A DNA stretch of 64,000 bases from Methanocorpusculum parvum (lineage in GTDB: Archaea > Halobacteriota > Methanomicrobia > Methanomicrobiales > Methanocorpusculaceae), in NCBI GenBank assembly GCA_015063085.1, contig SUTD01000001.1:1-64000 (forward strand), read 5' to 3'. The notes beneath the pieces are model-generated. The model was not told the DNA's origin. It worked only from the letters and a program-made list of their open reading frames with translations, and did no database searches. Shown here piece after piece: positions 1 through 64,000 of this stretch (its first letter is position 1; every line of letters starts with the position of its first letter). Both the position numbers and the translations under genes were made by a program.

Positions 1-163
1 GGAAAATCAGTGTACCGATACCGGCACAGAACAATGCGACAGAGACCGGAAGCCCTGTTGCAATAGGGACGAGGATAGTCGAACCAAACATGGCAAACAC
101 ATGCTGAATGCCAAGTACGGTTGCCTTCCCTCCCTCCTTAAGTTTGGAGGATTCACGCACCAT
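1..163 (-). CDS. uraA: Uracil/xanthine permease, N-terminal part (runs off the window)
   Basis: Only the first 54 codons are present. The start ATG is at 163, and the reading frame leaves the window at base 1. The protein opens with a short charged stretch ([12 protein letters not shown]), then [20 protein letters not shown], the typical start of the nucleobase:cation symporter-2 (UraA/PurP) family, where the first membrane helix carries the conserved QH. By family knowledge it would import uracil with protons. It lies 39 bp downstream of the uracil phosphoribosyltransferase gene on the same strand, so the pair forms an uptake-and-salvage operon. Family assignment is confident; substrate specificity rests on the neighbour. 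Confidence 0.85.
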
Positions 164-202
164 GTATGGTATATTGAACCCTGATGTATTTATACTCTGG
201 CT

Positions 203-832
203 CTATTTTGTACCAAAGATTCTATCGCCTGCATCGCCTAAACCGGGGACAATGTAACAGTTCTCGTTTAAGCACTCGTCAACGGATGCAGTGAAGATGT
301 CGATATCCGGGTGTTCTTCCTGTAAAACGCGGATTCCTTCAGGTGCTGCAACAAGGCACATGAATCTGACTTTTTTACATCCTCTGTCTTTCAGGAATGT
401 AAGAGCTGCAGATGCACTGCCTCCGGTTGCAAGCATTGGGTCTACGACAATCACTTCTGCATCAACGGACTCTTTTGGAAGCTTGCAATAGTACTCAACC
501 GGCTGATGTGTGGTCTCATCACGGTAAAGACCAATATGACCTACTTTTGCTGTCGGCATCAGCTGCAGGAGACCGTCGGTCATTCCAAGTCCTGCACGAA
601 GGATTGGAACAATTACAATATCTTCTGCTGCAAGAATTGGAGCATCCATTTCACGAATCGGTGTTTCAATGCGGATGTTTTTTGTCGGGAAGTTTCTGGT
701 GACTTCGTATCCCATAAGCATTGAGATTTCGGTTAAGAGTTCGCGGAAACTTTTGGTGTTGGTGTTTTTTTCACGCATCATGCTGAGCTTATGTAAAATC
801 AGCGGATGGTCTAAGATGTGAACTTCGCTCAT
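203..832 (-). CDS. upp: Uracil phosphoribosyltransferase
   Basis: Makes UMP from uracil and PRPP in pyrimidine salvage. The 209-residue protein has the normal length for Upp. The PRPP-binding loop [14 protein letters not shown] lies at about residues 128-141, an ILRAGLGM segment at 77-84, and the uracil-binding tail [12 protein letters not shown] at the very C-terminus. The frame is open for 26 more codons upstream, but I chose the ATG at 832 because homologues begin just before the VHILDHPLI segment. The permease gene follows on the same strand. The upstream gap is shared with a divergent gene at 920 and contains an AT-rich TATA-like stretch near 893-902. Confidence 0.95.
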
Positions 833-919
833 GCCTGTTTTGAGTATTTGTTCTGCGATGACTAATAGGTTTTGGCAGAAAGCCGAACACATAAATATCC
901 AGACAGCCATTTACTCTTA

Positions 920-1405
920 ATGGCTGGAAGTTTTGAATGTATCCAGTGCGGGAAGTGCTGTCTTGGAATCGGTTCTATCGTGAAGATGGAGCGTCAGTTA
1001 TCTAAATTTGGATATGTGGTCAAAAATGATGTGGTAAAAGAGATGCGTCAGGCTTTAATTACTCCTGAGTATCGCGAGATTTTTGAAAACGACCACTCGG
1101 TTCAGGAACAGCATCCGTCAGCGTGCTTTTTTGTAAGACGTCTTCCAACCGGAAAATATGTCTGCACAATTCACCCGTACAGACTTCTGATTTGCAGTTC
1201 CTATCACTGCTGTTCTGCCCGCATCTCAAAAGACGGTGTTGAGGTTGGAAAGGTCAAAGGACGCGTGTCTCTGGAATCCAAAGATGAAGCACTTTTAGAT
1301 CTCTGGCGGGAGAAGATAACATCAGCTGACGATCCAAGCCGTGAGTACATTGCATCTGCTCTGCACGCGGCAGGTTTTGAGGTTCTCTTCTATGACGGTG
1401 AATGA
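920..1405 (+). CDS. YkgJ-type CxxCxxCC cysteine-cluster protein
   Basis: A 161-residue soluble protein that opens with CIQCGKCC at residues 7-14, the signature of the YkgJ family (putative zinc or iron-sulfur cluster proteins). A second Cys group (YVCTIHPYRLLICSSYHCC) lies in the middle, as is usual for the family. The biochemical role of these proteins is not established. An upstream in-frame ATG at 872 would place a non-conserved 16-residue tail before the motif, so I prefer ATG 920. The gene is divergent from upp and overlaps the next, also Cys-rich, gene by 14 bp, suggesting translational coupling. Confidence 0.85.
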   Translation: MAGSFECIQCGKCCLGIGSIVKMERQLSKFGYVVKNDVVKEMRQALITPEYREIFENDHSVQEQHPSACFFVRRLPTGKYVCTIHPYRLLICSSYHCCSARISKDGVEVGKVKGRVSLESKDEALLDLWREKITSADDPSREYIASALHAAGFEVLFYDGE

Positions 1406-1649
1406 ACTGCCTGTATCTGGGGGAAAAGTAACCTGTACGGACGGACGTCTTCGAAGTACTGAGAACTGCCGGTTCTGTGTGCACTCACGCTATTTCATCA
1501 TTGACGGAAAAGAGGAACGCTCGCCGTCTCTTGCATTCTGTCTTCGGGAGCGGGCAGTAAAAGAGGTTGAGTATCTGCAGGCATCAGCTGTCGGATGCGC
1601 CGAAAGCCGCGGGGATGGATTTTCCAGTATCGGAAATATTATTGCATAA
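1392..1649 (+). CDS. Small cysteine-containing hypothetical protein
   Basis: An 85-residue protein I do not recognise. It has five cysteines (15, 26, 29, 50, 69); CRFC at 26-29 and the later cysteines could bind a metal or iron-sulfur cluster. There is no signal peptide or membrane segment. The start overlaps the end of the YkgJ-type gene by 14 bp, so the two are probably translated together and may act together. The frame is open upstream to 1341, but the ATG at 1392 gives the compact arrangement. The gene is very likely real because of the conserved spacing style of this genome; its function is unknown. Confidence 0.6.
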   Translation: MTVNELPVSGGKVTCTDGRLRSTENCRFCVHSRYFIIDGKEERSPSLAFCLRERAVKEVEYLQASAVGCAESRGDGFSSIGNIIA

Positions 1650-1660
1650 ACTGATTGAGA

Positions 1661-2719
1661 ATGAAGAAATTCCTCATACTGCTCCTTCTTGGATTACTTT
1701 GCATTGGAGGTATTGTCCTGTGTGCCCAAAGCAGCGTATCTCCTGATGATATTCCGGAAGAGTATGCAGTAGGAGTAATTCAAACCATTGGAAATAAAGA
1801 AAGCAGTGACATCCTTTATTTCAATGAAAACTTAGAGCAGACAGGACGCACTCATTATCGGTATGCGAGTATGGGGGATAGCTGGTCAGCTCCGGCAAAT
1901 TTTGGCGGCTTTGTCTATATCGTTCCCCAGGGGCTTGCCAACAGGAAAGATGCTGAAGTCATTCTGCAATTGAATCTTGCAACATTGGAAAACCAGGAGT
2001 TTGTATTGGAACAAACGGCAATTTATGGTGTCAGTGCTGATTCCTCCTCCATTTATGCAGTGAGCAATCTGAATCGCAAATCCTTTGTAAACAGGATTGA
2101 CCTTGTTGAAAAGACTGTGCAGACTCTTGAGTACAGCGATGTGTATGTCAGTACTGCATATATTTTCAATGATGTTCTCTATGCTTTCTCAGAAGAAATG
2201 GGCGGGGACACACAAAAAGAGACGCTGCATTGTATTAATCCTGATACCATGACAGAGGTAAAAAGAATTGACATCTCTGATTTTGGCAGCGGTGTTTATT
2301 CGGTTGTCGGGGTAAATACTATGCTGTACTTTTCTGTTATGACATCTCCAACGGGCGGATTCAGTAATATTCTGGGAGTTTATAATACTGAAACCGATGA
2401 GATAACCCATATTGAATTTCCTCAGATCGTCGGTCATCTCGTATCATATGGTGATAAGCTCTATGTTACGCATGGTAATTTTGTGACTCTTGAGGGGAGC
2501 AGTCTGTCTGTTTATGATATGGCTGCCGGTACGATTTCCACTTATGATTTGGGGGTGTGGCCGGGACAACTTGCTGCACATGGAGATTCTTTATATATTC
2601 TCGGCATTGATCAGGTTGCAGGATATGATTTGCTGACACTGGAACTGCAGGCACAAATCGAAATTCCATTGGATGCGGGCTATTATTTGTCTGGAATATT
2701 TGCCAGCGGGAGTTCCTGA
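1661..2719 (+). CDS. Secreted or membrane-anchored protein, probable beta-propeller
   Basis: 352 residues. The N-terminus MKKFLILLLLGLLCIGG is a signal peptide or anchor, followed by a C-x-Q segment where export processing could occur. The rest is rich in beta-strand patterns with recurring units such as GVSADSSSIYAVSNLN, TAYIFNDVLYAFSEE, VVGVNTMLYFSVM and LVSYGDKLYVTHG. These look like blades of a WD/Kelch/PQQ-type propeller, though no enzyme motif is visible. A TTG six bases upstream is an alternative start. It sits 11 bp after the 85-residue gene and may share its transcript. I infer an extracytoplasmic binding or structural role only. Confidence 0.7.
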   Translation: MKKFLILLLLGLLCIGGIVLCAQSSVSPDDIPEEYAVGVIQTIGNKESSDILYFNENLEQTGRTHYRYASMGDSWSAPANFGGFVYIVPQGLANRKDAEVILQLNLATLENQEFVLEQTAIYGVSADSSSIYAVSNLNRKSFVNRIDLVEKTVQTLEYSDVYVSTAYIFNDVLYAFSEEMGGDTQKETLHCINPDTMTEVKRIDISDFGSGVYSVVGVNTMLYFSVMTSPTGGFSNILGVYNTETDEITHIEFPQIVGHLVSYGDKLYVTHGNFVTLEGSSLSVYDMAAGTISTYDLGVWPGQLAAHGDSLYILGIDQVAGYDLLTLELQAQIEIPLDAGYYLSGIFASGSS

Positions 2720-2771
2720 CCTCTGATAAAATAGATTTGCGGGATAGCTGTTTTTAGAAAAAGAGAAGTGT

Positions 2772-3437
2772 TTACTCCCCCTCTTCATCCCGGATATTTT
2801 TCAGAACGATTTCCGGTTCGTTTTCCTCATCAAGGGTAATTACTGCATAGTTTCCTTCTTTTGCCGGGCCTGGATTAACACAGGTTCTGCCGTTTAATTC
2901 AAAGACACCTTTCTGTTCATGAATGTGTCCGCAGCAGATGAGGTCAAACTCACGGATAACGTCTGCTGCAGCATGACATCCCACGTGTACATCCGGAGCA
3001 ACCTCGTCCAGCGCTCCATACGGCGGGGCATGGGTTACCAGAATATTCCAGCGGTTCTTTTTCATTCCGGCAAGCATTCCAGAAAGCATCTCTGCAATCT
3101 CATCTTCCTGATGTTCGAAGGGAGTTCCAAACGGAGATGGGTTGGAACCGCCAAGGCCTGCGACCGTGATATCTCCCATGTCAAAGGTTTTCTGGTGGAT
3201 GGATACTGCAGAGGATGCATCGAAGATTTTGAGGATTGCGCGGTTGTCACAGTTTCCGGGGATGACAAATGTCGGGGCTGGAATCTCATCAAGGAATGGG
3301 ATAACTCCTTCCAGTGACTGTCCCAAATCCGTTACATCTCCGCCGATGAGAACCATATCCGGTTCTTCCTGCTCGAAGATAGCAAGGGCTGCTTCGGTAT
3401 TTCCATGAATATCAGTGAGGAAAACAATCTCAGTCAT
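2772..3437 (-). CDS. Metallophosphoesterase (calcineurin-like, YfcE/Icc type)
   Basis: 221 residues with the full metallophosphatase motif series in order: TDIHGN at 8-13, GGDVTD near 32-37, GNCDN near 60-66, LVTHAPPYG, then CGHIHE near the end. These residues form the two-metal site that hydrolyses phosphodiesters or phosphomonoesters in this superfamily; the substrate cannot be told from sequence. The acidic C-terminal tail is ordinary. It stands alone on the minus strand, convergent with the secreted-protein gene and separated from it by 52 bp. Confidence 0.85.
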   Translation of the reverse strand: MTEIVFLTDIHGNTEAALAIFEQEEPDMVLIGGDVTDLGQSLEGVIPFLDEIPAPTFVIPGNCDNRAILKIFDASSAVSIHQKTFDMGDITVAGLGGSNPSPFGTPFEHQEDEIAEMLSGMLAGMKKNRWNILVTHAPPYGALDEVAPDVHVGCHAAADVIREFDLICCGHIHEQKGVFELNGRTCVNPGPAKEGNYAVITLDEENEPEIVLKNIRDEEGE

Positions 3438-3898
3438 TATTAGTATGTGGGATGTTCTCAGATATCAACTCTCCCGCACGCGTCAGGAGAAAGCAGATCT
3501 AAGAGAGATTGTCATCCTGCGGTTATCGGTTTTCGTGTCGAACAGATATTTTCTTCGGGACAAAATGGCATGACGTATACGCAACTAAATCGGAATGGCC
3601 TCCGTGAATCAGAAATATCATAGTATAGCATCATATGGTTTATTTCTAAGGAACAATATGTGTGTGCAGAGGAAACACTTCCGCAGAGGGCAGGCAATCA
3701 AAAAATGCGGATTTCTTACAACCGCCATTTTTGAAACTATATCTCCGTAAGTGGGATGAGGTAAAAGAGAGTGGGTAATATTGCAGATGCCAAAATTTCC
3801 GTGTTTCTCTCTATCTGCATGGTGACCGTTCCAACACAGAATGGGGATTTTTGAGAGTTCTCCATCATCTCTGAGAAACAGGGATATGAGAAATCCTC
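3438..3898. other. AT-rich gap without a recognisable gene
   Basis: About 460 bp upstream of the phosphoesterase. Minus-strand frames are open at 3512-3697 and 3618-3929, but their products show no motif, have a poor residue mix (many His, Phe, Cys and Arg) and overlap the end of the neighbouring decayed gene. Base composition is more AT-rich than in flanking genes, as is usual for decaying accessory DNA here. The promoter of the phosphoesterase must lie in its first 60-100 bp. I see no RNA gene, repeat or clear operator. Confidence 0.5.
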
Positions 3899-4467
3899 TT
3901 ATCGGAGATTCTTCTTTGCTGCATCCCAAAAGAAATTTCTCTCTGGATTTGTGCGTTTATATTTCTGTAAATAGGAAAAGAAGACTTCCGGATAATTTTT
4001 AATATCATTCAGGGGAATGCATTAGACATCTTTTGGAGACTCTCCGCGAAGAATATCATTGCCGACACCAATTATTACATAAACCGGGACATCATGCTCT
4101 TTTTGATATCTGAGATAATTTTGAATCTGATTGGGGCGGGCCCAGCGTATCGTCTGCGTACGATGTTCTTTTGAATAATACCATCTCGAACGATATTTGC
4201 ATTCAAGTGCGATTTTATCGCCGGTTTTCTGATATCGCATAATCACATCGGGATTGCAATTTGACTCGGGACAAATACTATCTTCACAAATATCCCGCGT
4301 CCAATCAACCACACTGAAATACTTCTGAGTATCAAAGTCTGATATTTATCGGATGAGATAATCGATAAAGCTATTCATCACTGTGGGAAAAATTTCATCC
4401 CTTCGAAAAATCCCTCCTTCATATCAGGCCGTAGATTCGTTTTCTCAAACAGTCTAAGGTATTTCAT
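3899..4467 (-). pseudogene. Decayed PD-(D/E)XK restriction-endonuclease-like protein
   Basis: Only 4312-4022 is uninterrupted, but the same frame continues sensibly on both sides of stops. Upstream of TAA 4348-4346 it reads VMNSFIDYLIR. After TAA 4024-4022 it continues CIPLNDIKNYPEVFFSYLQK to a natural stop at 3899. A further 29 coding-like codons (MKYLRLFEKTNLRPDMKEG...) begin at 4467 in another frame, implying a frameshift near 4380. The core shows NPDVIMRY and, about 14 residues later, IALECKYRSRW, matching the D...ExK active site of PD-(D/E)XK nucleases. I infer an inactivated restriction or repair nuclease; its original partner genes are not visible. Confidence 0.75.
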
Positions 4468-4646
4468 CGTCCAAAAAATCAGACCTGCTTAAAATCCGTT
4501 TATTTGCGTCTCTGAATTTTCAGGCCTTACAAGCGTTATCTCATATCTGCAGAAATGTGCTGAATCGTAAATCTCTCAAATTAGGCGTATTTTTCAAAAA
4601 CAACTCGTATTTTGTTTTGAAATGGTTGGTTCAAAAACCCCGATTT

Positions 4647-4674
4647 ATTGCGCATAATACATATTATGCGCAAT
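4647..4674. repeat. Perfect 28-bp palindrome resembling a Xer dif site
   Basis: Two 11-bp arms, ATTGCGCATAA and TTATGCGCAAT, are exact reverse complements flanking the 6-bp centre TACATA. Only the two central bases break full symmetry. The 11-6-11 layout is that of XerCD/XerA dif sites, and the inner part matches the Escherichia coli dif left arm over TGCGCATAAT and the TTATG start of its right arm. The outer ATTG and inner ATAA...TTAT also agree with what I recall of Thermococcales dif. The site ends 39 bp before the XerA recombinase start. An operator that autoregulates xerA is the alternative. Confidence 0.7.
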
Positions 4675-4713
4675 CATTAAATCATCTGACCGCCAATCAA
4701 ATAGAAGAGAGAG

Positions 4714-5628
4714 ATGGCACCAATCCGCAGAACATTCAACGCCTGGATCCCGCGATACATCAGCAGCCTCCAGACAAAGAACTATTCCGAACATACCATT
4801 GAAGCGTATGCACGGGTGCTCAAACTGTTTGCACAGTACGAAACATACGTCACCGAACACGACGGAGAGCTCCCGGAAACAACTGCAGAATTCAGGGAAT
4901 ACGGAATGGGGGCGGAAGTTGACGTTTCTGCATATGAGATTGTTGACTTCTTTACCCTGATCCGCAACGAACGCCACCTCTCAGCAGCCAGCATCCACCA
5001 GTACGACTCAGCTCTCTCATCCTTCTACCGGTACTTAATTGTACAGGACTTACTGGAAGCAAATCCTATGGATAAGGTTGACCGGCCGAAAATCAAAGAC
5101 CGCGAACTCAAATACCTCCGGCACAAAGAGGTCATGCAGTTCATTGAATCGCTTGAAAACCCGCGGGATGCACTTCTTGTCCGGACAATTTATGCTACCG
5201 GGATGCGTGTTTCCGAAGTCTGCGGAATGAACGCAGAGCACATAGATTTCGAGGAAGGAACAATTCGTGTCCGGGGAAAAGGCGGAAAAATCCGGATGGT
5301 GTTTTGTGATTCAGACACGCTTGCGGGAATTTCTGCATTCCTGGACGGAAGAAAAACCGGAAGTGTTTTCGAAGGAAGAAACGGACAGCCGCTTTCCCCG
5401 CGTACCGTACAGCACATATTCAGCCTCTACGCCCCTCCGGGAATTACTCCGCACAAAATCCGCCACAGCTATGCGAGCGAACTGTACCGCAGATCACACA
5501 ACATCAGAGTAGTACAGGAAAACTTAGGGCATACCTCCATCAAGACCACGGAAATCTATGTCCACACCGACCTCGATGAACGCAGAAGAGCATACGAACA
5601 GTACTTCCCTCTTGCCGCAGGCGAGTGA
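4714..5628 (+). CDS. xerA: Tyrosine recombinase XerA (XerC/XerD family)
   Basis: A 304-residue site-specific recombinase, the normal Xer length. Residues 11-110 form the N-terminal SAM-like core-binding domain; 130-300 form the catalytic domain. Active-site residues are visible: Arg165 in ATGMRVSEV, a Lys at 189 or 192 in RGKGGKIR, HKIRHSY with His247 and Arg250, His273 in LGHTS, and the nucleophile Tyr282 in TTEIYVH. In archaea a single Xer resolves chromosome dimers at dif. The dif-like palindrome at 4647-4674 lies immediately upstream. The gene could alternatively derive from an integrated element, but its length and full motif set suit the housekeeping enzyme. Confidence 0.92.
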   Translation: MAPIRRTFNAWIPRYISSLQTKNYSEHTIEAYARVLKLFAQYETYVTEHDGELPETTAEFREYGMGAEVDVSAYEIVDFFTLIRNERHLSAASIHQYDSALSSFYRYLIVQDLLEANPMDKVDRPKIKDRELKYLRHKEVMQFIESLENPRDALLVRTIYATGMRVSEVCGMNAEHIDFEEGTIRVRGKGGKIRMVFCDSDTLAGISAFLDGRKTGSVFEGRNGQPLSPRTVQHIFSLYAPPGITPHKIRHSYASELYRRSHNIRVVQENLGHTSIKTTEIYVHTDLDERRRAYEQYFPLAAGE

Positions 5629-5689
5629 GCAGCAGTGTTCGGAAAAGCTATAAACCATATGATGCTATATTATAATCAGGAGAGAAAAT

Positions 5690-6292
5690 ATGGAAGAGGA
5701 ATACCAGAATACCCATGAGCCGGTTTTCGAAGAACCGCCGAAACTTGCCTACTATAACGAGGAAGAACGCCAGGAAGAGATTAACAAATATCAGAAATTC
5801 AAAAAGGTTGACGGGGCGGCATACCGCAAAGTCAACCTCTTCCTCCGCAAACGAACCTACATCACCGCACGCGAATGGGCCATTGCACGACTCTGTGCTG
5901 ATTTCAAAACCCCGTACGGGGCTGAGATGACCTTTATCGGACAGCACCTTCCGGAACTTTGTCCGTTCATGGAAGAACCGTACAGTCCGCAGGCAGTAAA
6001 TCAGGCACGCAGCTCCTTCAAGCGCAAGGTAAAAAAATCAGCAGCCACCTTCTTCTATGGTGCGATGTGCGGATTCTTTACTCTTGATGAACTTGATGAC
6101 ATCCTCTTCGAGGCCAATGAAGTTGCTAAATTCTTCCTCGAAATCGAAGGCACGTCTTTAGAGATTGATGACGAAATTGAAATCGAGGACAAGATCAGCG
6201 AAATCATGAAGAAACTTGGTGACTCGGCAAATCAGATGTTAAACAGCAGACGCGAAGCTGCGGCTGAAGAAGATACTGAAGATGACGAGTGA
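5690..6292 (+). CDS. DUF5806 family protein
   Basis: A 200-residue soluble protein, with an acidic N-terminal 30 residues, a conserved core from KYQKFKKVDGAAYRKVN through ITAREWAIARLCADF and QAVNQARSSFKRKV to TFFYGAMCGFFTLDELDD, and a charged acidic C-terminal tail. I recognise this core from haloarchaeal and methanogen proteins grouped as DUF5806; no function is known. The basic middle plus acidic ends might suit a nucleic-acid-associated role, which is speculation. A TATA-like gctataaacc near 5646 and a GGAG sequence just before the ATG support the start. The next small gene overlaps its end by 11 bp. Confidence 0.85.
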   Translation: MEEEYQNTHEPVFEEPPKLAYYNEEERQEEINKYQKFKKVDGAAYRKVNLFLRKRTYITAREWAIARLCADFKTPYGAEMTFIGQHLPELCPFMEEPYSPQAVNQARSSFKRKVKKSAATFFYGAMCGFFTLDELDDILFEANEVAKFFLEIEGTSLEIDDEIEIEDKISEIMKKLGDSANQMLNSRREAAAEEDTEDDE

Positions 6293-6497
6293 ATCCATCC
6301 TGCTTTCTCTGACAAAAGAAGAAGCAGTGATTCTTTTCGAATGGCTGTATCGAAACAGAAGAAAAGACGAGTTCTTCGAAGACAAAGCAGAGCAGATTGT
6401 TTTCTGGAACATCGAGTGTCTGCTGGAAAAAGCACTTGAACCCGATATTTCTCCAGAGCAAATCAGACTGGCAAAGGAACTCCTCCTCCAAGAATAA
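6282..6497 (+). CDS. Small helical hypothetical protein
   Basis: A 71-residue protein, unrecognised, highly charged and almost certainly all-helical (SLTKEEAVILFEWLYR, FFEDKAEQIVFWNIECLLEKAL). No cysteine pair, membrane helix or export signal is present. It overlaps the end of the DUF5806 gene by 11 bp in a different frame, so it is likely translated by coupling and may be a partner of that protein. It ends 77 bp before the transporter gene, which has its own promoter-like sequence. Confidence 0.6.
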   Translation: MTSESILLSLTKEEAVILFEWLYRNRRKDEFFEDKAEQIVFWNIECLLEKALEPDISPEQIRLAKELLLQE

Positions 6498-6512
6498 TCT
6501 CAACCCCCTCTC

Positions 6513-6567
6513 TTTTATACCTTTGAAAAACCAATAAATAATCACTATGTGCTTGGAGAATGAGGTG
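6513..6567 (+). promoter_or_regulatory. TATA box and strong ribosome binding site of the MgtE-like gene
   Basis: A TATA-like TTTTATAC lies at 6513-6520, and GAGGTG at 6562-6567 is a strong Shine-Dalgarno element eight bases before ATG 6575. This predicts a leader of about 30 nt and fixes the start. The TATA element is inferred by similarity to archaeal promoters only. Confidence 0.5.
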
Positions 6568-6574
6568 AATACGG

Positions 6575-7783
6575 ATGACCCTGGCAGTTGTCAGCGCCCT
6601 CAGAGAAAAGCACCGGGAGTTCTTAACCGGATTCTGGACTCTCTTAATTAGCGTCAGTTTATCTTTTATTGCAGGAATTTACTTAGGATCAGTAAACGAA
6701 GTCCTGCTTTTGATTCCGGGACTGATGGTTTTAGTTACCCCTTCGATTAATATGCGGGGTGCAATTGCCGGAATCTTAACCTCAAGACTTTCCTCCTCTA
6801 TGCATCTTGGAGCATTCGAGGTTGATTTTAAGCGAAACTCCGAGCTTGGAGACAACTTACGTTCGTCACTGATTTTGACGGTTGTCATCTCCGCAGCACT
6901 GGCGATCTTTGGAAAAATCATCTGCCTGCTTACCGGAACTGAAGTAATCGGCATTGCTGAGATGATTATTATCTCGGTCATTTCCGGAACGCTTGCCGGA
7001 ATTCTGGTAACGGTTGTCGGAGTATTGGTCAGCATTATCTGTTACCGGAAGTTCTGGGATTTGGATATGGTTGGCGCGCCTGCCGTGACCACAATTGGAG
7101 ATATTGTAACGCTCCCCTTCCTGGTTATTACTGCAATCATTGTTATGGGCATGCCGTTTGTCGGAAAGGCCATTCTCGGATTGGTTGTTCTCGTACTGAT
7201 TCTCTGGGCATTTGTATCATTCAAACGGGGAACCAGAACCATGCTTGATGTTTTACGCGAGGGTCTGCCGCTGCTTCTTCCGCTTTCGCTTCTGGGAATC
7301 ACTGCAGGCGTTCTCTACACAAGCCAGCTCGATTCGCTGATTTCCGCGGCTGCCGTTCTCATTCTTATCTCCCCGTTCATGAACGGCTGCGGTTCAATCG
7401 GCGGGATTCTGACATCCCGGATTGGAACTGAGATGCACATGGGTATGATTGATCCGGTATTCTTCCCGCAGAAAACCGTCTTAAAGCACTTTGGCGAGAA
7501 CTATCTCTATGCAGTGATTTTTCTGCCGCTCATGGGATTGATTGCCCATTTTGCCGCGTTGCTTTTAGGAATTACTACCCCTGGCCTTTTGCTTATGGTT
7601 CTCATCTCGCTTCTCTCAGGTCTGCTTGTTGTAACTGCCATGAATCTTCTTGGGTACTACACGGCAGTCATTACCTACCGAAAAGGATTCGATCCGGATA
7701 ACTTCGGTGTTCCGGTTGTAACCAGCTCCATTGATTTAATCGGAGCAACCTGTCTGCTTGCAGTAATGATGCTTCTGCTGTGA
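6575..7783 (+). CDS. MgtE/SLC41-type divalent cation transporter (two-repeat form)
   Basis: A 402-residue membrane protein made of two similar halves of about 200 residues, each with about five hydrophobic helices. The duplicated signature is clear: MRGAIAGILTSRLSSSMHLG near residue 50 and NGCGSIGGILTSRIGTEMHMG near residue 275, the conserved ion-path motif of MgtE/SLC41 membrane domains. The cytosolic N and CBS domains of bacterial MgtE are absent, as in many archaeal and eukaryotic SLC41 forms. Magnesium or another divalent cation is the likely substrate; transport direction is unknown. A well-placed GAGGTG ribosome site supports ATG 6575. Confidence 0.85.
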   Translation: MTLAVVSALREKHREFLTGFWTLLISVSLSFIAGIYLGSVNEVLLLIPGLMVLVTPSINMRGAIAGILTSRLSSSMHLGAFEVDFKRNSELGDNLRSSLILTVVISAALAIFGKIICLLTGTEVIGIAEMIIISVISGTLAGILVTVVGVLVSIICYRKFWDLDMVGAPAVTTIGDIVTLPFLVITAIIVMGMPFVGKAILGLVVLVLILWAFVSFKRGTRTMLDVLREGLPLLLPLSLLGITAGVLYTSQLDSLISAAAVLILISPFMNGCGSIGGILTSRIGTEMHMGMIDPVFFPQKTVLKHFGENYLYAVIFLPLMGLIAHFAALLLGITTPGLLLMVLISLLSGLLVVTAMNLLGYYTAVITYRKGFDPDNFGVPVVTSSIDLIGATCLLAVMMLLL

Positions 7784-7806
7784 GCGAATATTTTTTGGAA
7801 AAAAAG

Positions 7807-8130
7807 TTACTCGATGATTTTCATCATCGGATAGCCGTTCTCGAACTTTAAGGATGCTTTGCAGGTGGCATCCCCGAATTTGGTCTCGATTACTGCATCG
7901 TACATTGCGCCTGTCAGTTCAGAGTACCCAAACGGATTCTCATTCATTAATGAGCGGTCAAGGGTTACCTTGATGCTTGTTACATACGGCTGAAGGGAGA
8001 CAGCACTCTCGATTGCTGCCTCGACTTTGTCTGCGGTTGCTCTGGAGATTGGAGTTCCAACGAACTGGTGGTAGAGTGCTCCAAGTTTAATTGCTGCTTC
8101 AAATACTGCGTTTTCTCTGTCAGTTGCCAT
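7807..8130 (-). CDS. mptD: Archaeal 7,8-dihydroneopterin aldolase MptD
   Basis: A 107-residue protein matching the archaeal DUF381/MptD family: an RENAVFEAAIKLGALYHQF segment near the N-terminus, then VGTPIS and a GAMYDAVIETKF strand. By established work on the methanocaldococcal enzyme, MptD cleaves 7,8-dihydroneopterin to 6-hydroxymethyl-7,8-dihydropterin on the way to tetrahydromethanopterin, the C1 carrier of methanogenesis. It follows mcm on the minus strand by 9 bp and is probably co-transcribed with it. The pairing of a replication gene with a cofactor gene looks like simple operon packing. Confidence 0.85.
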   Translation of the reverse strand: MATDRENAVFEAAIKLGALYHQFVGTPISRATADKVEAAIESAVSLQPYVTSIKVTLDRSLMNENPFGYSELTGAMYDAVIETKFGDATCKASLKFENGYPMMKIIE

Positions 8131-8139
8131 AGTATTTCC

Positions 8140-10266
8140 TCAAATTAACTTTACTGTATCGTTCTTCGGCGTTAAGAGTTCTCCGTTTCGCCTCATCGTT
8201 TCAATCATCTTCTCGACTTCTTCTTTCGTGTAGTTCATCGAGACCATCTTTGCATACACTGCATCAATCTTTGCAGCACCTCCGTCCATACACTCCTTAA
8301 TCGTGTCTTTTAAGTCACGGCGAAGCGTACGTCCTGCTTTTGTGGTGCCGGATGCAATCTTATCGATGTCGAGATTTCCGGTCTTTGGATCGTAGGCGAC
8401 CTGCCGTAAGCAGGTATCAACGATTTTGATGACCCGCTTTGCATCCTCCATCTCGATTGTGTCAGCCAGACGGACACGGGCACTTGCTTCAGCAAGTCTG
8501 ACGAGTGCTTCCAGCTGACGTGCGGTAACCGGGACTGGTTTATCCTGATTATCGTATGCAACGCTTCTGAGTTTCTTGTAATACTCAACAAGGGAATCCT
8601 TTGCTTCCGGTGTTAAGAGCGGGAAGCAGGTTCGTTTTGCATATGCGAGATACTTTCGAAGCATTACTGCATCGATTTCTGCGGTAACCGGAGCCAGTTC
8701 CTGCTTGAAATACTCGTCGTCCGCTCCGGGAATCGGGTATTTCTGATGCCGCATAATCTTCTCTCCTGCCGAGTGGGCCTTTAAGATGTGATTTGCAATG
8801 TTTAAATCGCGGGTTTCGTTTGGCTCATCCTTTAAGATAAAGATGAGGTCGAAACGGGAGAGAAGCGACGGCGGCATGTTAATCTGCTCGGAGATGTTTG
8901 AATACTCGTCAAATCTTCCAAGCTTCGGGTTTGCCGCTCCAAGGAGTGAACAGCGGGTTCGAAGGGTTGCGTTGATTCCGGCTTTTGCAATGGAGATGGA
9001 CTGCTGTTCCATTGCTTCGTGAAGCGAGGAACGGTCATCTTTCTGCATTTTATCCATTTCATCAACTGCTGCCATTCCCTTGTCTGCGAGAACTAACGCT
9101 CCTGCCTCAAGTGTCCATCTGCCGTCGCCTAAGTCATCTTTTACGGCAGCAGCTGTCAGACCGGCAGATGATGCGGATTTTCCGGAGGTATAGACACCGC
9201 GCGGAGCAAGTTTGATGACATAGCGTAAAATCTGCGATTTTGCAATACCCGGGTCACCAACCAGGAGCATGTGAATGTCTCCGCGAAGACTGCTTCCGTC
9301 CGGCATCTCTTTGGCAATTCCGCCAAAGAGCTGCAAAGCGATTGCCTCTTTTACGTCTTCATTTCCGTAAATCGTCGGGGCAATTGAGCGGGCAATTTTT
9401 CCGTAGATTCCGGGATCTTTTGCCATCTCAACGATTGCTGCTTCGTCCTCTTCGGTGATGTTAACCTCTTCGAACTCTTTTACCGAGATTTCGATGGAGT
9501 TGCATTCGATGTAGAGGTCAAAGACGGTACTCTTCTGTCCGTTCTGTACACGCTGAACGCTTCGAAGAATTCCGTTAATAATGACACGGTCTCCCGGGGT
9601 TACTGTTCCGCAGATATCGTCAATGCAGTCGATATCAATTGTCTGCGGCTGTTCTCCTCCGCGAAGACCTTCCGGTGTTTCCTGGACACGCAGTTTCTGC
9701 GAATCAATGAATGTCGAAAGACTCTGAACAAGTTCGAGCTTTTTCTGCGTACACTCCGCATTTCCGCACATGTCCGGCTCGCTGTAGCTTCCATACTCCT
9801 GGGCTTTTTTCGTGATATGCCCGTTTGCACAGCGGAATGCTCCAACGACAAGCCTTGGGCGGACTTCGGTTGCACGCCGGATAATTCCATCCACACTGAT
9901 GAATTTGTTGATGTGTTCGGAGCGGATATCGCGAACCAGCGTTTTTCTTGGAAGGCGGATGAACCGGATGTTTGTTTTACTGATGATTTCATCCGAGATG
10001 TCGTTTCCTTCGAGGTCTTTCCCGGAGATCAAGTGAGCGGCACGGATTGCGTCTTTGATGTCGTTTAAGGTCTTTCCCGGATGTTCGAGCAGTTCATCTG
10101 CTAAAATTGTTCCGGTCTTACCATATTTTTCGAGGACATCGTATCCGATTTCCAGAGAGCGGGTGCTCGGGAATTCACGCGATATTTTATTGAGCTGGGC
10201 TTTGCATTTCTTTTTTAAGAAGCCTGCCCATTGTTCGGCTCTGTCGATTACTTCGAGTTCTTCCAC
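8140..10266 (-). CDS. mcm: Replicative DNA helicase MCM
   Basis: A 708-residue minichromosome maintenance helicase, complete and without an intein. The N-terminal domain includes a zinc-ribbon-like cluster (FRCANGH at 145-150, CGNAEC at 167-172). The AAA+ domain has the MCM variant Walker A GDPGIAKS at 337-344, Walker B ending in AAVDEMDKM near 399-407, and the arginine-finger SRFD at 470-473. The C-terminal region carries a winged-helix-like segment (about 640-708). It unwinds DNA ahead of the replication fork as a homohexamer. It is divergent from the marker-9 gene across a 104-bp promoter gap. Confidence 0.97.
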   Translation of the reverse strand: MEELEVIDRAEQWAGFLKKKCKAQLNKISREFPSTRSLEIGYDVLEKYGKTGTILADELLEHPGKTLNDIKDAIRAAHLISGKDLEGNDISDEIISKTNIRFIRLPRKTLVRDIRSEHINKFISVDGIIRRATEVRPRLVVGAFRCANGHITKKAQEYGSYSEPDMCGNAECTQKKLELVQSLSTFIDSQKLRVQETPEGLRGGEQPQTIDIDCIDDICGTVTPGDRVIINGILRSVQRVQNGQKSTVFDLYIECNSIEISVKEFEEVNITEEDEAAIVEMAKDPGIYGKIARSIAPTIYGNEDVKEAIALQLFGGIAKEMPDGSSLRGDIHMLLVGDPGIAKSQILRYVIKLAPRGVYTSGKSASSAGLTAAAVKDDLGDGRWTLEAGALVLADKGMAAVDEMDKMQKDDRSSLHEAMEQQSISIAKAGINATLRTRCSLLGAANPKLGRFDEYSNISEQINMPPSLLSRFDLIFILKDEPNETRDLNIANHILKAHSAGEKIMRHQKYPIPGADDEYFKQELAPVTAEIDAVMLRKYLAYAKRTCFPLLTPEAKDSLVEYYKKLRSVAYDNQDKPVPVTARQLEALVRLAEASARVRLADTIEMEDAKRVIKIVDTCLRQVAYDPKTGNLDIDKIASGTTKAGRTLRRDLKDTIKECMDGGAAKIDAVYAKMVSMNYTKEEVEKMIETMRRNGELLTPKNDTVKLI

Positions 10267-10370
10267 ACTTCCTCCTTGTGGTAACTATATGATGCGGCTG
10301 GGGATAAGGGCTTTGGTACTTATGTTACCCAAGAGAATAATACGCTATAGAGCATACATATATCATTCAA

Positions 10371-11468
10371 ATGGCAGGAAACAGCAGGTTCATATCACTC
10401 CTTGGAAAGCAGCTCAAGACACCTATCGTTCTTTCATCGATGGCAGGCATTACCGATGCCGCATATGTGGTTGAGCGGGCAGAGCATGCCGGTGTCGCCT
10501 TTATTGGCGGATACAGCATTGACGATGCCGCAAAGAAGGCCTCAAAGGAAATCGAGGCATGCGGCAGAAAAGAGTTCGATGTCTCTTTTGACGACATCGC
10601 AACCGAACTCGCCATGCTTGAAGATGCAGGAGTTGTTGCAGGACTGAACCTGAGGGGAGGAACAAAAGAGGCATTCTTAGAGGCAGCTGAGGTCTTTGGT
10701 TCCGATGTCATCTATGAAATCGATGCTCACTGCAGACAGCCGCCAATGGTTGATGCCGGATGCGGAGAAGCACTCTTAAAAGATACTGCCCGCCTTTGTG
10801 AGATTGTCTCTGCCTTAGCTGAGGCAGGATACACTGTTTCGGTTAAGATCAGAGCAGGCATTACTGATGATAAGGCCTTAGCAAAAGCTCTCTGGAAGGC
10901 CGGGGCACGCATTCTCCATGTTGATTTAATGGACTTTGGCGCATCCAAGCTCAGACAGATTCGAAACAGCTGTCCGTTAGTCATTATCGCAAACAATGGT
11001 GTTGATTCTCCGGATACTATGATGGAGTATTTCTCCCATGGAGCAGATTTGGTTTCCCTTGCCCGCCGTGCAGAACCTGCGGTATTGACCCTTCTTGACC
11101 GCTACATCAGAGCCATTGCTGACGAGGTCGGTTGGTACAATGCTCCAAAGCAGCTCTGCCGCGGAGGAGATTACCGCTCTCTTGCCTTCTGCTGTATGCC
11201 AATTAAGCAGTGTGCCCTGCTTCCAACCTTAAACACCATTGGCTTTGAGTACGGAGAGTACACTCAGCTCAAAGAGGAAGCAGTTGCCGGAACCCCGCTT
11301 TCTGAGGGAAGCCACACCTGCTTTGGCAGCCTTGCTTTCTGCTGTAAGTCCTCCACTCCCTGTATGTTCCGTGATATGACGTTAAAGTCAATCAAGCTTC
11401 CAAAGAACGAATACATGAAGCTGAAGCGTGAACTCTCTGAAGTTATCATGGATGAAATCTTCCGGTGA
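10371..11468 (+). CDS. Methanogenesis marker protein 9 (TIM-barrel, Cys-rich C-terminus)
   Basis: 365 residues. Residues 1-250 resemble a flavin-type TIM barrel of the dihydrouridine-synthase/dihydroorotate-dehydrogenase kind (IVLSSMAGITDAAYVV, TVSVKIRAGITDD, GADLVSLARRAEP). Residues about 255-335 are a Cys-rich module with paired cysteines: LCRGGDYRSLAFCCMPIKQC, then CFGSLAFCCKSSTPC. That module is the signature of methanogenesis marker protein 9, found essentially only in methanogens. Its reaction is unknown; a redox or Fe-S flavoenzyme in cofactor or McrA-related maturation is my inference. It leads a three-gene operon, with the CitG-like gene 3 bp downstream. Confidence 0.9.
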   Translation: MAGNSRFISLLGKQLKTPIVLSSMAGITDAAYVVERAEHAGVAFIGGYSIDDAAKKASKEIEACGRKEFDVSFDDIATELAMLEDAGVVAGLNLRGGTKEAFLEAAEVFGSDVIYEIDAHCRQPPMVDAGCGEALLKDTARLCEIVSALAEAGYTVSVKIRAGITDDKALAKALWKAGARILHVDLMDFGASKLRQIRNSCPLVIIANNGVDSPDTMMEYFSHGADLVSLARRAEPAVLTLLDRYIRAIADEVGWYNAPKQLCRGGDYRSLAFCCMPIKQCALLPTLNTIGFEYGEYTQLKEEAVAGTPLSEGSHTCFGSLAFCCKSSTPCMFRDMTLKSIKLPKNEYMKLKRELSEVIMDEIFR

Positions 11469-11471
11469 ATT

Positions 11472-12284
11472 ATGCTGAGTGCTGAAAACGCTGCTGAACT
11501 TGCCGAGTTTGCCATGCTCCTTGAGGTTTGCGCAAAGCGTAAGCCGGGAAACATTGACCGCGAGCATGATTATGATGACACCCGCTTAGAGCATTTCTTA
11601 AACTCGGCGGTTCGTGCCAGAAAGATTTTCCAGAACATTCACGGCATGGCTTTAGGGGATGCTATGTACGAGGCAGTTCGCCTCACAAACGGCCATTCCG
11701 GAGGAAACACTCACTTCGGGGCATTTATTCTGCTTCTGCCGCTTTTGAAAGGAAAAGGCATCGAGGGTGCATGCCGCGTGGTTAAAGAGACTACGGTTGA
11801 CGATGCTGTAATGTTCTATAAGGCGTTCGGGCTTACTGCAGTTCGCGTCTCTGAAACTTCTGATATGGATATCAACGATCCGGAGTCGCTGAACCGTTTA
11901 CGCGAAGACGGCATGACGATGTATGATGTCATGGAGTTCTCTGCAGAAAACGATATGGTTGCCCGTGAGTGGACGAACGGGTTTGCCTTAACCCGCGAAA
12001 TGGCAGATCTCTTAAAGGCTGCTGAAGGCGGAAGTTCTGCGATTCCGGCTGTTTTCTTGGAGATGCTTTCCCGCCACTTAGATACGTTTGTTATCAAGAA
12101 GTTTGGACCGGCAACGGCTGAAGAGCTTCGAAACTCTGCGATGATGGCCAAAAACGGTCTGCTGTCTGAAGAGATTCTGGATGCCTGGTGTATTGCCGAA
12201 GGAATTAATCCTGGATCTCTTGCAGACATCTGTATTGCCGGAATCTTTATCGCACTCATCGAGGGATGGGAATGGGATTACTGA
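11472..12284 (+). CDS. CitG-like triphosphoribosyl-dephospho-CoA synthase family protein
   Basis: 270 residues, all-helical, with the family motifs EVCAKRKPGNIDREHDYDDT near the N-terminus, NGHSGGNTHFGAF in the middle, and conserved acidic and Asn residues that bind ATP and Mg. CitG/MdcB enzymes join dephospho-CoA to ATP to make the citrate-lyase prosthetic group. No citrate or malonate lyase genes are present here, so the archaeal member probably does an analogous nucleotide-tail reaction on another cofactor. Methylotroph C1-cofactor clusters also pair this family with DUF447, as I recall. It starts 3 bp after marker 9 and overlaps the next gene by 19 bp. Confidence 0.8.
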   Translation: MLSAENAAELAEFAMLLEVCAKRKPGNIDREHDYDDTRLEHFLNSAVRARKIFQNIHGMALGDAMYEAVRLTNGHSGGNTHFGAFILLLPLLKGKGIEGACRVVKETTVDDAVMFYKAFGLTAVRVSETSDMDINDPESLNRLREDGMTMYDVMEFSAENDMVAREWTNGFALTREMADLLKAAEGGSSAIPAVFLEMLSRHLDTFVIKKFGPATAEELRNSAMMAKNGLLSEEILDAWCIAEGINPGSLADICIAGIFIALIEGWEWDY

Positions 12285-12826
12285 GTTTTGGTATCAACGA
12301 AGTTATTGCCGTCACGAAAGATAATGCCGCTCCAATCGGGATTATTCTGCGCGAAGGGCAGTGTCCGAAGATGATTCTCTTTAAGGGTTCAAAAACAGAA
12401 GAGAATATCAGAAAATATGGATGGGTTACGGCAAACTTTGTCTCCTGTGCTTCTCTGTATGCACGCTATGCCTTCGAGGATGTGAATGCAGAGGAACTTA
12501 CCTCTGCTGGTGATATGCAGCGGTTATCTGATGCTGATGCCTGGATTGGATTTACTGCCGCAGTCACGCATGAGACCGGGCAGACATATATGGTTGATTT
12601 AACGCCGGTGTGCGAGGAAGTTCTTTCGCCCGGAGTTCGCCGGGTTAACCGCGGGTTCGATGCAGTAATTGATGCATCCGTTCATGCAACCCGGTACGTG
12701 TTTAATCATTCAGACGAGCTGAGGCAGAGAATTCTGTATGATTTTGAGCTTATCCGCAAATGCGGCGGAGAGGATGAGATTTCTGCTATGAAAATTTTAG
12801 GGGAACATACCGGCATTTCTCTTTGA
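12266..12826 (+). CDS. DUF447 family protein (flavin-reductase-like split barrel)
   Basis: 186 residues with the DUF447 pattern: GINEVIAVTKDNAAPIGI at the N-terminus, the GWVTANFVSCASLYARYAFED segment, and AVIDASVHATRY towards the C-terminus. Structures of the family show an FMN-binding split barrel; no reaction is established. Two starts, ATG 12266 and ATG 12272, both overlap the CitG-like gene, so translation is coupled. Co-operonic placement with marker protein 9 and a CitG-like enzyme points to synthesis of a methanogenic cofactor (methanofuran or tetrahydromethanopterin type). That role is inferred from context only. Confidence 0.8.
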   Translation: MGMGLLSFGINEVIAVTKDNAAPIGIILREGQCPKMILFKGSKTEENIRKYGWVTANFVSCASLYARYAFEDVNAEELTSAGDMQRLSDADAWIGFTAAVTHETGQTYMVDLTPVCEEVLSPGVRRVNRGFDAVIDASVHATRYVFNHSDELRQRILYDFELIRKCGGEDEISAMKILGEHTGISL

Positions 12827-12844
12827 ACCGGATTGAGAAATTCT

Positions 12845-12950
12845 GTTTCGCGAAAGTGCTCAATTCCGAAGAATAATTCGGCAAATCAAAATCAAACCAA
12901 TTATCAATCTTCTTTTTACATGATTTTTTGAAACGCGGAGGCACTTTCGT
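12845..12950. other. Intergenic region with long-range inverted repeat and hairpins
   Basis: Between DUF447 and the radical SAM gene, TTTCGCGAAA (a perfect 10-bp palindrome, 12846-12855) overlaps CGAAAGTGC at 12851-12859. The latter is exactly complementary to GCACTTTCG at 12941-12949. Inside lies a CCGAA...TTCGG hairpin (12866-12881) and T-rich tracts. It could be the DUF447 terminator region, a small RNA, or a regulatory element of the downstream gene. Strand and expression are unknown. Confidence 0.3.
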
Positions 12951-12966
12951 ACCGCGCGGTCCGGGG

Positions 12967-12974
12967 TTTATATA
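12967..12974 (+). promoter_or_regulatory. TATA box of the radical SAM gene
   Basis: TTTATATA lies about 30 bp before ATG 13000. With the usual TATA-to-start distance of about 25-27 bp, transcription would begin at or within a few bases of the ATG, so the mRNA is probably leaderless. There is no Shine-Dalgarno sequence before the ATG, in agreement. Confidence 0.6.
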
Positions 12975-12999
12975 TCTCTGCATCGAAGTATGATATGTA

Positions 13000-14040
13000 A
13001 TGTCTGAACTGACGCGGAAAATCGAACAGGCAACGCGGACGCCGTTTTTTGATCAGACCGGAAGGACTGAGGGAAAGACCCGCCGCTGCGAGCCCTTAAA
13101 GATTCTGCTTGAAGGTACCTGTTCTTTTGACTGTGCCTACTGCGAGGTCTGTACCAAAAAGAAGGGCATCAGTTTTACCCCGGAAGAGATGGCACACGGA
13201 TTCCTGGAACTTCACCGCCAGGGACGTGTCGGCGGTCTTCTATTAAGTACCGGGATTCCTCGTGGCGATACGGACCTTGGAATGGAACGTCTCACTGAAA
13301 CTGCCCGCCTGATTCGAAACGGAGGATTTACTGGGTATCTGCATCTCAAAGTTCTCCCGGGAGCGTCGCGTTTCGATATTGCCGAGATGGCAAAGTATGC
13401 AACAAGATTGAGTATTAATCTTGAGGCTCCGGATGCTTCCCATCTCGCTGAACTCGCCACGGTAAAGGAGTATAAATCCGATTTGCTGCTCCGCCATAAA
13501 TGGCTGGCGGAAATTATGCCGCATAAGCATTCCACACAGTTTGTTGTCGGGGCTTCTGATGAAACGGATTATGATATTTTCCGGACCGTGATGACGAGTT
13601 ATGAGAAATATAACCCGGCAAGGGTTTACTACTCCGCATTTCATGCTATTTCAAACACCCCCCTTGAGACTCATGAAAACACCCCTGTCTGGCGGGCTAA
13701 CCGCTGGTATCAGGTTGATGCCCTGCTTCGGCTGTATGGATATACGAGGCAGGAGACATCATCTGTTTTTGACGACGATGGAATGCTTTTGAACACTGAC
13801 CCGAAAGTCCTTCTGGCACGCAGTCTGCCGCAGGTAAATCCGGCAGAAGCGGATTTCACTGAACTTATCCGTGTTCCGGGAATCGGACCTGTTTCTGCAC
13901 AGAGAATCCTGCAGGTTCGCGGAACAGAAAACGTACAAAACCCGCGTATTCTCAAAGACCTGGGCGTTGTGATGAAGCGTGCGCTTCCGTATCTCTCTCT
14001 TGGAAAAACAAAGCAGACACGGCTTTGTGCGTTTACGTGA
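13000..14040 (+). CDS. Radical SAM protein with C-terminal helix-hairpin-helix
   Basis: 346 residues. The radical SAM cluster motif is CSFDCAYC with cysteines 41, 45 and 48 (CxxxCxxC). The TIM-barrel part runs to about residue 250. At about 285-302 a helix-hairpin-helix (RVPGIGPVSAQRILQVRG) adds a non-specific DNA- or RNA-binding unit. This pairing matches the family annotated as putative DNA modification/repair radical SAM protein, which in bacteria neighbours a UDG-like glycosylase. No glycosylase gene is next to it here. The C-terminus stops shortly after the HhH region, so it is somewhat shorter than the bacterial proteins I know. The mRNA is probably leaderless. Confidence 0.85.
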   Translation: MSELTRKIEQATRTPFFDQTGRTEGKTRRCEPLKILLEGTCSFDCAYCEVCTKKKGISFTPEEMAHGFLELHRQGRVGGLLLSTGIPRGDTDLGMERLTETARLIRNGGFTGYLHLKVLPGASRFDIAEMAKYATRLSINLEAPDASHLAELATVKEYKSDLLLRHKWLAEIMPHKHSTQFVVGASDETDYDIFRTVMTSYEKYNPARVYYSAFHAISNTPLETHENTPVWRANRWYQVDALLRLYGYTRQETSSVFDDDGMLLNTDPKVLLARSLPQVNPAEADFTELIRVPGIGPVSAQRILQVRGTENVQNPRILKDLGVVMKRALPYLSLGKTKQTRLCAFT

Positions 14041-14056
14041 AAAAAAAGTATGTTGG

Positions 14057-14704
14057 TTAGATGATAACCGTATTTCCCGGATGCAGGAGTTCTGCCTTCA
14101 TACCGGTTGTTAAATCAATTGCCCGCTTAAAGTCTGCTAAATCCTGCTTGATTGCCGGGAAAGTATTGTAATGCATGGGAATTACCAGCGGGGCACCCAC
14201 AAATTCTGCAGCAATCATGGCTTCTTCAGGTCCCATAGTATAGTGTCCGCCTGCCGGAAGAAGAGATACATCCGGATGATAGAGAGAGCCAATCAGTTTC
14301 ATATCCGAGAAGAGTCCGGTATCTCCTGCATGATACACGCATGCCCCATCCATCTGTACTACAAATCCGCATGGCTCTCCCATATAGATTGGAACACCGT
14401 TTTCCTCAAGAGAGTTCGAGTGCTCGGCATGAACCATCGTGATTTTGACGCCGTCTTCCTCTACAGTTCCGCCGATATTCATCCCGACTGCATCAACGCC
14501 TTTCTGTCTCAGCCATCCAGCAAGTTCATGGGATGCATAGGTCTTTGGAAACTTCTCCGGGAAATCACCCAAATGGTCTCCGTGCGCATGAGTAATCAGT
14601 ACAATATCTGCGTCAATATTTTCCCCTAAGGGCATCGGGTCGATGATGATTTTTTTCGAACCGGATAACATGAAGCAGGCATGTCCTGCAAACGTAATCT
14701 CCAT
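14057..14704 (-). CDS. UPF0173-type metallo-beta-lactamase-fold hydrolase
   Basis: 215 residues of the metal-dependent hydrolase family UPF0173 (UlaG-like). The metal motif THAHGDHLGD places the HxHxDH residues at 39-44. Further metal ligands follow in VYHAGDTGLFSDM and in the C-terminal VIPMHYNTFPA. The fold hydrolyses esters, lactones or phosphodiesters in relatives; the substrate is unknown. It is transcribed towards the radical SAM gene, with a 16-bp A/T-rich gap that probably serves as terminator for both. Confidence 0.85.
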   Translation of the reverse strand: MEITFAGHACFMLSGSKKIIIDPMPLGENIDADIVLITHAHGDHLGDFPEKFPKTYASHELAGWLRQKGVDAVGMNIGGTVEEDGVKITMVHAEHSNSLEENGVPIYMGEPCGFVVQMDGACVYHAGDTGLFSDMKLIGSLYHPDVSLLPAGGHYTMGPEEAMIAAEFVGAPLVIPMHYNTFPAIKQDLADFKRAIDLTTGMKAELLHPGNTVII

Positions 14705-14790
14705 GATTATTTGTAGGTAAAAGACTGCTTTATGTCTTTCGGGAAAGTACCGTATGATTCATATTTTGCGATAACAAATCTGTAAGAATT

Positions 14791-16212
14791 ATGTACCGCG
14801 TTGTCGAAAACCCAGCCCATCAGAAACTTCTGATGCTGATTTCCGCATTTGCCATCTTCATGGACAGTCTGGATAGTTCGATTGTCAATGTGGCAATGCC
14901 GGTGATTGCAGCAGAGTACGGAATCGATATTTCTGCCGGTTCCTGGATTGTGATGGCGTATCTGCTCATCATGGCAGGATTTATTCTCGCATTCGGACGG
15001 GTTGCAGACAACGGAAAAATCCGCGAAGTTTTTTCGATTGGATTTTTCATCTTCGCAGCAGGTTCGCTTCTCTCAGCAGTTGCCCCGGCTCTTTCCGTAA
15101 TGATTGCTGCCCGCGGTCTGCAGGGCCTTGGCGCCTCCATGATTGCAGCGGCTGCCCCGCTTCTTATAACCCGGTTTCTGCCGGAAGGAAAACGCGGGCT
15201 TGGAATGGGAGTGATTGCCACAACCGGAGGAATTGCCCTGACCTTCGGCCCTCCGCTCGGCGGTCTCCTTACGGCATACCTTTCCTGGCACTGGATCTTC
15301 TTAATCAATGTTCCAATCGGAATTGCCGCTATCGCCTTTGCCCGTGCAGTCATACCGAAACCGGAAAGAAAACCGGAAAAAGACCCGTTCGACTGGAAGG
15401 GAACCTGGCTGATGTTTGCCGCCATTGCATCAGTAATCCTCTTCCTGGAAAGAGGGCCGGTTCTTGGCTGGACAAGCATCGAAAGCATTGTAACAGGCAC
15501 TGTCTTTGCTGTGTCTCTTATCTGGTTCATCATCCACTCGCTGAAATCAGATAATCCTCTGCTGAATGTCCGCATCTTTACCAACTGGAAGTTCAGTGCG
15601 GTTTCCCTGTCCTATCTCTTAACCTGCGGAGTGTTTGCCGGTGTCATGTATATGGTCCCCTATTACATGCAGACTTCATTATCTCTTGATGCCGCAGTTT
15701 CGGGTTTCCTGCTGATGATATCTGCGGTAATCACTGCATTGGTTGGAATCCCGGTTGGGGCATGGAGCGACAGAATCGGCTGCCGAACCCCGTGTATCTT
15801 AGCAGCGGTTTTTAGAATCTCGTTCTGTCTGATTCTGCTGTTTATCCTGCCTCAGTGGGGAGTTATCGCACTTCTTCCCGCTCTTGTCTGTATGGGACTT
15901 GCCTTCGGCATCTCCGGCGGACCTGCGACAACCCGTATTGTACAGTTTGCCCCGAAGGGAGAGGAGGGAGCCGGCACCTCGGTAATGATTACCGCTGATT
16001 TCCTTGGAGGTGTTATCGGCGTTGCGGCGTATGTTGTGATGTTCTCATTTGCTGTCCCTCAGTCTATCGGAGTTCCGGTAACTTCGCTTAGCTCTGAGCT
16101 GTTCTTAACAGGATTCCATGCAACCGCAGCACTTGGTCTGGTGTTCGGCATCATTACGCTGATTTTATCTGCGGCAGTTCCAAATCTCCTCGTCCGGCGC
16201 GAGGAGAACTGA
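14791..16212 (+). CDS. MFS drug:proton antiporter, DHA2 (14-helix) family
   Basis: A 473-residue integral membrane protein with 14 predicted helices. Family motifs are visible: FMDSLDSSIVNVAMPVI in helix 1 (motif D1, LDxTIVNVALP-like), RGLQGLGASM in helix 4 region, and the antiporter motif C ALTFGPPLGGLLTAYLSW in helix 5. These place it with EmrB/QacA-type multidrug exporters. Substrate unknown. It stands alone. A second member of the family lies at 46655-48034. Confidence 0.88.
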   Translation: MYRVVENPAHQKLLMLISAFAIFMDSLDSSIVNVAMPVIAAEYGIDISAGSWIVMAYLLIMAGFILAFGRVADNGKIREVFSIGFFIFAAGSLLSAVAPALSVMIAARGLQGLGASMIAAAAPLLITRFLPEGKRGLGMGVIATTGGIALTFGPPLGGLLTAYLSWHWIFLINVPIGIAAIAFARAVIPKPERKPEKDPFDWKGTWLMFAAIASVILFLERGPVLGWTSIESIVTGTVFAVSLIWFIIHSLKSDNPLLNVRIFTNWKFSAVSLSYLLTCGVFAGVMYMVPYYMQTSLSLDAAVSGFLLMISAVITALVGIPVGAWSDRIGCRTPCILAAVFRISFCLILLFILPQWGVIALLPALVCMGLAFGISGGPATTRIVQFAPKGEEGAGTSVMITADFLGGVIGVAAYVVMFSFAVPQSIGVPVTSLSSELFLTGFHATAALGLVFGIITLILSAAVPNLLVRREEN

Positions 16213-16239
16213 ACCGCAAAAACCGGCTGTTTTAAATGG

Positions 16240-16246
16240 TTTATAA
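16240..16246 (+). promoter_or_regulatory. Probable TATA box of the tbp gene
   Basis: TTTATAA in the context ATGGTTTATAAGG lies 50 bp before the tbp start, predicting a leader of about 25 nt. It is assigned by pattern only. No operator is apparent around it. Confidence 0.45.
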
Positions 16247-16296
16247 GGGACCTGACGCGGAAGTATTATGGTCTCTGGCACTTCATTAATATAAAC

Positions 16297-16863
16297 ATGG
16301 ATGATAATGCATATTCTTCTCTGAAGATTGAGAATATTGTTGCGTCTGGTGTTATTGCAGACGAGATTGATCTTGCAGAGATTTCCAGCAAGATTGAAGG
16401 ATGCGAACTCAATACCAAACGTTTCCCGGGAGCAGTCTACCGTATCGATGAGCCGCGTATGGCATCTCTGATTTTCTCCTCCGGCAAGGTCGTTTTAACC
16501 GGTATCAGAAATGAAGAGTCTCTGGGAGAAGGATTAAACAAGGTTCTCTCCTCCTTAAAGGAAGCAGGTGTAAACATTCTGCCGGTTCCAAAGGTTGCCG
16601 TCACCAACATCGTCTGTTCCTACGATATCGGCCGCTTCATCAACTTAAACCGCGTTGTTGCAAAACTCTCCTTAGAAGCAATCGAGTACGAGCCGGAACA
16701 GTTCCCGGGACTGGTCTACAGAATCCGTGACCCGAAGATTGTCGCTCTCCTCTTCTCCTCCGGAAAGATTATCTTAACCGGCGGTAAGAACTTAGCTGAT
16801 GTAAAGAGAGGTCTTGATGTCTTAGAGGCAAGCATCAAAGACGTTCTTGCAGAACAGAAATAA
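16297..16863 (+). CDS. tbp: TATA-box-binding protein (TBP)
   Basis: 188 residues, normal for archaeal TBP. It consists of two direct repeats of about 90 residues: KIENIVASGVIADEIDL...FSSGKVVLTG (about 7-75) and VAVTNIVCSYDIGRFINL...FSSGKIILTGGK (about 98-168). Each forms half of the saddle that bends the TATA box and recruits TFB and RNA polymerase. The FPG and IRDPK motifs are conserved in both halves. Essential general transcription factor; monocistronic. No acidic C-terminal tail is present. Confidence 0.97.
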   Translation: MDDNAYSSLKIENIVASGVIADEIDLAEISSKIEGCELNTKRFPGAVYRIDEPRMASLIFSSGKVVLTGIRNEESLGEGLNKVLSSLKEAGVNILPVPKVAVTNIVCSYDIGRFINLNRVVAKLSLEAIEYEPEQFPGLVYRIRDPKIVALLFSSGKIILTGGKNLADVKRGLDVLEASIKDVLAEQK

Positions 16864-16970
16864 TATCCGAGATTTTATCTCACTCACTTTTTATCCGGTT
16901 TTTCCAACAGCATATCTTCCCAAGAGGAAAACCGAAATTACTGGTAAAAAATAGATGTTTTCTGGAAGAA

Positions 16971-19352
16971 TTATTTCTTCGCGCTCTTCTTTGGCGGAAG
17001 TTCGATGTCTTCTGAAACTCCGCGTGTGTAGTGTGCGGCAGTAACTCCGCCTGAGGCAATCTCGCGAATCTCTTCTTTTAATTCCTTCACGTTTTCTCCG
17101 TCAAGGGCTCTGGTATAGATGGAGACCATACGGCGAATGTATTCTGGAGATCTTCCTCTGGCATCAATCGAGATAACAGATACTCCGGCAGCAGCGAGTT
17201 CTTTTACGTACTCAACAAGACAGATTTCCGCTGCATTTAAGATACGGCTTCTGCAGTCAGCATCGGTTCTGACTCTGAATATTCTGTTGGTCTTGTCTTT
17301 GAGTGCCCAGGACTGATTGCATGCACGACATCCCTGTGCGGTTGCCGGAATACAGTTTTCAGTAATCATGACCTCAAGATTTCCCTGAACCATGACCTCA
17401 ACCCGCGGCGGATGTGCGTAGCCTGCGAGGTTTTCCATTAAAGTTTTAATCTGCTTTCCGGAAAGCTCCGGGGATAGGCAAATCTGCCGGCAGGACTTTC
17501 CAAACAGGTTTGCGGTTCTGGCATTGGTGATGTTTAATCCGGATGCCCCATACCGCTGAACGCCGGTGAGCATCTCTGCAACACCGATGCTGTCCGTCAT
17601 AATCCCTGCAGCGGATGCCGGGAGCTTTTCAAGCTTTTTCATTAAGTCATGCTCGGCAATAATCCGCGGCAGTTTGTAGATTGTTGGAAGGTTATAGATT
17701 TCCTCAAATCCTTCATAGACTACTTGTCCTGCTCCTGCTGAGTGGGCTGCTTTGGCACAGGGGATTGAATCGGTGTAGACCTGAATGACTGGGGTTGTTT
17801 TCTCAACGATTCCGGCTTCCTTTGCCAGATATGGGCGGGTCATTCTGGAACGCTTCTCGGAAAGAGCTGCTGTACAGTCTTCTAAGAATCTGCGGCGGAG
17901 GTCAGTGATGACACCAAGCGGCAGGAATCCGGTTCCGTCATACTCCATCTGAATCGAGCGGATGACAAACGGTGTGCCGCCGGTTTTTCGAATCTGTGCT
18001 TCGACTGCTTCAGCAGTTACCGGCTTGCTCTTTGCCTCCATCACCGGAATTTCTGAGACTGCCGTTTTGCCGTTTCCAATGATTACCAGATGCCCATCCG
18101 GATTCTGTGCGACAATGATGTCGAGCGGAATTTTTCCTGCTGGAGGTTTGGAGAGAATGGCATTTGCGAGCTTCTCGGTTCGCAGTCTTCGGGTAATCCA
18201 GAGTTCACTTCCTTCGAGAACGGATTCGGGAGCTGGAATCTTGTATGCGTCTCCTTCGGGGAAGATGTAGGGTTCTTTGTTTAAGGCAAAGCCGACCTCG
18301 CGTCCGGCGAGTTTGAAGACCAGCCCGTCTCCGGTATCCGGAATCGGGCCTTCGATTTTGACAATGACTTTTCCTCGTTTCCGGTCAACACCGTTTACAT
18401 ATCCAGCATACACTCCGCGGTTGTTCGGCTTTTCCCAGTTCATAATTGATGCCTTGTCGCCAAACAGGTATCCTTTGGTAAATCCGCGGTTGAACGCAAA
18501 GGCGAGGTTTTCCATGTCCTCGGTCTTTGGTTCGAATGTTCCTTCAGCTACTGCATCGAGGGCTTTTCGATAGATGGAGGTTACAACTGCCACATACTCC
18601 GGAGTTTTCATGCGTCCTTCAATCTTTAGGCATTCAACTCCGCTTTCACAGATTTCTTTGAGGTTTGGATAGGTACAGATATCCTTCGGGCTTAAGATGT
18701 AGTCTCCGTTTGTAGCAACCCGCTCACCGTCTGCGAGGAGGGTGTATGGTTTTCTGCACGGCTGAGCGCACATTCCCTGGTTTCCGCTTCTGCCGCCTAC
18801 TGCAGAAGAGAACAGGCATTGTCCCGAGTATGAGTAGCAGAGAGCTCCGTGAGCAAAGATCTCAATACCTACACCAAGCTCTGATCCCACGCGTACCAGC
18901 TCTGCGGCATCAGGAAGTGTGACTTCGCGTGCTAAGACAACGCGGGATATTCCATGCTCTGCAGCGAACTCAACTCCGGCACGGTTGGTCACGGTCATCT
19001 GCGTACTTGCATGGAGCGGTAAATCCGGGACAATTTCCCGTGCGAGAGAGAGAAGACCTGCGTCCTGCACAAGGACCGCATCAACATCAGCGTCCGATAA
19101 GAAACGTAAGTATGCGGCTGCTTCTTCCATGTCGGCATCGCGGATTAAAGTGTTGACAGTTACATAGACTTTGACGCCATGGCTGTGGGCAAAGGCAACG
19201 GCTTTTTCAATCTCTGCATTATCGAAATTGGAGGCATAGGCGCGTGCCCCGTACATTCTTCCGCCGAGATATACTGCGTCACAGCCGGCATATACTGCCG
19301 CTTTGAGTGCATCCGGCGAACCGGCCGGGGCGAGGAGTTCTGGGATGTGCAT
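16971..19352 (-). CDS. U32 family peptidase / tRNA- or rRNA-modifying protein, long form
   Basis: 793 residues. The N-terminal 330 residues are a U32 domain: ELLAPAGSPDALKAAVYAGCDAVYLG at the start, HGALCYSYSGQCLFSS, then the Cys-bearing GGRSGNQGMCAQPCRKPY and CLKIEGRMKTPEYV. The long C-terminal half adds the DUF3656-type region and another Cys group (ENCIPATAQGCRACNQ). Despite the peptidase name, studied bacterial members (RlhA, TrhP/YegQ, UbiU/V) act in RNA hydroxylation or quinone synthesis using an Fe-S cluster. A longer start at 19367 exists; I prefer ATG 19352 just before the conserved ELLAPAG. It is divergent from the aro operon, sharing its operator-bearing gap. Confidence 0.85.
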   Translation of the reverse strand: MHIPELLAPAGSPDALKAAVYAGCDAVYLGGRMYGARAYASNFDNAEIEKAVAFAHSHGVKVYVTVNTLIRDADMEEAAAYLRFLSDADVDAVLVQDAGLLSLAREIVPDLPLHASTQMTVTNRAGVEFAAEHGISRVVLAREVTLPDAAELVRVGSELGVGIEIFAHGALCYSYSGQCLFSSAVGGRSGNQGMCAQPCRKPYTLLADGERVATNGDYILSPKDICTYPNLKEICESGVECLKIEGRMKTPEYVAVVTSIYRKALDAVAEGTFEPKTEDMENLAFAFNRGFTKGYLFGDKASIMNWEKPNNRGVYAGYVNGVDRKRGKVIVKIEGPIPDTGDGLVFKLAGREVGFALNKEPYIFPEGDAYKIPAPESVLEGSELWITRRLRTEKLANAILSKPPAGKIPLDIIVAQNPDGHLVIIGNGKTAVSEIPVMEAKSKPVTAEAVEAQIRKTGGTPFVIRSIQMEYDGTGFLPLGVITDLRRRFLEDCTAALSEKRSRMTRPYLAKEAGIVEKTTPVIQVYTDSIPCAKAAHSAGAGQVVYEGFEEIYNLPTIYKLPRIIAEHDLMKKLEKLPASAAGIMTDSIGVAEMLTGVQRYGASGLNITNARTANLFGKSCRQICLSPELSGKQIKTLMENLAGYAHPPRVEVMVQGNLEVMITENCIPATAQGCRACNQSWALKDKTNRIFRVRTDADCRSRILNAAEICLVEYVKELAAAGVSVISIDARGRSPEYIRRMVSIYTRALDGENVKELKEEIREIASGGVTAAHYTRGVSEDIELPPKKSAKK

Positions 19353-19404
19353 ATATGATGAATACATTTAGTCTGAGAGAATATTATTTTTGCATCGTGC
19401 GCGT

Positions 19405-19419
19405 TGCTAACATGTAGCA
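19405..19419. promoter_or_regulatory. Inverted-repeat operator, upstream copy
   Basis: TGCTA-ACATG-TAGCA, a 15-bp inverted repeat. The same 15 bases recur exactly at 19494-19508, 89 bp away. This copy lies about 16 bp upstream of the aro TATA box and 53 bp upstream of the divergent U32 start, so it could control either gene. No regulator gene is nearby. Confidence 0.6.
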
Positions 19420-19434
19420 TGATTTTACGGCTCA

Positions 19435-19443
19435 TTATATATA
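19435..19443 (+). promoter_or_regulatory. TATA box of the shikimate operon
   Basis: TTATATATA between the two operator copies, about 72-80 bp before the first aro start codon. It predicts transcription from near 19468 and a leader of about 45 nt that contains the downstream operator copy. Pattern-based. Confidence 0.5.
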
Positions 19444-19484
19444 CCCACAGCAAAGAACGCATTGTTCTGAGGAAAAGATTCAAA

Positions 19485-19508
19485 TGCTAACCGTGCTAAC
19501 ATGTAGCA
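19485..19508. promoter_or_regulatory. Inverted-repeat operator, downstream copy with extra half-site
   Basis: A full copy TGCTA-ACATG-TAGCA at 19494-19508 is preceded by another TGCTAAC half-site at 19485-19491. It ends only 6 bp before the aro start ATG at 19515, so a bound repressor would block transcript elongation or initiation. In the RNA it could fold over the ribosome landing region. Confidence 0.55.
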
Positions 19509-19514
19509 TAGATT

Positions 19515-20309
19515 ATGTTCGGAAAACAAATTCGTCTGGAAAGAATCATTGATAGAAACTCGGGACGCGTTGTTGTCGTCCCGCTCGACCACGGCATTTC
19601 CATGGGGCCAATCCCGGGCTTATACGATATGAGAGATACCATCGGAAAAATTGCAGACGGAGGGGCAACCGCTGTTCTGATGCACAAAGGAATGGTCAAA
19701 TACGGTCACAGAAATGCAGGAAAAGACATTGGTCTGATTGTCCACCTGTCTGCCGGAACAGGACTTGGTGCTGATCCGAACTCCAAAGTTATTGTAACAA
19801 CCGTTGAGGAAGCCTTGGCAATGGGTGCTGATGCAGTTTCCATTCACATCAACATTGGAGCAGACAGTGAGCCGCAGATGATTGAAAACGCAGGAGAAAT
19901 TGCCAGAAAATGCGAACAGTGGGGAATGCCGCTCTTAGCTATGGTCTACCCGCGCGGTCCGAATATCAAAGATTCCTTTGACGTTGACGCAATCAAAACC
20001 TGTGCCCGTGTAGCTGCAGAACTGGGAGCTGATGTTGCCAAGGTTTCCTACACTGGAGATATTGACACCTTCCGCGAAGTAACCCGCGGAGCACAGATTC
20101 CGGTTGTCATCGCCGGAGGACCGAAGATGGATTCTGACCTTGACATGCTCAACATGGTCAGAGACTCACTTGACGCAGGAGGAAAGGGAGCATCTATCGG
20201 ACGCAACATCTTCCAGCACAAAGATATTACCGGAATCACAAAAGCAGTTTCAGATATCGTCTTAAATGACGCAAGCGTAGAAGACGCACTCAAACACATC
20301 AAAGCATGA
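19515..20309 (+). CDS. aroA': 2-amino-3,7-dideoxy-D-threo-hept-6-ulosonate synthase
   Basis: 264 residues. Archaeal first enzyme of the alternative (DHQ from aspartate semialdehyde and 6-deoxy-5-ketofructose-1-phosphate) shikimate entry. It is a class I aldolase of the DeoC/FbaB superfamily: VVPLDHGISMGPIPGL at 21-36, AVLMHKGMVKYGH, LLAMVYPRGPNIK and ADVAKVSYTGD (Schiff-base lysine region), IPVVIAGGPK, and GASIGRNIFQH. It heads the seven-gene operon and overlaps the next gene, DHQ synthase II, by 4 bp, which fits the two working in sequence. Control is likely through the TGCTA-N5-TAGCA operators directly upstream. Confidence 0.93.
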   Translation: MFGKQIRLERIIDRNSGRVVVVPLDHGISMGPIPGLYDMRDTIGKIADGGATAVLMHKGMVKYGHRNAGKDIGLIVHLSAGTGLGADPNSKVIVTTVEEALAMGADAVSIHINIGADSEPQMIENAGEIARKCEQWGMPLLAMVYPRGPNIKDSFDVDAIKTCARVAAELGADVAKVSYTGDIDTFREVTRGAQIPVVIAGGPKMDSDLDMLNMVRDSLDAGGKGASIGRNIFQHKDITGITKAVSDIVLNDASVEDALKHIKA

Positions 20310-21337
20310 CACCAGAACTTTCCCCAACCCTCATCCGTGCTGACTTAAGCGAAACGTACGAGGACCGCAAAATGATTGCCGAGGCTGCCCTCGAAGCAGG
20401 ATATACAGATATCGTCATCAGAAAAGGAGACGAAGCATTAACCCGTCTTGCAAGATACAATGCAGTCATCGCAGACGGAGAGTTCCTTTTCCTTGACGGA
20501 GAAAAAATCGGCACCATTGCAGATATCACAGACTCTGAGGGAATGGAGAAAGCATACAAAATCACCACACCGTATGCAGTGGTAAATCCCGCAGACTGGC
20601 GTGTGATTCCGCTGGAAAATCTTATCTCACGTTTCCAGAACACAGGAGTTAAACTCTACGCCTGTGTTGCAAATCCGGCGGAGGCAAAACTTGCACGCGA
20701 AACCATGGAAGTTGGCTGTGACGGAATTGCAGTTGTGGTATCAACTCCCTCCGAACTCTCAGCGTTTGGAAAAGCCTGTAGTGACGACATGCCGAAGACT
20801 GATTTAACAGAAGCAGTCGTTACCTCAATCACCCCGCTTTCCTTAGGAGACAGAGTCTGCATTGACACAAGTTCTCTTCTGGAACAGGGTGAGGGAATGC
20901 TTATCGGCTCGTCATCCGCATGTCTTTTCCTCATCTGCTCGGAAAGTTTTGACAGCGAGTATGTCAACTCAAGACCTTTCCGCGTAAATGCAGGCGCTGT
21001 CCACTCCTACATATTATGTCCTGACGGAACAACACACTACCTCTCCGAAGTAAAAGCAGGAACACCGCTTCTTTCAAGGCTTCCGGATGGAACTCTTCGT
21101 TCAGTTGATACAGGACGCGTGAAAATTGAACGGAGACCCATGATTTTAATCGAAGCAGAGGCTGATGGAAAGAAGCACTCGGTTGTTGTTCAGAATGCAG
21201 AAACAATCCGCCTTGGAACACCATCCGGTGCTGTCTCCGTTGCCGAACTATCTGTCGGCGACAAAGTTCTCGTACGTCTGGAGTCAGGCGGAAGACATTT
21301 CGGTCATGCAATGGCTGAGACAATTCTTGAAAAATGA
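20306..21337 (+). CDS. aroB': 3-dehydroquinate synthase II
   Basis: 343 residues, typical of archaeal type II DHQ synthase, which oxidatively deaminates and cyclises the product of the preceding enzyme with NAD. Recognised by the N-terminal half (AEAALEAGYTDIVIRKGDE), the GVKLYACVANPAEAKLA segment, and the C-terminal conserved block EGMLIGSSSACLFLICSES...RPFRVNAGAVHSY. It is unrelated to bacterial AroB. ATGA overlaps (4 bp) link it to genes on both sides. Confidence 0.93.
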   Translation: MTPELSPTLIRADLSETYEDRKMIAEAALEAGYTDIVIRKGDEALTRLARYNAVIADGEFLFLDGEKIGTIADITDSEGMEKAYKITTPYAVVNPADWRVIPLENLISRFQNTGVKLYACVANPAEAKLARETMEVGCDGIAVVVSTPSELSAFGKACSDDMPKTDLTEAVVTSITPLSLGDRVCIDTSSLLEQGEGMLIGSSSACLFLICSESFDSEYVNSRPFRVNAGAVHSYILCPDGTTHYLSEVKAGTPLLSRLPDGTLRSVDTGRVKIERRPMILIEAEADGKKHSVVVQNAETIRLGTPSGAVSVAELSVGDKVLVRLESGGRHFGHAMAETILEK

Positions 21338-22686
21338 CAAAAATCTGTGCAGTAATCACAAAAACCGAAGACATAGAAAAAGCCAGAACTCTCGGATGCG
21401 GGGCATTCGAGTTCAGGCTTGATATGTTTGAAAATCCGGTTGAGGATTTGTCATTCGTTCAGCAGCCAGAGCTCACTATAGTTACCATACGGTCGAAAGA
21501 GGACGAGAGCCGAAGAGAGCTTTTCCAAAAGGCACTGGACGCAGGAGCAGACTTTGTTGATATCGAATCTGACTCAGTCCTTCGCGGTGAGTTTCCGGAC
21601 CGCACTATCTGTTCGTACCATGATTTCGAAAAAACTCCGTCTGCAAAAGAGATCGTCTCTATCTTTCAGGATCTAGCAAAGACCGGAGTTCCAAAGGCTG
21701 CGTTTATGGTTCACGGCCCCCGCGACCTGCTCGAAATCGCAGATGCAGCAGCCGAAATCAAAAGCTGGAATATGCCGTTTATCTTAATCGGCATGGGCGA
21801 TGCAGGAAAAATCACCCGCGTGAGAGCAGAAACACTCGGATCTCTTGTTACCTACTGTGAGGTTTCGAAAGAAACCGGTTCTGCTCCAGGACAGCTTACC
21901 GTAAAAGAAGCAGCAGACTTAGGACAGGATGCAGTAATCTGCGGAGTTGTTGGATATCCTCTGACCAAAACCTTCTCACCTGCGATTCATAACGCGGCAT
22001 TTGCGGCATCAGGCATTCGCGGAACTTATGTAAAGATTCCAACACCAGAAGATGAAGTCTCACTCGTCCCTCAGATGATGAAGGTATATGACATTACAGG
22101 AATCAATGTTACAATCCCGCACAAACAGGCTGTTCTTTCATTCCTGAAGTCAGTATCACCAGCCGCAGAAAAAATCCAGGCGGTAAACACCATCACCGAA
22201 AATCTTGAAGGAGACAACACAGACTGGATAGGTATTGCAGAAACTCTTGACCGCTTCGAGCCTGGAGGAAAAAATGTTCTCCTTCTTGGTGCGGGCGGAG
22301 CTGCATTTGCAGCAGCATTCTACTTCCATGAGAGGGGAGCAAAACTATCTATTGCGAACCGGACCGAAGAGAAGGCAGAAGCTCTGGCAAAACGCTTCGA
22401 AGGAGCGGCTGTTTCTATCTCCGGACTGAAGCCTGAGTATGACATTGTTCTAAATGCATCTCCAATCTGTCCGGCAAATCCGAAATCTTTCGTAAAGGAA
22501 GGAACAGTTGTCATGGATATGGTCTATCCGACATCTCCTCTGCTTGAAGAAGCAGAAAAACTTGGAGCACTAACATTCTCCGGGGAAACAATGCTGATTC
22601 ATCAGGGTGCTGCCGCATTTGAAAAATGGCATGGAGTATCTCCGGACATTTCCGCAATGGAAAAAGCATTCCGGGAGGCTGAATGA
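21334..22686 (+). CDS. aroDE: Bifunctional 3-dehydroquinate dehydratase / shikimate dehydrogenase
   Basis: A 450-residue fusion. Residues 1-195 form a type I dehydroquinase: AFEFRLDMFEN at 24-33, SYHDFEKTP with His96, and GVPKAAFMVH with the probable Schiff-base Lys121. Residues about 200-450 form an AroE shikimate dehydrogenase: GVVGYPLTKTFSPAIHN at 204-220, NVTIPHK, NTDWIG, the NADP loop LLGAGGAAFAAAFYF and a C-terminal MLIHQGAAAFEKW. It turns dehydroquinate into shikimate in two consecutive steps, with channelling plausible but unproven. Both active sites look intact. Many archaea encode the two as separate genes. Confidence 0.93.
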   Translation: MTKICAVITKTEDIEKARTLGCGAFEFRLDMFENPVEDLSFVQQPELTIVTIRSKEDESRRELFQKALDAGADFVDIESDSVLRGEFPDRTICSYHDFEKTPSAKEIVSIFQDLAKTGVPKAAFMVHGPRDLLEIADAAAEIKSWNMPFILIGMGDAGKITRVRAETLGSLVTYCEVSKETGSAPGQLTVKEAADLGQDAVICGVVGYPLTKTFSPAIHNAAFAASGIRGTYVKIPTPEDEVSLVPQMMKVYDITGINVTIPHKQAVLSFLKSVSPAAEKIQAVNTITENLEGDNTDWIGIAETLDRFEPGGKNVLLLGAGGAAFAAAFYFHERGAKLSIANRTEEKAEALAKRFEGAAVSISGLKPEYDIVLNASPICPANPKSFVKEGTVVMDMVYPTSPLLEEAEKLGALTFSGETMLIHQGAAAFEKWHGVSPDISAMEKAFREAE

Positions 22687-23519
22687 AAGGGAAAGGAGTA
22701 TCAGGCGGGGCTCTTACCGTCATCAACGCGATAGCTAACGGATTCGGCTCAGCCTTTGGTATCGGGCTTACCACTTCTGCTGAGGTCACACTTGTGGATG
22801 AGCCCGGAGTTACGTTAACGGTAAACGGGCATGCATCAGATGCAGGATTTGCCAAAGGTCTTCTTGAAGGATTCAAAGAAGCATTCCCTGATGTAGAATT
22901 TTCCGGAGCTGATGTAAAAACAACATCAGACATTCCGCAGTCAAAAGGTCTCAAAAGTAGCAGTGCCGCAGCAAATTCCATCCTCTCTGCGGCTGCGGAT
23001 GCAGCAGGAATCAAAGCAGACCCGCTCGACCTGGTTCGAATAGGGGCAAAGGCTTCGATTGCCTGCGGTGTCTCTGTTACAGGTGCGTTTGACGATGCCT
23101 CGGCATGCATGCTTGGAGGACTTGTTTTTACCGACAACAAAGAGATGAAACTTCTCAAACACACAAACATGCCTGAGGATTATGCGGTTGTCATCCATCT
23201 GCCGGATGGAGAAATTCCAACCCTTGCATTCCCGAAGGACAAATTCAAGGCACGTTCAAAAGAGATTGAGGCAGCCTTTGACAAAGCACTCTCAGGTGAT
23301 GTATTCTCAGCAATCTACGAGAACGGACGCTGTGTTGGAGAAACTATCGGAGCGGGCACAGTAACAGCGGATAAAGCGTTAGCCGCAGGAGCCTCAGCCG
23401 CAGGAATTTCCGGCACAGGCCCTGCAACAGGTATCCTGGTAAAGAAGGAAAACCTTGCCTCATTCCTTGATATATTTGAAGAGAAAAACTGTATTATAAC
23501 AACTGTCAGAAATCCATGA
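22683..23519 (+). CDS. aroK: Archaeal shikimate kinase (GHMP kinase type)
   Basis: 278 residues of the GHMP kinase superfamily, the archaeal non-homologous replacement for bacterial AroK. Motif 1 is GGALTVINAIANGFGSAFGI near the N-terminus. The ATP-binding glycine/serine loop reads PQSKGLKSSSAAANSIL near residue 81-97, and the C-terminal GISGTGPATGIL forms motif 3. It phosphorylates shikimate at the 3-hydroxyl. It is flanked by AroDE and EPSP synthase genes with 4-bp overlaps on both sides, which confirms the specificity within the GHMP family. Confidence 0.93.
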   Translation: MKGKGVSGGALTVINAIANGFGSAFGIGLTTSAEVTLVDEPGVTLTVNGHASDAGFAKGLLEGFKEAFPDVEFSGADVKTTSDIPQSKGLKSSSAAANSILSAAADAAGIKADPLDLVRIGAKASIACGVSVTGAFDDASACMLGGLVFTDNKEMKLLKHTNMPEDYAVVIHLPDGEIPTLAFPKDKFKARSKEIEAAFDKALSGDVFSAIYENGRCVGETIGAGTVTADKALAAGASAAGISGTGPATGILVKKENLASFLDIFEEKNCIITTVRNP

Positions 23520-24766
23520 AACTGAGTGTACACAAAGGAAGCCTGAACGGAACAGTACAGGCACCTCCATCCAAAAGCCACACACACAGAGCCTACATGC
23601 TCTCGGCTCTTTCATCCGGCACATCGCATATCAGATCCCCGTTGTTTGGAGAGGATACGAATGCAACGCTTGACGCAGTCGGCATGCTTGGTGCAGAGGT
23701 CAGAGTAGAAGGAGACGAGGTCACAATATCAGGAGGCAACCTGCATGCCGCAGAGAGCATCATCGACTGCAAAAACTCTGGATCATCGATTCGAATGCTT
23801 GCAGGAATTGCCGCAGGTCTTCCTGGTAAAACATTGTTTACCGGAGACGCCTCTCTTTGCAAACGTCCGATGCTTCCTCTTCTCAATGCATTAAAAGAAC
23901 TTGGTGCTTTAGTCGAGTCAGAAAACGGGTGTGCCCCATTCTCAGTAACAGGCCCTGCAAACGGCACAGAGGTTTCTATTCGCGGTGACATCTCGTCACA
24001 GTTCATCTCATCTCTTCTGCTTGGCGCTCCTCTGTCTCCTTCAGGAGTTACGATTCATGTAACAACTCCCCTTGCATCAAGGCCGTATGTGAACATCACC
24101 ATATCTGCGATGCAGGCTCACGGAGTTTTCGTTGAGGAAACCGAGGACGGCTTCTTTGTTCCGGGAAATCAGCAGTACAAGGCAGCAGACGGATTTGTAT
24201 CCGGAGATTACTCATCTGCGGCATTTATTCTGGCAGCCGGAGCTCTGACAGGCAAAGTCACCGTAACCGGTCTTGATGAAAACGACCCGCAGGGAGACAA
24301 AGCAGTACTCGATATCTTATCCCGCTTTGGAGCAAAAGTGTCCAGAAGCGGTGATGCAGTAACTGTGGAGCATGATACACTCAATGGAATTGATGTGGAT
24401 TTAAGCGATGCTCCCGATCTCTTCCCGATAATCGCGGTTGTTGGATGTGCGGCATCTGGTATAACACGGCTCTTTGGTGCAGCTCATCTGGCTTTCAAAG
24501 AAAGCAACCGCTTAGAAACAACAGCAGCTTTCCTGAAAAAAATGGGAGCTGACATCGAGGCAACAGATGACGGATGTATAATCCGCGGAGGCATTACGCT
24601 TCATGGAGCAGAAATCGAAACTCTTGGAGACCACAGAATCGCAATGTCAGGAGCTGTCGCTGGTCTTATTGCAGAAGGTGAAACAGTAATTGATGACATC
24701 TCTTGTGCAGATGTATCATACCCTGCGTTTGTTTCTGATCTGAAAAAACTTGGAGGAACAGTATGA
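23516..24766 (+). CDS. aroA: 3-phosphoshikimate 1-carboxyvinyltransferase (EPSP synthase)
   Basis: 416 residues, complete. Signature segments: APPSKSHTHRAYML at 16-29, DCKNSGSSIRMLAGIA near 84, ISSQFISSLLLGAP near 160, GDYSSAAFIL near 229, FKESNRLETTAAFL, and GDHRIAMSGAVAGL near 373. It condenses shikimate-3-phosphate with phosphoenolpyruvate. The glycine pattern of the phosphoenolpyruvate loop is normal for a class I-like enzyme; I make no claim about inhibitor sensitivity. ATGA overlaps link it to its neighbours. Confidence 0.96.
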   Translation: MKLSVHKGSLNGTVQAPPSKSHTHRAYMLSALSSGTSHIRSPLFGEDTNATLDAVGMLGAEVRVEGDEVTISGGNLHAAESIIDCKNSGSSIRMLAGIAAGLPGKTLFTGDASLCKRPMLPLLNALKELGALVESENGCAPFSVTGPANGTEVSIRGDISSQFISSLLLGAPLSPSGVTIHVTTPLASRPYVNITISAMQAHGVFVEETEDGFFVPGNQQYKAADGFVSGDYSSAAFILAAGALTGKVTVTGLDENDPQGDKAVLDILSRFGAKVSRSGDAVTVEHDTLNGIDVDLSDAPDLFPIIAVVGCAASGITRLFGAAHLAFKESNRLETTAAFLKKMGADIEATDDGCIIRGGITLHGAEIETLGDHRIAMSGAVAGLIAEGETVIDDISCADVSYPAFVSDLKKLGGTV

Positions 24767-25842
24767 ATACCATAGGAAACTCAATACAGCTCACTATCTT
24801 CGGAGCAAGCCATGATACCTGTATCGGATGTGTAATCGACGGGCTTCCGGCAGGACTTGCCGTAAATCCTGAAACCATTACCCGTGACCTTTCGCTTCGA
24901 AAACCGGCCCCAGGTATTGGAACGCCTCGTGTTGAAGCAGACATTCCGGAAATTATCGGTCTGCTTGACGGAAAGACAACAGGAGCACCGCTTGTAATCC
25001 GGATTGAGAATACCAACATCAATGATTCAGATTACGATGAGCTTCGCCGTATCCCCCGCCCGGGACATGCGGACTATCCTGCGTACGCAAAATACGGAGT
25101 GAACCACGACATCAGAGGGGGCGGGATGTTTTCCGGAAGGATGACAACCGTTCTCGTTGCCGCAGGAGCAATCCTTCGCGATTTCCTGTCAGAGCATGGA
25201 ATCTCTGTCGGATCATACACAAAAAGCATCGGCTCGGTAAAAGACGAAGCATCATACTCAGCAGAGGAAATTATGCAGGTGTCACCTGCAAATCCGCTTC
25301 GGGCAATGACTTCAGAGATGGAAGATGCCATGCGTGAAGAGATTCTCAAAGCAAAGGCGGAAGGAGACAGTGTAGGCGGAGTTATCCGCTGTGTTGCAAA
25401 AGGACTTCCGGCAGGATTGGGAGAACCGTTCTTTGATACTCTGGATGGAGAAATAGCAAAAGCTGTCTTTGCCGTACCGGGTGTTAAGGGAATTGAGTTT
25501 GGTGCAGGCTTTGCGGCAGCATCACTTCGCGGCTCTGAGAATAACGATTCCTACCGGATGAAAGACGGCGTTGTCTCGACAGAGACAAACAATGCAGGAG
25601 GAGTTCTTGGCGGAATGGCAAACGGAGCTGTACTTAATTTCTCAGTTGCCTTCAAGCCGACACCGTCTATCTCGAAGAGCCAGAAATCAGTTGACCTGTT
25701 CGATGAAAAAGATGCAGAGCTTTCTGTAAGGGGCAGACATGATCCATGCATCGCCCCGCGTGGTGCTGTGGTAGTTGAGGCAATGACAATCTTTACCATT
25801 GCGGATTTACTCATCCGCGGAGGGTTTGTATGCCTGAATTAG
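24763..25842 (+). CDS. aroC: Chorismate synthase
   Basis: 359 residues. Conserved FMN-dependent chorismate synthase motifs: IFGASHDTCIGCVIDGLPAG at 13-32 (the usual His is followed by DT rather than the bacterial GES), PRPGHADYPAYAKYG, DIRGGGMFSGRMTTVLVAAGA, and the C-terminal RHDPCIAPRGAVVVEAM. It converts EPSP to chorismate. It overlaps the following chorismate mutase/prephenate dehydrogenase gene by 13 bp, longer than the other junctions in the operon. Confidence 0.95.
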   Translation: MNTIGNSIQLTIFGASHDTCIGCVIDGLPAGLAVNPETITRDLSLRKPAPGIGTPRVEADIPEIIGLLDGKTTGAPLVIRIENTNINDSDYDELRRIPRPGHADYPAYAKYGVNHDIRGGGMFSGRMTTVLVAAGAILRDFLSEHGISVGSYTKSIGSVKDEASYSAEEIMQVSPANPLRAMTSEMEDAMREEILKAKAEGDSVGGVIRCVAKGLPAGLGEPFFDTLDGEIAKAVFAVPGVKGIEFGAGFAAASLRGSENNDSYRMKDGVVSTETNNAGGVLGGMANGAVLNFSVAFKPTPSISKSQKSVDLFDEKDAELSVRGRHDPCIAPRGAVVVEAMTIFTIADLLIRGGFVCLN

Positions 25843-26885
25843 ATGTTCTCAGAGCAGAGCTTGCAGAGATTGACAAAAAAATTATGGCTCTGGTCGGCCG
25901 CCGCAATGAAATCGCGAAAATCATTGGTGAAGAGAAGGCAAAAACCGGTGCGGCTGTTGTTGTCCCATCTGTAGAACGGGTTGTAGAACAGAGATACATT
26001 GACGCAGGAGCTGAATGCGGAGTTACCGCAAACACAGCATTTAGAATAGCACGGGCTGTTGTTGATGAATCGGTTGATGTTCAGGGACGGCTTCCGCGTT
26101 TCCAGGAGCCGCAAAAGATTTGCATCATTGGAGGAAACGGAGGGATGGGCAGATGGCTCTCACAATTCTTTGCCGCCCGCGGACACCAGGTATCAATCTG
26201 CGATCCGAATACTGAAGGCGCAGAGTTTCCTGTTGTAAGCCTAAAAGACGGAGCAAAATCAGACATTATTGTTATCTCAACCCCTGTCACAATCGCAGAT
26301 GAAGTTCTCGCAGATGTCCTTGAAGCATCCTCTGATGATGCCGTAATCTTTGATATATTATCTGTAAAACAGCCGGTTATCCCGCGTCTTCGTGAGGCAG
26401 GACGTGCCGGACGAAAAGTCTGCTCGGTGCATCCGATGTATGGACCGTCCGCTGCATCTGCTGCCGGCAGAAATGTCATTATCTGTGACTGCGGTTCGAA
26501 AGATGCAGCAGACAAAGCAGCTGTGCTCTTCAACGTGGCAGATATTCTTAGAATGGAAGTGGAAGAACATGACAAAGCAGCAGCCTATGTGTTAGGGCTT
26601 TCACACGCGGTAAATATTGCATTCTCCGATGCTCTTGTTCGAAGCGGATTTTCCTCTGAAGCTCTTTGTTCTTCTGCTTCGACAACATTTAGAAAACAGA
26701 CTGCAGTATCTGTTGAGGTTGCAAACGAAAATGCAGAGCTGTACTACGCAATCCAGAGAGAAAATCCGGAAAACGATGCGGCACTGAGAAACCTCGAAGA
26801 AGCGGTTGCCCGCGTTCGAACTCTTCCAAAAGACGAATTCATCTCAATGATGCATGACGAAGCTGTTTGGTACACAGAACCGTAA
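25830..26885 (+). CDS. tyrA: Chorismate mutase / prephenate dehydrogenase
   Basis: A 351-residue two-domain protein. Residues 1-85 are an AroQ-type chorismate mutase (ELDVLRAELAEIDKKIMALV, GRRNEIAKIIGEEKA). Residues about 90-351 are a prephenate dehydrogenase with the Rossmann loop KICIIGGNGGMGRWLSQFF near 92-110, VISTPVTIADEVL, SVHPMYGPSAAS, and a helical C-terminal dimer region. It takes chorismate to 4-hydroxyphenylpyruvate for tyrosine. No prephenate dehydratase for phenylalanine is in this window. It is the last gene of the operon and is followed by an 8-T terminator tract. Confidence 0.94.
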   Translation: MPELDVLRAELAEIDKKIMALVGRRNEIAKIIGEEKAKTGAAVVVPSVERVVEQRYIDAGAECGVTANTAFRIARAVVDESVDVQGRLPRFQEPQKICIIGGNGGMGRWLSQFFAARGHQVSICDPNTEGAEFPVVSLKDGAKSDIIVISTPVTIADEVLADVLEASSDDAVIFDILSVKQPVIPRLREAGRAGRKVCSVHPMYGPSAASAAGRNVIICDCGSKDAADKAAVLFNVADILRMEVEEHDKAAAYVLGLSHAVNIAFSDALVRSGFSSEALCSSASTTFRKQTAVSVEVANENAELYYAIQRENPENDAALRNLEEAVARVRTLPKDEFISMMHDEAVWYTEP

Positions 26886-26895
26886 CTCCCATTCA

Positions 26896-26903
26896 TTTTT
26901 TTT
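26896..26903 (+). terminator. T-tract terminator of the shikimate operon
   Basis: Eight consecutive T residues begin 11 bp after the tyrA stop codon, without a strong hairpin. Euryarchaeal termination commonly uses such U-rich tracts. The next gene has its own TATA box 60 bp further on. Confidence 0.55.
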
Positions 26904-26953
26904 ATTGAAAATTTTACGCCATGTCGTTTTTACGCAAAAACCAAGACAAAGCC

Positions 26954-26963
26954 TTTTATATTA
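26954..26963 (+). promoter_or_regulatory. TATA box of the AdoMet synthetase-his operon
   Basis: TTTTATATTA about 35 bp before ATG 26994 predicts transcription starting near 26985, giving a very short leader. The TTG at 26988 could also serve as a start, but ATG 26994 is preferred. Confidence 0.55.
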
Positions 26964-26993
26964 CAAAATCAGAATATTGTAAAGTGATTGAAA

Positions 26994-28211
26994 ATGAAGA
27001 GAAATATTAACGTCTCTCATCTTGTTCAGAGTCCGATTGAAAAACAGCGTGTCGAACTGGTCGAACGCAAATGTATCGGACACCCGGACAGTTTAGCAGA
27101 TGGAGTTGCAGAAGCAATCTCCCGTGCACTCTGCAGAGAATATATGGAAGAGTGCGACGGAGGAGTTCTCCACCACAATACCGACCAGGGAGAAGTTGTT
27201 GCCGGAGAGTCTGCACCAGCCTTTGGAGGCGGTAAAATCATCAAGCCGATTTACTTCCTCTTAACCGGACGTGCAACCCGTAAATTCGGAAACAAGACAT
27301 TTGCGACCGATGCAATCGCAGTCAAAGCAGCACGCGACTACTTAAAAGAAACCATGCCGACCTTCAACATGGAAAACGATGTCATCATCGACTGCCGCAT
27401 GGGAACCGGCTCTACTGACCTTTGTGATGTCTTCAACACCAGAAAAGGACACACTACCATCCCGCGTGCAAACGACACCTCCTTTGGTGTAGGACACGCT
27501 CCATTCTCCGAGACCGAACAGATTATCTTAGGACTTGACAAATTCATCGCAGAAGAGTTCCGTCCAAAGAACCCGGCACTCGGATATGATATCAAGCTCA
27601 TGGGTATGCGCGAAATCAACACAGTAAACATCACCGTTGCCGCAGCAATGGTCGACAGATACTGTTCAAGCATCGATGACTACATTGAGACCAAGGAAAA
27701 GATGGTCGAAGAGTTTACCCGTGTTGCAAAACAGTTCACCCACAGAAAAGTCAAGGTTGCCGTCAACACCGCAGATGTCATCAAGAAGAACCGCCAGTCT
27801 GTCTTCTTAACCGTCAACGGAACCTCCGCAGAAATGGGCGATGACGGCTCTGTCGGACGCGGAAACCGCTGCAACGGACTTATCACGCCAAACAGACCGA
27901 TGTCCATGGAAGCAACCTCTGGAAAGAACCCGATTAACCACATCGGAAAAATCTACAACCTCCTCGCAACCGAAATCGCAAAGGAGTGCTGTCAGAAGGT
28001 TGACGGAGTATCTGAAATGTATGTCAGACTTCTCTCCCAGATTGGACACCCGATTGACCACCCGCACGTTGCAAGCGTTCAGTGCATCACCAAACGCGGA
28101 TACTCCTACAAAGACTTCGCACCGGAAATCGAGGAGATTGTTGACAAACGCCTCGAGTCCATCACCGACATCACCAAACTCGTCATCGACGGCACCTTAA
28201 AGACTTTCTAA
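26994..28211 (+). CDS. mat: S-adenosylmethionine synthetase, archaeal type
   Basis: 405 residues, the archaeal MAT family, which is only distantly related to bacterial MetK. Characteristic segments are [19 protein letters not shown] near the N-terminus, [36 protein letters not shown]-like [11 protein letters not shown], and [20 protein letters not shown] followed by [20 protein letters not shown]. It makes AdoMet from methionine and ATP. hisG follows after 1 bp, so the gene leads the histidine operon. Linkage of AdoMet and ATP-consuming histidine synthesis is probably packing rather than pathway logic. Confidence 0.96.
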
Positions 28212-28212
28212 C

Positions 28213-29073
28213 ATGACCAAAGTACGTCTTGCAATCCCGAACAAGGGAAGAATTGCTGAACCAATCAACGACTTAATGACGAAAGCCGGCATCCACGTAA
28301 AGATGACGGCCTCCCGTCAGCTTGTTGCAAAGACCGTCGATCCGAACATCGAGATTCTCTTCGTCCGCCCGATTGATATTCCGGAATATGTGGCAAAAGG
28401 AGTGGCTGACATCGGAATCACCGGTCTTGACATGATTGCAGAACGCCGGGCAGATGTCGAGCCGATTTTAGATCTCAAGTTCGGCGGAGCACGCTTAGTC
28501 TTAGCTGTTCCTGAGGCATCTGCGGTCCGCGAAGTCGCCGACATGAAAGGTATGCGGATTGCAACCGAGTTTCCAAACATCTGCGAGGACTTCTTCAAAG
28601 CAGCAGGCGTTGATGTCACAATCGTTGAAGTGGCAGGCGCATGCGAAGCAGCCCCGCAGCTCGGTGTCGCTGACGCAATCGCAGATCTGACATCGTCTGG
28701 AACAACTCTTGAAATCAACAAACTCAGAATCATCTCCGAGGTTCTGGCGAGCACCACGCATGTTATCGCAAACCATGAGTCACTCGTCTCGAAGCGCGAA
28801 AAGATTGATGAGATTCTTCTCGCATTCGAAAGTGTCATGGCTGCATCCGGTATGTGCTATCTGATGCTGAACGTCGAGCGCGAAAAACTTGATGCAATCA
28901 AGCAGTTAATCCCGGGTCTTGGAGGGCCGACCGTTATGGATATCGCAGGTTCAACCTCGGTATCACTTCATGCCGTTGTATCCTCAGACCGCGTGTATCA
29001 GCTTATCAACCAGCTCAAGAACGCAGGCGCACGCGACATCTTAGTCCTCGACATCACCCGGATGGTTCGCTGA
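28213..29073 (+). CDS. hisG: ATP phosphoribosyltransferase, long form
   Basis: 286 residues, first enzyme of histidine synthesis (ATP plus PRPP). The catalytic part runs about 1-205: RLAIPNKGRIAEPI at 5-18, ILFVRPIDIPEYVAKGVADIGITGLDMI, and the PRPP-loop-like VADAIADLTSSGTTLE. Residues about 210-286 are the C-terminal ACT-like regulatory domain (KQLIPGLGGPTVMDIAGST). That makes it the long, HisZ-independent form that is feedback-inhibited by histidine in relatives. Its TGATG end overlaps the hisA start by one base. Confidence 0.95.
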   Translation: MTKVRLAIPNKGRIAEPINDLMTKAGIHVKMTASRQLVAKTVDPNIEILFVRPIDIPEYVAKGVADIGITGLDMIAERRADVEPILDLKFGGARLVLAVPEASAVREVADMKGMRIATEFPNICEDFFKAAGVDVTIVEVAGACEAAPQLGVADAIADLTSSGTTLEINKLRIISEVLASTTHVIANHESLVSKREKIDEILLAFESVMAASGMCYLMLNVEREKLDAIKQLIPGLGGPTVMDIAGSTSVSLHAVVSSDRVYQLINQLKNAGARDILVLDITRMVR

Positions 29074-29792
29074 TGCAGATTCTGCCGGCAGTCGACATCT
29101 TAGGCGGAAACTGCGTTCAGTTAGTAGGCGGAGACAAAACGACAGCAACTGTCTACGGAAGTCCGCTGGAAAACGCTCTTCGCTGGATTGAGCAGGGAGC
29201 AGAGGCTCTCCACGTCGTAAACTTAGACGGAGCATTTTCAGCGAGTGCTGAGAATGTCTCCTGCATCCGCGAAGTCATCAGCGAAACAGATGTCTTTGTG
29301 GAGGTCGGTGGAGGAATCCGCAGTCTTGATGATGCACGCGGATGGCTTGACCTGGGTGTTGACAGGATTATCATCAGCACCTTTGCAGTGCGTGAACCTC
29401 AGGCAGTCGCTGAACTTGCAAAAGAGTTCGGCTCTGACAAAATCTGTGCCGGAGTTGATGCCAGAGGCAGTTCTGTCTCGGTAGAAGGGTGGACTGCTGA
29501 TGCCGGAGATTATATCTCATGGTCAAAACGCTTCGAGGAGCTTGGCGCTGGCTCTCTTCTCTACACGAACATTGATGTGGAAGGGAAGCAGGCAGGAATC
29601 CAAACCGAACCAATAGCACGTCTGATTGATGCAGTGTCCATACCGGTTCTGGTGTCCGGCGGCGTCTCCTCAAGAGAAGACGTCTGCTCCGTAAAACGTC
29701 TGGGTGCCGGCGGCTGTATTCTGGGTTCTGCACTGTACAGCGGAAAGATTACGTTGAAAGAAGCATTGGAGGCAAATAATGAGAACTGCTGA
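29073..29792 (+). CDS. hisA: ProFAR isomerase
   Basis: 239 residues, a phosphate-binding TIM barrel. N-terminal half: [17 protein letters not shown] with the catalytic Asp8, [23 protein letters not shown]-terminal half: [44 protein letters not shown] and [13 protein letters not shown]. The two half-barrels repeat the phosphate-loop pattern. It opens the aminoaldose ring of ProFAR in histidine synthesis. It overlaps hisG by 1 bp and hisB by 14 bp. Confidence 0.95.
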
Positions 29793-30360
29793 ACTTACCA
29801 GAGAGACAAACGAAACACAAATTTCAATCACTTTCAATCCGGATGTAAGAGGAGATGTTTCAATCTCCACCGGAATTGGTTTCCTTGATCATATGCTTCA
29901 TGCATTCGCAAAACACGGGGGATTCTCCCTCAGTGTTGAGGCAAACGGTGATCTTGAGGTAGACTGTCACCACACAGTAGAGGATATAGGAATTCTCTTA
30001 GGTGATGCAGTAAAGCAGGCTGTTGGTACCGGCGCTGGAATTACCCGTTTTGCAGATGTTATTATCCCGATGGATGAGGCACGCGCAACTGTTGCATTGG
30101 ATGTCGGAGGCCGCGGATATCTTGTAATGGAGGGAGCATTTACCGGAATCATGACCGGAGGAATTCCAAATGATTTATTCGAGCATTTCTTCTACAGCTT
30201 CTGTATCCACGCAGGAATTACTGCCCACATCATCTTTATCGGTGTCAACGACCACCACAAGTGTGAAGCCATTTTCAAGGCATTTGGAATCGCTTTAGGG
30301 CGCGCACTGACTGTGCGTGAGGGCTGTGTGGATATTCCAAGCACAAAGGGTACCCTGTAA
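29779..30360 (+). CDS. hisB: Imidazoleglycerol-phosphate dehydratase
   Basis: 193 residues, the monofunctional enzyme without a phosphatase domain. Two Mn-binding histidine motifs are present: [15 protein letters not shown] near 35-49 with [11 protein letters not shown] near 57-67, and the repeated half HAGITAHI with [18 protein letters not shown] near 153-172. It dehydrates imidazoleglycerol phosphate. Other his genes are not in this window, so the pathway is split over several loci. A 6-T tract 8 bp downstream likely ends the operon. Confidence 0.95.
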
Positions 30361-30368
30361 CCCATCTA

Positions 30369-30374
30369 TTTTTT
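30369..30374 (+). terminator. T-tract terminator after hisB
   Basis: Six T residues followed by CTTC, 9 bp after the hisB stop codon, in an otherwise gene-free gap. No hairpin is needed for archaeal termination. The pattern matches other operon ends in the window. Confidence 0.45.
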
Positions 30375-30412
30375 CTTCGCAAAATTTCTGCAATCACCCG
30401 CCAGGGGTTTTT

Positions 30413-30483
30413 GTTCACAAGTTGTGAACATGTTGTAAACAACCAAAAATACTGCAGTATTTTTCAAAATTATTCGAATAATT
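30413..30483. promoter_or_regulatory. Cluster of four palindromes upstream of the surface-protein gene
   Basis: In order: GTTCACAA-G-TTGTGAAC at 30413-30429; GTTGT-AA-ACAAC at 30432-30443; a perfect 20-bp palindrome AAAAATACTGCAGTATTTTT at 30445-30464; and a perfect 16-bp palindrome AATTATTCGAATAATT at 30468-30483. The last two centres are 21 bp apart, two helical turns. A TATA-like ATATTAATATAG follows directly at about 30486. The layout suggests cooperative operator sites controlling the gene at 30560. Confidence 0.6.
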
Positions 30484-30559
30484 GATATTAATATAGTTTT
30501 TGGAGAGGGTATTTTAAATCAGGATTCATACTTCAGATTAACGAGGTGTTATTTCTCGC

Positions 30560-32311
30560 ATGAAGCTGAATCGAAAGAACCGGTGTATTGTTTGCGGAGT
30601 TCTGCTCACAGTTTTCTGTTTGCTGTTGCTTCCGGGAATCGGCGTGGCTGATGAAGTCACTGTATCTACGTATGCTGAGTTGCAAGATGCATTGGAAGTG
30701 ACAGGGACACGTACTGTGTATGTAGCAGAGAATATTACGGCTGCAGAGATACTGACTGTTGCATCAAATGCGAATATTACGTTGAAACCGGAAGGGAAGA
30801 ATATCACAATTTCTTTTGAGAATTTGTGTGTTACTGGCATACAATCAGGATTAATTTATATCGAGACTCAGGGGGTATTAACCATATCCGGAGATGAGGA
30901 TGGGCATACGCTCACGATTAATGGCACGCAAAAAGAAGGAAATAATGCATCAATTGTTCGAGTAAATGGTATTTTGACATTGAATCATGGTATAATTTTA
31001 GCCAACAATTCAGCACAAGAGTATGGCGGAGGAGTATTGGTTCGTGGTTCTGGACAATTCACTATGAATGGGGGAAATATTATCAACTGTATTTCTTCAT
31101 TTGGCGGGGGTGCTATAGCAGTTCGTTCTCATTTCATCATGAACGGTGGCACCATTTCCGGAAATTCAGCAGCTAGCGGAGGAGGAATCTATATCTCACA
31201 GGGAACTGTTGAAATTAGTGGTGGGACTGTCACTTGCAATTCAGCATACGGGACAGGAAATACTGGTGGAGGCGGGGGAATCTATCTGGCAAATCCATCT
31301 GTACTCACAATATCCGGGGGAAAAATCTCTGAGAACTCTGCAGTAAACGGAGGAGACGGGATTCATATCGCAGCAAGTGCCTCCGGAAACACTGTAGCGC
31401 ACTGTATTACCATCTCCAAAAACCCGGAGATAGATGGGCTGTACTTCCAAAATATGTATGACGGCAATAAAGTTTTAGGGATGCATGTCACTATCTTAGA
31501 AAATTTTATCGGGCACATCAAAAACATCTCTTTCCACACCGGAGATTTGGAGACTGAATATTTCACCTTCCATTCTTCAGACTATCAACTTGTAGAGGAT
31601 GGTTCTGGATTTTTTATCAGCCGGATTTCTGAATCAGATAAGGAAGATGCTGCAGAAGATGATGAAAATCTCTCTCCCCCTTCAACTGGTACAGAAGATA
31701 TGGAGGGAACTGAATCTCCAGAGATAGAAGGAGATGACACACAAGAGGAAGATACAGAACTGAAAGAGGATGAAGAGATAGAGGACGGAGATGACACACA
31801 AGAAGAAGACACCGAACAGAAAGAGGATGAAGAGATAGAGGACGGAGATGACACACAAGAAGAAGACACCGAACAGAAAGAGGATGAAGAGATAGAGGAC
31901 GGAGATGATACACAAGAGGAAGACACCGAACAGAAAGAAAATGAAGAGATAGAGGAAGGAGATGACACACAAGAGGACGACACCGAACAGAAAGAGGATG
32001 AAGAGATAGAGGAAGGAGATGACGCACAAAAGGACGACACCGAACAGAAAGAGGATGAAGAGATAGAAGAAGAGGGGGACACAGGAGAAAGCGATTCTAA
32101 AAAGCCGGCAAAACAAACCACTCACTCATCTCCTCTGATACAAGAGCCGGAACAAGAAAATCCCATAACTCCCTCCTCTCCGGAACAGCAAAACACAGAA
32201 ACTTTACCTCAACTCCCGAACATCGAAAAAGAAACACCCGTCTCGCCCCTGTCACTATGGATTGCCGCAGGAATTCCCGCAGCCGCTTTCCTCCGGAAAA
32301 AAAGAGAATAA
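30560..32311 (+). CDS. Cell-surface adhesin-like protein with parallel beta-helix, acidic repeats and C-terminal anchor
   Basis: 583 residues. Residues about 8-31 are a signal peptide ending at GVADEV. Residues about 35-330 hold Gly/Asn-rich turns typical of a right-handed parallel beta-helix (MNGGNIINCISSFGGGAIAV, ISGNSAASGGGIYIS, VTCNSAYGTGNTGGGGGI). Residues about 391-504 are six near-identical 19-residue Glu/Asp-rich repeats. A Pro/Ser/Thr-rich spacer leads to a hydrophobic stretch SLWIAAGIPAAAFL closed by RKKRE, a sorting or anchor signal. I infer an S-layer-attached surface protein; the ligand is unknown. Composition is more AT-rich than in neighbours, hinting at recent acquisition. Confidence 0.82.
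   Translation: MKLNRKNRCIVCGVLLTVFCLLLLPGIGVADEVTVSTYAELQDALEVTGTRTVYVAENITAAEILTVASNANITLKPEGKNITISFENLCVTGIQSGLIYIETQGVLTISGDEDGHTLTINGTQKEGNNASIVRVNGILTLNHGIILANNSAQEYGGGVLVRGSGQFTMNGGNIINCISSFGGGAIAVRSHFIMNGGTISGNSAASGGGIYISQGTVEISGGTVTCNSAYGTGNTGGGGGIYLANPSVLTISGGKISENSAVNGGDGIHIAASASGNTVAHCITISKNPEIDGLYFQNMYDGNKVLGMHVTILENFIGHIKNISFHTGDLETEYFTFHSSDYQLVEDGSGFFISRISESDKEDAAEDDENLSPPSTGTEDMEGTESPEIEGDDTQEEDTELKEDEEIEDGDDTQEEDTEQKEDEEIEDGDDTQEEDTEQKEDEEIEDGDDTQEEDTEQKENEEIEEGDDTQEDDTEQKEDEEIEEGDDAQKDDTEQKEDEEIEEEGDTGESDSKKPAKQTTHSSPLIQEPEQENPITPSSPEQQNTETLPQLPNIEKETPVSPLSLWIAAGIPAAAFLRKKRE
31730..32071 (+). repeat. Six tandem 57-bp repeats encoding 19-residue acidic units
   Basis: Each unit encodes GDDTQEEDTEQKEDEEIED or a close variant. 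Units 2 and 3 are identical at the nucleotide level; the others differ at a few positions. The array is in frame, so gain or loss of units keeps the protein intact. It is coding sequence, not CRISPR: there are no unique spacers. Confidence 0.95.
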
Positions 32312-32313
32312 AA

Positions 32314-33645
32314 TTATTCGCGAAGCTGCTGAATCATCATATCAACCTGCTGTACAGCAAGCCCAAGATATGTCTTTGGATTCAGCAAACCGTAAATCTC
32401 CTCCGCAGAGATAATCGCTGAAATTTCCGGAATCTCTGCCAAAATATCAGCAAGCGGATGCTTCCTCTCCAAAGCCTCCTGACTTGCTTTCCGGATAATT
32501 TCATGTGCAGTCTGACGCGGCATACCGCGTTTTGTGGCCTCAATCATCACAGACTCTGAAAGATTTAATCCCTGCTGTGCATCCAGATTTCGAGACACCG
32601 CCTCCTCATGAATTACCAGATTGGAGATGACTGACACCATACTATTCAGACAATGATCAGTGAGGACAGATGCCTCAGGGAAGGTAATCCGCTCTGCTGC
32701 AGAGTTTGTTAAATCCCGCTCATCCCAAAGCGTATTATTCAGCAGAGCCGGCTCCACCATAGAACGAATAATCCGGGCCAGCCCGCAGACCTGTTCACAC
32801 TTCACCGGATTTCTTTTGTGCGGCATCGTTGAAGATCCGACCTGATTTGCCCCAAACGGTTCTGCGACCTCACCAATCTCGGTTCTCTGCAGAGAACGGA
32901 TTTCGACTGCAATCTTTTCCAGTGTCGTTGCAATGTTTGCCAGCAGGAAAATATACTCTGCATACCGGTCACGGGCAATAACCTGAGTGGTAACTCCAGC
33001 ATCCTGCAGACCAAGACGCTGCATCATCGCTTTTTGAACACGCAGACCATCCATTCCAAGCGAGGCTGCAGTTCCCACAGCTCCGGTCAGTTTTCCAACC
33101 GCAACGCGCGGGAAAATCTCATCCATCCGTTCAATATGACGGGCAATCTCCGCTGCCCACACAGCAAACCGCAGTCCATAGGTCATAGGAAGTGCATGCT
33201 GACCATGGGTTCGGGCAATACAGATTAGTGACTTCGTCTCCTCAGCGCGGGTAAGCAGAGCATCCTGCAGACTGCAGAGTTTAACCCTCAGAACCGGAAA
33301 CGCCTGTTTCAGCTGCAGACCGGTTGCCGTATCTACGATGTCGCTCGAAGTTGCCCCGAAGTGAATGTAGCGTCCTGCTTCATTGCAGACTTCTGAAATT
33401 GCCGTTACCATCCCCATAACATCATGTCCGATTTCCGCCTCAATTTCCTTTGCCCGCTGAAGAGATGCCTTCGGTGCACACGCTGCGACCGCCAAAGCAT
33501 CGGCTTTTGGAACAATTCCGCATTCTGCAAGCGCGAAAACCAGTGCCGTTTCCGTCTCAATGATACAGCGGAACCGATTTTCCTCACTCCAGATACTTTT
33601 CATCTCCGGTGTCCCATAGCGAAAATCGATCGGATGGATTAACAT
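32314..33645 (-). CDS. purB: Adenylosuccinate lyase
   Basis: 443 residues. Superfamily signature GSSTMPHKRNPVKCEQ near residue 270 carries the catalytic serine loop. ARTHGQHALPMTYGLRFAVW supplies the catalytic histidine region, and FGATSSDIVDTATGLQ the substrate-binding TSSD. It acts twice in purine synthesis, cleaving SAICAR and adenylosuccinate. The N-terminal IHPIDFRYGTPEMKSIWSEENR is the standard start, supporting ATG 33645. Its stop lies 2 bp from the convergent surface-protein gene stop. A hairpin-rich region lies about 100 bp upstream. Confidence 0.96.
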   Translation of the reverse strand: MLIHPIDFRYGTPEMKSIWSEENRFRCIIETETALVFALAECGIVPKADALAVAACAPKASLQRAKEIEAEIGHDVMGMVTAISEVCNEAGRYIHFGATSSDIVDTATGLQLKQAFPVLRVKLCSLQDALLTRAEETKSLICIARTHGQHALPMTYGLRFAVWAAEIARHIERMDEIFPRVAVGKLTGAVGTAASLGMDGLRVQKAMMQRLGLQDAGVTTQVIARDRYAEYIFLLANIATTLEKIAVEIRSLQRTEIGEVAEPFGANQVGSSTMPHKRNPVKCEQVCGLARIIRSMVEPALLNNTLWDERDLTNSAAERITFPEASVLTDHCLNSMVSVISNLVIHEEAVSRNLDAQQGLNLSESVMIEATKRGMPRQTAHEIIRKASQEALERKHPLADILAEIPEISAIISAEEIYGLLNPKTYLGLAVQQVDMMIQQLRE

Positions 33646-33726
33646 GAAAATATATAGGCGTTCTTTGGGAAAATAATTTAAGTTACTGAAGACTCCTGTC
33701 TTCCTTGATTCAGAAAAGAACTGACA

Positions 33727-33842
33727 ATAATTGGCTTTTTTCGTTCGGAGGGGAAGCCACGTGCTTACTTCCTGCCGTCTCCGAACGAATCGCGGAGGTT
33801 AGCTTTGCCAAATTATTACTTGTAATGGGGATTTACGGCAGG
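33727..33842. other. Hairpin-rich intergenic element, candidate structured RNA
   Basis: TTCGTTCGGAG (33740-33750) is exactly complementary to CTCCGAACGAA (33779-33789), enclosing a second stem GGAAG/CTTCC (33752-33756 with 33768-33772). CCTGCCGT (33771-33778) is complementary to ACGGCAGG (33835-33842), an alternative pairing. A short ATTAC-TT-GTAAT hairpin lies at 33815-33826. The element sits between purB and dcd in the only sizeable gap around; no convincing ORF covers it (33845-34030 is antisense to dcd). It may be a small RNA on either strand or a leader structure of purB. Confidence 0.4.
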
Positions 33843-33917
33843 CAATGAGCCATACCTATATTCTATCTATGCTGTCTAACTATATATATCCTCTTCCTGA
33901 GGACAAAAAAAGGAAAG

Positions 33918-34481
33918 TTATTCCACGTTTTTCAACGTGTTCTTATCGTAACGGGAAATCGTTGCGTCCTTCTGGTTCTGATACTTTGCATCCGGCTTCT
34001 TATCGTACGGGCATTCGCAGCGCTTGGTGACGTAGAAGACCAACTGACCAATCGGCATGCCTGCATAGACACGCACCGGTCTGCAGTTTGCGTTGCACAT
34101 CTCAAGCGTGATGGTTCCGGAGAATCCTGCATCAATCCATCCTCCGGTCTGGTGCAGCTCAATTCCTAAACGGGCAACACTGCTCTTTCCTTCAATGGAG
34201 GAGACAATGTTGTCCGGAAGCGTTACGCACTCAAGGGTTTCTGCTAAGACAAACTGTCCCGGCATAATGTCAAAGTATGCGCTCTTTCTTTCCTGAACAT
34301 GCGTGTACAGGGTTTCGCGGTTGAACGGGTCAATAACATCATCACACGGCTCATACCAGACGAAATGGTTTCCCAGACGGATATCAAGCGAGTTCGGCTG
34401 AACAAGCGCCGGGTCATATGGATCAATTTTGATGAAGCCGCGTTTGATGTGGTCAGCGATTTCCCAGTCTACCAGAATCAT
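33918..34481 (-). CDS. dcd: dCTP deaminase
   Basis: 187 residues of the dCTP deaminase/dUTPase trimeric fold. Conserved segments: [19 protein letters not shown] near 26-44, [31 protein letters not shown] with the GKSS nucleotide loop, and [21 protein letters not shown] holding the active-site Glu. It deaminates dCTP to dUTP for dTTP supply; some archaeal members also hydrolyse dUTP, which cannot be settled from the sequence alone. It is monocistronic on the minus strand. Confidence 0.92.
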
Positions 34482-34570
34482 ACTGTATTATTTGCTGTCA
34501 TTGATATAAGTTACTTACCAGTGGACGGCATAAATTAGATTACGCAACAGAACAAACAAATAGATATATT

Positions 34571-34888
34571 ATGGCTCTGCGGCTTTCGTTCACTCTGGAT
34601 TCGGCTCTCGCTGAGAGAATTGACCAGTTTGCAAAGAAACAGGAACTTGACAGAAATGAAGCTGTCCTCCTCTTAATCGAGCATGGGCTCGATCAGGCAG
34701 CAGACGCTGGTGTTGTTGAACCAATCCGTGACCGTGACTTCAAAAAGGAAGCGCGGATGCAGAAAAATATTGATTCAATCACCGGCGGTCTTGATGACCT
34801 GCGAAAAGAGGTTCGTTCCATGCATCACCTCTTGAATCTGAGCCTGAACGCAGAAAAGAAAACACCCAGACGCGGTCTGTTCAAATAA
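34571..34888 (+). CDS. Small ribbon-helix-helix-like protein with coiled-coil tail
   Basis: 105 residues. The N-terminus ALRLSFTLDSALAERIDQFA followed by LDRNEAVLLLIEHGLDQ resembles a ribbon-helix-helix DNA-binding unit (strand, helix, turn, helix). The second half (residues 60-95) is a charged helix likely to form a coiled coil, ending in a basic RRGLFK tail. It starts 8 bp before the pyrophosphatase gene, so the two are co-transcribed. A DNA-binding regulator is my best guess; the family is not one I can name. Confidence 0.65.
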   Translation: MALRLSFTLDSALAERIDQFAKKQELDRNEAVLLLIEHGLDQAADAGVVEPIRDRDFKKEARMQKNIDSITGGLDDLRKEVRSMHHLLNLSLNAEKKTPRRGLFK

Positions 34889-34896
34889 GTGAAACC

Positions 34897-36519
34897 ATGA
34901 AGAAAACCTATGTTATCGGACACCAGCATCCGGATACGGATTCCATCTGCAGTGCTATCGGATACGCAGATCTCCTGAATCGAAACGGACGGGGAAACTA
35001 CATTCCGGCATGCTGCGGAAAACTGAATGCTGAATCCCGCTATGCACTGGCGAAATTCGGCGTGGATGAGCCGGTTCTCGTCTTAAATGTCGAGCCGTCA
35101 GTATCAGATCTTTCCCGGATTCACCCGGAAAAGGCGCTTGGCTCAACACCGACCATTGATGTAATCCATCAGATGGATGAGAAGGATATGAGAAACCTGC
35201 CAATCATTGACGAGTCCGGAAAACTTCTGGGACTGGTTAGTGAACACGGTCTTGCCCGTGCGTATGTTTCCAACACCAAAATGGATACGCTTGCTGTATC
35301 TCCGATTCCGGTTGAGACGCTTACCCGCATTCTCCACGGAGAAATTCGCGTCAAAAAGCATGATGTCCTGGAAGGTGCGGTTTACATCTCGATTGATGCT
35401 TTACATGTTATCCTTTCCCGCATCACGGAAAAAGATATTGCAATTGTCGGAGACGATGAGCCGACGCAGCTTGCTTTAGTCTCTGCCGGTATCGCCGCGA
35501 TAATTATTGCAGACTCTGCTCCGGTCGGCGAGCGTCTTCTGGCTTCTGCAGAAGCCCGCGGAGTCACCGTCATTGCAACAGATGCCGATGCATTCGGGGT
35601 TGCCAATCTGATTCACTTAACCCTTCCTGCAGAACGCATTATGTCGACTGATGTCCCGCGTGTTCGAATGGAGGATACCATCGAGTACGTTCAGCAGGTT
35701 GTATCCAACGCAAAGTACCGTGCGGCCTGTGTTGTCGATGCCGACGGAAAGCTGCTTGGTACAATTTCCCGCAACACATTAATGGAAGATGCCGCAAAAT
35801 CGGTTATTCTCTTAGACCACAACGAGTACGGGCAGGCAGTTCCGGGAATTGAATCCGCTGACATCGTCGAGATTATCGACCATCACCGTTTAGGAGCAAT
35901 GACTACATTAAAACCAATCCGCTTCGATATGGAGCCGGTCGGTTCAACCTCGACAATTATTGCCCGCCGTTTCCGTGAGGCAGGCGTTACTCCGTCAAAG
36001 GAAATTGCCGGTGTTCTCCTCTCCGGAATTCTTTCAGATACACTTGGTCTGAAGATGTCAACCACAACTCAGGTGGATGTGGATTTAGTGTCCTACCTCG
36101 CAGACATCGCTCAGGTAAACGCAGAAGAGTATGCTCAGGAGTTAATCTCCGAAGGTATGGCTCTTTCCGGCGTGAGTCAGTCAGCACTTCTTGACCGCGA
36201 TACCAAGGAGTTCACACTTTCTGCAAAACGGGTAATCATTGCGCAGATTTTAGTGCCGTCTTATGAGTATGCGGCAGCAAAACGTGATGAGATTTATGAT
36301 GCTCTCCGCGAAAAACTGCAGCAGCCGCATGCTCCGGATATGTATATCGCGCTCTATACCAGTGTGTCGGAGATGGGTTCGGATATGTTTGCCGTAGCTG
36401 AAGACAAAGTGCTTGCTTCTGCTCTGAAATGGGATTCTCCAATGCACCTTCCGGGTGTTGTCTCGAGAAAGAAGGATTTCGTTCCGAAATTCGGGCACAT
36501 ATTAGCCTCCCTTCTCTAA
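34897..36519 (+). CDS. ppaC: CBS/DRTGG-domain manganese-dependent inorganic pyrophosphatase
   Basis: 540 residues. Family II pyrophosphatase split by a regulatory insert. DHH motifs: VIGHQHPDTDSICSA at 6-20 at the N-terminus, and VILLDHNEYGQAV, VEIIDHHRLGAM in the middle. A CBS domain (about 65-130, PIIDESGKLLGLVSEHGLAR) precedes a DRTGG-like domain, then a second CBS (VVDADGKLLGTISRNTLM). The C-terminal DHHA2 domain carries ILSDTLGLKMSTT. By knowledge of bacterial CBS-PPases, adenine nucleotides binding the CBS pair tune activity. It drives biosynthesis by removing pyrophosphate. Confidence 0.92.
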   Translation: MKKTYVIGHQHPDTDSICSAIGYADLLNRNGRGNYIPACCGKLNAESRYALAKFGVDEPVLVLNVEPSVSDLSRIHPEKALGSTPTIDVIHQMDEKDMRNLPIIDESGKLLGLVSEHGLARAYVSNTKMDTLAVSPIPVETLTRILHGEIRVKKHDVLEGAVYISIDALHVILSRITEKDIAIVGDDEPTQLALVSAGIAAIIIADSAPVGERLLASAEARGVTVIATDADAFGVANLIHLTLPAERIMSTDVPRVRMEDTIEYVQQVVSNAKYRAACVVDADGKLLGTISRNTLMEDAAKSVILLDHNEYGQAVPGIESADIVEIIDHHRLGAMTTLKPIRFDMEPVGSTSTIIARRFREAGVTPSKEIAGVLLSGILSDTLGLKMSTTTQVDVDLVSYLADIAQVNAEEYAQELISEGMALSGVSQSALLDRDTKEFTLSAKRVIIAQILVPSYEYAAAKRDEIYDALREKLQQPHAPDMYIALYTSVSEMGSDMFAVAEDKVLASALKWDSPMHLPGVVSRKKDFVPKFGHILASLL

Positions 36520-36533
36520 ATTCTTCTTTTCTT

Positions 36534-36552
36534 ATTCTGCGGGCTGCAGAAT
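36534..36552 (+). terminator. Hairpin after the pyrophosphatase gene
   Basis: ATTCTGC (36534-36540) pairs perfectly with GCAGAAT (36546-36552) around a GGGCT loop, 15 bp after the stop codon and within a T-rich context (TTCTTCTTTTCTT just before). It is a plausible terminator. The hairpin could instead be a control element for the small gene at 36595. Confidence 0.35.
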
Positions 36553-36594
36553 TATTCCAAACTTTAATATTATACATGAGCCTTATATTTACTC

Positions 36595-36771
36595 ATGGCT
36601 GATAAAATCGCAGAAATTGTTTCAGAGCTCGAGTTCGTTGCAGATATCGAAGGAGAAAAGGACTGCCTGATGTCTCAGCAGGGAAACCTCTGGTTCAATG
36701 TCGATGTACCCAAGGGACATGGATTAAAGAGCGGCGACAAAGTCCGGGTAATTGTTGAGCGTGTTGAGTAA
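36595..36771 (+). CDS. Small conserved-looking protein, 58 residues
   Basis: A 58-residue ORF starting ATGGCTGATAAAATC. The product begins MADKIAEIVSELEFVADIEG and ends in SGDKVRVIVERVE. The alternating pattern suggests a small beta-barrel or OB/SH3-like fold; no metal motif or membrane segment is present. A TATA-like TTATATTTA about 12 bp before the ATG is too close for leaderless transcription, so a promoter further up (CTTTAATATTATAC, 36562-36575) is more likely. Its stop lies 2 bp before the next gene, so it heads an operon with a membrane protein and adenine deaminase. Confidence 0.7.
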   Translation: MADKIAEIVSELEFVADIEGEKDCLMSQQGNLWFNVDVPKGHGLKSGDKVRVIVERVE

Positions 36772-36773
36772 TC

Positions 36774-37190
36774 ATGAAAGACTTTCTTGACCGCGATCCC
36801 GTCAATCCGCGAAACATTCTGATTGGAGGACTTCTTGTTCTCCTTGCCGGTCTGATTATCATTCTCTTCCTCTTTTCCGGAGGGGCAGGAATTGATGCTG
36901 ATACTCCGGTCTATGATGACGGAGTGTTAAAGACCACTATCTCCTACTCCGGAGATGATTCACCGGATGTCTGGGTTCAGTACAATATCTTCCGCCAGGA
37001 CGGCATGTTCTTTTCCACGCAGATAGGCGGCACTCACTCCTTTAAAGAAACACTGACCAAAGGAAATACTTTATCCGAGTGTCCGGTAGAGCTTGAAGCA
37101 GGCGAGTACAAGATTTTCCTCTACATATCATCTTATGAAGATAATCCAAAGCGCCTTGCCGGATACATTCGAACCATTCAGATAGCATGA
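36774..37190 (+). CDS. Single-pass membrane protein of unknown function
   Basis: 138 residues. A short cytosolic N-terminus (MKDFLDRDPVNPRN), one transmembrane helix at about 16-35 (ILIGGLLVLLAGLIIILFLF), then an extracytoplasmic domain of about 100 residues. That domain shows beta-sandwich-like alternation (VWVQYNIFRQDGMFFSTQIG, ELEAGEYKIFLYISSYEDNP). I do not recognise the family. It overlaps adenine deaminase by 4 bp and follows the 58-residue gene by 2 bp. Functional relation to adenine salvage is unclear. Confidence 0.7.
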   Translation: MKDFLDRDPVNPRNILIGGLLVLLAGLIIILFLFSGGAGIDADTPVYDDGVLKTTISYSGDDSPDVWVQYNIFRQDGMFFSTQIGGTHSFKETLTKGNTLSECPVELEAGEYKIFLYISSYEDNPKRLAGYIRTIQIA

Positions 37191-38785
37191 GAATATTTGA
37201 TAATGCTCTTCTCTATAACCCGGTATCCGGGACCTGGATACCCTCTTCTTTCTCGGTTGAAAACGGAAAAATCAAGTCTGTTGGTGCACCCGGTTCGCTT
37301 TCCGGCCACCTGGTGTTTGACCTGGAAGGTGCACGAGTAATTCCAGGGTTAATTGATGCTCATGTGCACATTGAAAGTTCTCTTTTAACCCCTGCAGAAT
37401 TTGGCAGACTGGTTTTACCGCACGGAGTAACAACTGTTATCGCTGATCCGCATGAGATTGCCAATGTTGCAGGAACCGCAGGCATTGATTTCATGCTTTC
37501 TGATGCGAAGAACTCACCGGCAGATATTTTCTTCATGGTTCCATCCTGTGTCCCGGCAACGCCTGCTGATGTCGGCGGAGCTGTTGTCTCTGCAGCAGAC
37601 CTTGCCTGCTATGTTGGAAATCCACAGGTTTTAGGTCTTGGTGAAATGATGAATGTCCCCGGTGTTCTCTTCGGCGATGCAGAGGTCTCAGCAAAACTTG
37701 CATTATTTAGAAGAGTGGACGGACATGCTCCGGGACTTTCCGGCGAGCCGCTTTGCGAATATGTTTCCCGCGGAATCGCCAGCGATCATGAGTGTACAAC
37801 CGCAGAGGAGGCGGAAGAGAAACTCCGTCTCGGACAGATTATCTTCCTGAGAGAGGGTGATGCCGCAAAGAATGTTGCTGCACTGACTCCGGCAGTAACA
37901 CAGGCAACTGCATCGCGCTGCTGTTTTGCAACGGATGACCGCCATGTCGACAGTATTGCAGAAGAGGGTTCGATTGACAACTGTATCAGAACTGCCGTAT
38001 CCGCAGGCATGCCTCTGGAACTCGCGCTCCGTCTTGCAACACTTTCTGCTGCGGAGTACTATGCGCTTTCTGACCGCGGCCTCATTGCCCCGGGAAGGGT
38101 TGCAGACTTTTGTATCTTAGAAGAAGGCGAGACATTTTCTGTGTCGCGCGTGTACAAGAACGGTCTTGCTGTGCAGAAGAAAGGCATCGTAGAAACTGCG
38201 GAGGTTTCCTTCCCGCCGTTTGTCTGCCGTCTGCCGACTGAAGAGGAGATGCAGCTTCCAAACGGGAAGCTGAAAATCATTGAGACGATTCCAGGAGAAA
38301 TTATTACTGAATGCCGCATTGGTTCTGCCGGCGACTCCGGTGTCCAGAAGATTCTCTGCGTTGACCGATACCGCGGGGAAGGATTCGGCCTTGGACTGAT
38401 TAACGGTCTTGGTATCGAACGCGGAGCTCTTGCAACCTCAGTCTCTCATGACGCCCACAACATCATTGCAGCCGGGGCAACGGACGCAGAAATTCTGCAG
38501 GCCGTCTGTGCAGTTGCAGATGCCGGTGGCGGAATGGCTGTTGTCTGTAACGGCAAAACCACTCTGCTGCCGCTTCCGGCCGGAGGACTTATGACATTTA
38601 AGCCGTATGAGGATGTGATTTCCGAGATGCATGTCTTAAATGAAGCACTGGCTGAGACCGGAGCTGACAAGAAGGCGTTTATGTCCTTATCCTTCATGGC
38701 TCTGACGGTTGTTCCGCATCTGAAAATTACTCCACGCGGACTGTTTGACGGCGATGCATTCTGCGATGTGGATATTCAGGGTTGA
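37187..38785 (+). CDS. ade: Adenine deaminase
   Basis: 532 residues of the amidohydrolase superfamily. Metal-site motifs: PGLIDAHVHIESSLLTP near 58-74, HGVTTVIADPHEIANVAG, DGHAPGLSG, SDHECTTAEEA, FATDDRHVDSI, and the C-terminal VSHDAHNIIAAG typical of Ade. It converts adenine to hypoxanthine and ammonia for purine salvage. The length is slightly below the bacterial 570-590 residues but no motif is missing. It is coupled by a 4-bp overlap to the membrane-protein gene upstream. Confidence 0.93.
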   Translation: MRIFDNALLYNPVSGTWIPSSFSVENGKIKSVGAPGSLSGHLVFDLEGARVIPGLIDAHVHIESSLLTPAEFGRLVLPHGVTTVIADPHEIANVAGTAGIDFMLSDAKNSPADIFFMVPSCVPATPADVGGAVVSAADLACYVGNPQVLGLGEMMNVPGVLFGDAEVSAKLALFRRVDGHAPGLSGEPLCEYVSRGIASDHECTTAEEAEEKLRLGQIIFLREGDAAKNVAALTPAVTQATASRCCFATDDRHVDSIAEEGSIDNCIRTAVSAGMPLELALRLATLSAAEYYALSDRGLIAPGRVADFCILEEGETFSVSRVYKNGLAVQKKGIVETAEVSFPPFVCRLPTEEEMQLPNGKLKIIETIPGEIITECRIGSAGDSGVQKILCVDRYRGEGFGLGLINGLGIERGALATSVSHDAHNIIAAGATDAEILQAVCAVADAGGGMAVVCNGKTTLLPLPAGGLMTFKPYEDVISEMHVLNEALAETGADKKAFMSLSFMALTVVPHLKITPRGLFDGDAFCDVDIQG

Positions 38786-38824
38786 GAAACTATATCAGGA
38801 AGCGTGACTAATAGTAGAAAGATA

Positions 38825-39367
38825 ATGAGGATATATCCTGCTCTCTGTCTGACTCTCGCTTTGATGCTCCTGGTTCTTCCAGTGTCCGGAGCTCCGGCTT
38901 TCCCGCTGCCGTTTTTATCTGCTGCTGACCAGGATGAATCCAATCCGACAACATTTGTCAACGGGGAGAACCGGTTCGGATACCTGTATGTGCAGTCTGT
39001 GGAATACACCATGAAAAACATGGACGCAGAGATTGTGGTAACCTATGATATCGAGCCGTGGATTTCTTTTCTTGTGTATCTGTTCGGAAAGCAGGATTTG
39101 AAAAAGCGGGTGCTGGGTATTCTGCAGTATCCGGAAAAAGGATATGAGAGTGTGCAGGATGTGTCATTTACCTATATTGACAGTGAATCAGCAATCATAA
39201 GCGTTACCAATGCCGCTCTTGACAACCAGGATAACTCCTATTGGATTCGTCCCCACAGTTTCGGCTGTACGATTCCAACACTGACCTTCATCATCAATGC
39301 GGATGATATCAAGACATTTACCAATGTCAAAGATATGCCGAAAGGCATTGGATACTTCCGTTCATAA
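38825..39367 (+). CDS. Secreted protein of unknown function
   Basis: 180 residues from ATG 38825; an in-frame GTG at 38804 would add seven residues. The N-terminus MRIYPALCLTLALMLLVLPVSG is a clear signal peptide. The mature part is beta-rich, with a hydrophobic patch ISFLVYLFGK and a conserved-looking VEYTMKNMDAEIVVTYDIEPW. No cysteine or enzyme motif is recognised in the mature part apart from a single Cys near SFGCTIPT. It follows ade by 39 bp and may share its transcript. Function unknown. Confidence 0.65.
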   Translation: MRIYPALCLTLALMLLVLPVSGAPAFPLPFLSAADQDESNPTTFVNGENRFGYLYVQSVEYTMKNMDAEIVVTYDIEPWISFLVYLFGKQDLKKRVLGILQYPEKGYESVQDVSFTYIDSESAIISVTNAALDNQDNSYWIRPHSFGCTIPTLTFIINADDIKTFTNVKDMPKGIGYFRS

Positions 39368-39441
39368 TTCCTTTTTTCCTCTGACTGAAGGGTGCAAGTA
39401 GGTAACCTTTACATATCGAGAAGACAACATATAATTAACGT

Positions 39442-40347
39442 ATGTCTGATGTGAAAGTACCTTTAGATGTCCCGGCAGGAATGCGAGATGTTTACCTTGC
39501 AAATTATAATTTAATCACGCAGGGTTCCGGACGCCTGATGCTCTTTGCCGGCGACCAGAAGATGGAACACTTAAACGATGACTTCTATGGAGAAGGCATC
39601 CCGGCAGATGATGGAGATCCGGAGCACCTCTTCCGCATTGCATCCCAGGGTAAGGTTGGTGTCTTTGCTGCCCAGCTTGGTTTAATCACCCGCTATGCAA
39701 TGGACTATCCGGAGATTCCATACCTTGTCAAGATGAATTCCAAGACGCACTTAGTCGGTGTTTCTCAGAAGGATCCGGTTTCCCGCCAGCTCTGGTCTGT
39801 TGGTCAGTTAGTTGATATCTGTGCGGAGAATGACATCAAGATTGCCGGTATCGGATACACCATCTATCTTGGAAGCGAAAATGAGGCGGAGATGCTCGCT
39901 GAAGCTGCATCCTTAATCAACGATGCACACTTCCACGGTCTGGTAACGGTTCTCTGGATTTACCCGAGAGGAAAGGCAGTAAAAGACGAGAAGGATCCGC
40001 ACTTAATCGCCGGAGCCGCAGGTGTTGCCGCATGTCTTGGCAGTGACTTTGTCAAGGTCAATGCACCAAAGAAGGACGGTCAGTCCGGAGCTGAGCTTCT
40101 GCAGGAGGCAGTTCAGGCAGCAGGCAGAACCAAGGTTGTCTGTGCCGGCGGTTCTTCTACTTCCGAGGAGAAGTTCTTAAGCGAACTCTATGACCAGATT
40201 CACATTGGCGGGGCTTCCGGCAACGCAACCGGAAGAAACATCCACCAGAAGTCTCTTGCAGAAGCAGTGAAATTCTGTAATGCAATTTATGCAATTACTG
40301 TTGAGAACAAGAGCGTTGAAGAGGCTCTTGCAATTCTCAATGCATAA
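39442..40347 (+). CDS. Class I fructose-1,6-bisphosphate aldolase, archaeal type
   Basis: 301 residues of the DeoC/FbaB-type class I aldolase superfamily. Visible: RLMLFAGDQKMEHLND near the N-terminus, YLVKMNSKTHLVG, VTVLWIYPRGKAVKDE, SDFVKVNAPKKDGQSG with the Schiff-base lysine region, KVVCAGGSSTSEEKFL and the phosphate loop GASGNATGRNIHQ. It likely joins triose phosphates in gluconeogenesis; many archaeal homologues are also fructose-bisphosphatases, but those belong to a different family. It shares superfamily with the ADTH synthase at 19515. Phosphoglucose isomerase lies just downstream on the other strand, fitting sugar-phosphate metabolism. Confidence 0.85.
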   Translation: MSDVKVPLDVPAGMRDVYLANYNLITQGSGRLMLFAGDQKMEHLNDDFYGEGIPADDGDPEHLFRIASQGKVGVFAAQLGLITRYAMDYPEIPYLVKMNSKTHLVGVSQKDPVSRQLWSVGQLVDICAENDIKIAGIGYTIYLGSENEAEMLAEAASLINDAHFHGLVTVLWIYPRGKAVKDEKDPHLIAGAAGVAACLGSDFVKVNAPKKDGQSGAELLQEAVQAAGRTKVVCAGGSSTSEEKFLSELYDQIHIGGASGNATGRNIHQKSLAEAVKFCNAIYAITVENKSVEEALAILNA

Positions 40348-40367
40348 TTCAGAGATTTCTCTCACTA

Positions 40368-40374
40368 TTTTTTT
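40368..40374 (+). terminator. T-tract terminator after the aldolase gene
   Basis: Seven T residues starting 20 bp past the stop codon, in the 98-bp gap to the convergent phosphoglucose isomerase gene. Typical archaeal U-rich terminator; no strong hairpin was seen. Confidence 0.45.
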
Positions 40375-40445
40375 GCAGCTGCTGCTGGTATCTGTGCCCG
40401 AAAATTTAATGCGGTTTATCTGAATTTTGGAAAAAAGCCGGTTTA

Positions 40446-41171
40446 TCAGAGAGTAATCTTCTCTGAACAGAATCTGCCCACAACATCCTGATACTTTTCC
40501 GGATGGTTCATGACATCGAGCGTATCAGCAGTTCCAACCATATCATAAAGGGAACGTCCGGCAATTAATCCCAGCTCCGGGATTGGAGCAGGGAGTAAGG
40601 TGTGAATCGGAATCGGTTCTCCGTAGTTTGGATTCGGCACCCATCCGCCTTTTTTCATGTAGTAGTAAGCAGCGCCATGCATCTCGTTAATCTCACCATA
40701 CTCGGAGGAGAAATCGGTTGAGACCAGATTTGCCATAATCAGCTCCTCTCTCCCCGGATTAATAGTGATATGTCCGTAGCCGGAAGGGATTAAGACCACA
40801 TCTCCTGCGTGGGCTGGAACAACTATGACATCACTTCTGTCAGCTTTCTGAAGAAGATAGAAGGCATAGCCCGAAAGCACTTCATAAACCTCCGGATAGG
40901 AAATTCCTGCCGGGTTTTTCGGGTGGTAGTGTCCTTTGGTTTTGGTGTACTCGCCGTTGACAACTCCTGCCGGAATGCGCGTGATGTCATAGCGTAAGTG
41001 ATGCCGTTCAAGCCAGGTATGGTCACCGTGAGTTTTGTAGAGGTCACGGTACATATAGTAGAGCGGTTTTTCGGGATTCAGATTGGAGGGGCGGACAGCG
41101 AAGACATTTTCCATGTCGGAAACGGTTCTGACAGACGGCTCCGGGAGTCCGCACTCCCATATTGTATTCAT
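40446..41171 (-). CDS. pgiA: Cupin-type (archaeal) glucose-6-phosphate isomerase
   Basis: 241 residues of the euryarchaeal cupin phosphoglucose isomerase family, unrelated to the bacterial enzyme. The metal-binding cupin motif reads KTKGHYHPKNPAGISYPEVYEVLSG near 86-110 (two His and a Glu), with a second half VVLIPSGYGHITINPG supplying the last His. The N-terminal PLYYMYRDLYKTHGDHTWL is characteristic. The protein is somewhat longer than the roughly 190-residue thermococcal enzymes because of an extended C-terminus. It interconverts glucose-6-phosphate and fructose-6-phosphate. Confidence 0.9.
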   Translation of the reverse strand: MNTIWECGLPEPSVRTVSDMENVFAVRPSNLNPEKPLYYMYRDLYKTHGDHTWLERHHLRYDITRIPAGVVNGEYTKTKGHYHPKNPAGISYPEVYEVLSGYAFYLLQKADRSDVIVVPAHAGDVVLIPSGYGHITINPGREELIMANLVSTDFSSEYGEINEMHGAAYYYMKKGGWVPNPNYGEPIPIHTLLPAPIPELGLIAGRSLYDMVGTADTLDVMNHPEKYQDVVGRFCSEKITL

Positions 41172-41266
41172 GCTATATCATAGGTTTTCTAACTATAAGG
41201 GGATTCCTGATGTTGCAAAGTCATGGTTTCCAAAAACTGAAATGCCGAAAGAACGAATAGTATCAT

Positions 41267-41710
41267 ATGACCGGAGCAGAAGATAACGACACCCTGCTTC
41301 TCCATTTCCAAAGCATACGACCGGGAGGCGAGATATTTGAGGACACCACTGCCGGTGAACCCGTGCAGGTGACTTTGGGACAAAAGCAGATTAACCCGGC
41401 GTTTGAAGAGGCACTTTTTGGGAGGACTGAAGGAGAAACCGTAACTGTTGTTCTCCCGCCGGAGAAGGCGTACGGGAAGTTCAAAAAACAGCTCATTGTC
41501 CCGATTAAACGGAAGAACCTGAAGCTCGAAAAGGAACCCTCTGTTGGAGATATTATCCCGGTTGAAGTGTTTGGACAAAAATGCCGGGTAATTGTTGCGG
41601 AGGTGACACCAACAAAAATTATTGTGGATGGAAATCACCCGTTAGCAGGGGAAACAATCACTTACAGGATAACACTGGTCAAAAATCTCGGGAAGAGAGA
41701 ATCTCCATAA
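41267..41710 (+). CDS. FKBP-type peptidyl-prolyl isomerase (short, SlyD-like)
   Basis: 147 residues. FKBP core: DTLLLHFQSIRPGGEIFEDT, VTLGQKQINPAFEEALFGRTEGETVTVVLPPEKAYG, then an insert-in-flap region and VDGNHPLAGETITYRITLV, as in SlyD-like proteins. It is a cytosolic prolyl isomerase and chaperone by family. Its 3' end overlaps the convergent Lhr-type helicase gene by 32 bp, so the two transcripts are antisense at their ends. It is the first of three FKBP genes in this window. Confidence 0.88.
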   Translation: MTGAEDNDTLLLHFQSIRPGGEIFEDTTAGEPVQVTLGQKQINPAFEEALFGRTEGETVTVVLPPEKAYGKFKKQLIVPIKRKNLKLEKEPSVGDIIPVEVFGQKCRVIVAEVTPTKIIVDGNHPLAGETITYRITLVKNLGKRESP

Positions 41711-43790
41711 CCCGGTCTGTCTGATAGTATCCGGTTTTTGCCATCTCTTTTTTGACCGCGTCCGGAAGGCATGCGGAAAATTTCCAGACGGTATCCGGCA
41801 GGGGCGGGAGAGTTTCAAATGCCTGCGGATCAGATGCGATTCTCTGAAGAGCAAGCGAGACTTCGTCTTCGGCGTCCGGGCTTTCAAAGCCGAAGATGCG
41901 CACAGCAAACGGTGTTGTCCGGAATTCATGCATGCCGGACAAGCGTCCGCGCAGAAGATACGACAGTACGCGGTTTGCTGTCTCTCCGGCAAACGTTGAG
42001 AGCACAACTGACCAGCCGGTAAGTTCCGGTTCTGTTCGAATATGAATTCTGCCCGGTACAATGTCTTCCGGAAGTCCGCGGATTTTTTCGGCAAGCAGTG
42101 CTGCCTCATTTTCCGGAAGTGGGAGGAGGGTTTTTCCGCGGGCGATGATTTCTGCAGCACCAAAACAAAGAAGCGGGCTTACCGCGTTTGTTCCCCCGCT
42201 GCCGCTCCAGAACGGACGCTTCAGTCCTTTCGCAGCAGACGCCGGCTCGACAAGCGCCCGTTTGTGTACATCATCCCGATGCAGCAGGCGCCAGGTTTTT
42301 CCCGTGAAGGTGAAAACCCGTCCGGGATCGCCGGCAACAAACCGGGCGTCAAGAGTTCCAATCACTGTGCCGTCAGTGAGAACTGCCAGGTATCCTCCGG
42401 TGTCCTGAATCACTGAGAGCAGAGCTTTCCAGTTTGATTTCGAAAACTCAATCTCTGCTTTTACTCCGGGAAGATACAAATCTCCTGCGCGGGATAGATA
42501 TCCCTGCTCCTCCATGAAAGAGAGAATATCAGAGATGACCTCCTCCGGAATTGCGGAAAATGGCGTCAGGGCAGAAAGCGAAGCGACAATCTGCCGTCTG
42601 CCAAGCCCGGTTCCTTTTTGCAGAAGCAGAAAGAGCTGCTGAACCAGAACATCTGCGGCAAACCTTGGCGGGGTTAGACACTCGGATTTGTGCTGCATCG
42701 CAGATTCCACTGCTGCTGCTGAGATAAGCAGTTCACAGGAATTCTGGAGGATGAATACCATGCGGGCAGGCTTTCCCCGCCTTCCGGTTCGTCCAAGCCG
42801 CTGCAGAAACGAGGATACGGAAAGCGGCGGCCCGAACTGAACAACTAAATCCAGGTCTCCGATGTCAATTCCCAGTTCAAGCGTACTGGTACAGATCACA
42901 CAGCTCTCGCCCCCTTCGGAAAAGGAGTCTTCTGCTGCTTTTCTCTCCTCCGGGCTTACCGCTGAGTGGTGAATGAATACGTGGGACAGCCTGCTTTGGA
43001 GTGGTTCGATTAATCGTTCGGCAAGGCTTCTGCTCTCGACAAAAATCAGGGATTTTTTTCCGCGGACTGCATCTGCTGCTGCATCGATGCGGGAGAAAAA
43101 ATCCGGTTCGACCACGAATGAGAACTCCTTCTTCGATGGAAGGGACGGGATGGAGATGAGTTTTTGTTTTCTTTTCGGTGAAGACATCCAGGAAAGCAGT
43201 TCTTCCGGGTTTCCCACCGTTGCGGAAAGTCCGATTCTGATTATGTGATTTGCTGATGCAAACGAGAGCCGTTCGAGAAGACAGCGGAGATGTACGCCGC
43301 GTGAGGTCTCGATAAAGGCATGAATCTCATCGATGATAACAAACCGGAGATGGGAAAACGCGTGACGGGAGTCGCGTGACGAAAGCAGTACCTCTAACGA
43401 TTCCGGTGTGGTTAACAGAATATCCGGCTCTTCCCCGGACGAAAACTTCCAGCGCTCGGCGTTTGCTACATCTCCGTGCTGAACGGCGACCTCCAGTCCT
43501 GCACGGTTTGCGAGGCTGATGACACGTTCTGTCTGGTCATTGATCAACGCTTTCAGCGGAGAGAGGTAAACTGCAGACAGGCGTCCTTCCGGGTGTTTCA
43601 GGATAGCATCAATCACCGGAAGAAACGCAGCTTCGGTCTTTCCGCCTGCAGTTGGGGCTAAGACCAGGATGTCGCACCCGTCAGCAACGGCGCAAAGTGA
43701 GGCTGCCTGTACTTCGCGGAGACTGTCCCATCTCAGGCCGGAGATGAGAATCTCCTGCAGAACCGGGTGCAGGCCGGAGATGTCACTCAT
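41679..43790 (-). CDS. Lhr-like DEAD/DEAH-box helicase
   Basis: 703 residues. Superfamily 2 helicase motifs in order: LVLAPTAGGKTEAAFLP (motif I, about 41-57), YLSPLKALIND (Ia), TTPESLEVLL, DEIH (II), GLSATVGNP (III), TSTLELGIDIGDLDLVVQFG (V) and QRLGRTGRRG (VI). The C-terminal 350 residues match the winged-helix and DUF4145-like beta region of Lhr-family enzymes but are much shorter than bacterial Lhr (about 1500). It probably unwinds DNA or RNA/DNA in repair. It overlaps the thioredoxin gene by 4 bp, forming the last gene of the minus-strand run from 46584. Confidence 0.88.
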   Translation of the reverse strand: MSDISGLHPVLQEILISGLRWDSLREVQAASLCAVADGCDILVLAPTAGGKTEAAFLPVIDAILKHPEGRLSAVYLSPLKALINDQTERVISLANRAGLEVAVQHGDVANAERWKFSSGEEPDILLTTPESLEVLLSSRDSRHAFSHLRFVIIDEIHAFIETSRGVHLRCLLERLSFASANHIIRIGLSATVGNPEELLSWMSSPKRKQKLISIPSLPSKKEFSFVVEPDFFSRIDAAADAVRGKKSLIFVESRSLAERLIEPLQSRLSHVFIHHSAVSPEERKAAEDSFSEGGESCVICTSTLELGIDIGDLDLVVQFGPPLSVSSFLQRLGRTGRRGKPARMVFILQNSCELLISAAAVESAMQHKSECLTPPRFAADVLVQQLFLLLQKGTGLGRRQIVASLSALTPFSAIPEEVISDILSFMEEQGYLSRAGDLYLPGVKAEIEFSKSNWKALLSVIQDTGGYLAVLTDGTVIGTLDARFVAGDPGRVFTFTGKTWRLLHRDDVHKRALVEPASAAKGLKRPFWSGSGGTNAVSPLLCFGAAEIIARGKTLLPLPENEAALLAEKIRGLPEDIVPGRIHIRTEPELTGWSVVLSTFAGETANRVLSYLLRGRLSGMHEFRTTPFAVRIFGFESPDAEDEVSLALQRIASDPQAFETLPPLPDTVWKFSACLPDAVKKEMAKTGYYQTDRVMEILSSRDF

Positions 43791-44131
43791 GAACGAAAGA
43801 CGGAGTCAAGCTCTTCGCGAAATTTGTCCTGGCTGATTGCACCAAGGCGAATCTTTTGTACCGTGCCGTTTTGGATGTACATGATTGTCGGGATGGAGTT
43901 GATTTGCAGTTCCTGTGCAATCCACCGGTTTTCGTCGGTGTTGCATTTGCAGAACTGTACCTCCGGGTATTCTTTGGCGGTTTCTTCGAAGATAGGAGCG
44001 AAGTAGCGGCACGGGCCGCACCATTCAGCCCAGAAGTCAACAACAACATTGGGTATTTTGAGAGTGAAGGTGTTGAAGTTGGTTTCATCCAAGTGAACAA
44101 CGGGCTGAGCTTCGACAGGAGGGTTGGTCAT
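43787..44131 (-). CDS. trxA: Thioredoxin
   Basis: 114 residues with the active site FWAEWCGPCRYF (CGPC) near 36-47, the cis-proline segment NSIPTIMYI, and the final helix. The frame is open 25 codons upstream, but ATG 44131 gives the normal thioredoxin start. It reduces disulfides in the cytosol. It follows the aquaporin gene by 52 bp and overlaps the helicase gene by 4 bp, so its transcript likely includes both. Confidence 0.92.
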   Translation of the reverse strand: MTNPPVEAQPVVHLDETNFNTFTLKIPNVVVDFWAEWCGPCRYFAPIFEETAKEYPEVQFCKCNTDENRWIAQELQINSIPTIMYIQNGTVQKIRLGAISQDKFREELDSVFRS

Positions 44132-44183
44132 GAGTGTTTGTTTGCTGTAAGAGAATAAGAGCGTATCGGATGAAAAAAAAAAG

Positions 44184-44873
44184 TTAGCAGTTCTCTTTTC
44201 CCGCAATCATGCGGTAGAGAAGTGCTGCACAAACGGCACCGAGAATCGGCCCGACAAGGTAGATCGGAAATGTAGTCCATAAGGCATCCGAGCCTGCAAA
44301 GATGAGTGCCATTAAGTCGGGACCAAATGTTCTGGCAGGATTAATCGAGCCTCCCGTGATATTTCCAATGACAAGAATTACCGCAAGCACTGCGCCGCCG
44401 ATGGCAAGTCCGGCAAATCCGGGTGCTGCACGGCGGTCAACGGCAACGCCCATGATTACCAGCATGAGAACAAATGTTCCGATAAACTCTGCAAGTACTG
44501 CCTGGAACACTGAAATTCCGGCAGCCGGAGCTGTCATTCCAAGACCGGATACGGTCAGAGCATCCATTCCCATGATCAGAAGGATAAGGCCTGCACCAAC
44601 TGCTGCACCGATACACTGTGCCGCACAGTAGGCCGCTGTATCCTTTACCGGGAATTTCTTTACCGCACAAAGAGCGATAGAGACAGCCGGATTAATATGA
44701 CAGCCGGAAACCGCGCCAATGGTGTAAATCATCACGCTTACCGCAAGACCAAATGCTGCGGCAATTCCGAGCAAATCCCCTGATGCTCCAAGAATACAGG
44801 CGGAACCGCATCCGACAAAGACCAGAATCAGAGTTCCGATACATTCTGCAAGAGACCGTTTGAATAAATCCAT
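44184..44873 (-). CDS. aqpM: Aquaporin/aquaglyceroporin (MIP family, AqpM-like)
   Basis: 229 residues, six membrane helices. Both pore motifs are intact: SGCHINPAVSIAL after helix 2 and GGSINPARTFGPDL after helix 5, the second keeping the selectivity-filter Arg. Cysteines in FVGCGSAC and VSGC resemble methanogen AqpM. By family it passes water and possibly small solutes or gases such as H2S. ATG 44873 was chosen over the GTG/ATG frame at 44900 because MDLFKRSLAECIGT is the usual beginning. Its first base is the last base of the DUF2180 stop codon. Confidence 0.9.
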   Translation of the reverse strand: MDLFKRSLAECIGTLILVFVGCGSACILGASGDLLGIAAAFGLAVSVMIYTIGAVSGCHINPAVSIALCAVKKFPVKDTAAYCAAQCIGAAVGAGLILLIMGMDALTVSGLGMTAPAAGISVFQAVLAEFIGTFVLMLVIMGVAVDRRAAPGFAGLAIGGAVLAVILVIGNITGGSINPARTFGPDLMALIFAGSDALWTTFPIYLVGPILGAVCAALLYRMIAGKENC

Positions 44874-45082
44874 TATCTTCCTCCGTATGCTTCGGCGCAC
44901 TCAGGGCAGAGAATCCGCGGGACTGGTTTTTCCAGTTTGCGGGATGGGAAGGGATATCCTCCCTCCCGAATCTCTACATCTGCTCTGACCATATGTTCGC
45001 TGCAAAGCCCCATGCCGCAGACAATACAGATTCCGGATGCTTCCCGGTCAATCCCTAATTGTTCGCAGACATAACACTTCAT
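44873..45082 (-). CDS. DUF2180 zinc-binding protein
   Basis: 69 residues. Begins MKCYVCEQLGIDREASGICIVCG, with later Cys-His pairs (MGLCSEH, ILCPEC): four CxxC-like groups that probably bind two zinc ions in a cross-brace or B-box-like fold. The family DUF2180 is restricted mostly to methanogens. It lies 2 bp after the DUF2193 gene and abuts the aquaporin start, so the three are one transcript. Function unknown; a metal-binding regulator or adaptor for its neighbours is an inference. Confidence 0.85.
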   Translation of the reverse strand: MKCYVCEQLGIDREASGICIVCGMGLCSEHMVRADVEIREGGYPFPSRKLEKPVPRILCPECAEAYGGR

Positions 45083-45084
45083 AC

Positions 45085-46584
45085 TTACACCCCTTCGCGG
45101 TACTGGCAGTACTGGTGGCGGGAACCGATTAAGCAGGCGGTTGCGCAGTTCTTACAGCCGCGAACCGGTGCTGCCGGGTTTTCTTTGTCGAGTGCAATGA
45201 TGTTCGTCATCATCGTAGCTGTAACCGGCTCACTGGTTAACAGGCACGGATAGTCGGCAAGCCGCATGAGAGCGGAAGTGCGGACCGTAATTGCACAAGC
45301 CGGATATGCATAGCGCTGCGGGTTCATGAGAACCTCGTTTTCGTGAATCGGGGAAAGGTCAACCGGGATTCCCTCGACAATCGGTTTTACCGGGTTTCCG
45401 GTACCGTTCTTGACGCGGCCTGCCTTGTCCATAATCTTCCATCCGCGGTAAATCATATCCATGAAGTCACAGTTGTGCAGTTCTGCGGCAGAACCTCTGG
45501 TCGGATTCATCATAACCAGATTGTGATACCGTTTGGTTAAGAGATCCACAATCATTGGTGCATTGAATCCGTCAAGCTCTAAGAGATACTCGGATGCTGC
45601 AGCGGTTGAACCGGTTGCTACATTTAAGAGCTGGAATGGAGACTTAACCTTCGGGATTGCTGCTTCCAGGGTTTTCTTCATAACTCCGGTTACTGCATCA
45701 ATCGTTGCAAAAATCACATCATCTTTGCACATGTTGTAGGTGGATTGAGATATGTGGTGCGAAATATCTCCAACACAGTACGCCGGAACGGTTGCAATAT
45801 TTCCGTAGTGGACACCGTCATCGACTGCGGCTTTTACTGCCGGCAGAATCTTTTTGCGGTACTCTTCCATGTAGCGTTTTGCCGAGAAGGAACGCATGTG
45901 TGCTCTGCGCATGAGGGCTGCCTGAGCTGCTACCGGGTTTCGGTAGATGTCCTGCAGTTGTTTAACCTCTTTGCGCGATGCTTCGGCAACAGAGTCTCCG
46001 GCCTCAACACTCTTGGCAAAGACGTCTCCGATACCGTATGAAGTGTTCATACCCCAGGACTTTGCGGCAAGAATTGCCTTTTTGTGCTGCTCCGGAATCT
46101 CGGTTTTTGCCAGAATCTGGTTTACTACATTACTGGTAGAACCCGGCATTAACGCAAAGTCTACGGAACACACCGGGCCGTAGAATCCTGCATAACAGCG
46201 GGCAGCCTCACGGCCGACGAGTGCTTCGTTTTCCTTGATGGCGTCAGCGAACTTCTCCATGCTCTTGTGGAATGCTTCATCTTCAGCACAGAGAATGTCC
46301 AAGACAACCGGTGTCTGGTAGTGCTCGACAAACGGATCGTCCTCCTCGCGGACGTGTGTTGTCAGAGATGAGAGGACTTCAAAGTGGCTTTTCACCGAAG
46401 CCTTGTGCAGGTCGATGACAGCTTTGCTCTGGTTCGGCAGAACAGTCATCTTTTCAACTGCATCCACATACGGCTGAGCATCCTTCATGTGGAAGCGCAG
46501 TCCGCGGCGTTTGCGGATGACATCTAAGTCAGCATACTGGGCAGCAAGTGCCTCTTCTACCATTTTCTTATAGAGATTTTTCAT
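45085..46584 (-). CDS. DUF2193 family protein, putative Fe-S or metal protein
   Basis: 499 residues, soluble. I recognise the methanogen DUF2193 family by the N-terminal YKKMVEEALAAQYADLDVIR, the middle CYAGFYGPVCSVDFALMPGS, the conserved GMNTSYGIGDVFAKS, TVPAYCVGDISHHISQ, and the C-terminal GCKNCATACLIGSRHQYC with at least four cysteines that could hold a cluster. No reaction is known. It heads a run with DUF2180 and an aquaporin, 2-bp and 1-bp junctions apart. The conserved linkage suggests they act together, perhaps in handling a small solute or gas. Confidence 0.85.
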   Translation of the reverse strand: MKNLYKKMVEEALAAQYADLDVIRKRRGLRFHMKDAQPYVDAVEKMTVLPNQSKAVIDLHKASVKSHFEVLSSLTTHVREEDDPFVEHYQTPVVLDILCAEDEAFHKSMEKFADAIKENEALVGREAARCYAGFYGPVCSVDFALMPGSTSNVVNQILAKTEIPEQHKKAILAAKSWGMNTSYGIGDVFAKSVEAGDSVAEASRKEVKQLQDIYRNPVAAQAALMRRAHMRSFSAKRYMEEYRKKILPAVKAAVDDGVHYGNIATVPAYCVGDISHHISQSTYNMCKDDVIFATIDAVTGVMKKTLEAAIPKVKSPFQLLNVATGSTAAASEYLLELDGFNAPMIVDLLTKRYHNLVMMNPTRGSAAELHNCDFMDMIYRGWKIMDKAGRVKNGTGNPVKPIVEGIPVDLSPIHENEVLMNPQRYAYPACAITVRTSALMRLADYPCLLTSEPVTATMMTNIIALDKENPAAPVRGCKNCATACLIGSRHQYCQYREGV

Positions 46585-46654
46585 ATATCATCACCTTTTC
46601 TTTTGTAATGGATAATTATCCTGAAAGGTAAAAAAGGTTTAGTTGGCGGATATG

Positions 46655-48034
46655 TTATGCACGGCAGGAATCCTTTGCAATACGGGAGATGACATAGGAT
46701 AAAACCGCACAAAATGCCCCGAAAATGCAGGATACAGCAATTCCGCCCGGTGTGAAGATATCCGCGCTTCCTGATGCCGCGGATGCGACAACAGAGTAGG
46801 CAGCAATTCCAACAACGCTTCCCACATTCATTACTGTATAGGTCAGACTTCCGGCAGATCCTTGCGTGTCCTCGGTGCAGTGGATTGTAATCCTTCGAAT
46901 CGTCGGGCCTTCATTTATTCCAAGTGTTGCTCCCAGAAGAATCAGTCCTGCAAAAAGCAGAACCGGATTCTGCATCAGAACAGCAGCCGCAAGGAATAGA
47001 GACGCTGAGATTCCAATGATGGCTGAGATGTTGCAGAGCTTTTTGCATCCGAAAGAGTTGGTAAGCGTTCCTGCCGGAACACCCATGAGCATCATTGTTA
47101 CTGGAGGGATAAGCATGATTATTCCAGCCAGAGCGCTTCCAAAACCAAGCGGGCCTGTTAAGTAGAACGGGAGAATATAGATGCTTCCAAGGTATACTAT
47201 AGTGATGAAGAGACACGAAACTGCTGCACAGATGACAATTTTGTTTTGGAGGATATTTGCCGGAAGAACCGGGTCTGCGTGTTTCATTTCATGTCTGAGG
47301 AAGAGGAATCCAAGAACCGGAGCTGCAGCGAGCAGAATAATTACCGGAAGAGACCAGCCGTAGGAGTTTCCAATCTCAAGACCTGCAAGAAACACCAGAA
47401 GTGTTGCGGCAAGCAGAAATGCCCCTTTGATATCAAACGGCTTTTTCTCCTGCAGGACACGCTCTGCTTTGGGAATCACGAAAAGTGCCCCAATGATTCC
47501 AATGATTCCGATTGGGATGTTGATGAAGAAAATCCAGTGCCATGAAAGATACTCTGCGATAATTCCTCCAAGTCCCGGGCCGAATGCGAGTGCAGCAGCC
47601 CCAAGAGTTGCAAGCATACCTGCGGCAAGGCCTTTCTTTTCCTCTGGGAGATGGAGCATCACCAGCATTGTTGCAGTACTAACCATTAAAGCAGCGCTTG
47701 CTCCCTGAAATACGCGGCAGAGAATCAGCATCAGAATCGAGGACGAGATGCCGCAGAGGAAAGAGGCCAGAGTAAAGAGCACAAAACCTGTGATGAAAAT
47801 CTCCCGATAGCGTCCGGTTCGGTCAGCGAGTTTTCCAAAGACCAGAAGCATACTGGAAAGCGCCAGCAGATAGCCTGTCATCACCCATGCAGATACGGCA
47901 CTGCCGATGCCAAAATCTGCAGTGATTGCCGGCAGAGCAATGGATACGATACTCGTATCCAGATAATCCATGAAGACAGCTGACGCTGCGACAAGCATTA
48001 AGATATACTGCAGGGATTTTTTCTCCAGAATCAT
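46655..48034 (-). CDS. MFS drug:proton antiporter, DHA2 (14-helix) family
   Basis: 459 residues from ATG 48034 (an upstream ATG at 48043 adds three). Helix 1 carries FMDYLDTSIVSIALPAI, helix 4 region CRVFQGASAALM, and helix 5 the antiporter motif LAFGPGLGGIIAEYLSW. It is clearly a paralogue of the transporter at 14791. Multidrug or solute export is likely; substrate unknown. It is divergent from the RmuC-like gene, with an 8-bp inverted repeat in the shared gap. Confidence 0.88.
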   Translation of the reverse strand: MILEKKSLQYILMLVAASAVFMDYLDTSIVSIALPAITADFGIGSAVSAWVMTGYLLALSSMLLVFGKLADRTGRYREIFITGFVLFTLASFLCGISSSILMLILCRVFQGASAALMVSTATMLVMLHLPEEKKGLAAGMLATLGAAALAFGPGLGGIIAEYLSWHWIFFINIPIGIIGIIGALFVIPKAERVLQEKKPFDIKGAFLLAATLLVFLAGLEIGNSYGWSLPVIILLAAAPVLGFLFLRHEMKHADPVLPANILQNKIVICAAVSCLFITIVYLGSIYILPFYLTGPLGFGSALAGIIMLIPPVTMMLMGVPAGTLTNSFGCKKLCNISAIIGISASLFLAAAVLMQNPVLLFAGLILLGATLGINEGPTIRRITIHCTEDTQGSAGSLTYTVMNVGSVVGIAAYSVVASAASGSADIFTPGGIAVSCIFGAFCAVLSYVISRIAKDSCRA

Positions 48035-48099
48035 GATACGCACAAAAAAGCGGAAGTTCCAACAGGCGGAAAATCCACTCGGATATTTCAGCGGACCTG

Positions 48100-48144
48100 G
48101 CAGTACGAAAAGACACGTTTTAAGCCCTTTTTACTGCGTACTGC
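48100..48144. promoter_or_regulatory. Inverted repeat in the MFS/RmuC-like divergent gap
   Basis: GCAGTACG (48100-48107) is exactly complementary to CGTACTGC (48137-48144), centres 37 bp apart, within the 203-bp divergent gap. It may be paired operator half-sites or a hairpin in a leader. A further TACTGC repeat (48133-48138) overlaps the right arm. Weak on its own. Confidence 0.3.
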
Positions 48145-48237
48145 GGTCATTTGTCTTCTATAGTTTGGGTGCTGATTTCTTATAACTGTTACCATAAAAG
48201 GGATATCCTTATCCCGTTTCCCAAGAAAGGAATAATC

Positions 48238-49962
48238 ATGAATGGGCACTCGCATGTATCTGAACTCATCACTGCTGTTACTGCTGCAGGATTTTTTAAA
48301 CGTCTCTTTTCCTGGAAATCCATAAAGGAAAAAGCAGTCGCGGCACGGATTGAGGCAGAGAACGCAGAGGCATCGCATGCAGCAGAGCTCCGCGAGTTAA
48401 CCTTCCGGTTAAACGAGGCAGAACGCCGTCTGCAGGAGGCGTCAGCCCGCGCCGGACATGATGAGGACAGGTACCGCGAGATGTCAGTCAGGGTAACCCG
48501 TGCCGGAGAGGAGATTACTGCAGTTCGGGAACTGCTTGCAAAAGAGACTGCACAAAACGAGACACTGTTCCTTCGGCTCTCTGATGCAGAGGCCGCAAAA
48601 GAACGCCTCGAAAACGAGTATGCAGCACTGAAGTCCGAAGCTGCATCTCTTGAAGATGCTGCTCAGAGTTACCGGAATACCTTAGCGCTTGAAAGTGCCG
48701 AGAGACTGACTGCCGCAGCCCGCGTAACAGAGCTGACAGCAGAGGCAGAGAAGCTCTCTGCCGAGCTTCGCACAGCCCGCGATACGTTAGCAGCCGAATC
48801 AGAGGGACACCGCTTATCTGAAGAGCAGTACACTGCGCTTAAAGGTGAATATGATATCCTCACAGCCGCATTCCAGGAGATGCGGGAGATGCGGGCAGTC
48901 GAAGCGGAACAGTGCCGGGTTGCAGTCGGGAAGGCAGAAGAGCTTACTGCTGAATATGAAAAAACCGCAGATGAGCTGCAGGCTGTACGCGACCGGCTGA
49001 CCGCAGAATCGGAAGGCCGCAGAATCGAGATACAGAAGTATACCGAGCTGAAATCCGAGTTCGAGGAAAAGGCAAAAGAGCTTTCCTCGGTCAAAGAGCT
49101 TCTGGCAGCAGAGGAGAGCGTAAAAGAGGAGCGGACAGCCGAGTACGAACGCCGCGTAGAAAAGCTCAACACGTTAGTTGAGCAGATGGAAGCAGACCAT
49201 GCAAAAGCCGAGGAGCGGATCTTATGCGAGGTAGCCGAGCGCGAGGAACGTCTTTCCACTGCCTGGCAGCGGCATGAGAAGGAGGTTGCCGAGTCAATGA
49301 AGAGCTTAGCCAAGAAACATGATTTCATCCGCTGTGATAAGGATGAGTATCCGAATCCGGGGACGCCGGATAATGTGTTCCTGATTGGCGGCATGTACAC
49401 TATCTTCGATGCAAAAAGCCCGAAGAACCCTGAGGAGCTGAACAACTTCCCTCAGTATCTGAAACTCCAGGCGGAAGGAATGAAAAAGTACTGCAGGCAT
49501 GAGAATGTGAGAAAGGATGCCTTCTTAGTCGTTCCGGCATCTACTCTGGAAGTTCTGACCACATTCATGTATGATTTGGCAGAATACACCGTCTATGTCA
49601 TCACGCCGGAGTCGATGCTTCCGATTCTGCAGATGCTAAAGACAATCGAAAATTATGATTTCGCCGAACAGTTAAGTCCGGAAGACCGGGACAAACTCTG
49701 CCGTTTCATTGGCCGCCTGTCGCACACGACAAAACGGAAAGTCCAGATTGATACCTACTTCTCCCGCGAACTGGTCTCTGTGCTTCGCGAGATTGATACC
49801 CTGCCGGATGAGTTCGCCAACGATATTGCGGTATATGAACAGAAGGCAAAGCTGAACCCGCCAATGGAAAAGCGTGCGAAGATGATTTCTGTAGCGGATG
49901 TGTCGGCTGATGTTTCTAGAATCGAGAACGAGATTCTCGGTTGGTCGGTTGTGGAAGAGTGA
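48238..49962 (+). CDS. RmuC-like coiled-coil protein with PD-(D/E)XK-type domain
   Basis: 574 residues. Residues about 30-360 are one long Glu/Ala/Arg-rich coiled coil. After it comes a globular domain: GTPDNVFLIGGMYTIFDAKS (Asp391, Lys393), KDAFLVVPASTLEVLTTFM and YTVYVITPESMLPILQMLK. The order and spacing match the RmuC family, a coiled coil followed by a nuclease-like fold (DAK, FxPxE and VTPxxL elements) implicated in limiting DNA rearrangement in bacteria. Whether the nuclease site is complete is uncertain. The frame is open upstream to 48151, but ATG 48238 has AAGAAAGGA ahead of it. It stands alone. Confidence 0.75.
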   Translation: MNGHSHVSELITAVTAAGFFKRLFSWKSIKEKAVAARIEAENAEASHAAELRELTFRLNEAERRLQEASARAGHDEDRYREMSVRVTRAGEEITAVRELLAKETAQNETLFLRLSDAEAAKERLENEYAALKSEAASLEDAAQSYRNTLALESAERLTAAARVTELTAEAEKLSAELRTARDTLAAESEGHRLSEEQYTALKGEYDILTAAFQEMREMRAVEAEQCRVAVGKAEELTAEYEKTADELQAVRDRLTAESEGRRIEIQKYTELKSEFEEKAKELSSVKELLAAEESVKEERTAEYERRVEKLNTLVEQMEADHAKAEERILCEVAEREERLSTAWQRHEKEVAESMKSLAKKHDFIRCDKDEYPNPGTPDNVFLIGGMYTIFDAKSPKNPEELNNFPQYLKLQAEGMKKYCRHENVRKDAFLVVPASTLEVLTTFMYDLAEYTVYVITPESMLPILQMLKTIENYDFAEQLSPEDRDKLCRFIGRLSHTTKRKVQIDTYFSRELVSVLREIDTLPDEFANDIAVYEQKAKLNPPMEKRAKMISVADVSADVSRIENEILGWSVVEE

Positions 49963-50052
49963 GGAGTTTTTCCTCACGAATCGTTTTTGAACGGGTATCT
50001 GTTCTCTTTGTTTGACAGAGTTGTTTTTCTCTGGAATTCAGGTAAAAGAAGG

Positions 50053-50074
50053 AAACTGTTCATACGAACAGTTT
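50053..50074 (-). terminator. Hairpin at the 3' end of the YeiH-type gene
   Basis: AAACTGTTC (50053-50061) pairs over nine bases with GAACAGTTT (50066-50074) around the loop ATAC, covering the stop codon of the minus-strand gene. It is followed on that strand by CCTTCTTTTACC. The strength of the stem makes an intrinsic terminator or a transcript-stabilising 3' hairpin likely. Confidence 0.45.
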
Positions 50075-51154
50075 TGTTAAAATCAGCATCAGTACAACCT
50101 GTACTGCCCACACAGCAGATGCAAACGGCAGAAGTGTCTTTCCAACAGCAAACGTTTCTTTGAGATTCATCGAAAGCCCGACACCAGCCATAGCCACCGT
50201 CAGAAGAGTAACAGAGACGTTCACCAGCACACCCTGAACAGCACGTCCTGCCTCCGGTTCGAAGAAGATAAAAACACTCATGAGTGCGGCAAGAGCTGCG
50301 AAGAGGATTAAGAAACCCTGAAGCTTTGGCTTCTCTGCCTCTGTTCTGCCGGAGTTTCGCTTCATCCAGAGATGGGAAAACACTGCAGCTACCACCACTA
50401 ACATCGCAACACGAATCATCTTGTACGCAAGAGCAAGAGTTGCCGCGTCTTCTCCTCCAAGAGCAGTGTAGAGTTCTGCTGCCGGAATCACATTTCCAAT
50501 CTCGTGAAGGGTTCCTCCGATAAACACCTCAGCCTGAGCTGCTGTCATGTCAAACGCAAAGGCAAGAAGTGGTATGAGAAAAACACCGGCAAGTCCTAAG
50601 ATACTGATGATTCCAACAACCGCATGGACATACTTCTGCTCAGCATTGATTACAGAAGCTACGGAGAGGGATGCGGATACTCCGCAAATGCCTGTTCCGC
50701 TTCCGGTTAGCGCACAGGCATCCCACGGCTTCTTTAACCGGCTTCCCAGTTTCATTGCGGCAAATATGGTGACTGCAAGAACAACGAGAATAATCACCAG
50801 ACCGGAAAGAGACGCGGTCATCAGCACATCAACAGTTACCCGTGCACCCATCAGAATAATTGCGAGCCGGAGAATAAACTTCCCGGCATAGGAACCGCCT
50901 GCCTTGAAATATGATATATTGATGAACAGACAGACAAGCAGCGCAAAAACGATAGGGCCTACCTTGGAGAGAAATGCAAAGACCGGATTTGCCGTAAAAA
51001 GTTCTGCCGGAAGAATCTGAAACCCTCCGTCAAACAGTGTTCCCCGTGTCAAAAGAAATGCGAGTACGGCAACGCCGCAGCAGAAGAGAATGCCTGGTAT
51101 GTGAGATTTTCTCAGAGAAAAGTATGCGAGGAAATCCTCTTTATAGGTAGACAT
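50060..51154 (-). CDS. UPF0324/YeiH-type membrane transporter (putative sulfate exporter)
   Basis: 364 residues, about 10 hydrophobic helices. Family marks are AGKFILRLAIILMGARVTVD, CALTGSGTGICGVSASLSVASVI, AVVGIISILGLAGVFLIPLL and VFIGGTLHEIGNVIPAAEL. These define the putative sulfate exporter family (YeiH, UPF0324). Substrate is not proven; relatives are tied to sulfonate or taurine use. It is monocistronic and lies 95 bp downstream of tRNA-Phe on the same strand. Confidence 0.85.
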   Translation of the reverse strand: MSTYKEDFLAYFSLRKSHIPGILFCCGVAVLAFLLTRGTLFDGGFQILPAELFTANPVFAFLSKVGPIVFALLVCLFINISYFKAGGSYAGKFILRLAIILMGARVTVDVLMTASLSGLVIILVVLAVTIFAAMKLGSRLKKPWDACALTGSGTGICGVSASLSVASVINAEQKYVHAVVGIISILGLAGVFLIPLLAFAFDMTAAQAEVFIGGTLHEIGNVIPAAELYTALGGEDAATLALAYKMIRVAMLVVVAAVFSHLWMKRNSGRTEAEKPKLQGFLILFAALAALMSVFIFFEPEAGRAVQGVLVNVSVTLLTVAMAGVGLSMNLKETFAVGKTLLPFASAVWAVQVVLMLILTKLFV

Positions 51155-51249
51155 GTATTATCATTATCCTGACAAATATTTATGACTGCTGTGATAGTAT
51201 GCGCAGGAATTATTTTCAAGAAAACTTACTGAAAATTCATAAAAATGAG

Positions 51250-51322
51250 TGCCTTCAGCCGGAATTGAACCGGCGACATACAGATCTTCAGTCTGTCGCT
51301 CTCCCTACTGAGCTATAAAGGC
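51250..51322 (-). tRNA. tRNA-Phe (anticodon GAA)
   Basis: 73 nt. Acceptor stem GCCTTTA/TGAAGGC (one T-G pair), discriminator A, D stem GCTC/GAGC, anticodon stem-loop ACAGA-CTGAAGA-TCTGT with anticodon GAA, variable ATGTC and T stem GCCGG-TTCAATT-CCGGC. CCA is not encoded and there is no intron. A TATA box lies about 32 bp upstream. Confidence 0.95.
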
Positions 51323-51353
51323 GCTTGTGCGATAATAATGTTGTATCTTGCAG

Positions 51354-51361
51354 TATTTATA
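51354..51361 (-). promoter_or_regulatory. TATA box of tRNA-Phe
   Basis: On the minus strand TATAAATA, centred about 35 bp before the mature 5' end at 51322, the usual archaeal distance for a tRNA gene with a short 5' leader. Confidence 0.6.
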
Positions 51362-51417
51362 GTCTTTGAAATTATGTGACAAACATCTTATCTTACTGGA
51401 GAACACATGTTTAGGTA

Positions 51418-52389
51418 ATGGGCATCTTCAGAAAGAAAAAATCATCCGCAAAAAAGCCAACTCTGCAGGAGAAAATCGTAAATCGAACGGCAAACGTGGT
51501 TCATTTAACCCACAACGACCTTGATGCCGCAGGATCTGATGCCATCTGCCGCATGGTTTTCGGAGAAGAGCTCGTCACCCTTTTTTCCTCGTTAAACCGC
51601 TTTGAATGGTTCCTCGCGCAGGTCTCCGGATGCAACGGCAAGGGTGATACTCTGGTCATAAGCGACCTTGGCTATCAGAAAGGGATTGAGGATAAAGTCA
51701 GAAAGGCTCACGCAGCCGGATGGAACATCCGCTGGTTCGACCATCACAAATGGACAGACGAGGAAAAAGCCCGGGTGTCTCCCTTTGTCGAGAGCCTGAC
51801 GGTGGATACCGCGCGCTGTGCAACCGGTGTTCTCTGCCATGCCTTAGAGCCGAAACAGCCGTACGCAGAAGAGGTTGCGCGCGTTGTCTGCGATTATGAT
51901 CTCTGGAAGCATGAAGATCCGCGCTCGGCAATTTTAGGGATTGTAACCTCCGGCAGCTCCAACTTGCATCTCATCCGCGATAAGCTGGTGCAGGGAATCA
52001 TTGTTGACGCGGAAGTGCAGGGAATCTTTGACAGAATCGAGCGGGAAAAGAACAAGTGCATCAAAAAATCTTTGAAGGCAGCAAAAATTCATCAGGGCAA
52101 ATACAAAATCGTCATCATGCCGTCCTACGGATATCCGAGCGAGACCGCAGCAGAGGTCAGAAAAGTTCTTGGAACGGACATTGAACTGCTGGTATTTGAT
52201 AACGGAAAGTTCTCCATCCGCAGTGTTCCGGAAATCAGCCACTTAATTGCCCGTGAGTTCAACGGCGGCGGACACCCGAATGCCTCCGGAGGAAACCTCG
52301 GATACGGTTGGAAGGAAAAGATGCTGTTTAAAATCCTGCGCAGAGTCAGCAAACAAAACGAGTTCCTGGCAGTCGCAGAAAAATACTAA
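51418..52389 (+). CDS. DHH-family phosphoesterase
   Basis: 323 residues. DHH motifs: VVHLTHNDLDAAGSDAICR near 26-44, DTLVISDLGYQKG near 79-91, WFDHHKWTDEE near 105-115, and the DHHA1-type C-terminal EFNGGGHPNASGG. Metal-binding Asp and His residues are all present. Relatives cleave oligonucleotides (nanoRNase) or cyclic dinucleotides; substrate cannot be assigned. It starts with a basic MGIFRKKKSSAKK stretch. It is divergent from tRNA-Phe, with a 95-bp gap. Confidence 0.87.
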   Translation: MGIFRKKKSSAKKPTLQEKIVNRTANVVHLTHNDLDAAGSDAICRMVFGEELVTLFSSLNRFEWFLAQVSGCNGKGDTLVISDLGYQKGIEDKVRKAHAAGWNIRWFDHHKWTDEEKARVSPFVESLTVDTARCATGVLCHALEPKQPYAEEVARVVCDYDLWKHEDPRSAILGIVTSGSSNLHLIRDKLVQGIIVDAEVQGIFDRIEREKNKCIKKSLKAAKIHQGKYKIVIMPSYGYPSETAAEVRKVLGTDIELLVFDNGKFSIRSVPEISHLIAREFNGGGHPNASGGNLGYGWKEKMLFKILRRVSKQNEFLAVAEKY

Positions 52390-52403
52390 TCAAACACTTT
52401 CTA

Positions 52404-52409
52404 TTTTTT
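52404..52409 (+). terminator. T-tract terminator between convergent genes
   Basis: TATTTTTTC, six T residues 14 bp after the DHH gene stop, in the 40-bp gap to the convergent flavoprotein gene. Pattern-based. Confidence 0.4.
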
Positions 52410-52429
52410 CAAAACACGGCAAAAAAGAA

Positions 52430-52999
52430 TTATTTTCTCAGCTGAATTATCAGCTCAGAAACATTTGCAGCAAAGGTCTGTAACGTCTGCATACCTTCTG
52501 CGTCCTCTCCGACTTCTCCCGGGGCATTTCCAAAGGCGATGTTCCAGTAGGTAGAACCGCAGACCGTCATTCCGGAGATGAAGAATGACATAAGCATCTC
52601 CTGTAACGTAGAAGTCAGACCGCCGCGGCGTGCAACAACAACCGGTCCTCCGACTTTTCCTGCAAGCCAGTTTCCGTTTTTGCGGGCAACCATTCCTAAT
52701 CTCTGCAGAAGATTCATGACATCTCCGCGGGCTGTTCCAAAGTAAACCGGAGCGCCGATAATGAATCCTTTTGCTTCCTTGATTGCCGGGAGCATATCAT
52801 TTAAGTCATCTGCTAAAGCACAGCAGTCCTGAGTGCCGCATTTTCCGCAGGCAATACATCCGTGAATCTGCTTTCCGCGAAGGGAAATGATTTCAGCGGT
52901 TAATCCGTGCTTTTCAATCTCTGCCTTGCACACGTTTAATGCATATTCGGTATTTCCATTTGCACGCGGGCTTCCGGAGATTAAAACTACATCTGCCAT
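52430..52999 (-). CDS. Iron-sulfur flavoprotein / NADPH-dependent FMN reductase family
   Basis: 189 residues. FMN phosphate loop LISGSPRANGNTEYAL at 5-20, a Cys cluster CIACGKCGTQDCC near 48-60 that fits a [4Fe-4S] or zinc site as in methanogen iron-sulfur flavoproteins, and the flavodoxin-like AKGFIIGAPVYFGTARGDVM. Such proteins shuttle electrons or detoxify O2 and H2O2 in methanogens. The short Cys spacing fits Isf-like proteins. It is single-gene; a relative lies at 63220. Confidence 0.85.
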   Translation of the reverse strand: MADVVLISGSPRANGNTEYALNVCKAEIEKHGLTAEIISLRGKQIHGCIACGKCGTQDCCALADDLNDMLPAIKEAKGFIIGAPVYFGTARGDVMNLLQRLGMVARKNGNWLAGKVGGPVVVARRGGLTSTLQEMLMSFFISGMTVCGSTYWNIAFGNAPGEVGEDAEGMQTLQTFAANVSELIIQLRK

Positions 53000-53047
53000 A
53001 TACCTATATGTCGGTTTTTAGCGGATAAAAAATGTATGAAAAAGAGA

Positions 53048-53467
53048 TTAGAACTCGCCGGAAACAACACGGGTGTTTTTGCCCATGAGTTTTCCGCACT
53101 GGATTTTTCCAAGGACTAAGATGTTGTTTCCTCTCACTTCCGAGGCAGAAACATCTTTTCTTAAGTAGACATCACCGGTACTTAAGATACGGTTTACGGA
53201 TGCTCCGTCGCAGATTCTCAGCTCCCCCTCATCTCCTGCAATGAGGTCGCCTTCAATGACACAGCCGCGGCAGATAACTCCTCCTGCGCAGGTGATGTTT
53301 CCTTTGACATGGGATTCAGGACAGAGGTAAATGTTTCCTGATACAACAATGTCCTTCCAGAACTCTGTGCGCGGCGGCACGAGGAAATCTCCATCGATTT
53401 TAACCGATCCCTCAAAGTATGAGCCGCGTTCTGCCATGTGCAGTGAATTGTGTACAAATATTGTCAT
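53048..53467 (-). CDS. Bactofilin-like polymer-forming protein
   Basis: 139 residues made almost wholly of short beta-helix turns with periodic hydrophobic residues: SYFEGSVKIDGDFLV, DIVVSGNIYLCPESHVKGNIT, VICRGCVIEGDLIAGDEGEL, VNRILSTGDVYLRKDVSAS. It resembles the polymer-forming bactofilin/DUF583 domain without long tails. In bacteria these assemble into filaments that organise the cell envelope. Possible cytoskeletal role here is inference. Four cysteines lie within the strands. It is single-gene on the minus strand. Confidence 0.75.
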   Translation of the reverse strand: MTIFVHNSLHMAERGSYFEGSVKIDGDFLVPPRTEFWKDIVVSGNIYLCPESHVKGNITCAGGVICRGCVIEGDLIAGDEGELRICDGASVNRILSTGDVYLRKDVSASEVRGNNILVLGKIQCGKLMGKNTRVVSGEF

Positions 53468-53597
53468 TGCTCTCCCTGAAAGTATTCTTAACTATTCCTT
53501 TTACTTACATCCTAATAAGTTATACTACCCAGCGCGTTTCATACGGGCGATGGAAAAACATAATATTACCGATAAGCAAATTATGAGCATACATTTT

Positions 53598-53672
53598 GGA
53601 CATGTAGCCAAGTCAGGATATGGCATCAGCCTCCTAAGCTGAAGATCTAGGGTTCGAATCCCTACATGTCCG
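53598..53672 (+). tRNA. tRNA-Arg (anticodon CCU)
   Basis: 75 nt. Acceptor GGACATG/CATGTCC with discriminator G, D stem GCCA/TGGC, anticodon stem-loop TCAGC-CTCCTAA-GCTGA with anticodon CCT, variable AGATC and T stem TAGGG-TTCGAAT-CCCTA. No encoded CCA, no intron. The trm1 start is 9 bp past its 3' end, so one transcript probably carries both. Confidence 0.95.
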
Positions 53673-53680
53673 TGATTTTT

Positions 53681-54802
53681 ATGGATCTGCATGAAATAAC
53701 CGAAGGAAGTACGACTTTTTACGCACCGGTTCAGGATGAGAACGCGGAGTTTCCGCCAGGCTCTGCTCCGGTATTCTACAATACCCGAATGGAGTTCAAC
53801 CGTGATATGACGATTCTTCTGATGAGCGTCATAAAACCGGAAGAATATCTGGATTCTATGGCTGCAACCGGTATCCGGGGACTTCGCGTTGCAAACGAGA
53901 CGCATGTTCCGGCAATCATCAATGACTTTAATCCGACAGCTGTCAAAATCATTGAAGAGAATGCAAAGCGGTTCGATGAGGATATCCGGGTTACCTGTGA
54001 TGATGCAAACCGTCTGATGTGTTCCGGAAGATATGATGCGGTTGATTTGGATCCGTTTGGAACTCCAATGCCGTTTTTGGATGCAGCATCACGGGCAGCA
54101 AAGCGCTATCTGTTTGTTACCGCAACCGATACCGCCCCGCTCTGCGGAGCTCACTTAAAAGCAGGTCTTCGCAGATACTTCTCAACTCCGATTAATACCG
54201 AGTACCACTCGGAAGTCGGTCTTCGCATGATGATGGGGTCTATGGCTCGCGAACTGGTAAAGTATGACCGCGGCATGGAGCCGATTTTATCGTTTGCGAA
54301 GAATCATTACTACCGCTCGCACGTAAAAATCATCGCCAAAGTTCCGGCGGCTGATGCAACAATGGGCGAGATTGGATTCATCCATGAATGCCCGAACTGT
54401 CTCTACCGCTCAGAAGAAAAGGGGTCACTTCTTCCAACAGAAGAGGTCTGCCCGTACTGCGGAGCAAAGACGCTTCCAATCGGCCCTCTCTGGATGGGTA
54501 AACTGCAGGGCGAGGGTATTATCGATTCCATGCTTGAGATTCTGCCGACCATGCAGTTTGGAACCGGACGCCAGATGGAAAAATTCCTGCGGATTCTAAA
54601 AGATGAACCCGACTGCGGTTTCTTCTACGACTATCATGCAATCTGCCGCGCAATTCGCGTATCTCCTCCAAAGATGGAAGACTTTGTTGCAAAACTCAAT
54701 GAGATGGGGTATGTAACTTCCAGAACTCACTTCCACCCGACAGGAATCAAGACATCAGCATCTCTTGGCGTACTGACAGAAGTACTGCAGAGTTGGGAAT
54801 AA
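53681..54802 (+). CDS. trm1: tRNA (guanine-26,N2-N2) dimethyltransferase
   Basis: 373 residues. AdoMet-binding LDSMAATGIRGLRVANE near 60-76, catalytic DLDPFGTPMPFLDAA near 125-139, FVTATDTAPLCG, and a C-terminal zinc site (CPNCLYRSEE, CPYCGAKT near 245-270). This is the archaeal Trm1, which methylates G26 of tRNAs twice. The frame is open to 53666 within the tRNA, but ATG 53681, just after the tRNA end, is the normal start. Its transcript likely begins at the tRNA-Arg promoter near 53560, so tRNA processing would free the mRNA. Confidence 0.94.
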   Translation: MDLHEITEGSTTFYAPVQDENAEFPPGSAPVFYNTRMEFNRDMTILLMSVIKPEEYLDSMAATGIRGLRVANETHVPAIINDFNPTAVKIIEENAKRFDEDIRVTCDDANRLMCSGRYDAVDLDPFGTPMPFLDAASRAAKRYLFVTATDTAPLCGAHLKAGLRRYFSTPINTEYHSEVGLRMMMGSMARELVKYDRGMEPILSFAKNHYYRSHVKIIAKVPAADATMGEIGFIHECPNCLYRSEEKGSLLPTEEVCPYCGAKTLPIGPLWMGKLQGEGIIDSMLEILPTMQFGTGRQMEKFLRILKDEPDCGFFYDYHAICRAIRVSPPKMEDFVAKLNEMGYVTSRTHFHPTGIKTSASLGVLTEVLQSWE

Positions 54803-54830
54803 ATACTTTTAACCAATATTTTTCAAAAAA

Positions 54831-55109
54831 TTATCCGCCGGAGACGGGAGGGTATAATACGACCTCATCCCCGTCTTCCAGAGAGATTTCCGCGGCATCT
54901 TCAGCGTCGATTCGCTCGCGGTTATACATCAGCACAATATGATTTTTTATGACTCCTGACTCAAAGAGCTCGGATTTTGCTGCAGGCACGGTTTCTGCAA
55001 ACTGCACTAACGCATCAGAAACCGTAGCCCCGGATGGAACAGAGAGTGCTGTCTCTGCCCCGAACATTTCCCGAAATCTGGCAAACGCCCGAACAGTTAT
55101 TTCTGCCAT
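54831..55109 (-). CDS. MoaD/ThiS-family ubiquitin-like sulfur carrier
   Basis: 92 residues ending in VSGG, the C-terminal Gly-Gly that is adenylated and thiocarboxylated in MoaD/ThiS/SAMP proteins. Beta-grasp strands: ITVRAFARFREMFG, TALSVPSGATVSDAL and a final EISLEDGDEVVLYPP. The frame is open 44 codons upstream; ATG 55109 gives the standard MoaD length. It may serve molybdopterin synthesis (formylmethanofuran dehydrogenase needs it) or protein/tRNA sulfuration. Its start lies at the end of the FKBP gene (55111), so the two are co-transcribed. Confidence 0.87.
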   Translation of the reverse strand: MAEITVRAFARFREMFGAETALSVPSGATVSDALVQFAETVPAAKSELFESGVIKNHIVLMYNRERIDAEDAAEISLEDGDEVVLYPPVSGG

Positions 55110-55110
55110 T

Positions 55111-55539
55111 TTACTCAACGATTTCAGCAATCGTAATGGTGAACACCAAATCTTTTCCGGCGAGCTCGTGGTTGGCATCAATTCTGACAACCTCTTCATC
55201 AATCTTAGTGATGGTAACCGGAATCTGCATGCCGTCTCCAAGCTGAATCATCAGTTTGTCTCCAATCTCTGCAGTAAAGTCTGCACCGAACTCTTTTCTC
55301 GGGATGTCGACTGTCATATCTTCAGTTCTCGGACCATATGCTTCCTCGCACGGAATAGTAACTGTTTTGGTCTCTCCGACTTCCATATCAAGAACTGCAG
55401 CATCAAAGCCCGGAACAACCATGCCGGAACCGACCTTGAACTCGAGCGGAGCTTTTCCTTCGGAAGAATCAAACTGCGTGCCGTCAGTCAGCTTTCCGGT
55501 ATAATGAACACGAATCGTATCGCCTTTTTTCACAGACAT
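55111..55539 (-). CDS. FKBP-type peptidyl-prolyl isomerase (SlyD-like)
   Basis: 142 residues. FKBP core with DTIRVHYTGKLTDGTQFDSSEG near 5-26, MVVPGFDAAVLDMEVGETKTVTIPCEEAYGPR, then an insert-in-flap chaperone domain and DANHELAGKDLVFTITIAE. Cytosolic, without a signal peptide. The aromatic Tyr and Phe of the proline pocket are kept. It forms a short operon with the MoaD-like gene downstream, and its exported paralogue lies 93 bp upstream. Confidence 0.92.
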   Translation of the reverse strand: MSVKKGDTIRVHYTGKLTDGTQFDSSEGKAPLEFKVGSGMVVPGFDAAVLDMEVGETKTVTIPCEEAYGPRTEDMTVDIPRKEFGADFTAEIGDKLMIQLGDGMQIPVTITKIDEEVVRIDANHELAGKDLVFTITIAEIVE

Positions 55540-55632
55540 AATATTTAGATGGGTTCTTTAGAGATAAGTCAGTTTGTATCAGGTTCCCATACACCCTGGG
55601 GCTAAGCCTTTTTGGCGCATGATACGTCTTTA

Positions 55633-56154
55633 TCAGACAATCGAGTCAAGAGTAATCTCGAATGTCAGATACTCGCCGACAAGCGGCATTCTCATGAAAG
55701 CAAGAGAGACAATACCTACTTCATTATCCACCTTCATGACCTTTGCATACATCTGCTGATATCCGGCATCAGTCTGTACGGTTACCGTTAAAATCTCACC
55801 CTCAGCAGGAATCTCTCCCAGGCTTTCCTGCAGCTCAGAAATTTTCATATCCTGCATCATAGCCTCAGTAATCTCTCCGTATGCCTCAGACGGGGCAAGG
55901 CGAATCTTCTTGGTTTCACCAACCTTCATTCCGGAAACTGCAGCATCAAAGCCGGAAATCATCTGTCCTGCACCGACAACAAACTCAAGCGGAGTCTTTC
56001 CGACATTGGATTCATGAACCGTTCCATCATCCAGACTCAGCGTATAATACACAAAAACTCTATCGCCCGGTTGTGCGGTTCTTTCCTCAGCAATACATCC
56101 TGCACAAAGGATTACTGCTGCGAGCAGAAATACTGCGGCAAGTTTTTTCATCAT
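55633..56154 (-). CDS. Exported lipoprotein FKBP-type peptidyl-prolyl isomerase
   Basis: 173 residues. MKKLAAVFLLAAVILCAGC is a signal peptide ending in a lipobox-like LCAGC, so Cys20 (from the first Met) could be lipid-linked and the enzyme faces outside. FKBP motifs follow: DRVFVYYTLSLDDGTVHESN, QMISGFDAAVSGMKVGETKKIRLAPSEAYGE, VMKVDNEVG and YLTFEITLDS. The start may be the second Met at 56151. It probably folds secreted proteins. It is the third FKBP of the window and a clear paralogue of the gene at 55111. Confidence 0.9.
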   Translation of the reverse strand: MMKKLAAVFLLAAVILCAGCIAEERTAQPGDRVFVYYTLSLDDGTVHESNVGKTPLEFVVGAGQMISGFDAAVSGMKVGETKKIRLAPSEAYGEITEAMMQDMKISELQESLGEIPAEGEILTVTVQTDAGYQQMYAKVMKVDNEVGIVSLAFMRMPLVGEYLTFEITLDSIV

Positions 56155-56247
56155 ACCTCATTATTGGTATCCGTCAGAGATAACCTTTCAGTCATTACTC
56201 TGCCTGTCTCACTAACTATTTATAGTATATTTACAAATAGTATTCAC

Positions 56248-57006
56248 ATGGTTAATTTCACCTGCCCGAAGTGCGGGGCTCCGCTTCAGGTAAAACCCGG
56301 AACACAACTCTCAGTCTGTTCCTTCTGCGGTACGCCCTCGTACATCGACCGGCGAGAAGCAATATTCTTCTATATTCTGCCGTTTAAAATCGCAGACGAT
56401 GCTGCCCGCGGAATTTTCAAACGCTGGACTGCAAGTCCTGTATGCCCAAAGGACATGGAAACCGCTGCATCTATTACCGGTCTGAAAAAAACATACTTCC
56501 CGGTGTTTCGATTCAGAAGAACGGTTGACGGAAAAGAACAGGTATTCTCCAGACCGGCACGCGGAACTCTGCTTCCGGGAATGTACACAGTTGAAATCCC
56601 TCCGGGAGACATGATTATCTTCGACTCGGAAACCAAAACAGGAGGGGCAGCCGTCCTGCATCCGGATATCACAATAGATACGTACCTCCCCGAGCTCAAA
56701 GGAACGCCAATCGACCAGTCATTAGTCTACTTCCCAATCTATGAACTGACATACCGGTATGACGGAACTGAGTATGCAATGGTCATTGACGGCTCTTCCG
56801 GCAGAATCTCTGTTACCAACTCACCAAAACGAAGCTCAGTCTCATACGTTGCCGTGATGGCTCTCGCGTTTGTTTTGGGATTTATCGGAACACTGCTTGG
56901 ACTCCTGATACATCCGCTCTTCTTTGTCCTCGTGATTGCCGGAATCTTTGCCGGAAAGCTTCTGGCACATAGAGTCGTCAAAAAGCCGAACGGAGGTGCA
57001 GCATGA
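56248..57006 (+). CDS. Zinc-ribbon membrane protein (first gene of SPFH operon)
   Basis: 252 residues. N-terminal zinc ribbon CPKCGAPLQ...CSFCG (about 6-31). A middle domain has a TYFPVFRFRRTVDG motif near 90 and a second, VYFPIYELTYRYDGTEYAMV, near 160-179, ending in DGSSGRI. Two hydrophobic helices follow at about 196-240 (VAVMALAFVLGFIGTLLGLL, FFVLVIAGIFAGK). The frame is open upstream to 56014 on the antisense strand of the FKBP gene; ATG 56248 gives the ribbon at the start. The three-part plan resembles YdjG-type proteins. It overlaps the next, paralogous gene by 4 bp. Confidence 0.8.
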   Translation: MVNFTCPKCGAPLQVKPGTQLSVCSFCGTPSYIDRREAIFFYILPFKIADDAARGIFKRWTASPVCPKDMETAASITGLKKTYFPVFRFRRTVDGKEQVFSRPARGTLLPGMYTVEIPPGDMIIFDSETKTGGAAVLHPDITIDTYLPELKGTPIDQSLVYFPIYELTYRYDGTEYAMVIDGSSGRISVTNSPKRSSVSYVAVMALAFVLGFIGTLLGLLIHPLFFVLVIAGIFAGKLLAHRVVKKPNGGAA

Positions 57007-58034
57007 CAGCTCCGCGGAAAATTATCGTCTCCTTAACCTGCCCGAACTGCGGAGGTCAGGTTCATTCAGAAGAAGGAGAATCGTTAGTCCTCTGTAAATT
57101 CTGTGACTCAGTGTTCTCGCTCACCAGTGATGAAGGCATTCGGAAAATTATGTACCGCTTAGATGTCACCAGAGAACAGGTGGAAAGCCGGTTCTTTGAA
57201 TGGCTGAAGGAAGGACCGAAAGCCAGAGATCTGGCACAGAAAGCAGATATTACTGAAGCGTACCCAATCTATCTGCCGTTCTGGCGTCTGGTCGGACGCG
57301 GAAAATCCTGTGTCTGCGGAATCGAGATTCAGAGAGGCGGAAAAGACGAACCGGATAGAAGAATTCCTCACGAGTCTCTGGTGAACCGTGAGTACATCTA
57401 CTCAGACATCGCCTGCGATCCGGGAGACTTGGGAATTACTGCAATCCGTATTCCCGACCATGCAGAAGCAGTTGAGTTCGATGATGAATCAATTGTAACC
57501 TTTGGGGTTACTGAATCCCGCGATGATGCATACAGCGAAGGCTCTGAGCAGATTAAACGCCAGGCAATAGCGGATGGAAAGCGGTCAATGGATGAAATCC
57601 ACTTTGCCAAGTCGTTCTTCTTCGAAAAAGCATTCAGTCTGGTATACTATCCGTTCTGGATTGTCCGCTACACGTATCAGGACAGAGCATACTTTGCGGT
57701 ATTCGATGGGATTACTGCATCTGTTGTTTCCGGACGTGCTCCGGGAAATTCCGGCAGCCAGAGTACTGCGGCAGCTCTTGGAGGGACGCTTTCCGGCGCT
57801 GTCTTTGCTGTCTTCCTCTTCTTCGGATTTCTGCTTGGCGCATTGGAAGCTCTTGCCCTTCTCTTTGCCTTCGGTCTGGCAGCTGCTGCCGGCATCCTCT
57901 TCTTTGCCTATAACCGCTTCCGGTACGGAGATGAAATCTTAGAAGGAGCAATGAAGGGCAAAGGTCTCAAACGCGGAAAGAAACAGCAGAGCCTGGAGAC
58001 AAACTATGAAAATACCTATGATATGTTTAACTGA
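57003..58034 (+). CDS. Zinc-ribbon membrane protein, paralogue of the preceding gene
   Basis: 343 residues. Zinc ribbon CPNCGGQ...CKFCDS (about 12-37). The middle part shows YPIYLPFWRLVGRGKSCVCG near 82, a variable central region, and VYYPFWIVRYTYQDRAYFAV near 215-235 followed by DGITASVVSGR. The C-terminus has two membrane helices (about 258-303, GALEALALLFAFGLAAAAGI). The same domain order as the gene before but with a longer central region. By context it belongs to a membrane-associated complex with the SPFH protein. A basic tail (RGKKQQS) ends the protein. Confidence 0.78.
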   Translation: MTAPRKIIVSLTCPNCGGQVHSEEGESLVLCKFCDSVFSLTSDEGIRKIMYRLDVTREQVESRFFEWLKEGPKARDLAQKADITEAYPIYLPFWRLVGRGKSCVCGIEIQRGGKDEPDRRIPHESLVNREYIYSDIACDPGDLGITAIRIPDHAEAVEFDDESIVTFGVTESRDDAYSEGSEQIKRQAIADGKRSMDEIHFAKSFFFEKAFSLVYYPFWIVRYTYQDRAYFAVFDGITASVVSGRAPGNSGSQSTAAALGGTLSGAVFAVFLFFGFLLGALEALALLFAFGLAAAAGILFFAYNRFRYGDEILEGAMKGKGLKRGKKQQSLETNYENTYDMFN

Positions 58035-58043
58035 GGTGGAAAA

Positions 58044-58637
58044 ATGTCAATAGTATTACAGCCTCTCAAATGTTCCTCCTGTGCAGCCCCCTTAAAATCC
58101 AAAGAGCGGGACATGATGCTTATCTGCGGCCACTGCGGAAAAACATCCCTCTTTGCAGACGGAACAACCTGCCCGGTTGATTTTGCGATTGCAGAAGCAA
58201 CGGTCGAGGATTCCCATCCGCTTCTCTACATTCCCTTCTGGGTGGTGAATGCGGATGTCAACGTACATTACGAAAAAATCTCCGGCGGAGGAATTTCCCG
58301 GACAATATCGGGAAAAAAGCAGATGCGGGGACGCTATGATTTCTATATCTGTGCGGCAGACACTATCCCTGAAGAGTGTTCACGTATCTGGAACATGGAA
58401 TTGACCGTCAACCAGCCGGAGTTTGCTACGATTCCGGAGTTTAGAAACGGCAGCCGTATCGTCATGACCATGGAAAAAGAAACTGCAGAAAACAATGCGG
58501 AGTTCATCTTCCTGAGATATGAAACAGAAATTCCGGGAACGTTACAGGAGCTTGACTATGATTTTGCGGTCAATGCGACAAAAGTACTTTATCTTCCCGC
58601 GTACAAAAAAGCAAATAACTATCAGTTAGGAGTCTGA
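58044..58637 (+). CDS. Zinc-ribbon protein without membrane helices, third paralogue
   Basis: 197 residues. Ribbon CSSCAAPLKSKERDMMLICG with CGHCG (about 9-31). HPLLYIPFWVVNADVNVHYE near 56-75 is the counterpart of the PFW motif in the two upstream proteins. The C-terminal LYLPAYKKANNYQLGV is the counterpart of their YFPIYELTYR segment, but the protein stops there, so the membrane anchor is missing. It lies 9 bp after the second gene and 2 bp before the next. It is probably the soluble member of a three-paralogue set. Confidence 0.75.
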   Translation: MSIVLQPLKCSSCAAPLKSKERDMMLICGHCGKTSLFADGTTCPVDFAIAEATVEDSHPLLYIPFWVVNADVNVHYEKISGGGISRTISGKKQMRGRYDFYICAADTIPEECSRIWNMELTVNQPEFATIPEFRNGSRIVMTMEKETAENNAEFIFLRYETEIPGTLQELDYDFAVNATKVLYLPAYKKANNYQLGV

Positions 58638-58639
58638 AA

Positions 58640-58981
58640 ATGGATGCCGATACCAAAAAAATACAGTTAATCTGGGCAACAACCCTGTTAATGTTCGGCC
58701 TGGCAATTATTCTTGCAGCCGTTGTACCGACCTTCGGATTCTGGGAGGGAGCAGGAATCTTCCTCATTGGAACGGGTGTAGTATCCGGAGCAATCCAGCT
58801 CTTCGTTGGAGAGAAAGGACCAATCGGATTTTCGCTCTTTCTGACAATTGCCGGTCTTTTCCTGATGGTAAAGGCCTGCCTTGGAACTGTTCTTCCCGAC
58901 TTTGGGACGCTGTTCTGGATTGGCATCGCACTCATGATTATTGCAATTGGAGCAATTATTTCCATCGTCTTAAAAAAGTGA
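58640..58981 (+). CDS. Small multi-pass membrane protein
   Basis: 113 residues with four predicted helices: about 9-30, 33-54, 65-85 and 90-112. The loops are very short, with acidic ends (MDADTKK) and KK at the C-terminus. I do not recognise the family. The position inside the SPFH operon, 2 bp after the third zinc-ribbon gene and 7 bp before the helical gene, implies it is the membrane core or docking subunit. No metal-binding or enzymatic residues stand out. Confidence 0.7.
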   Translation: MDADTKKIQLIWATTLLMFGLAIILAAVVPTFGFWEGAGIFLIGTGVVSGAIQLFVGEKGPIGFSLFLTIAGLFLMVKACLGTVLPDFGTLFWIGIALMIIAIGAIISIVLKK

Positions 58982-58988
58982 GGCAGCT

Positions 58989-59525
58989 ATGACTGATTTA
59001 CGTGAAGCAGTACAGGAAGACCGGGGAATTCTGAAGAAGATTCAGCTCTTCATCCCCGGATTTTCCGGTTACCGGAAAAAAGAAGATTTACGCATTGCAG
59101 ATTCACTGCTGAGAAATCAGGTTGCAGACAACTTCAAGACGTCTGTTCTCATCCCGATCGAGATGGTAAGAGAATATGCGGCAAACTCGCTTGAGCTTGA
59201 TCTGATGAACGACATCGCAGGAGTTCTCGCAAAAGCAAAAACTCTTGAGTCATCCATTCGCCATGCAGAACAGGGGTACTCCGGAATCTCTGCAGCGGTC
59301 AGAATCCGCGAGGAGGAGTTAGACAAGCTCTATGAGTATGACTTATCCCTCTTTGAAGCAGTAAACGCCCTTGCTTTACAGGCAAAAGAGGCACGAGGTC
59401 TTGCAGAGGCAGGAGACTTTGGAGCGGTAAAGACGGTTCTTTTTGCCGTCAAGCGTGACATCATGGAGTTCTCTGCAGCCTTTGACCGCAGAATGGAGAC
59501 AATCGCTGGAATTGAGGTGGCATAA
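58989..59525 (+). CDS. Helical protein of the IPGFSGYxxKE type, partner of SPFH protein
   Basis: 178 residues, soluble and almost all helical, with no membrane helix. The N-terminal motif ILKKIQLFIPGFSGYRKKED followed by LRIADSLLRNQVADNF resembles a conserved helical protein I have seen next to bacterial SPFH/band-7 genes (pattern IPGY-GY...E-R--AD--LR). The C-terminal half, about 100-178, may form a coiled coil. It abuts the SPFH gene without a gap. The function is unknown; a scaffold or PspA-like partner is possible but unproven. Confidence 0.7.
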   Translation: MTDLREAVQEDRGILKKIQLFIPGFSGYRKKEDLRIADSLLRNQVADNFKTSVLIPIEMVREYAANSLELDLMNDIAGVLAKAKTLESSIRHAEQGYSGISAAVRIREEELDKLYEYDLSLFEAVNALALQAKEARGLAEAGDFGAVKTVLFAVKRDIMEFSAAFDRRMETIAGIEVA

Positions 59526-60710
59526 ATGGGATTATTTTCCAAGGTAAATCAGAAAATCAACTCCGGCTCTGACATCGAAGGAGCTGACGCACGTGCAGGA
59601 TTCTACTGGGTTGAGGATTACAAAGGAGACAACCTCATCTGGCGGCTTCCGCGAAACATCATCTTAAACGACAACGTGCTTGTCAGAGAAGATGAGTATG
59701 GTATCTTCTTCCGCGACGGCAAAGCTCTTGCCGTCTTTGACCGCCCGGACCGATATGCATTAACCACACAGAACATCCCGATCTTAAAAGACATCATCGG
59801 TGCTACGATGGGTAACGTCCAGATTGGAGAGTTCTACTGGGTTCAGAAACGTGAGTTCAGAGACAAATTCGGAACTTCCCAGCCTTTGGCATTCCGCGAC
59901 TCGGACTTCGGCGTTGTTCAGCTTCGCATGTTTGGTCAGTTCGCATACAAAGTCGCAGACCCAATGCTCCTGATTACCCAGTTTGTCGGAACAAAGGGCC
60001 TTACCAAATCAGAAGAAGTTGTCGAATGGCTGAAGAGCCAGATTGTGATGGTCTTAAACGACATCTTAGGCGAGCTCAAAACAAAGAAGCAGATGGGCGT
60101 CCTTGATATGCCTGCATATCTGCAGGAGATTGAGCAGATGTGTCTTGCAAAACTCACTGCCGAGACCGAAAATTATGGTCTCAAGATTATGAAGTTTGCA
60201 GGCCTTACCATCAGCATGCCGGATGAGGTTCAGGAAGCCATAAACAAGCGCGGCGCCATGTCTGCTCTTGGCGTGAACTACATGCAGTACCAGTCCGGAA
60301 AGGCCATTGAAAATATCGGCGTCGGAGCCGCACAGGGCGGAGACGGTGCAGGATTTGCCATGATGGGCGCAGGAATGGGCGCAGGAATCGGAATGGGCAA
60401 CATGATGATGCAGGGAATGGGCGGAGGCGCTGCTCCGTTTGGTCAGGCACAGCCGCAGACTGCAGCACCTGCCGGAAAGGCCTGTGCAAAGTGCGGAGCT
60501 GTTGTTCCGGACGGTGCAAAGTTCTGCCCCGGATGCGGAGAGAAGCAGACATCCGGCTCCTTCTGCCCGGAGTGCGGAGCGGCAGTTCCGCCAGGCTCTA
60601 AGTTCTGTCCGGAATGCGGAAAGAAAATGGGAGCAGCCGCATGTCCAAAGTGCGGAGCAGAGTTGGCACCCGGTACAAAATTCTGTCCGGAGTGCGGTGA
60701 GAAAATATAA
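59526..60710 (+). CDS. SPFH/band-7 (YdjI-like) protein with three C-terminal zinc ribbons
   Basis: 394 residues. Residues about 20-255 form an SPFH domain of the YdjI/virion-core-like group: IWRLPRNIILNDNVLVREDE, YALTTQNIPILKDIIG, YWVQKREFRDKFGTSQPL and VVQLRMFGQFAYKVADPMLL. A helix (about 205-265) and a Gly/Met-rich linker (about 275-305) lead to three zinc ribbons: CAKCG...CPGCG, CPECG...CPECG and CPKCG...CPECG (about 317-393). SPFH proteins form membrane-bound rings or scaffolds. No N-terminal membrane helix is seen, so it must dock on the membrane through partners. Last gene of the operon. Confidence 0.88.
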   Translation: MGLFSKVNQKINSGSDIEGADARAGFYWVEDYKGDNLIWRLPRNIILNDNVLVREDEYGIFFRDGKALAVFDRPDRYALTTQNIPILKDIIGATMGNVQIGEFYWVQKREFRDKFGTSQPLAFRDSDFGVVQLRMFGQFAYKVADPMLLITQFVGTKGLTKSEEVVEWLKSQIVMVLNDILGELKTKKQMGVLDMPAYLQEIEQMCLAKLTAETENYGLKIMKFAGLTISMPDEVQEAINKRGAMSALGVNYMQYQSGKAIENIGVGAAQGGDGAGFAMMGAGMGAGIGMGNMMMQGMGGGAAPFGQAQPQTAAPAGKACAKCGAVVPDGAKFCPGCGEKQTSGSFCPECGAAVPPGSKFCPECGKKMGAAACPKCGAELAPGTKFCPECGEKI

Positions 60711-60737
60711 AATCCTGAGGCTATCCCAGAACCTCTA

Positions 60738-60743
60738 TTTTTT
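60738..60743 (+). terminator. T-tract terminator of the SPFH operon
   Basis: TATTTTTTG with six T residues 28 bp after the SPFH stop, in the 50-bp convergent gap before the ABC transporter genes. Pattern-based. Confidence 0.4.
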
Positions 60744-60760
60744 GTATAATCGAAACTCTT

Positions 60761-61555
60761 TTAGAACTCCGTGTCCTTTGGGACACAGAGTTTATGGGTT
60801 CTGCAGGTGTTTTCAAACGTATTCACCGTCACATCAACGTTGTATACCTTCCTGATGAGATCAGCATCCAAAACATCCTCCGGCGTTCCGTCAGCAATCA
60901 CGCGTCCTCCATACATCATTACCACGCGGTTTGCGTAGATGAAGGCATGATCCGGATTGTGCGTTGAGAGGATAATGGTATATCCGTTTTTGGCAAGTCC
61001 TGCAACCCGCTGCATCACGCGGAACTGGTTTCCGTAATCCAGATTTGCTGTCGGCTCATCCATGATTAAAATCTTCGACTTCTGCACCAGTGCGCGGGCA
61101 ATTAACACAAGCTGACGCTCTCCGCCGGAAATTTCCCCATATCCGGCATGTTCCAGGTGAGCAATGCCGAGACTTTCCAGTGCCTTTCTGGCTTCTTCGA
61201 TATGTTCCTGCTTTGGAGAAGACAGTACGCTTAGACTGCTGGTTAATCCCATCATCACTACATCCAGCACTTCATAGTTGAATGCCGGATGGGTTGACTG
61301 TGGAATATAGGCAATCTGCTTTGCAATCTGCTTGTGTGTCATTGCGGCAATATTTGTCCCGTTTAAGAAAATCTCGCCTGAATATTTTTTCATAAAGCCG
61401 AGCATACACTTGAAAAGCGTACTCTTTCCAACACCGTTCGGGCCGAGAACTGCAACTAAATCTCCTTTTTCGGTTGAGAATGAGACATCGTGCAGCACCT
61501 GCGGCCCTTTTCTGCTGTAGGCAAAACTCACGTTTTTGATATCCAGGGTTTTCAT
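60761..61555 (-). CDS. FecE/BtuD-type ABC transporter ATP-binding protein
   Basis: 264 residues. Walker A GPNGVGKST near 38-46, Q-loop AYIPQSTHPAFNYEV, signature GEISGGERQLVLIARAL, Walker B ILIMDEPTANLD and the switch His in STHNPDHAF. It is the iron-complex/cobalamin importer type. The frame runs 32 codons further upstream, but ATG 61555 begins just before the conserved DIKNVSFAY. It overlaps the permease gene by 4 bp. A C-terminal Cys-containing tail (CRTHKLC) is present. Confidence 0.92.
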   Translation of the reverse strand: MKTLDIKNVSFAYSRKGPQVLHDVSFSTEKGDLVAVLGPNGVGKSTLFKCMLGFMKKYSGEIFLNGTNIAAMTHKQIAKQIAYIPQSTHPAFNYEVLDVVMMGLTSSLSVLSSPKQEHIEEARKALESLGIAHLEHAGYGEISGGERQLVLIARALVQKSKILIMDEPTANLDYGNQFRVMQRVAGLAKNGYTIILSTHNPDHAFIYANRVVMMYGGRVIADGTPEDVLDADLIRKVYNVDVTVNTFENTCRTHKLCVPKDTEF

Positions 61556-62580
61556 GAACGTCTGCCTCCCATCATCAGGAGATAGGCAAAGATTGGCGCA
61601 CCGACAAATGCTGTTAAAATTCCAATCGGGATTTCGGTTGTTGTAAGACACCGTGCAAGATCATCGACTACGAGCAGAAATGCTCCGCCCATAACGATGG
61701 CTGAAGGGATTATTCTTCGGTAGTCGCATCCGAAGATCATCCGGCAGAAGTGCGGGATTACAAGACCAATCCAGCCGATGATACCGGAGATGGAAACGGC
61801 TGCTGCCGTAATCAGGGTTGCACAGGAGACGACAATCAGCCGAAGCCGGTTCGGATTGATTCCCATGCTCTTTGCCTCGTCTTCTCCCAGGGTCAGAACA
61901 TTCATCCTCCAACGGAGGAGGAAGATAGGGATGATGCCAATCAGAATCAGCACACCGGCAAAAATCACATCACCCATATCTGCATCCGCAAGGCTTCCCA
62001 TCAGCCAGTAGGTAATTTCCGGCAGCTGGTCTTCTGTGTCCGCGACGGTCTTCAAAAACGAGGTCATTGCGGTAAACAGACTGCTGACCAGGATACCGGC
62101 TAAAACCATTGAAAGCGTTGCACTTCCTTTGGTGAGCCGGCTTACTACATATGCAGCCCCGACACAGATGACGGCACCGGCAAACGCAAATGCGGTAATC
62201 CAGACAGGGCCTAAGTTCATGAAGATGGCAAGGGCAGCTCCAAATCCTGCTCCGGATGATGCTCCCAGGATGTCTGGAGACACCAGCGGATTCTGGAACA
62301 TTCCCTGATATGCAGCCCCGGCTGTTGCAAGAGCTGCGCCGACAAAGAATGCCGCCAGAATACGCGGGAGACGGATGTTGATGACCGTGCTCCAGGTCGC
62401 ATAATCCCAGACGATATCGAGATGGAAAATCTCTGTTGCGAAGATCATCAGCACATCCGAAAGCGAAACCGGGAATCTTCCAACGGCAAACGAGAACAGA
62501 ATACACAGCAGCGCCGCTGCGCTGAGCAGGATGAAACGAAGTGTATAATTTGGCACATGCCGGGTTTTCTGTTCTGTCAT
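61552..62580 (-). CDS. FecCD-type ABC transporter permease
   Basis: 342 residues, ten or so membrane helices of the BtuC/FecCD family: RLPRILAAFFVGAALATAGAA near 73-93, QNPLVSPDILGASSGAGFGA, and the coupling-helix and C-terminal motif IGLVIPHFCRMIFGCDYRR near 280. It imports iron chelates, cobalamin or similar compounds with the ATPase downstream. No periplasmic-type binding protein gene lies upstream; the next gene there (62708) is divergent. The binding protein must be elsewhere, or the pair is used with a distant partner. Confidence 0.92.
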   Translation of the reverse strand: MTEQKTRHVPNYTLRFILLSAAALLCILFSFAVGRFPVSLSDVLMIFATEIFHLDIVWDYATWSTVINIRLPRILAAFFVGAALATAGAAYQGMFQNPLVSPDILGASSGAGFGAALAIFMNLGPVWITAFAFAGAVICVGAAYVVSRLTKGSATLSMVLAGILVSSLFTAMTSFLKTVADTEDQLPEITYWLMGSLADADMGDVIFAGVLILIGIIPIFLLRWRMNVLTLGEDEAKSMGINPNRLRLIVVSCATLITAAAVSISGIIGWIGLVIPHFCRMIFGCDYRRIIPSAIVMGGAFLLVVDDLARCLTTTEIPIGILTAFVGAPIFAYLLMMGGRRS

Positions 62581-62707
62581 TTCTTATCTGTTGACTCCGA
62601 TGGAATAATAATTTAATTCTTTTTTCCGAAATTGTAAAATATATTTATTTAACTTAGAACGCCGCAGAGCCGAAGAGTTATCTTCTCGCGAAGCAAATCT
62701 GTCTGGT

Positions 62708-63223
62708 ATGGCAGAAGAAAAACGACATATTTTCCTTACCGGCAACCGCCGTGTCGGAAAGACGTTTCTTTTGCAGCGGGTCTTGTCAGAGCTGTCTGTT
62801 CCGCTCTCAGGTTTTACCACTTCATGGAAGGAGGAGGAAAACGGGACAAGTGCGCTGATTCTTTCCCGTGCGGACGGGACAGAGAGTGCCGTTGCCGCGT
62901 ATCGATATGCCGATGACCGTCCGCGGCAGGTATTCGAAGAGGTCTTTGAGACATTTGGCGCTGCATGTCTCACAGATTTGCAAGGTCTGGTGCTCATGGA
63001 TGAACTTGGACGCTTTGAGTCATCGACTGAGAAGTTCCGTTCCTGCGTGTTTGCTGTGCTGGATTCCGACCTTCCGGTTCTTGGCGTTGTCCGTGATGCA
63101 GAGAATCCGTTTCTGGATGCAGTGCGCAGTCACCCAAAGACCGAGGTCATCTCTGTGACAAAGGAAAACCGCGAAGAGCTGGTCTTTGCGGTTCGCAAAA
63201 AAATCAAGGATATTCTTACATGA
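62708..63223 (+). CDS. THEP1-like nucleoside-triphosphatase
   Basis: 171 residues. Walker A IFLTGNRRVGKTFLLQRVL near 8-26, Walker B QGLVLMDELGRFESSTEKF near 94-113, and a C-terminal EVISVTKENREELVFAVR. This matches the compact THEP1 NTPase family (NTPase/kinase-like P-loop enzyme) of archaea. Physiological substrate unclear. Its last 4 bp overlap the following flavodoxin-like gene. It is divergent from the ABC permease, across a 127-bp AT-rich gap. Confidence 0.82.
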   Translation: MAEEKRHIFLTGNRRVGKTFLLQRVLSELSVPLSGFTTSWKEEENGTSALILSRADGTESAVAAYRYADDRPRQVFEEVFETFGAACLTDLQGLVLMDELGRFESSTEKFRSCVFAVLDSDLPVLGVVRDAENPFLDAVRSHPKTEVISVTKENREELVFAVRKKIKDILT

Positions 63224-63771
63224 AAAAAACCATCATTATCAACGGTTCTCCGCGTCCAAACGGAAATACCGCGTTTCTGATTGGAGAACTGAAACAGTAT
63301 CTGGAAGGAGAAGTCATTGAAATCTCGGCCTTCCGCTCCAATATCGCTCCCTGTGTTGACTGCAGAGCCTGCTGGACTACCGCACAGTGCGTGGTAGAAG
63401 ATGATATGCAGTATATCTATAATGATGATTTTGACAATATCGTCATTGCTTCTCCGGTTTACTACAGCACGCTTCCCGGCTCGGTTTTGAGTCTGATGAG
63501 CAGGCTTCAGCCCTGGCATGCCGCAATGTTTTTCCTCAAAGAACCGCTTGCGCAGCGTGCGAAGAAGGGCGCGGCAATATTAACTGCAGGCGGGAAAGGA
63601 AACGAGGCAAATGCATTTCATCATCTGCGGGCATTCTTCAAGCAGGTGAATGCTGCCGGATATGAAGACCATATTGTCTGCTCCGGAAAGACGGATACGA
63701 TTCCTTCCTGGGATGACAAAGACGCGGTTTCTGCTGTTGCCGGGCTTGCCAAATGGCTCAATGAGGAGTAA
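63220..63771 (+). CDS. Flavodoxin-like NAD(P)H-dependent FMN reductase
   Basis: 183 residues. FMN loop IINGSPRPNGNTAFLIGEL at 6-24, Cys-bearing CVDCRACWTTAQC near 47-59, FDNIVIASPVYYSTLPGSVLS and a C-terminal flavodoxin-fold segment GAAILTAGGKGNE. It belongs to the same superfamily as the gene at 52430. The Cys spacing is CxxCxxC...C. It is coupled to the THEP1-like gene upstream by 4 bp and its stop codon abuts the next start. Confidence 0.82.
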   Translation: MKKTIIINGSPRPNGNTAFLIGELKQYLEGEVIEISAFRSNIAPCVDCRACWTTAQCVVEDDMQYIYNDDFDNIVIASPVYYSTLPGSVLSLMSRLQPWHAAMFFLKEPLAQRAKKGAAILTAGGKGNEANAFHHLRAFFKQVNAAGYEDHIVCSGKTDTIPSWDDKDAVSAVAGLAKWLNEE

Positions 63772-64000
63772 ATGACACCTGCCTTTCCTATCTTAGACGA
63801 TCATTTCCACCTAAACCGCAGAACCGGAAAAGGTCCCGAGGTGATTAAAGAGTTCATGCGTTCGGGAGGGACGCACATTGTTTTAGTCACCCTGCCTTCC
63901 TGGTCCTGCGGAGTAACTCCCTCATCTCCGGAGGATTTCCGCGCGGTTTATGACACAACGCTTGCAGACGGCAAAGCAGTACGCGAGCTCGGCTGTGTCT
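63772..64000 (+). CDS. TatD-like metal-dependent hydrolase (truncated by the window end)
   Basis: The first 76 codons only. The start MTPAFPILDDHFHLNRR has the DxHxH-like metal motif (DDHFHL) used by TatD/amidohydrolase-type hydrolases. The following THIVLVTLPSWSCGVTPSSP fits archaeal TatD-related metal-dependent hydrolases (COG1831 type). The ATG follows the flavodoxin-like stop codon directly, so the three genes from 62708 form one operon. The rest of the protein lies outside the window. Confidence 0.7.
   Translation, partial: MTPAFPILDDHFHLNRRTGKGPEVIKEFMRSGGTHIVLVTLPSWSCGVTPSSPEDFRAVYDTTLADGKAVRELGCV

Follow-up and report, generated by a model that had tools for sequence, protein, structure and literature searches.

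The window, by which we mean the whole stretch of DNA that was analysed (64,000 nucleotides from Methanocorpusculum parvum), contains six intact open reading frames between positions 56248 and 60710, all on the forward strand, which we call genes A to F. Their junctions measure -4 bp (A/B), 9 bp (B/C), 2 bp (C/D), 7 bp (D/E) and 0 bp (E/F), in full agreement with the positions and gaps given in an earlier note on this DNA. Both flanking genes lie on the reverse strand and encode an FKBP-type protein upstream (55633-56154) and an ABC ATPase downstream (60761-61651). The forward-strand region preceding gene A (56205-56247) holds a TATA-like promoter sequence, TTTATA, about 28 nt 5′ of the start of A, and most close relatives have TTTATA or CTTAT(A/C) boxes at a comparable distance, though these are less clear in others. 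Gene A is probably leaderless, whereas Shine-Dalgarno-like sequences precede each of genes B to F. From sequence, this layout has the look of a single operon that opens with a leaderless gene, and the arrangement is not a matter of chance, because the order of the genes is conserved across genera, families and another phylum.

Genes A (56248-57006), B (57003-58034) and C (58044-58637) each open with a CxxC...CxxC zinc ribbon and carry a YdjG-like domain, which is beta-rich in B. As the earlier note had it, only two of these three zinc-ribbon proteins are anchored in the membrane: by hydropathy, A has two helices, located at its C-terminus, B has one by threshold, and C has none. In the predicted model of B there are two long helices (250-278 and 281-308), and the presence of a basic tail after this membrane hairpin suggests that the ribbon domain of B is cytoplasmic. 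The fold of the model found no significant match in the PDB; against two giant-virus DnaJ-like proteins, Foldseek gave E-values of about 6e-5 to 8e-5 with TM-scores of 0.27-0.37. Their sequences mark A, B and C as paralogues, which had also been proposed, with profile-against-profile E-values (hhalign) of 3e-29 for A-B, 1e-11 for B-C and 1.5e-10 for A-C, the last similarity lying mainly in the ribbon and the first motif. Repeated YxPFW/YxPhW-type motifs are kept in all three. A second set in the same genome (L175 6863-9017, G000:C13), which adjoins a RecQ-like helicase and is found in most of the genus, comprises an A-like gene without a ribbon next to a B-like/C-like fusion of 499 aa, and this fusion suggests that B and C may be in contact. 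Given that the ribbons also produce weak matches to TFIIB-type models, one could think of a set of genes related to transcription, but three of the products (A, B and D) are membrane proteins, and the ribbon makes up just a short stretch of every protein that has one, so we regard this reading as extremely improbable.

Gene D (58640-58981) encodes a small protein for which hydropathy gives four membrane helices. In 61 of 95 loci, the gene immediately upstream of E encodes a small protein with three or four helices, and since only some of these proteins are detectable homologues of D, their equivalence to it is argued from position and size. Gene F (59526-60710) encodes an SPFH protein that matches Pfam Band_7_1 with an E-value of 2.7e-39 (135.4 bits, for a curated cut-off of 24), followed by a Gly/Met-rich linker and three zinc ribbons, and it has no membrane helix; by its sequence, it is a YdjI-type SPFH protein. 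Between them lies gene E (58989-59525), which contains IPGFSGY and is predicted to form a helical bundle (mean pLDDT 85.6). Thus, hydropathy, the structural model and Pfam bear out the three kinds of protein that had been described for this part of the locus.

E occurs widely in archaea, has an invariant motif, PGxxGYR..ED.R..D...R, and is without a described function. Across 64 homologues, residues P23, G24, G27, Y28, R29, R35, D38, R42, D118 and R168 do not vary. The closest described family is a distant one: 63 of the 64 E proteins match NF047596 (the LIMLP_15305 family of Leptospira, in NCBIfam), but far under the family cut-off, P0005 for instance scoring 40.7 bits where 210 bits are required, which speaks for a distant relation only. 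No sequence match to PspA was obtained, and a PspA or ESCRT-III fold was rejected, as Foldseek found no significant match in the PDB (the best being IncA, E 0.014), neither PspA nor ESCRT-III was among the best 50 matches, and the E profile gave only weak helical-bundle matches to PDB sequences. Two further candidates were discarded, namely that E is a relative of TelA, for which we found no homology, and that its first helix is an amphipathic membrane helix like that of PspA, for which the hydrophobic moments are modest. No E was found in plasmids. Since E has neither a PspA sequence match nor a significant fold match, we argue its role from its position, which would be that of PspA in Bacillus.

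The pairing of E and F is near-obligate. Their presence and absence are identical in 61 genomes, of which 26 contain both genes and 35 contain neither, and E lies directly upstream of F, on the same strand, in 95 of 100 loci; the remaining five all lie within 262 bp of a contig end. B follows a similar pattern: in a set of 35 genomes, all 26 that contain E also contain B, and seven of the nine without E lack it. Of the other two, G009 is an 85%-complete draft in which A and B are near a contig end, and G015, a 74%-complete assembly in which E and F were not found, carries decayed copies of A and B with in-frame stops (L179 7572-9261). The earlier note had staked its reading on co-occurrence in other genomes, and the genes do co-occur.

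The order A-B-C-D-E-F recurs in Methanocorpusculum and its relatives, and the operon is near-universal in that genus. In the nearest genomes, E is 83-91% identical, and the nearest named E-bearing records are Methanocorpusculum of goat, water-buffalo and dairy-cattle gut. Nevertheless, the six genes are not a rigid block. Several congeners have only D-E-F at the locus, with A-B-C elsewhere in the genome, and in L047, A-B-C is divergent from D-E-F; A-B-C is therefore separable from D-E-F, and we see them as two cassettes that go together. The invariant core consists of E and F, in most cases joined by a D-like protein, and not of the ribbon proteins. In two congeners that also have the standard set, a second and very divergent set was observed, one consisting of E-F and A-B-C (G017, L061 7261-12246) and the other of an F-like gene and A-B-C (G019, L182 5541-9581).

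When 84,980 species genomes were scanned with the E alignment, at least 80 loci were found, and among the matches listed nearly all were Methanomicrobiales and Thermoplasmatota-type records, plus one Desulfurococcales record. E is present in 61 of 194 Thermoplasmatota genomes. In that phylum, the DHVE2 archaea have A-B-C-small membrane protein-E-F, as in the window, while others mostly have E-F-B or E-F alone; several other Halobacteriota have the order E-F-A-B-C. In a tree of E and F, which has an arbitrary root, a quick search behind it and some very long branches, the Methanomicrobiales form one group (SH-aLRT 100) and, together with DHVE2 and Aciduliprofundum-type records, a supported set (98) inside a larger part made up mostly of Thermoplasmatota. 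These sequence data can reasonably be read as a transfer of the whole operon between the two phyla.

As the earlier note had stated, PspA is missing from the operon, and we did not find it in the window's genome (1.40 Mb, about 80% complete) or in five further Methanocorpusculum genomes. It was likewise not found in 16 other E-bearing genomes, and only one of the 194 Thermoplasmatota genomes has a PspA above cut-off. A TPM-domain protein, the counterpart of YdjH, was not found in 31 genomes of the order (the window's genome and 30 relatives) with a model that matches controls in 8 of 14 cases. Because both PspA and the TPM protein are absent, the system cannot work here by PspA docking. One might suppose that E and PspA exclude each other, and phylum-wide the counts differ (PspA in 4 of 17 E-bearing genomes against 137 of 278, p 0.046), but we rejected this idea. 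The contrast is driven by lineage, since outside the Methanomicrobiales four of seven E-bearing genomes have PspA and the Thermoplasmatota are nearly free of it. Furthermore, the four E-bearing genomes of the phylum sample that have both keep PspA elsewhere in the genome, and this coexistence means that E and PspA are not strict substitutes. It is doubtful, in our judgement, that E is an unrecognised archaeal counterpart of PspA/ESCRT-III in function, a helical protein that acts on membranes and is recruited by an SPFH partner of its own. If it were, PspA-less archaea would repair their membranes with a separate, convergent device that uses the same scaffold of SPFH and zinc-ribbon proteins.

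We consider it rather probable that genes A to F represent a PspA-less archaeal branch of the systems in which an SPFH protein and YdjG-like proteins form a membrane scaffold. F would oligomerise into a scaffold on the cytoplasmic face, and the membrane proteins D, A and B would recruit it and hold the scaffold at the membrane, with A, B and C possibly assembling as one unit through their YdjG-like domains, as the B-like/C-like fusion also suggests. Translational coupling could match the level of E to that of F, and E may bind F as a dedicated partner, acting as an adaptor or effector in place of the PspA of Bacillus. Under envelope stress, such an assembly would serve the upkeep of the membrane or of its proteins, and this role in membrane stress or membrane-protein maintenance is our best guess. 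We favour it because of the homology to the Bacillus system and because of sporadic neighbours, namely an M48 protease and an arrestin-fold gene.

The first of these neighbours bears on an alternative in which F, as a cage or scaffold, would present membrane proteins to M48/HtpX or another protease and the ribbon proteins would act as client adaptors, so that the system would serve membrane-protein quality control and not membrane repair. SPFH families such as HflK/C and prohibitins do work with FtsH (PMC2636767), and in three Thermoplasmatota loci (L112, L127 and L136) a separate B-like gene, close to E-F, is divergent from an M48 (HtpX-type) protease gene. However, the link to a protease is confined to these three loci and involves the separate copy of B, and the A-F operon itself contains no protease; we therefore hold this explanation to be unlikely.

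The second neighbour, a gene with an arrestin fold (Pfam Arrestin_N/C), is found downstream of E-F-B in a few loci, among them L107 (6683-7171) and L112 (9514-9969), and it could be taken as a sign that the operon belongs to an ESCRT-like system of methanogens such as Meth_adaptin, which also includes an SPFH protein with a zinc ribbon as well as ribbon-bearing proteins (PMC10936438). Nevertheless, no Vps4-type gene was recognised among the annotated recurrent neighbours, and no Snf7-family match was obtained in the window's genome or 40 relatives, with a weak model that among controls matches only Sulfolobus. Such membership is thus very improbable.

Neighbours of a different kind are found around related SPFH genes. 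In a congener (L181 282-8985, G002:C62), a Band_7_1 SPFH gene with zinc ribbons is followed by genes for three large proteins that all combine an N-terminal ribbon with TPRs and a TIR domain, which gives the locus the look of a conflict-system operon, and on the Vibrio plasmid p1ST2 (L170 669-8106), TIR-domain and TRAFs-binding genes adjoin an SPFH/YdjG-like pair. A conflict or antiviral function of genes A to F could be proposed on these grounds, but we recognised no toxic effector, PADLOC gave no meaningful match, only two weak partial ones, and the near-universality of the operon within its genus is unlike most defence islands. We consider such a function improbable, and a scaffold for membrane protection remains the reading that we prefer.

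Little is known of how archaea respond to membrane stress, and over half of their genomes have no Psp domains (PMC9239133). A compact, conserved operon in which the SPFH and YdjG-like components are kept without PspA is a testable candidate for membrane protection in such archaea. A close point of comparison is pspA-ydjGHI of B. subtilis, in which the soluble YdjI depends, as does PspA, on YdjG and YdjH for its recruitment to the membrane (PMC8581546). Of these two recruiting proteins, YdjG carries zinc ribbons, while YdjH contains a TPM domain (PMC11237479). The archaeal set shares with it an SPFH protein that lacks a membrane helix and has a C-terminal zinc-binding motif, in an operon with a zinc-ribbon membrane protein of the YdjG kind. 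In contrast to the Bacillus operon, it has no PspA and no YdjH, adds D and E, and contains three YdjG-like paralogues instead of one.

We judged this homology through Enterococcus proteins, in place of the B. subtilis sequences. On plasmid pK205-4a-A of Enterococcus gallinarum, the gene for a hypothetical protein lies between adjacent SPFH and TPM genes. The SPFH product matches F, and the hypothetical protein matches the B profile with 70 bits in a small set (hhalign E 2.5e-18, about 290 columns). The E. gallinarum operon matches F and A/B/C by profile and, like the archaeal one, has no PspA alongside, but it includes the TPM protein and lacks D and E. The resemblance to a YdjG-YdjI module that the earlier note had drawn thus holds for the ribbon and SPFH proteins and fails for YdjH, which has no counterpart here. 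The idea of a bacterial-type module, similarly, is right about the YdjG-like and YdjI-like parts, but less so about the whole, given that the core is E-F, that A-B-C can sit elsewhere and that the set is widespread in a phylum nearly free of PspA.

Other systems show similar combinations. In Comamonas, Vibrio and Paracoccus, adjacent genes for an SPFH protein and a protein with a TFIIB-type ribbon match the F and A/B profiles, but no C-terminal zinc ribbons are visible in these SPFH proteins and E is absent. On the Paracoccus plasmid pFER4 (L171 3707-8425), TelA and DUF2927 genes lie upstream of the SPFH and YdjG-like genes, so that TelA, which is not homologous to E, is a further helical protein that occupies the position of PspA or E. 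The Meth_adaptin ESCRT loci (PMC10936438) share a methanogen SPFH protein with a zinc ribbon, but differ in that no Vps4, adaptin or ESCRT-III was seen here. The A-F set separates the scaffold from its PspA cargo: the SPFH/YdjG-like scaffold is of a known kind, and what is new is that it has here a PspA-independent core.
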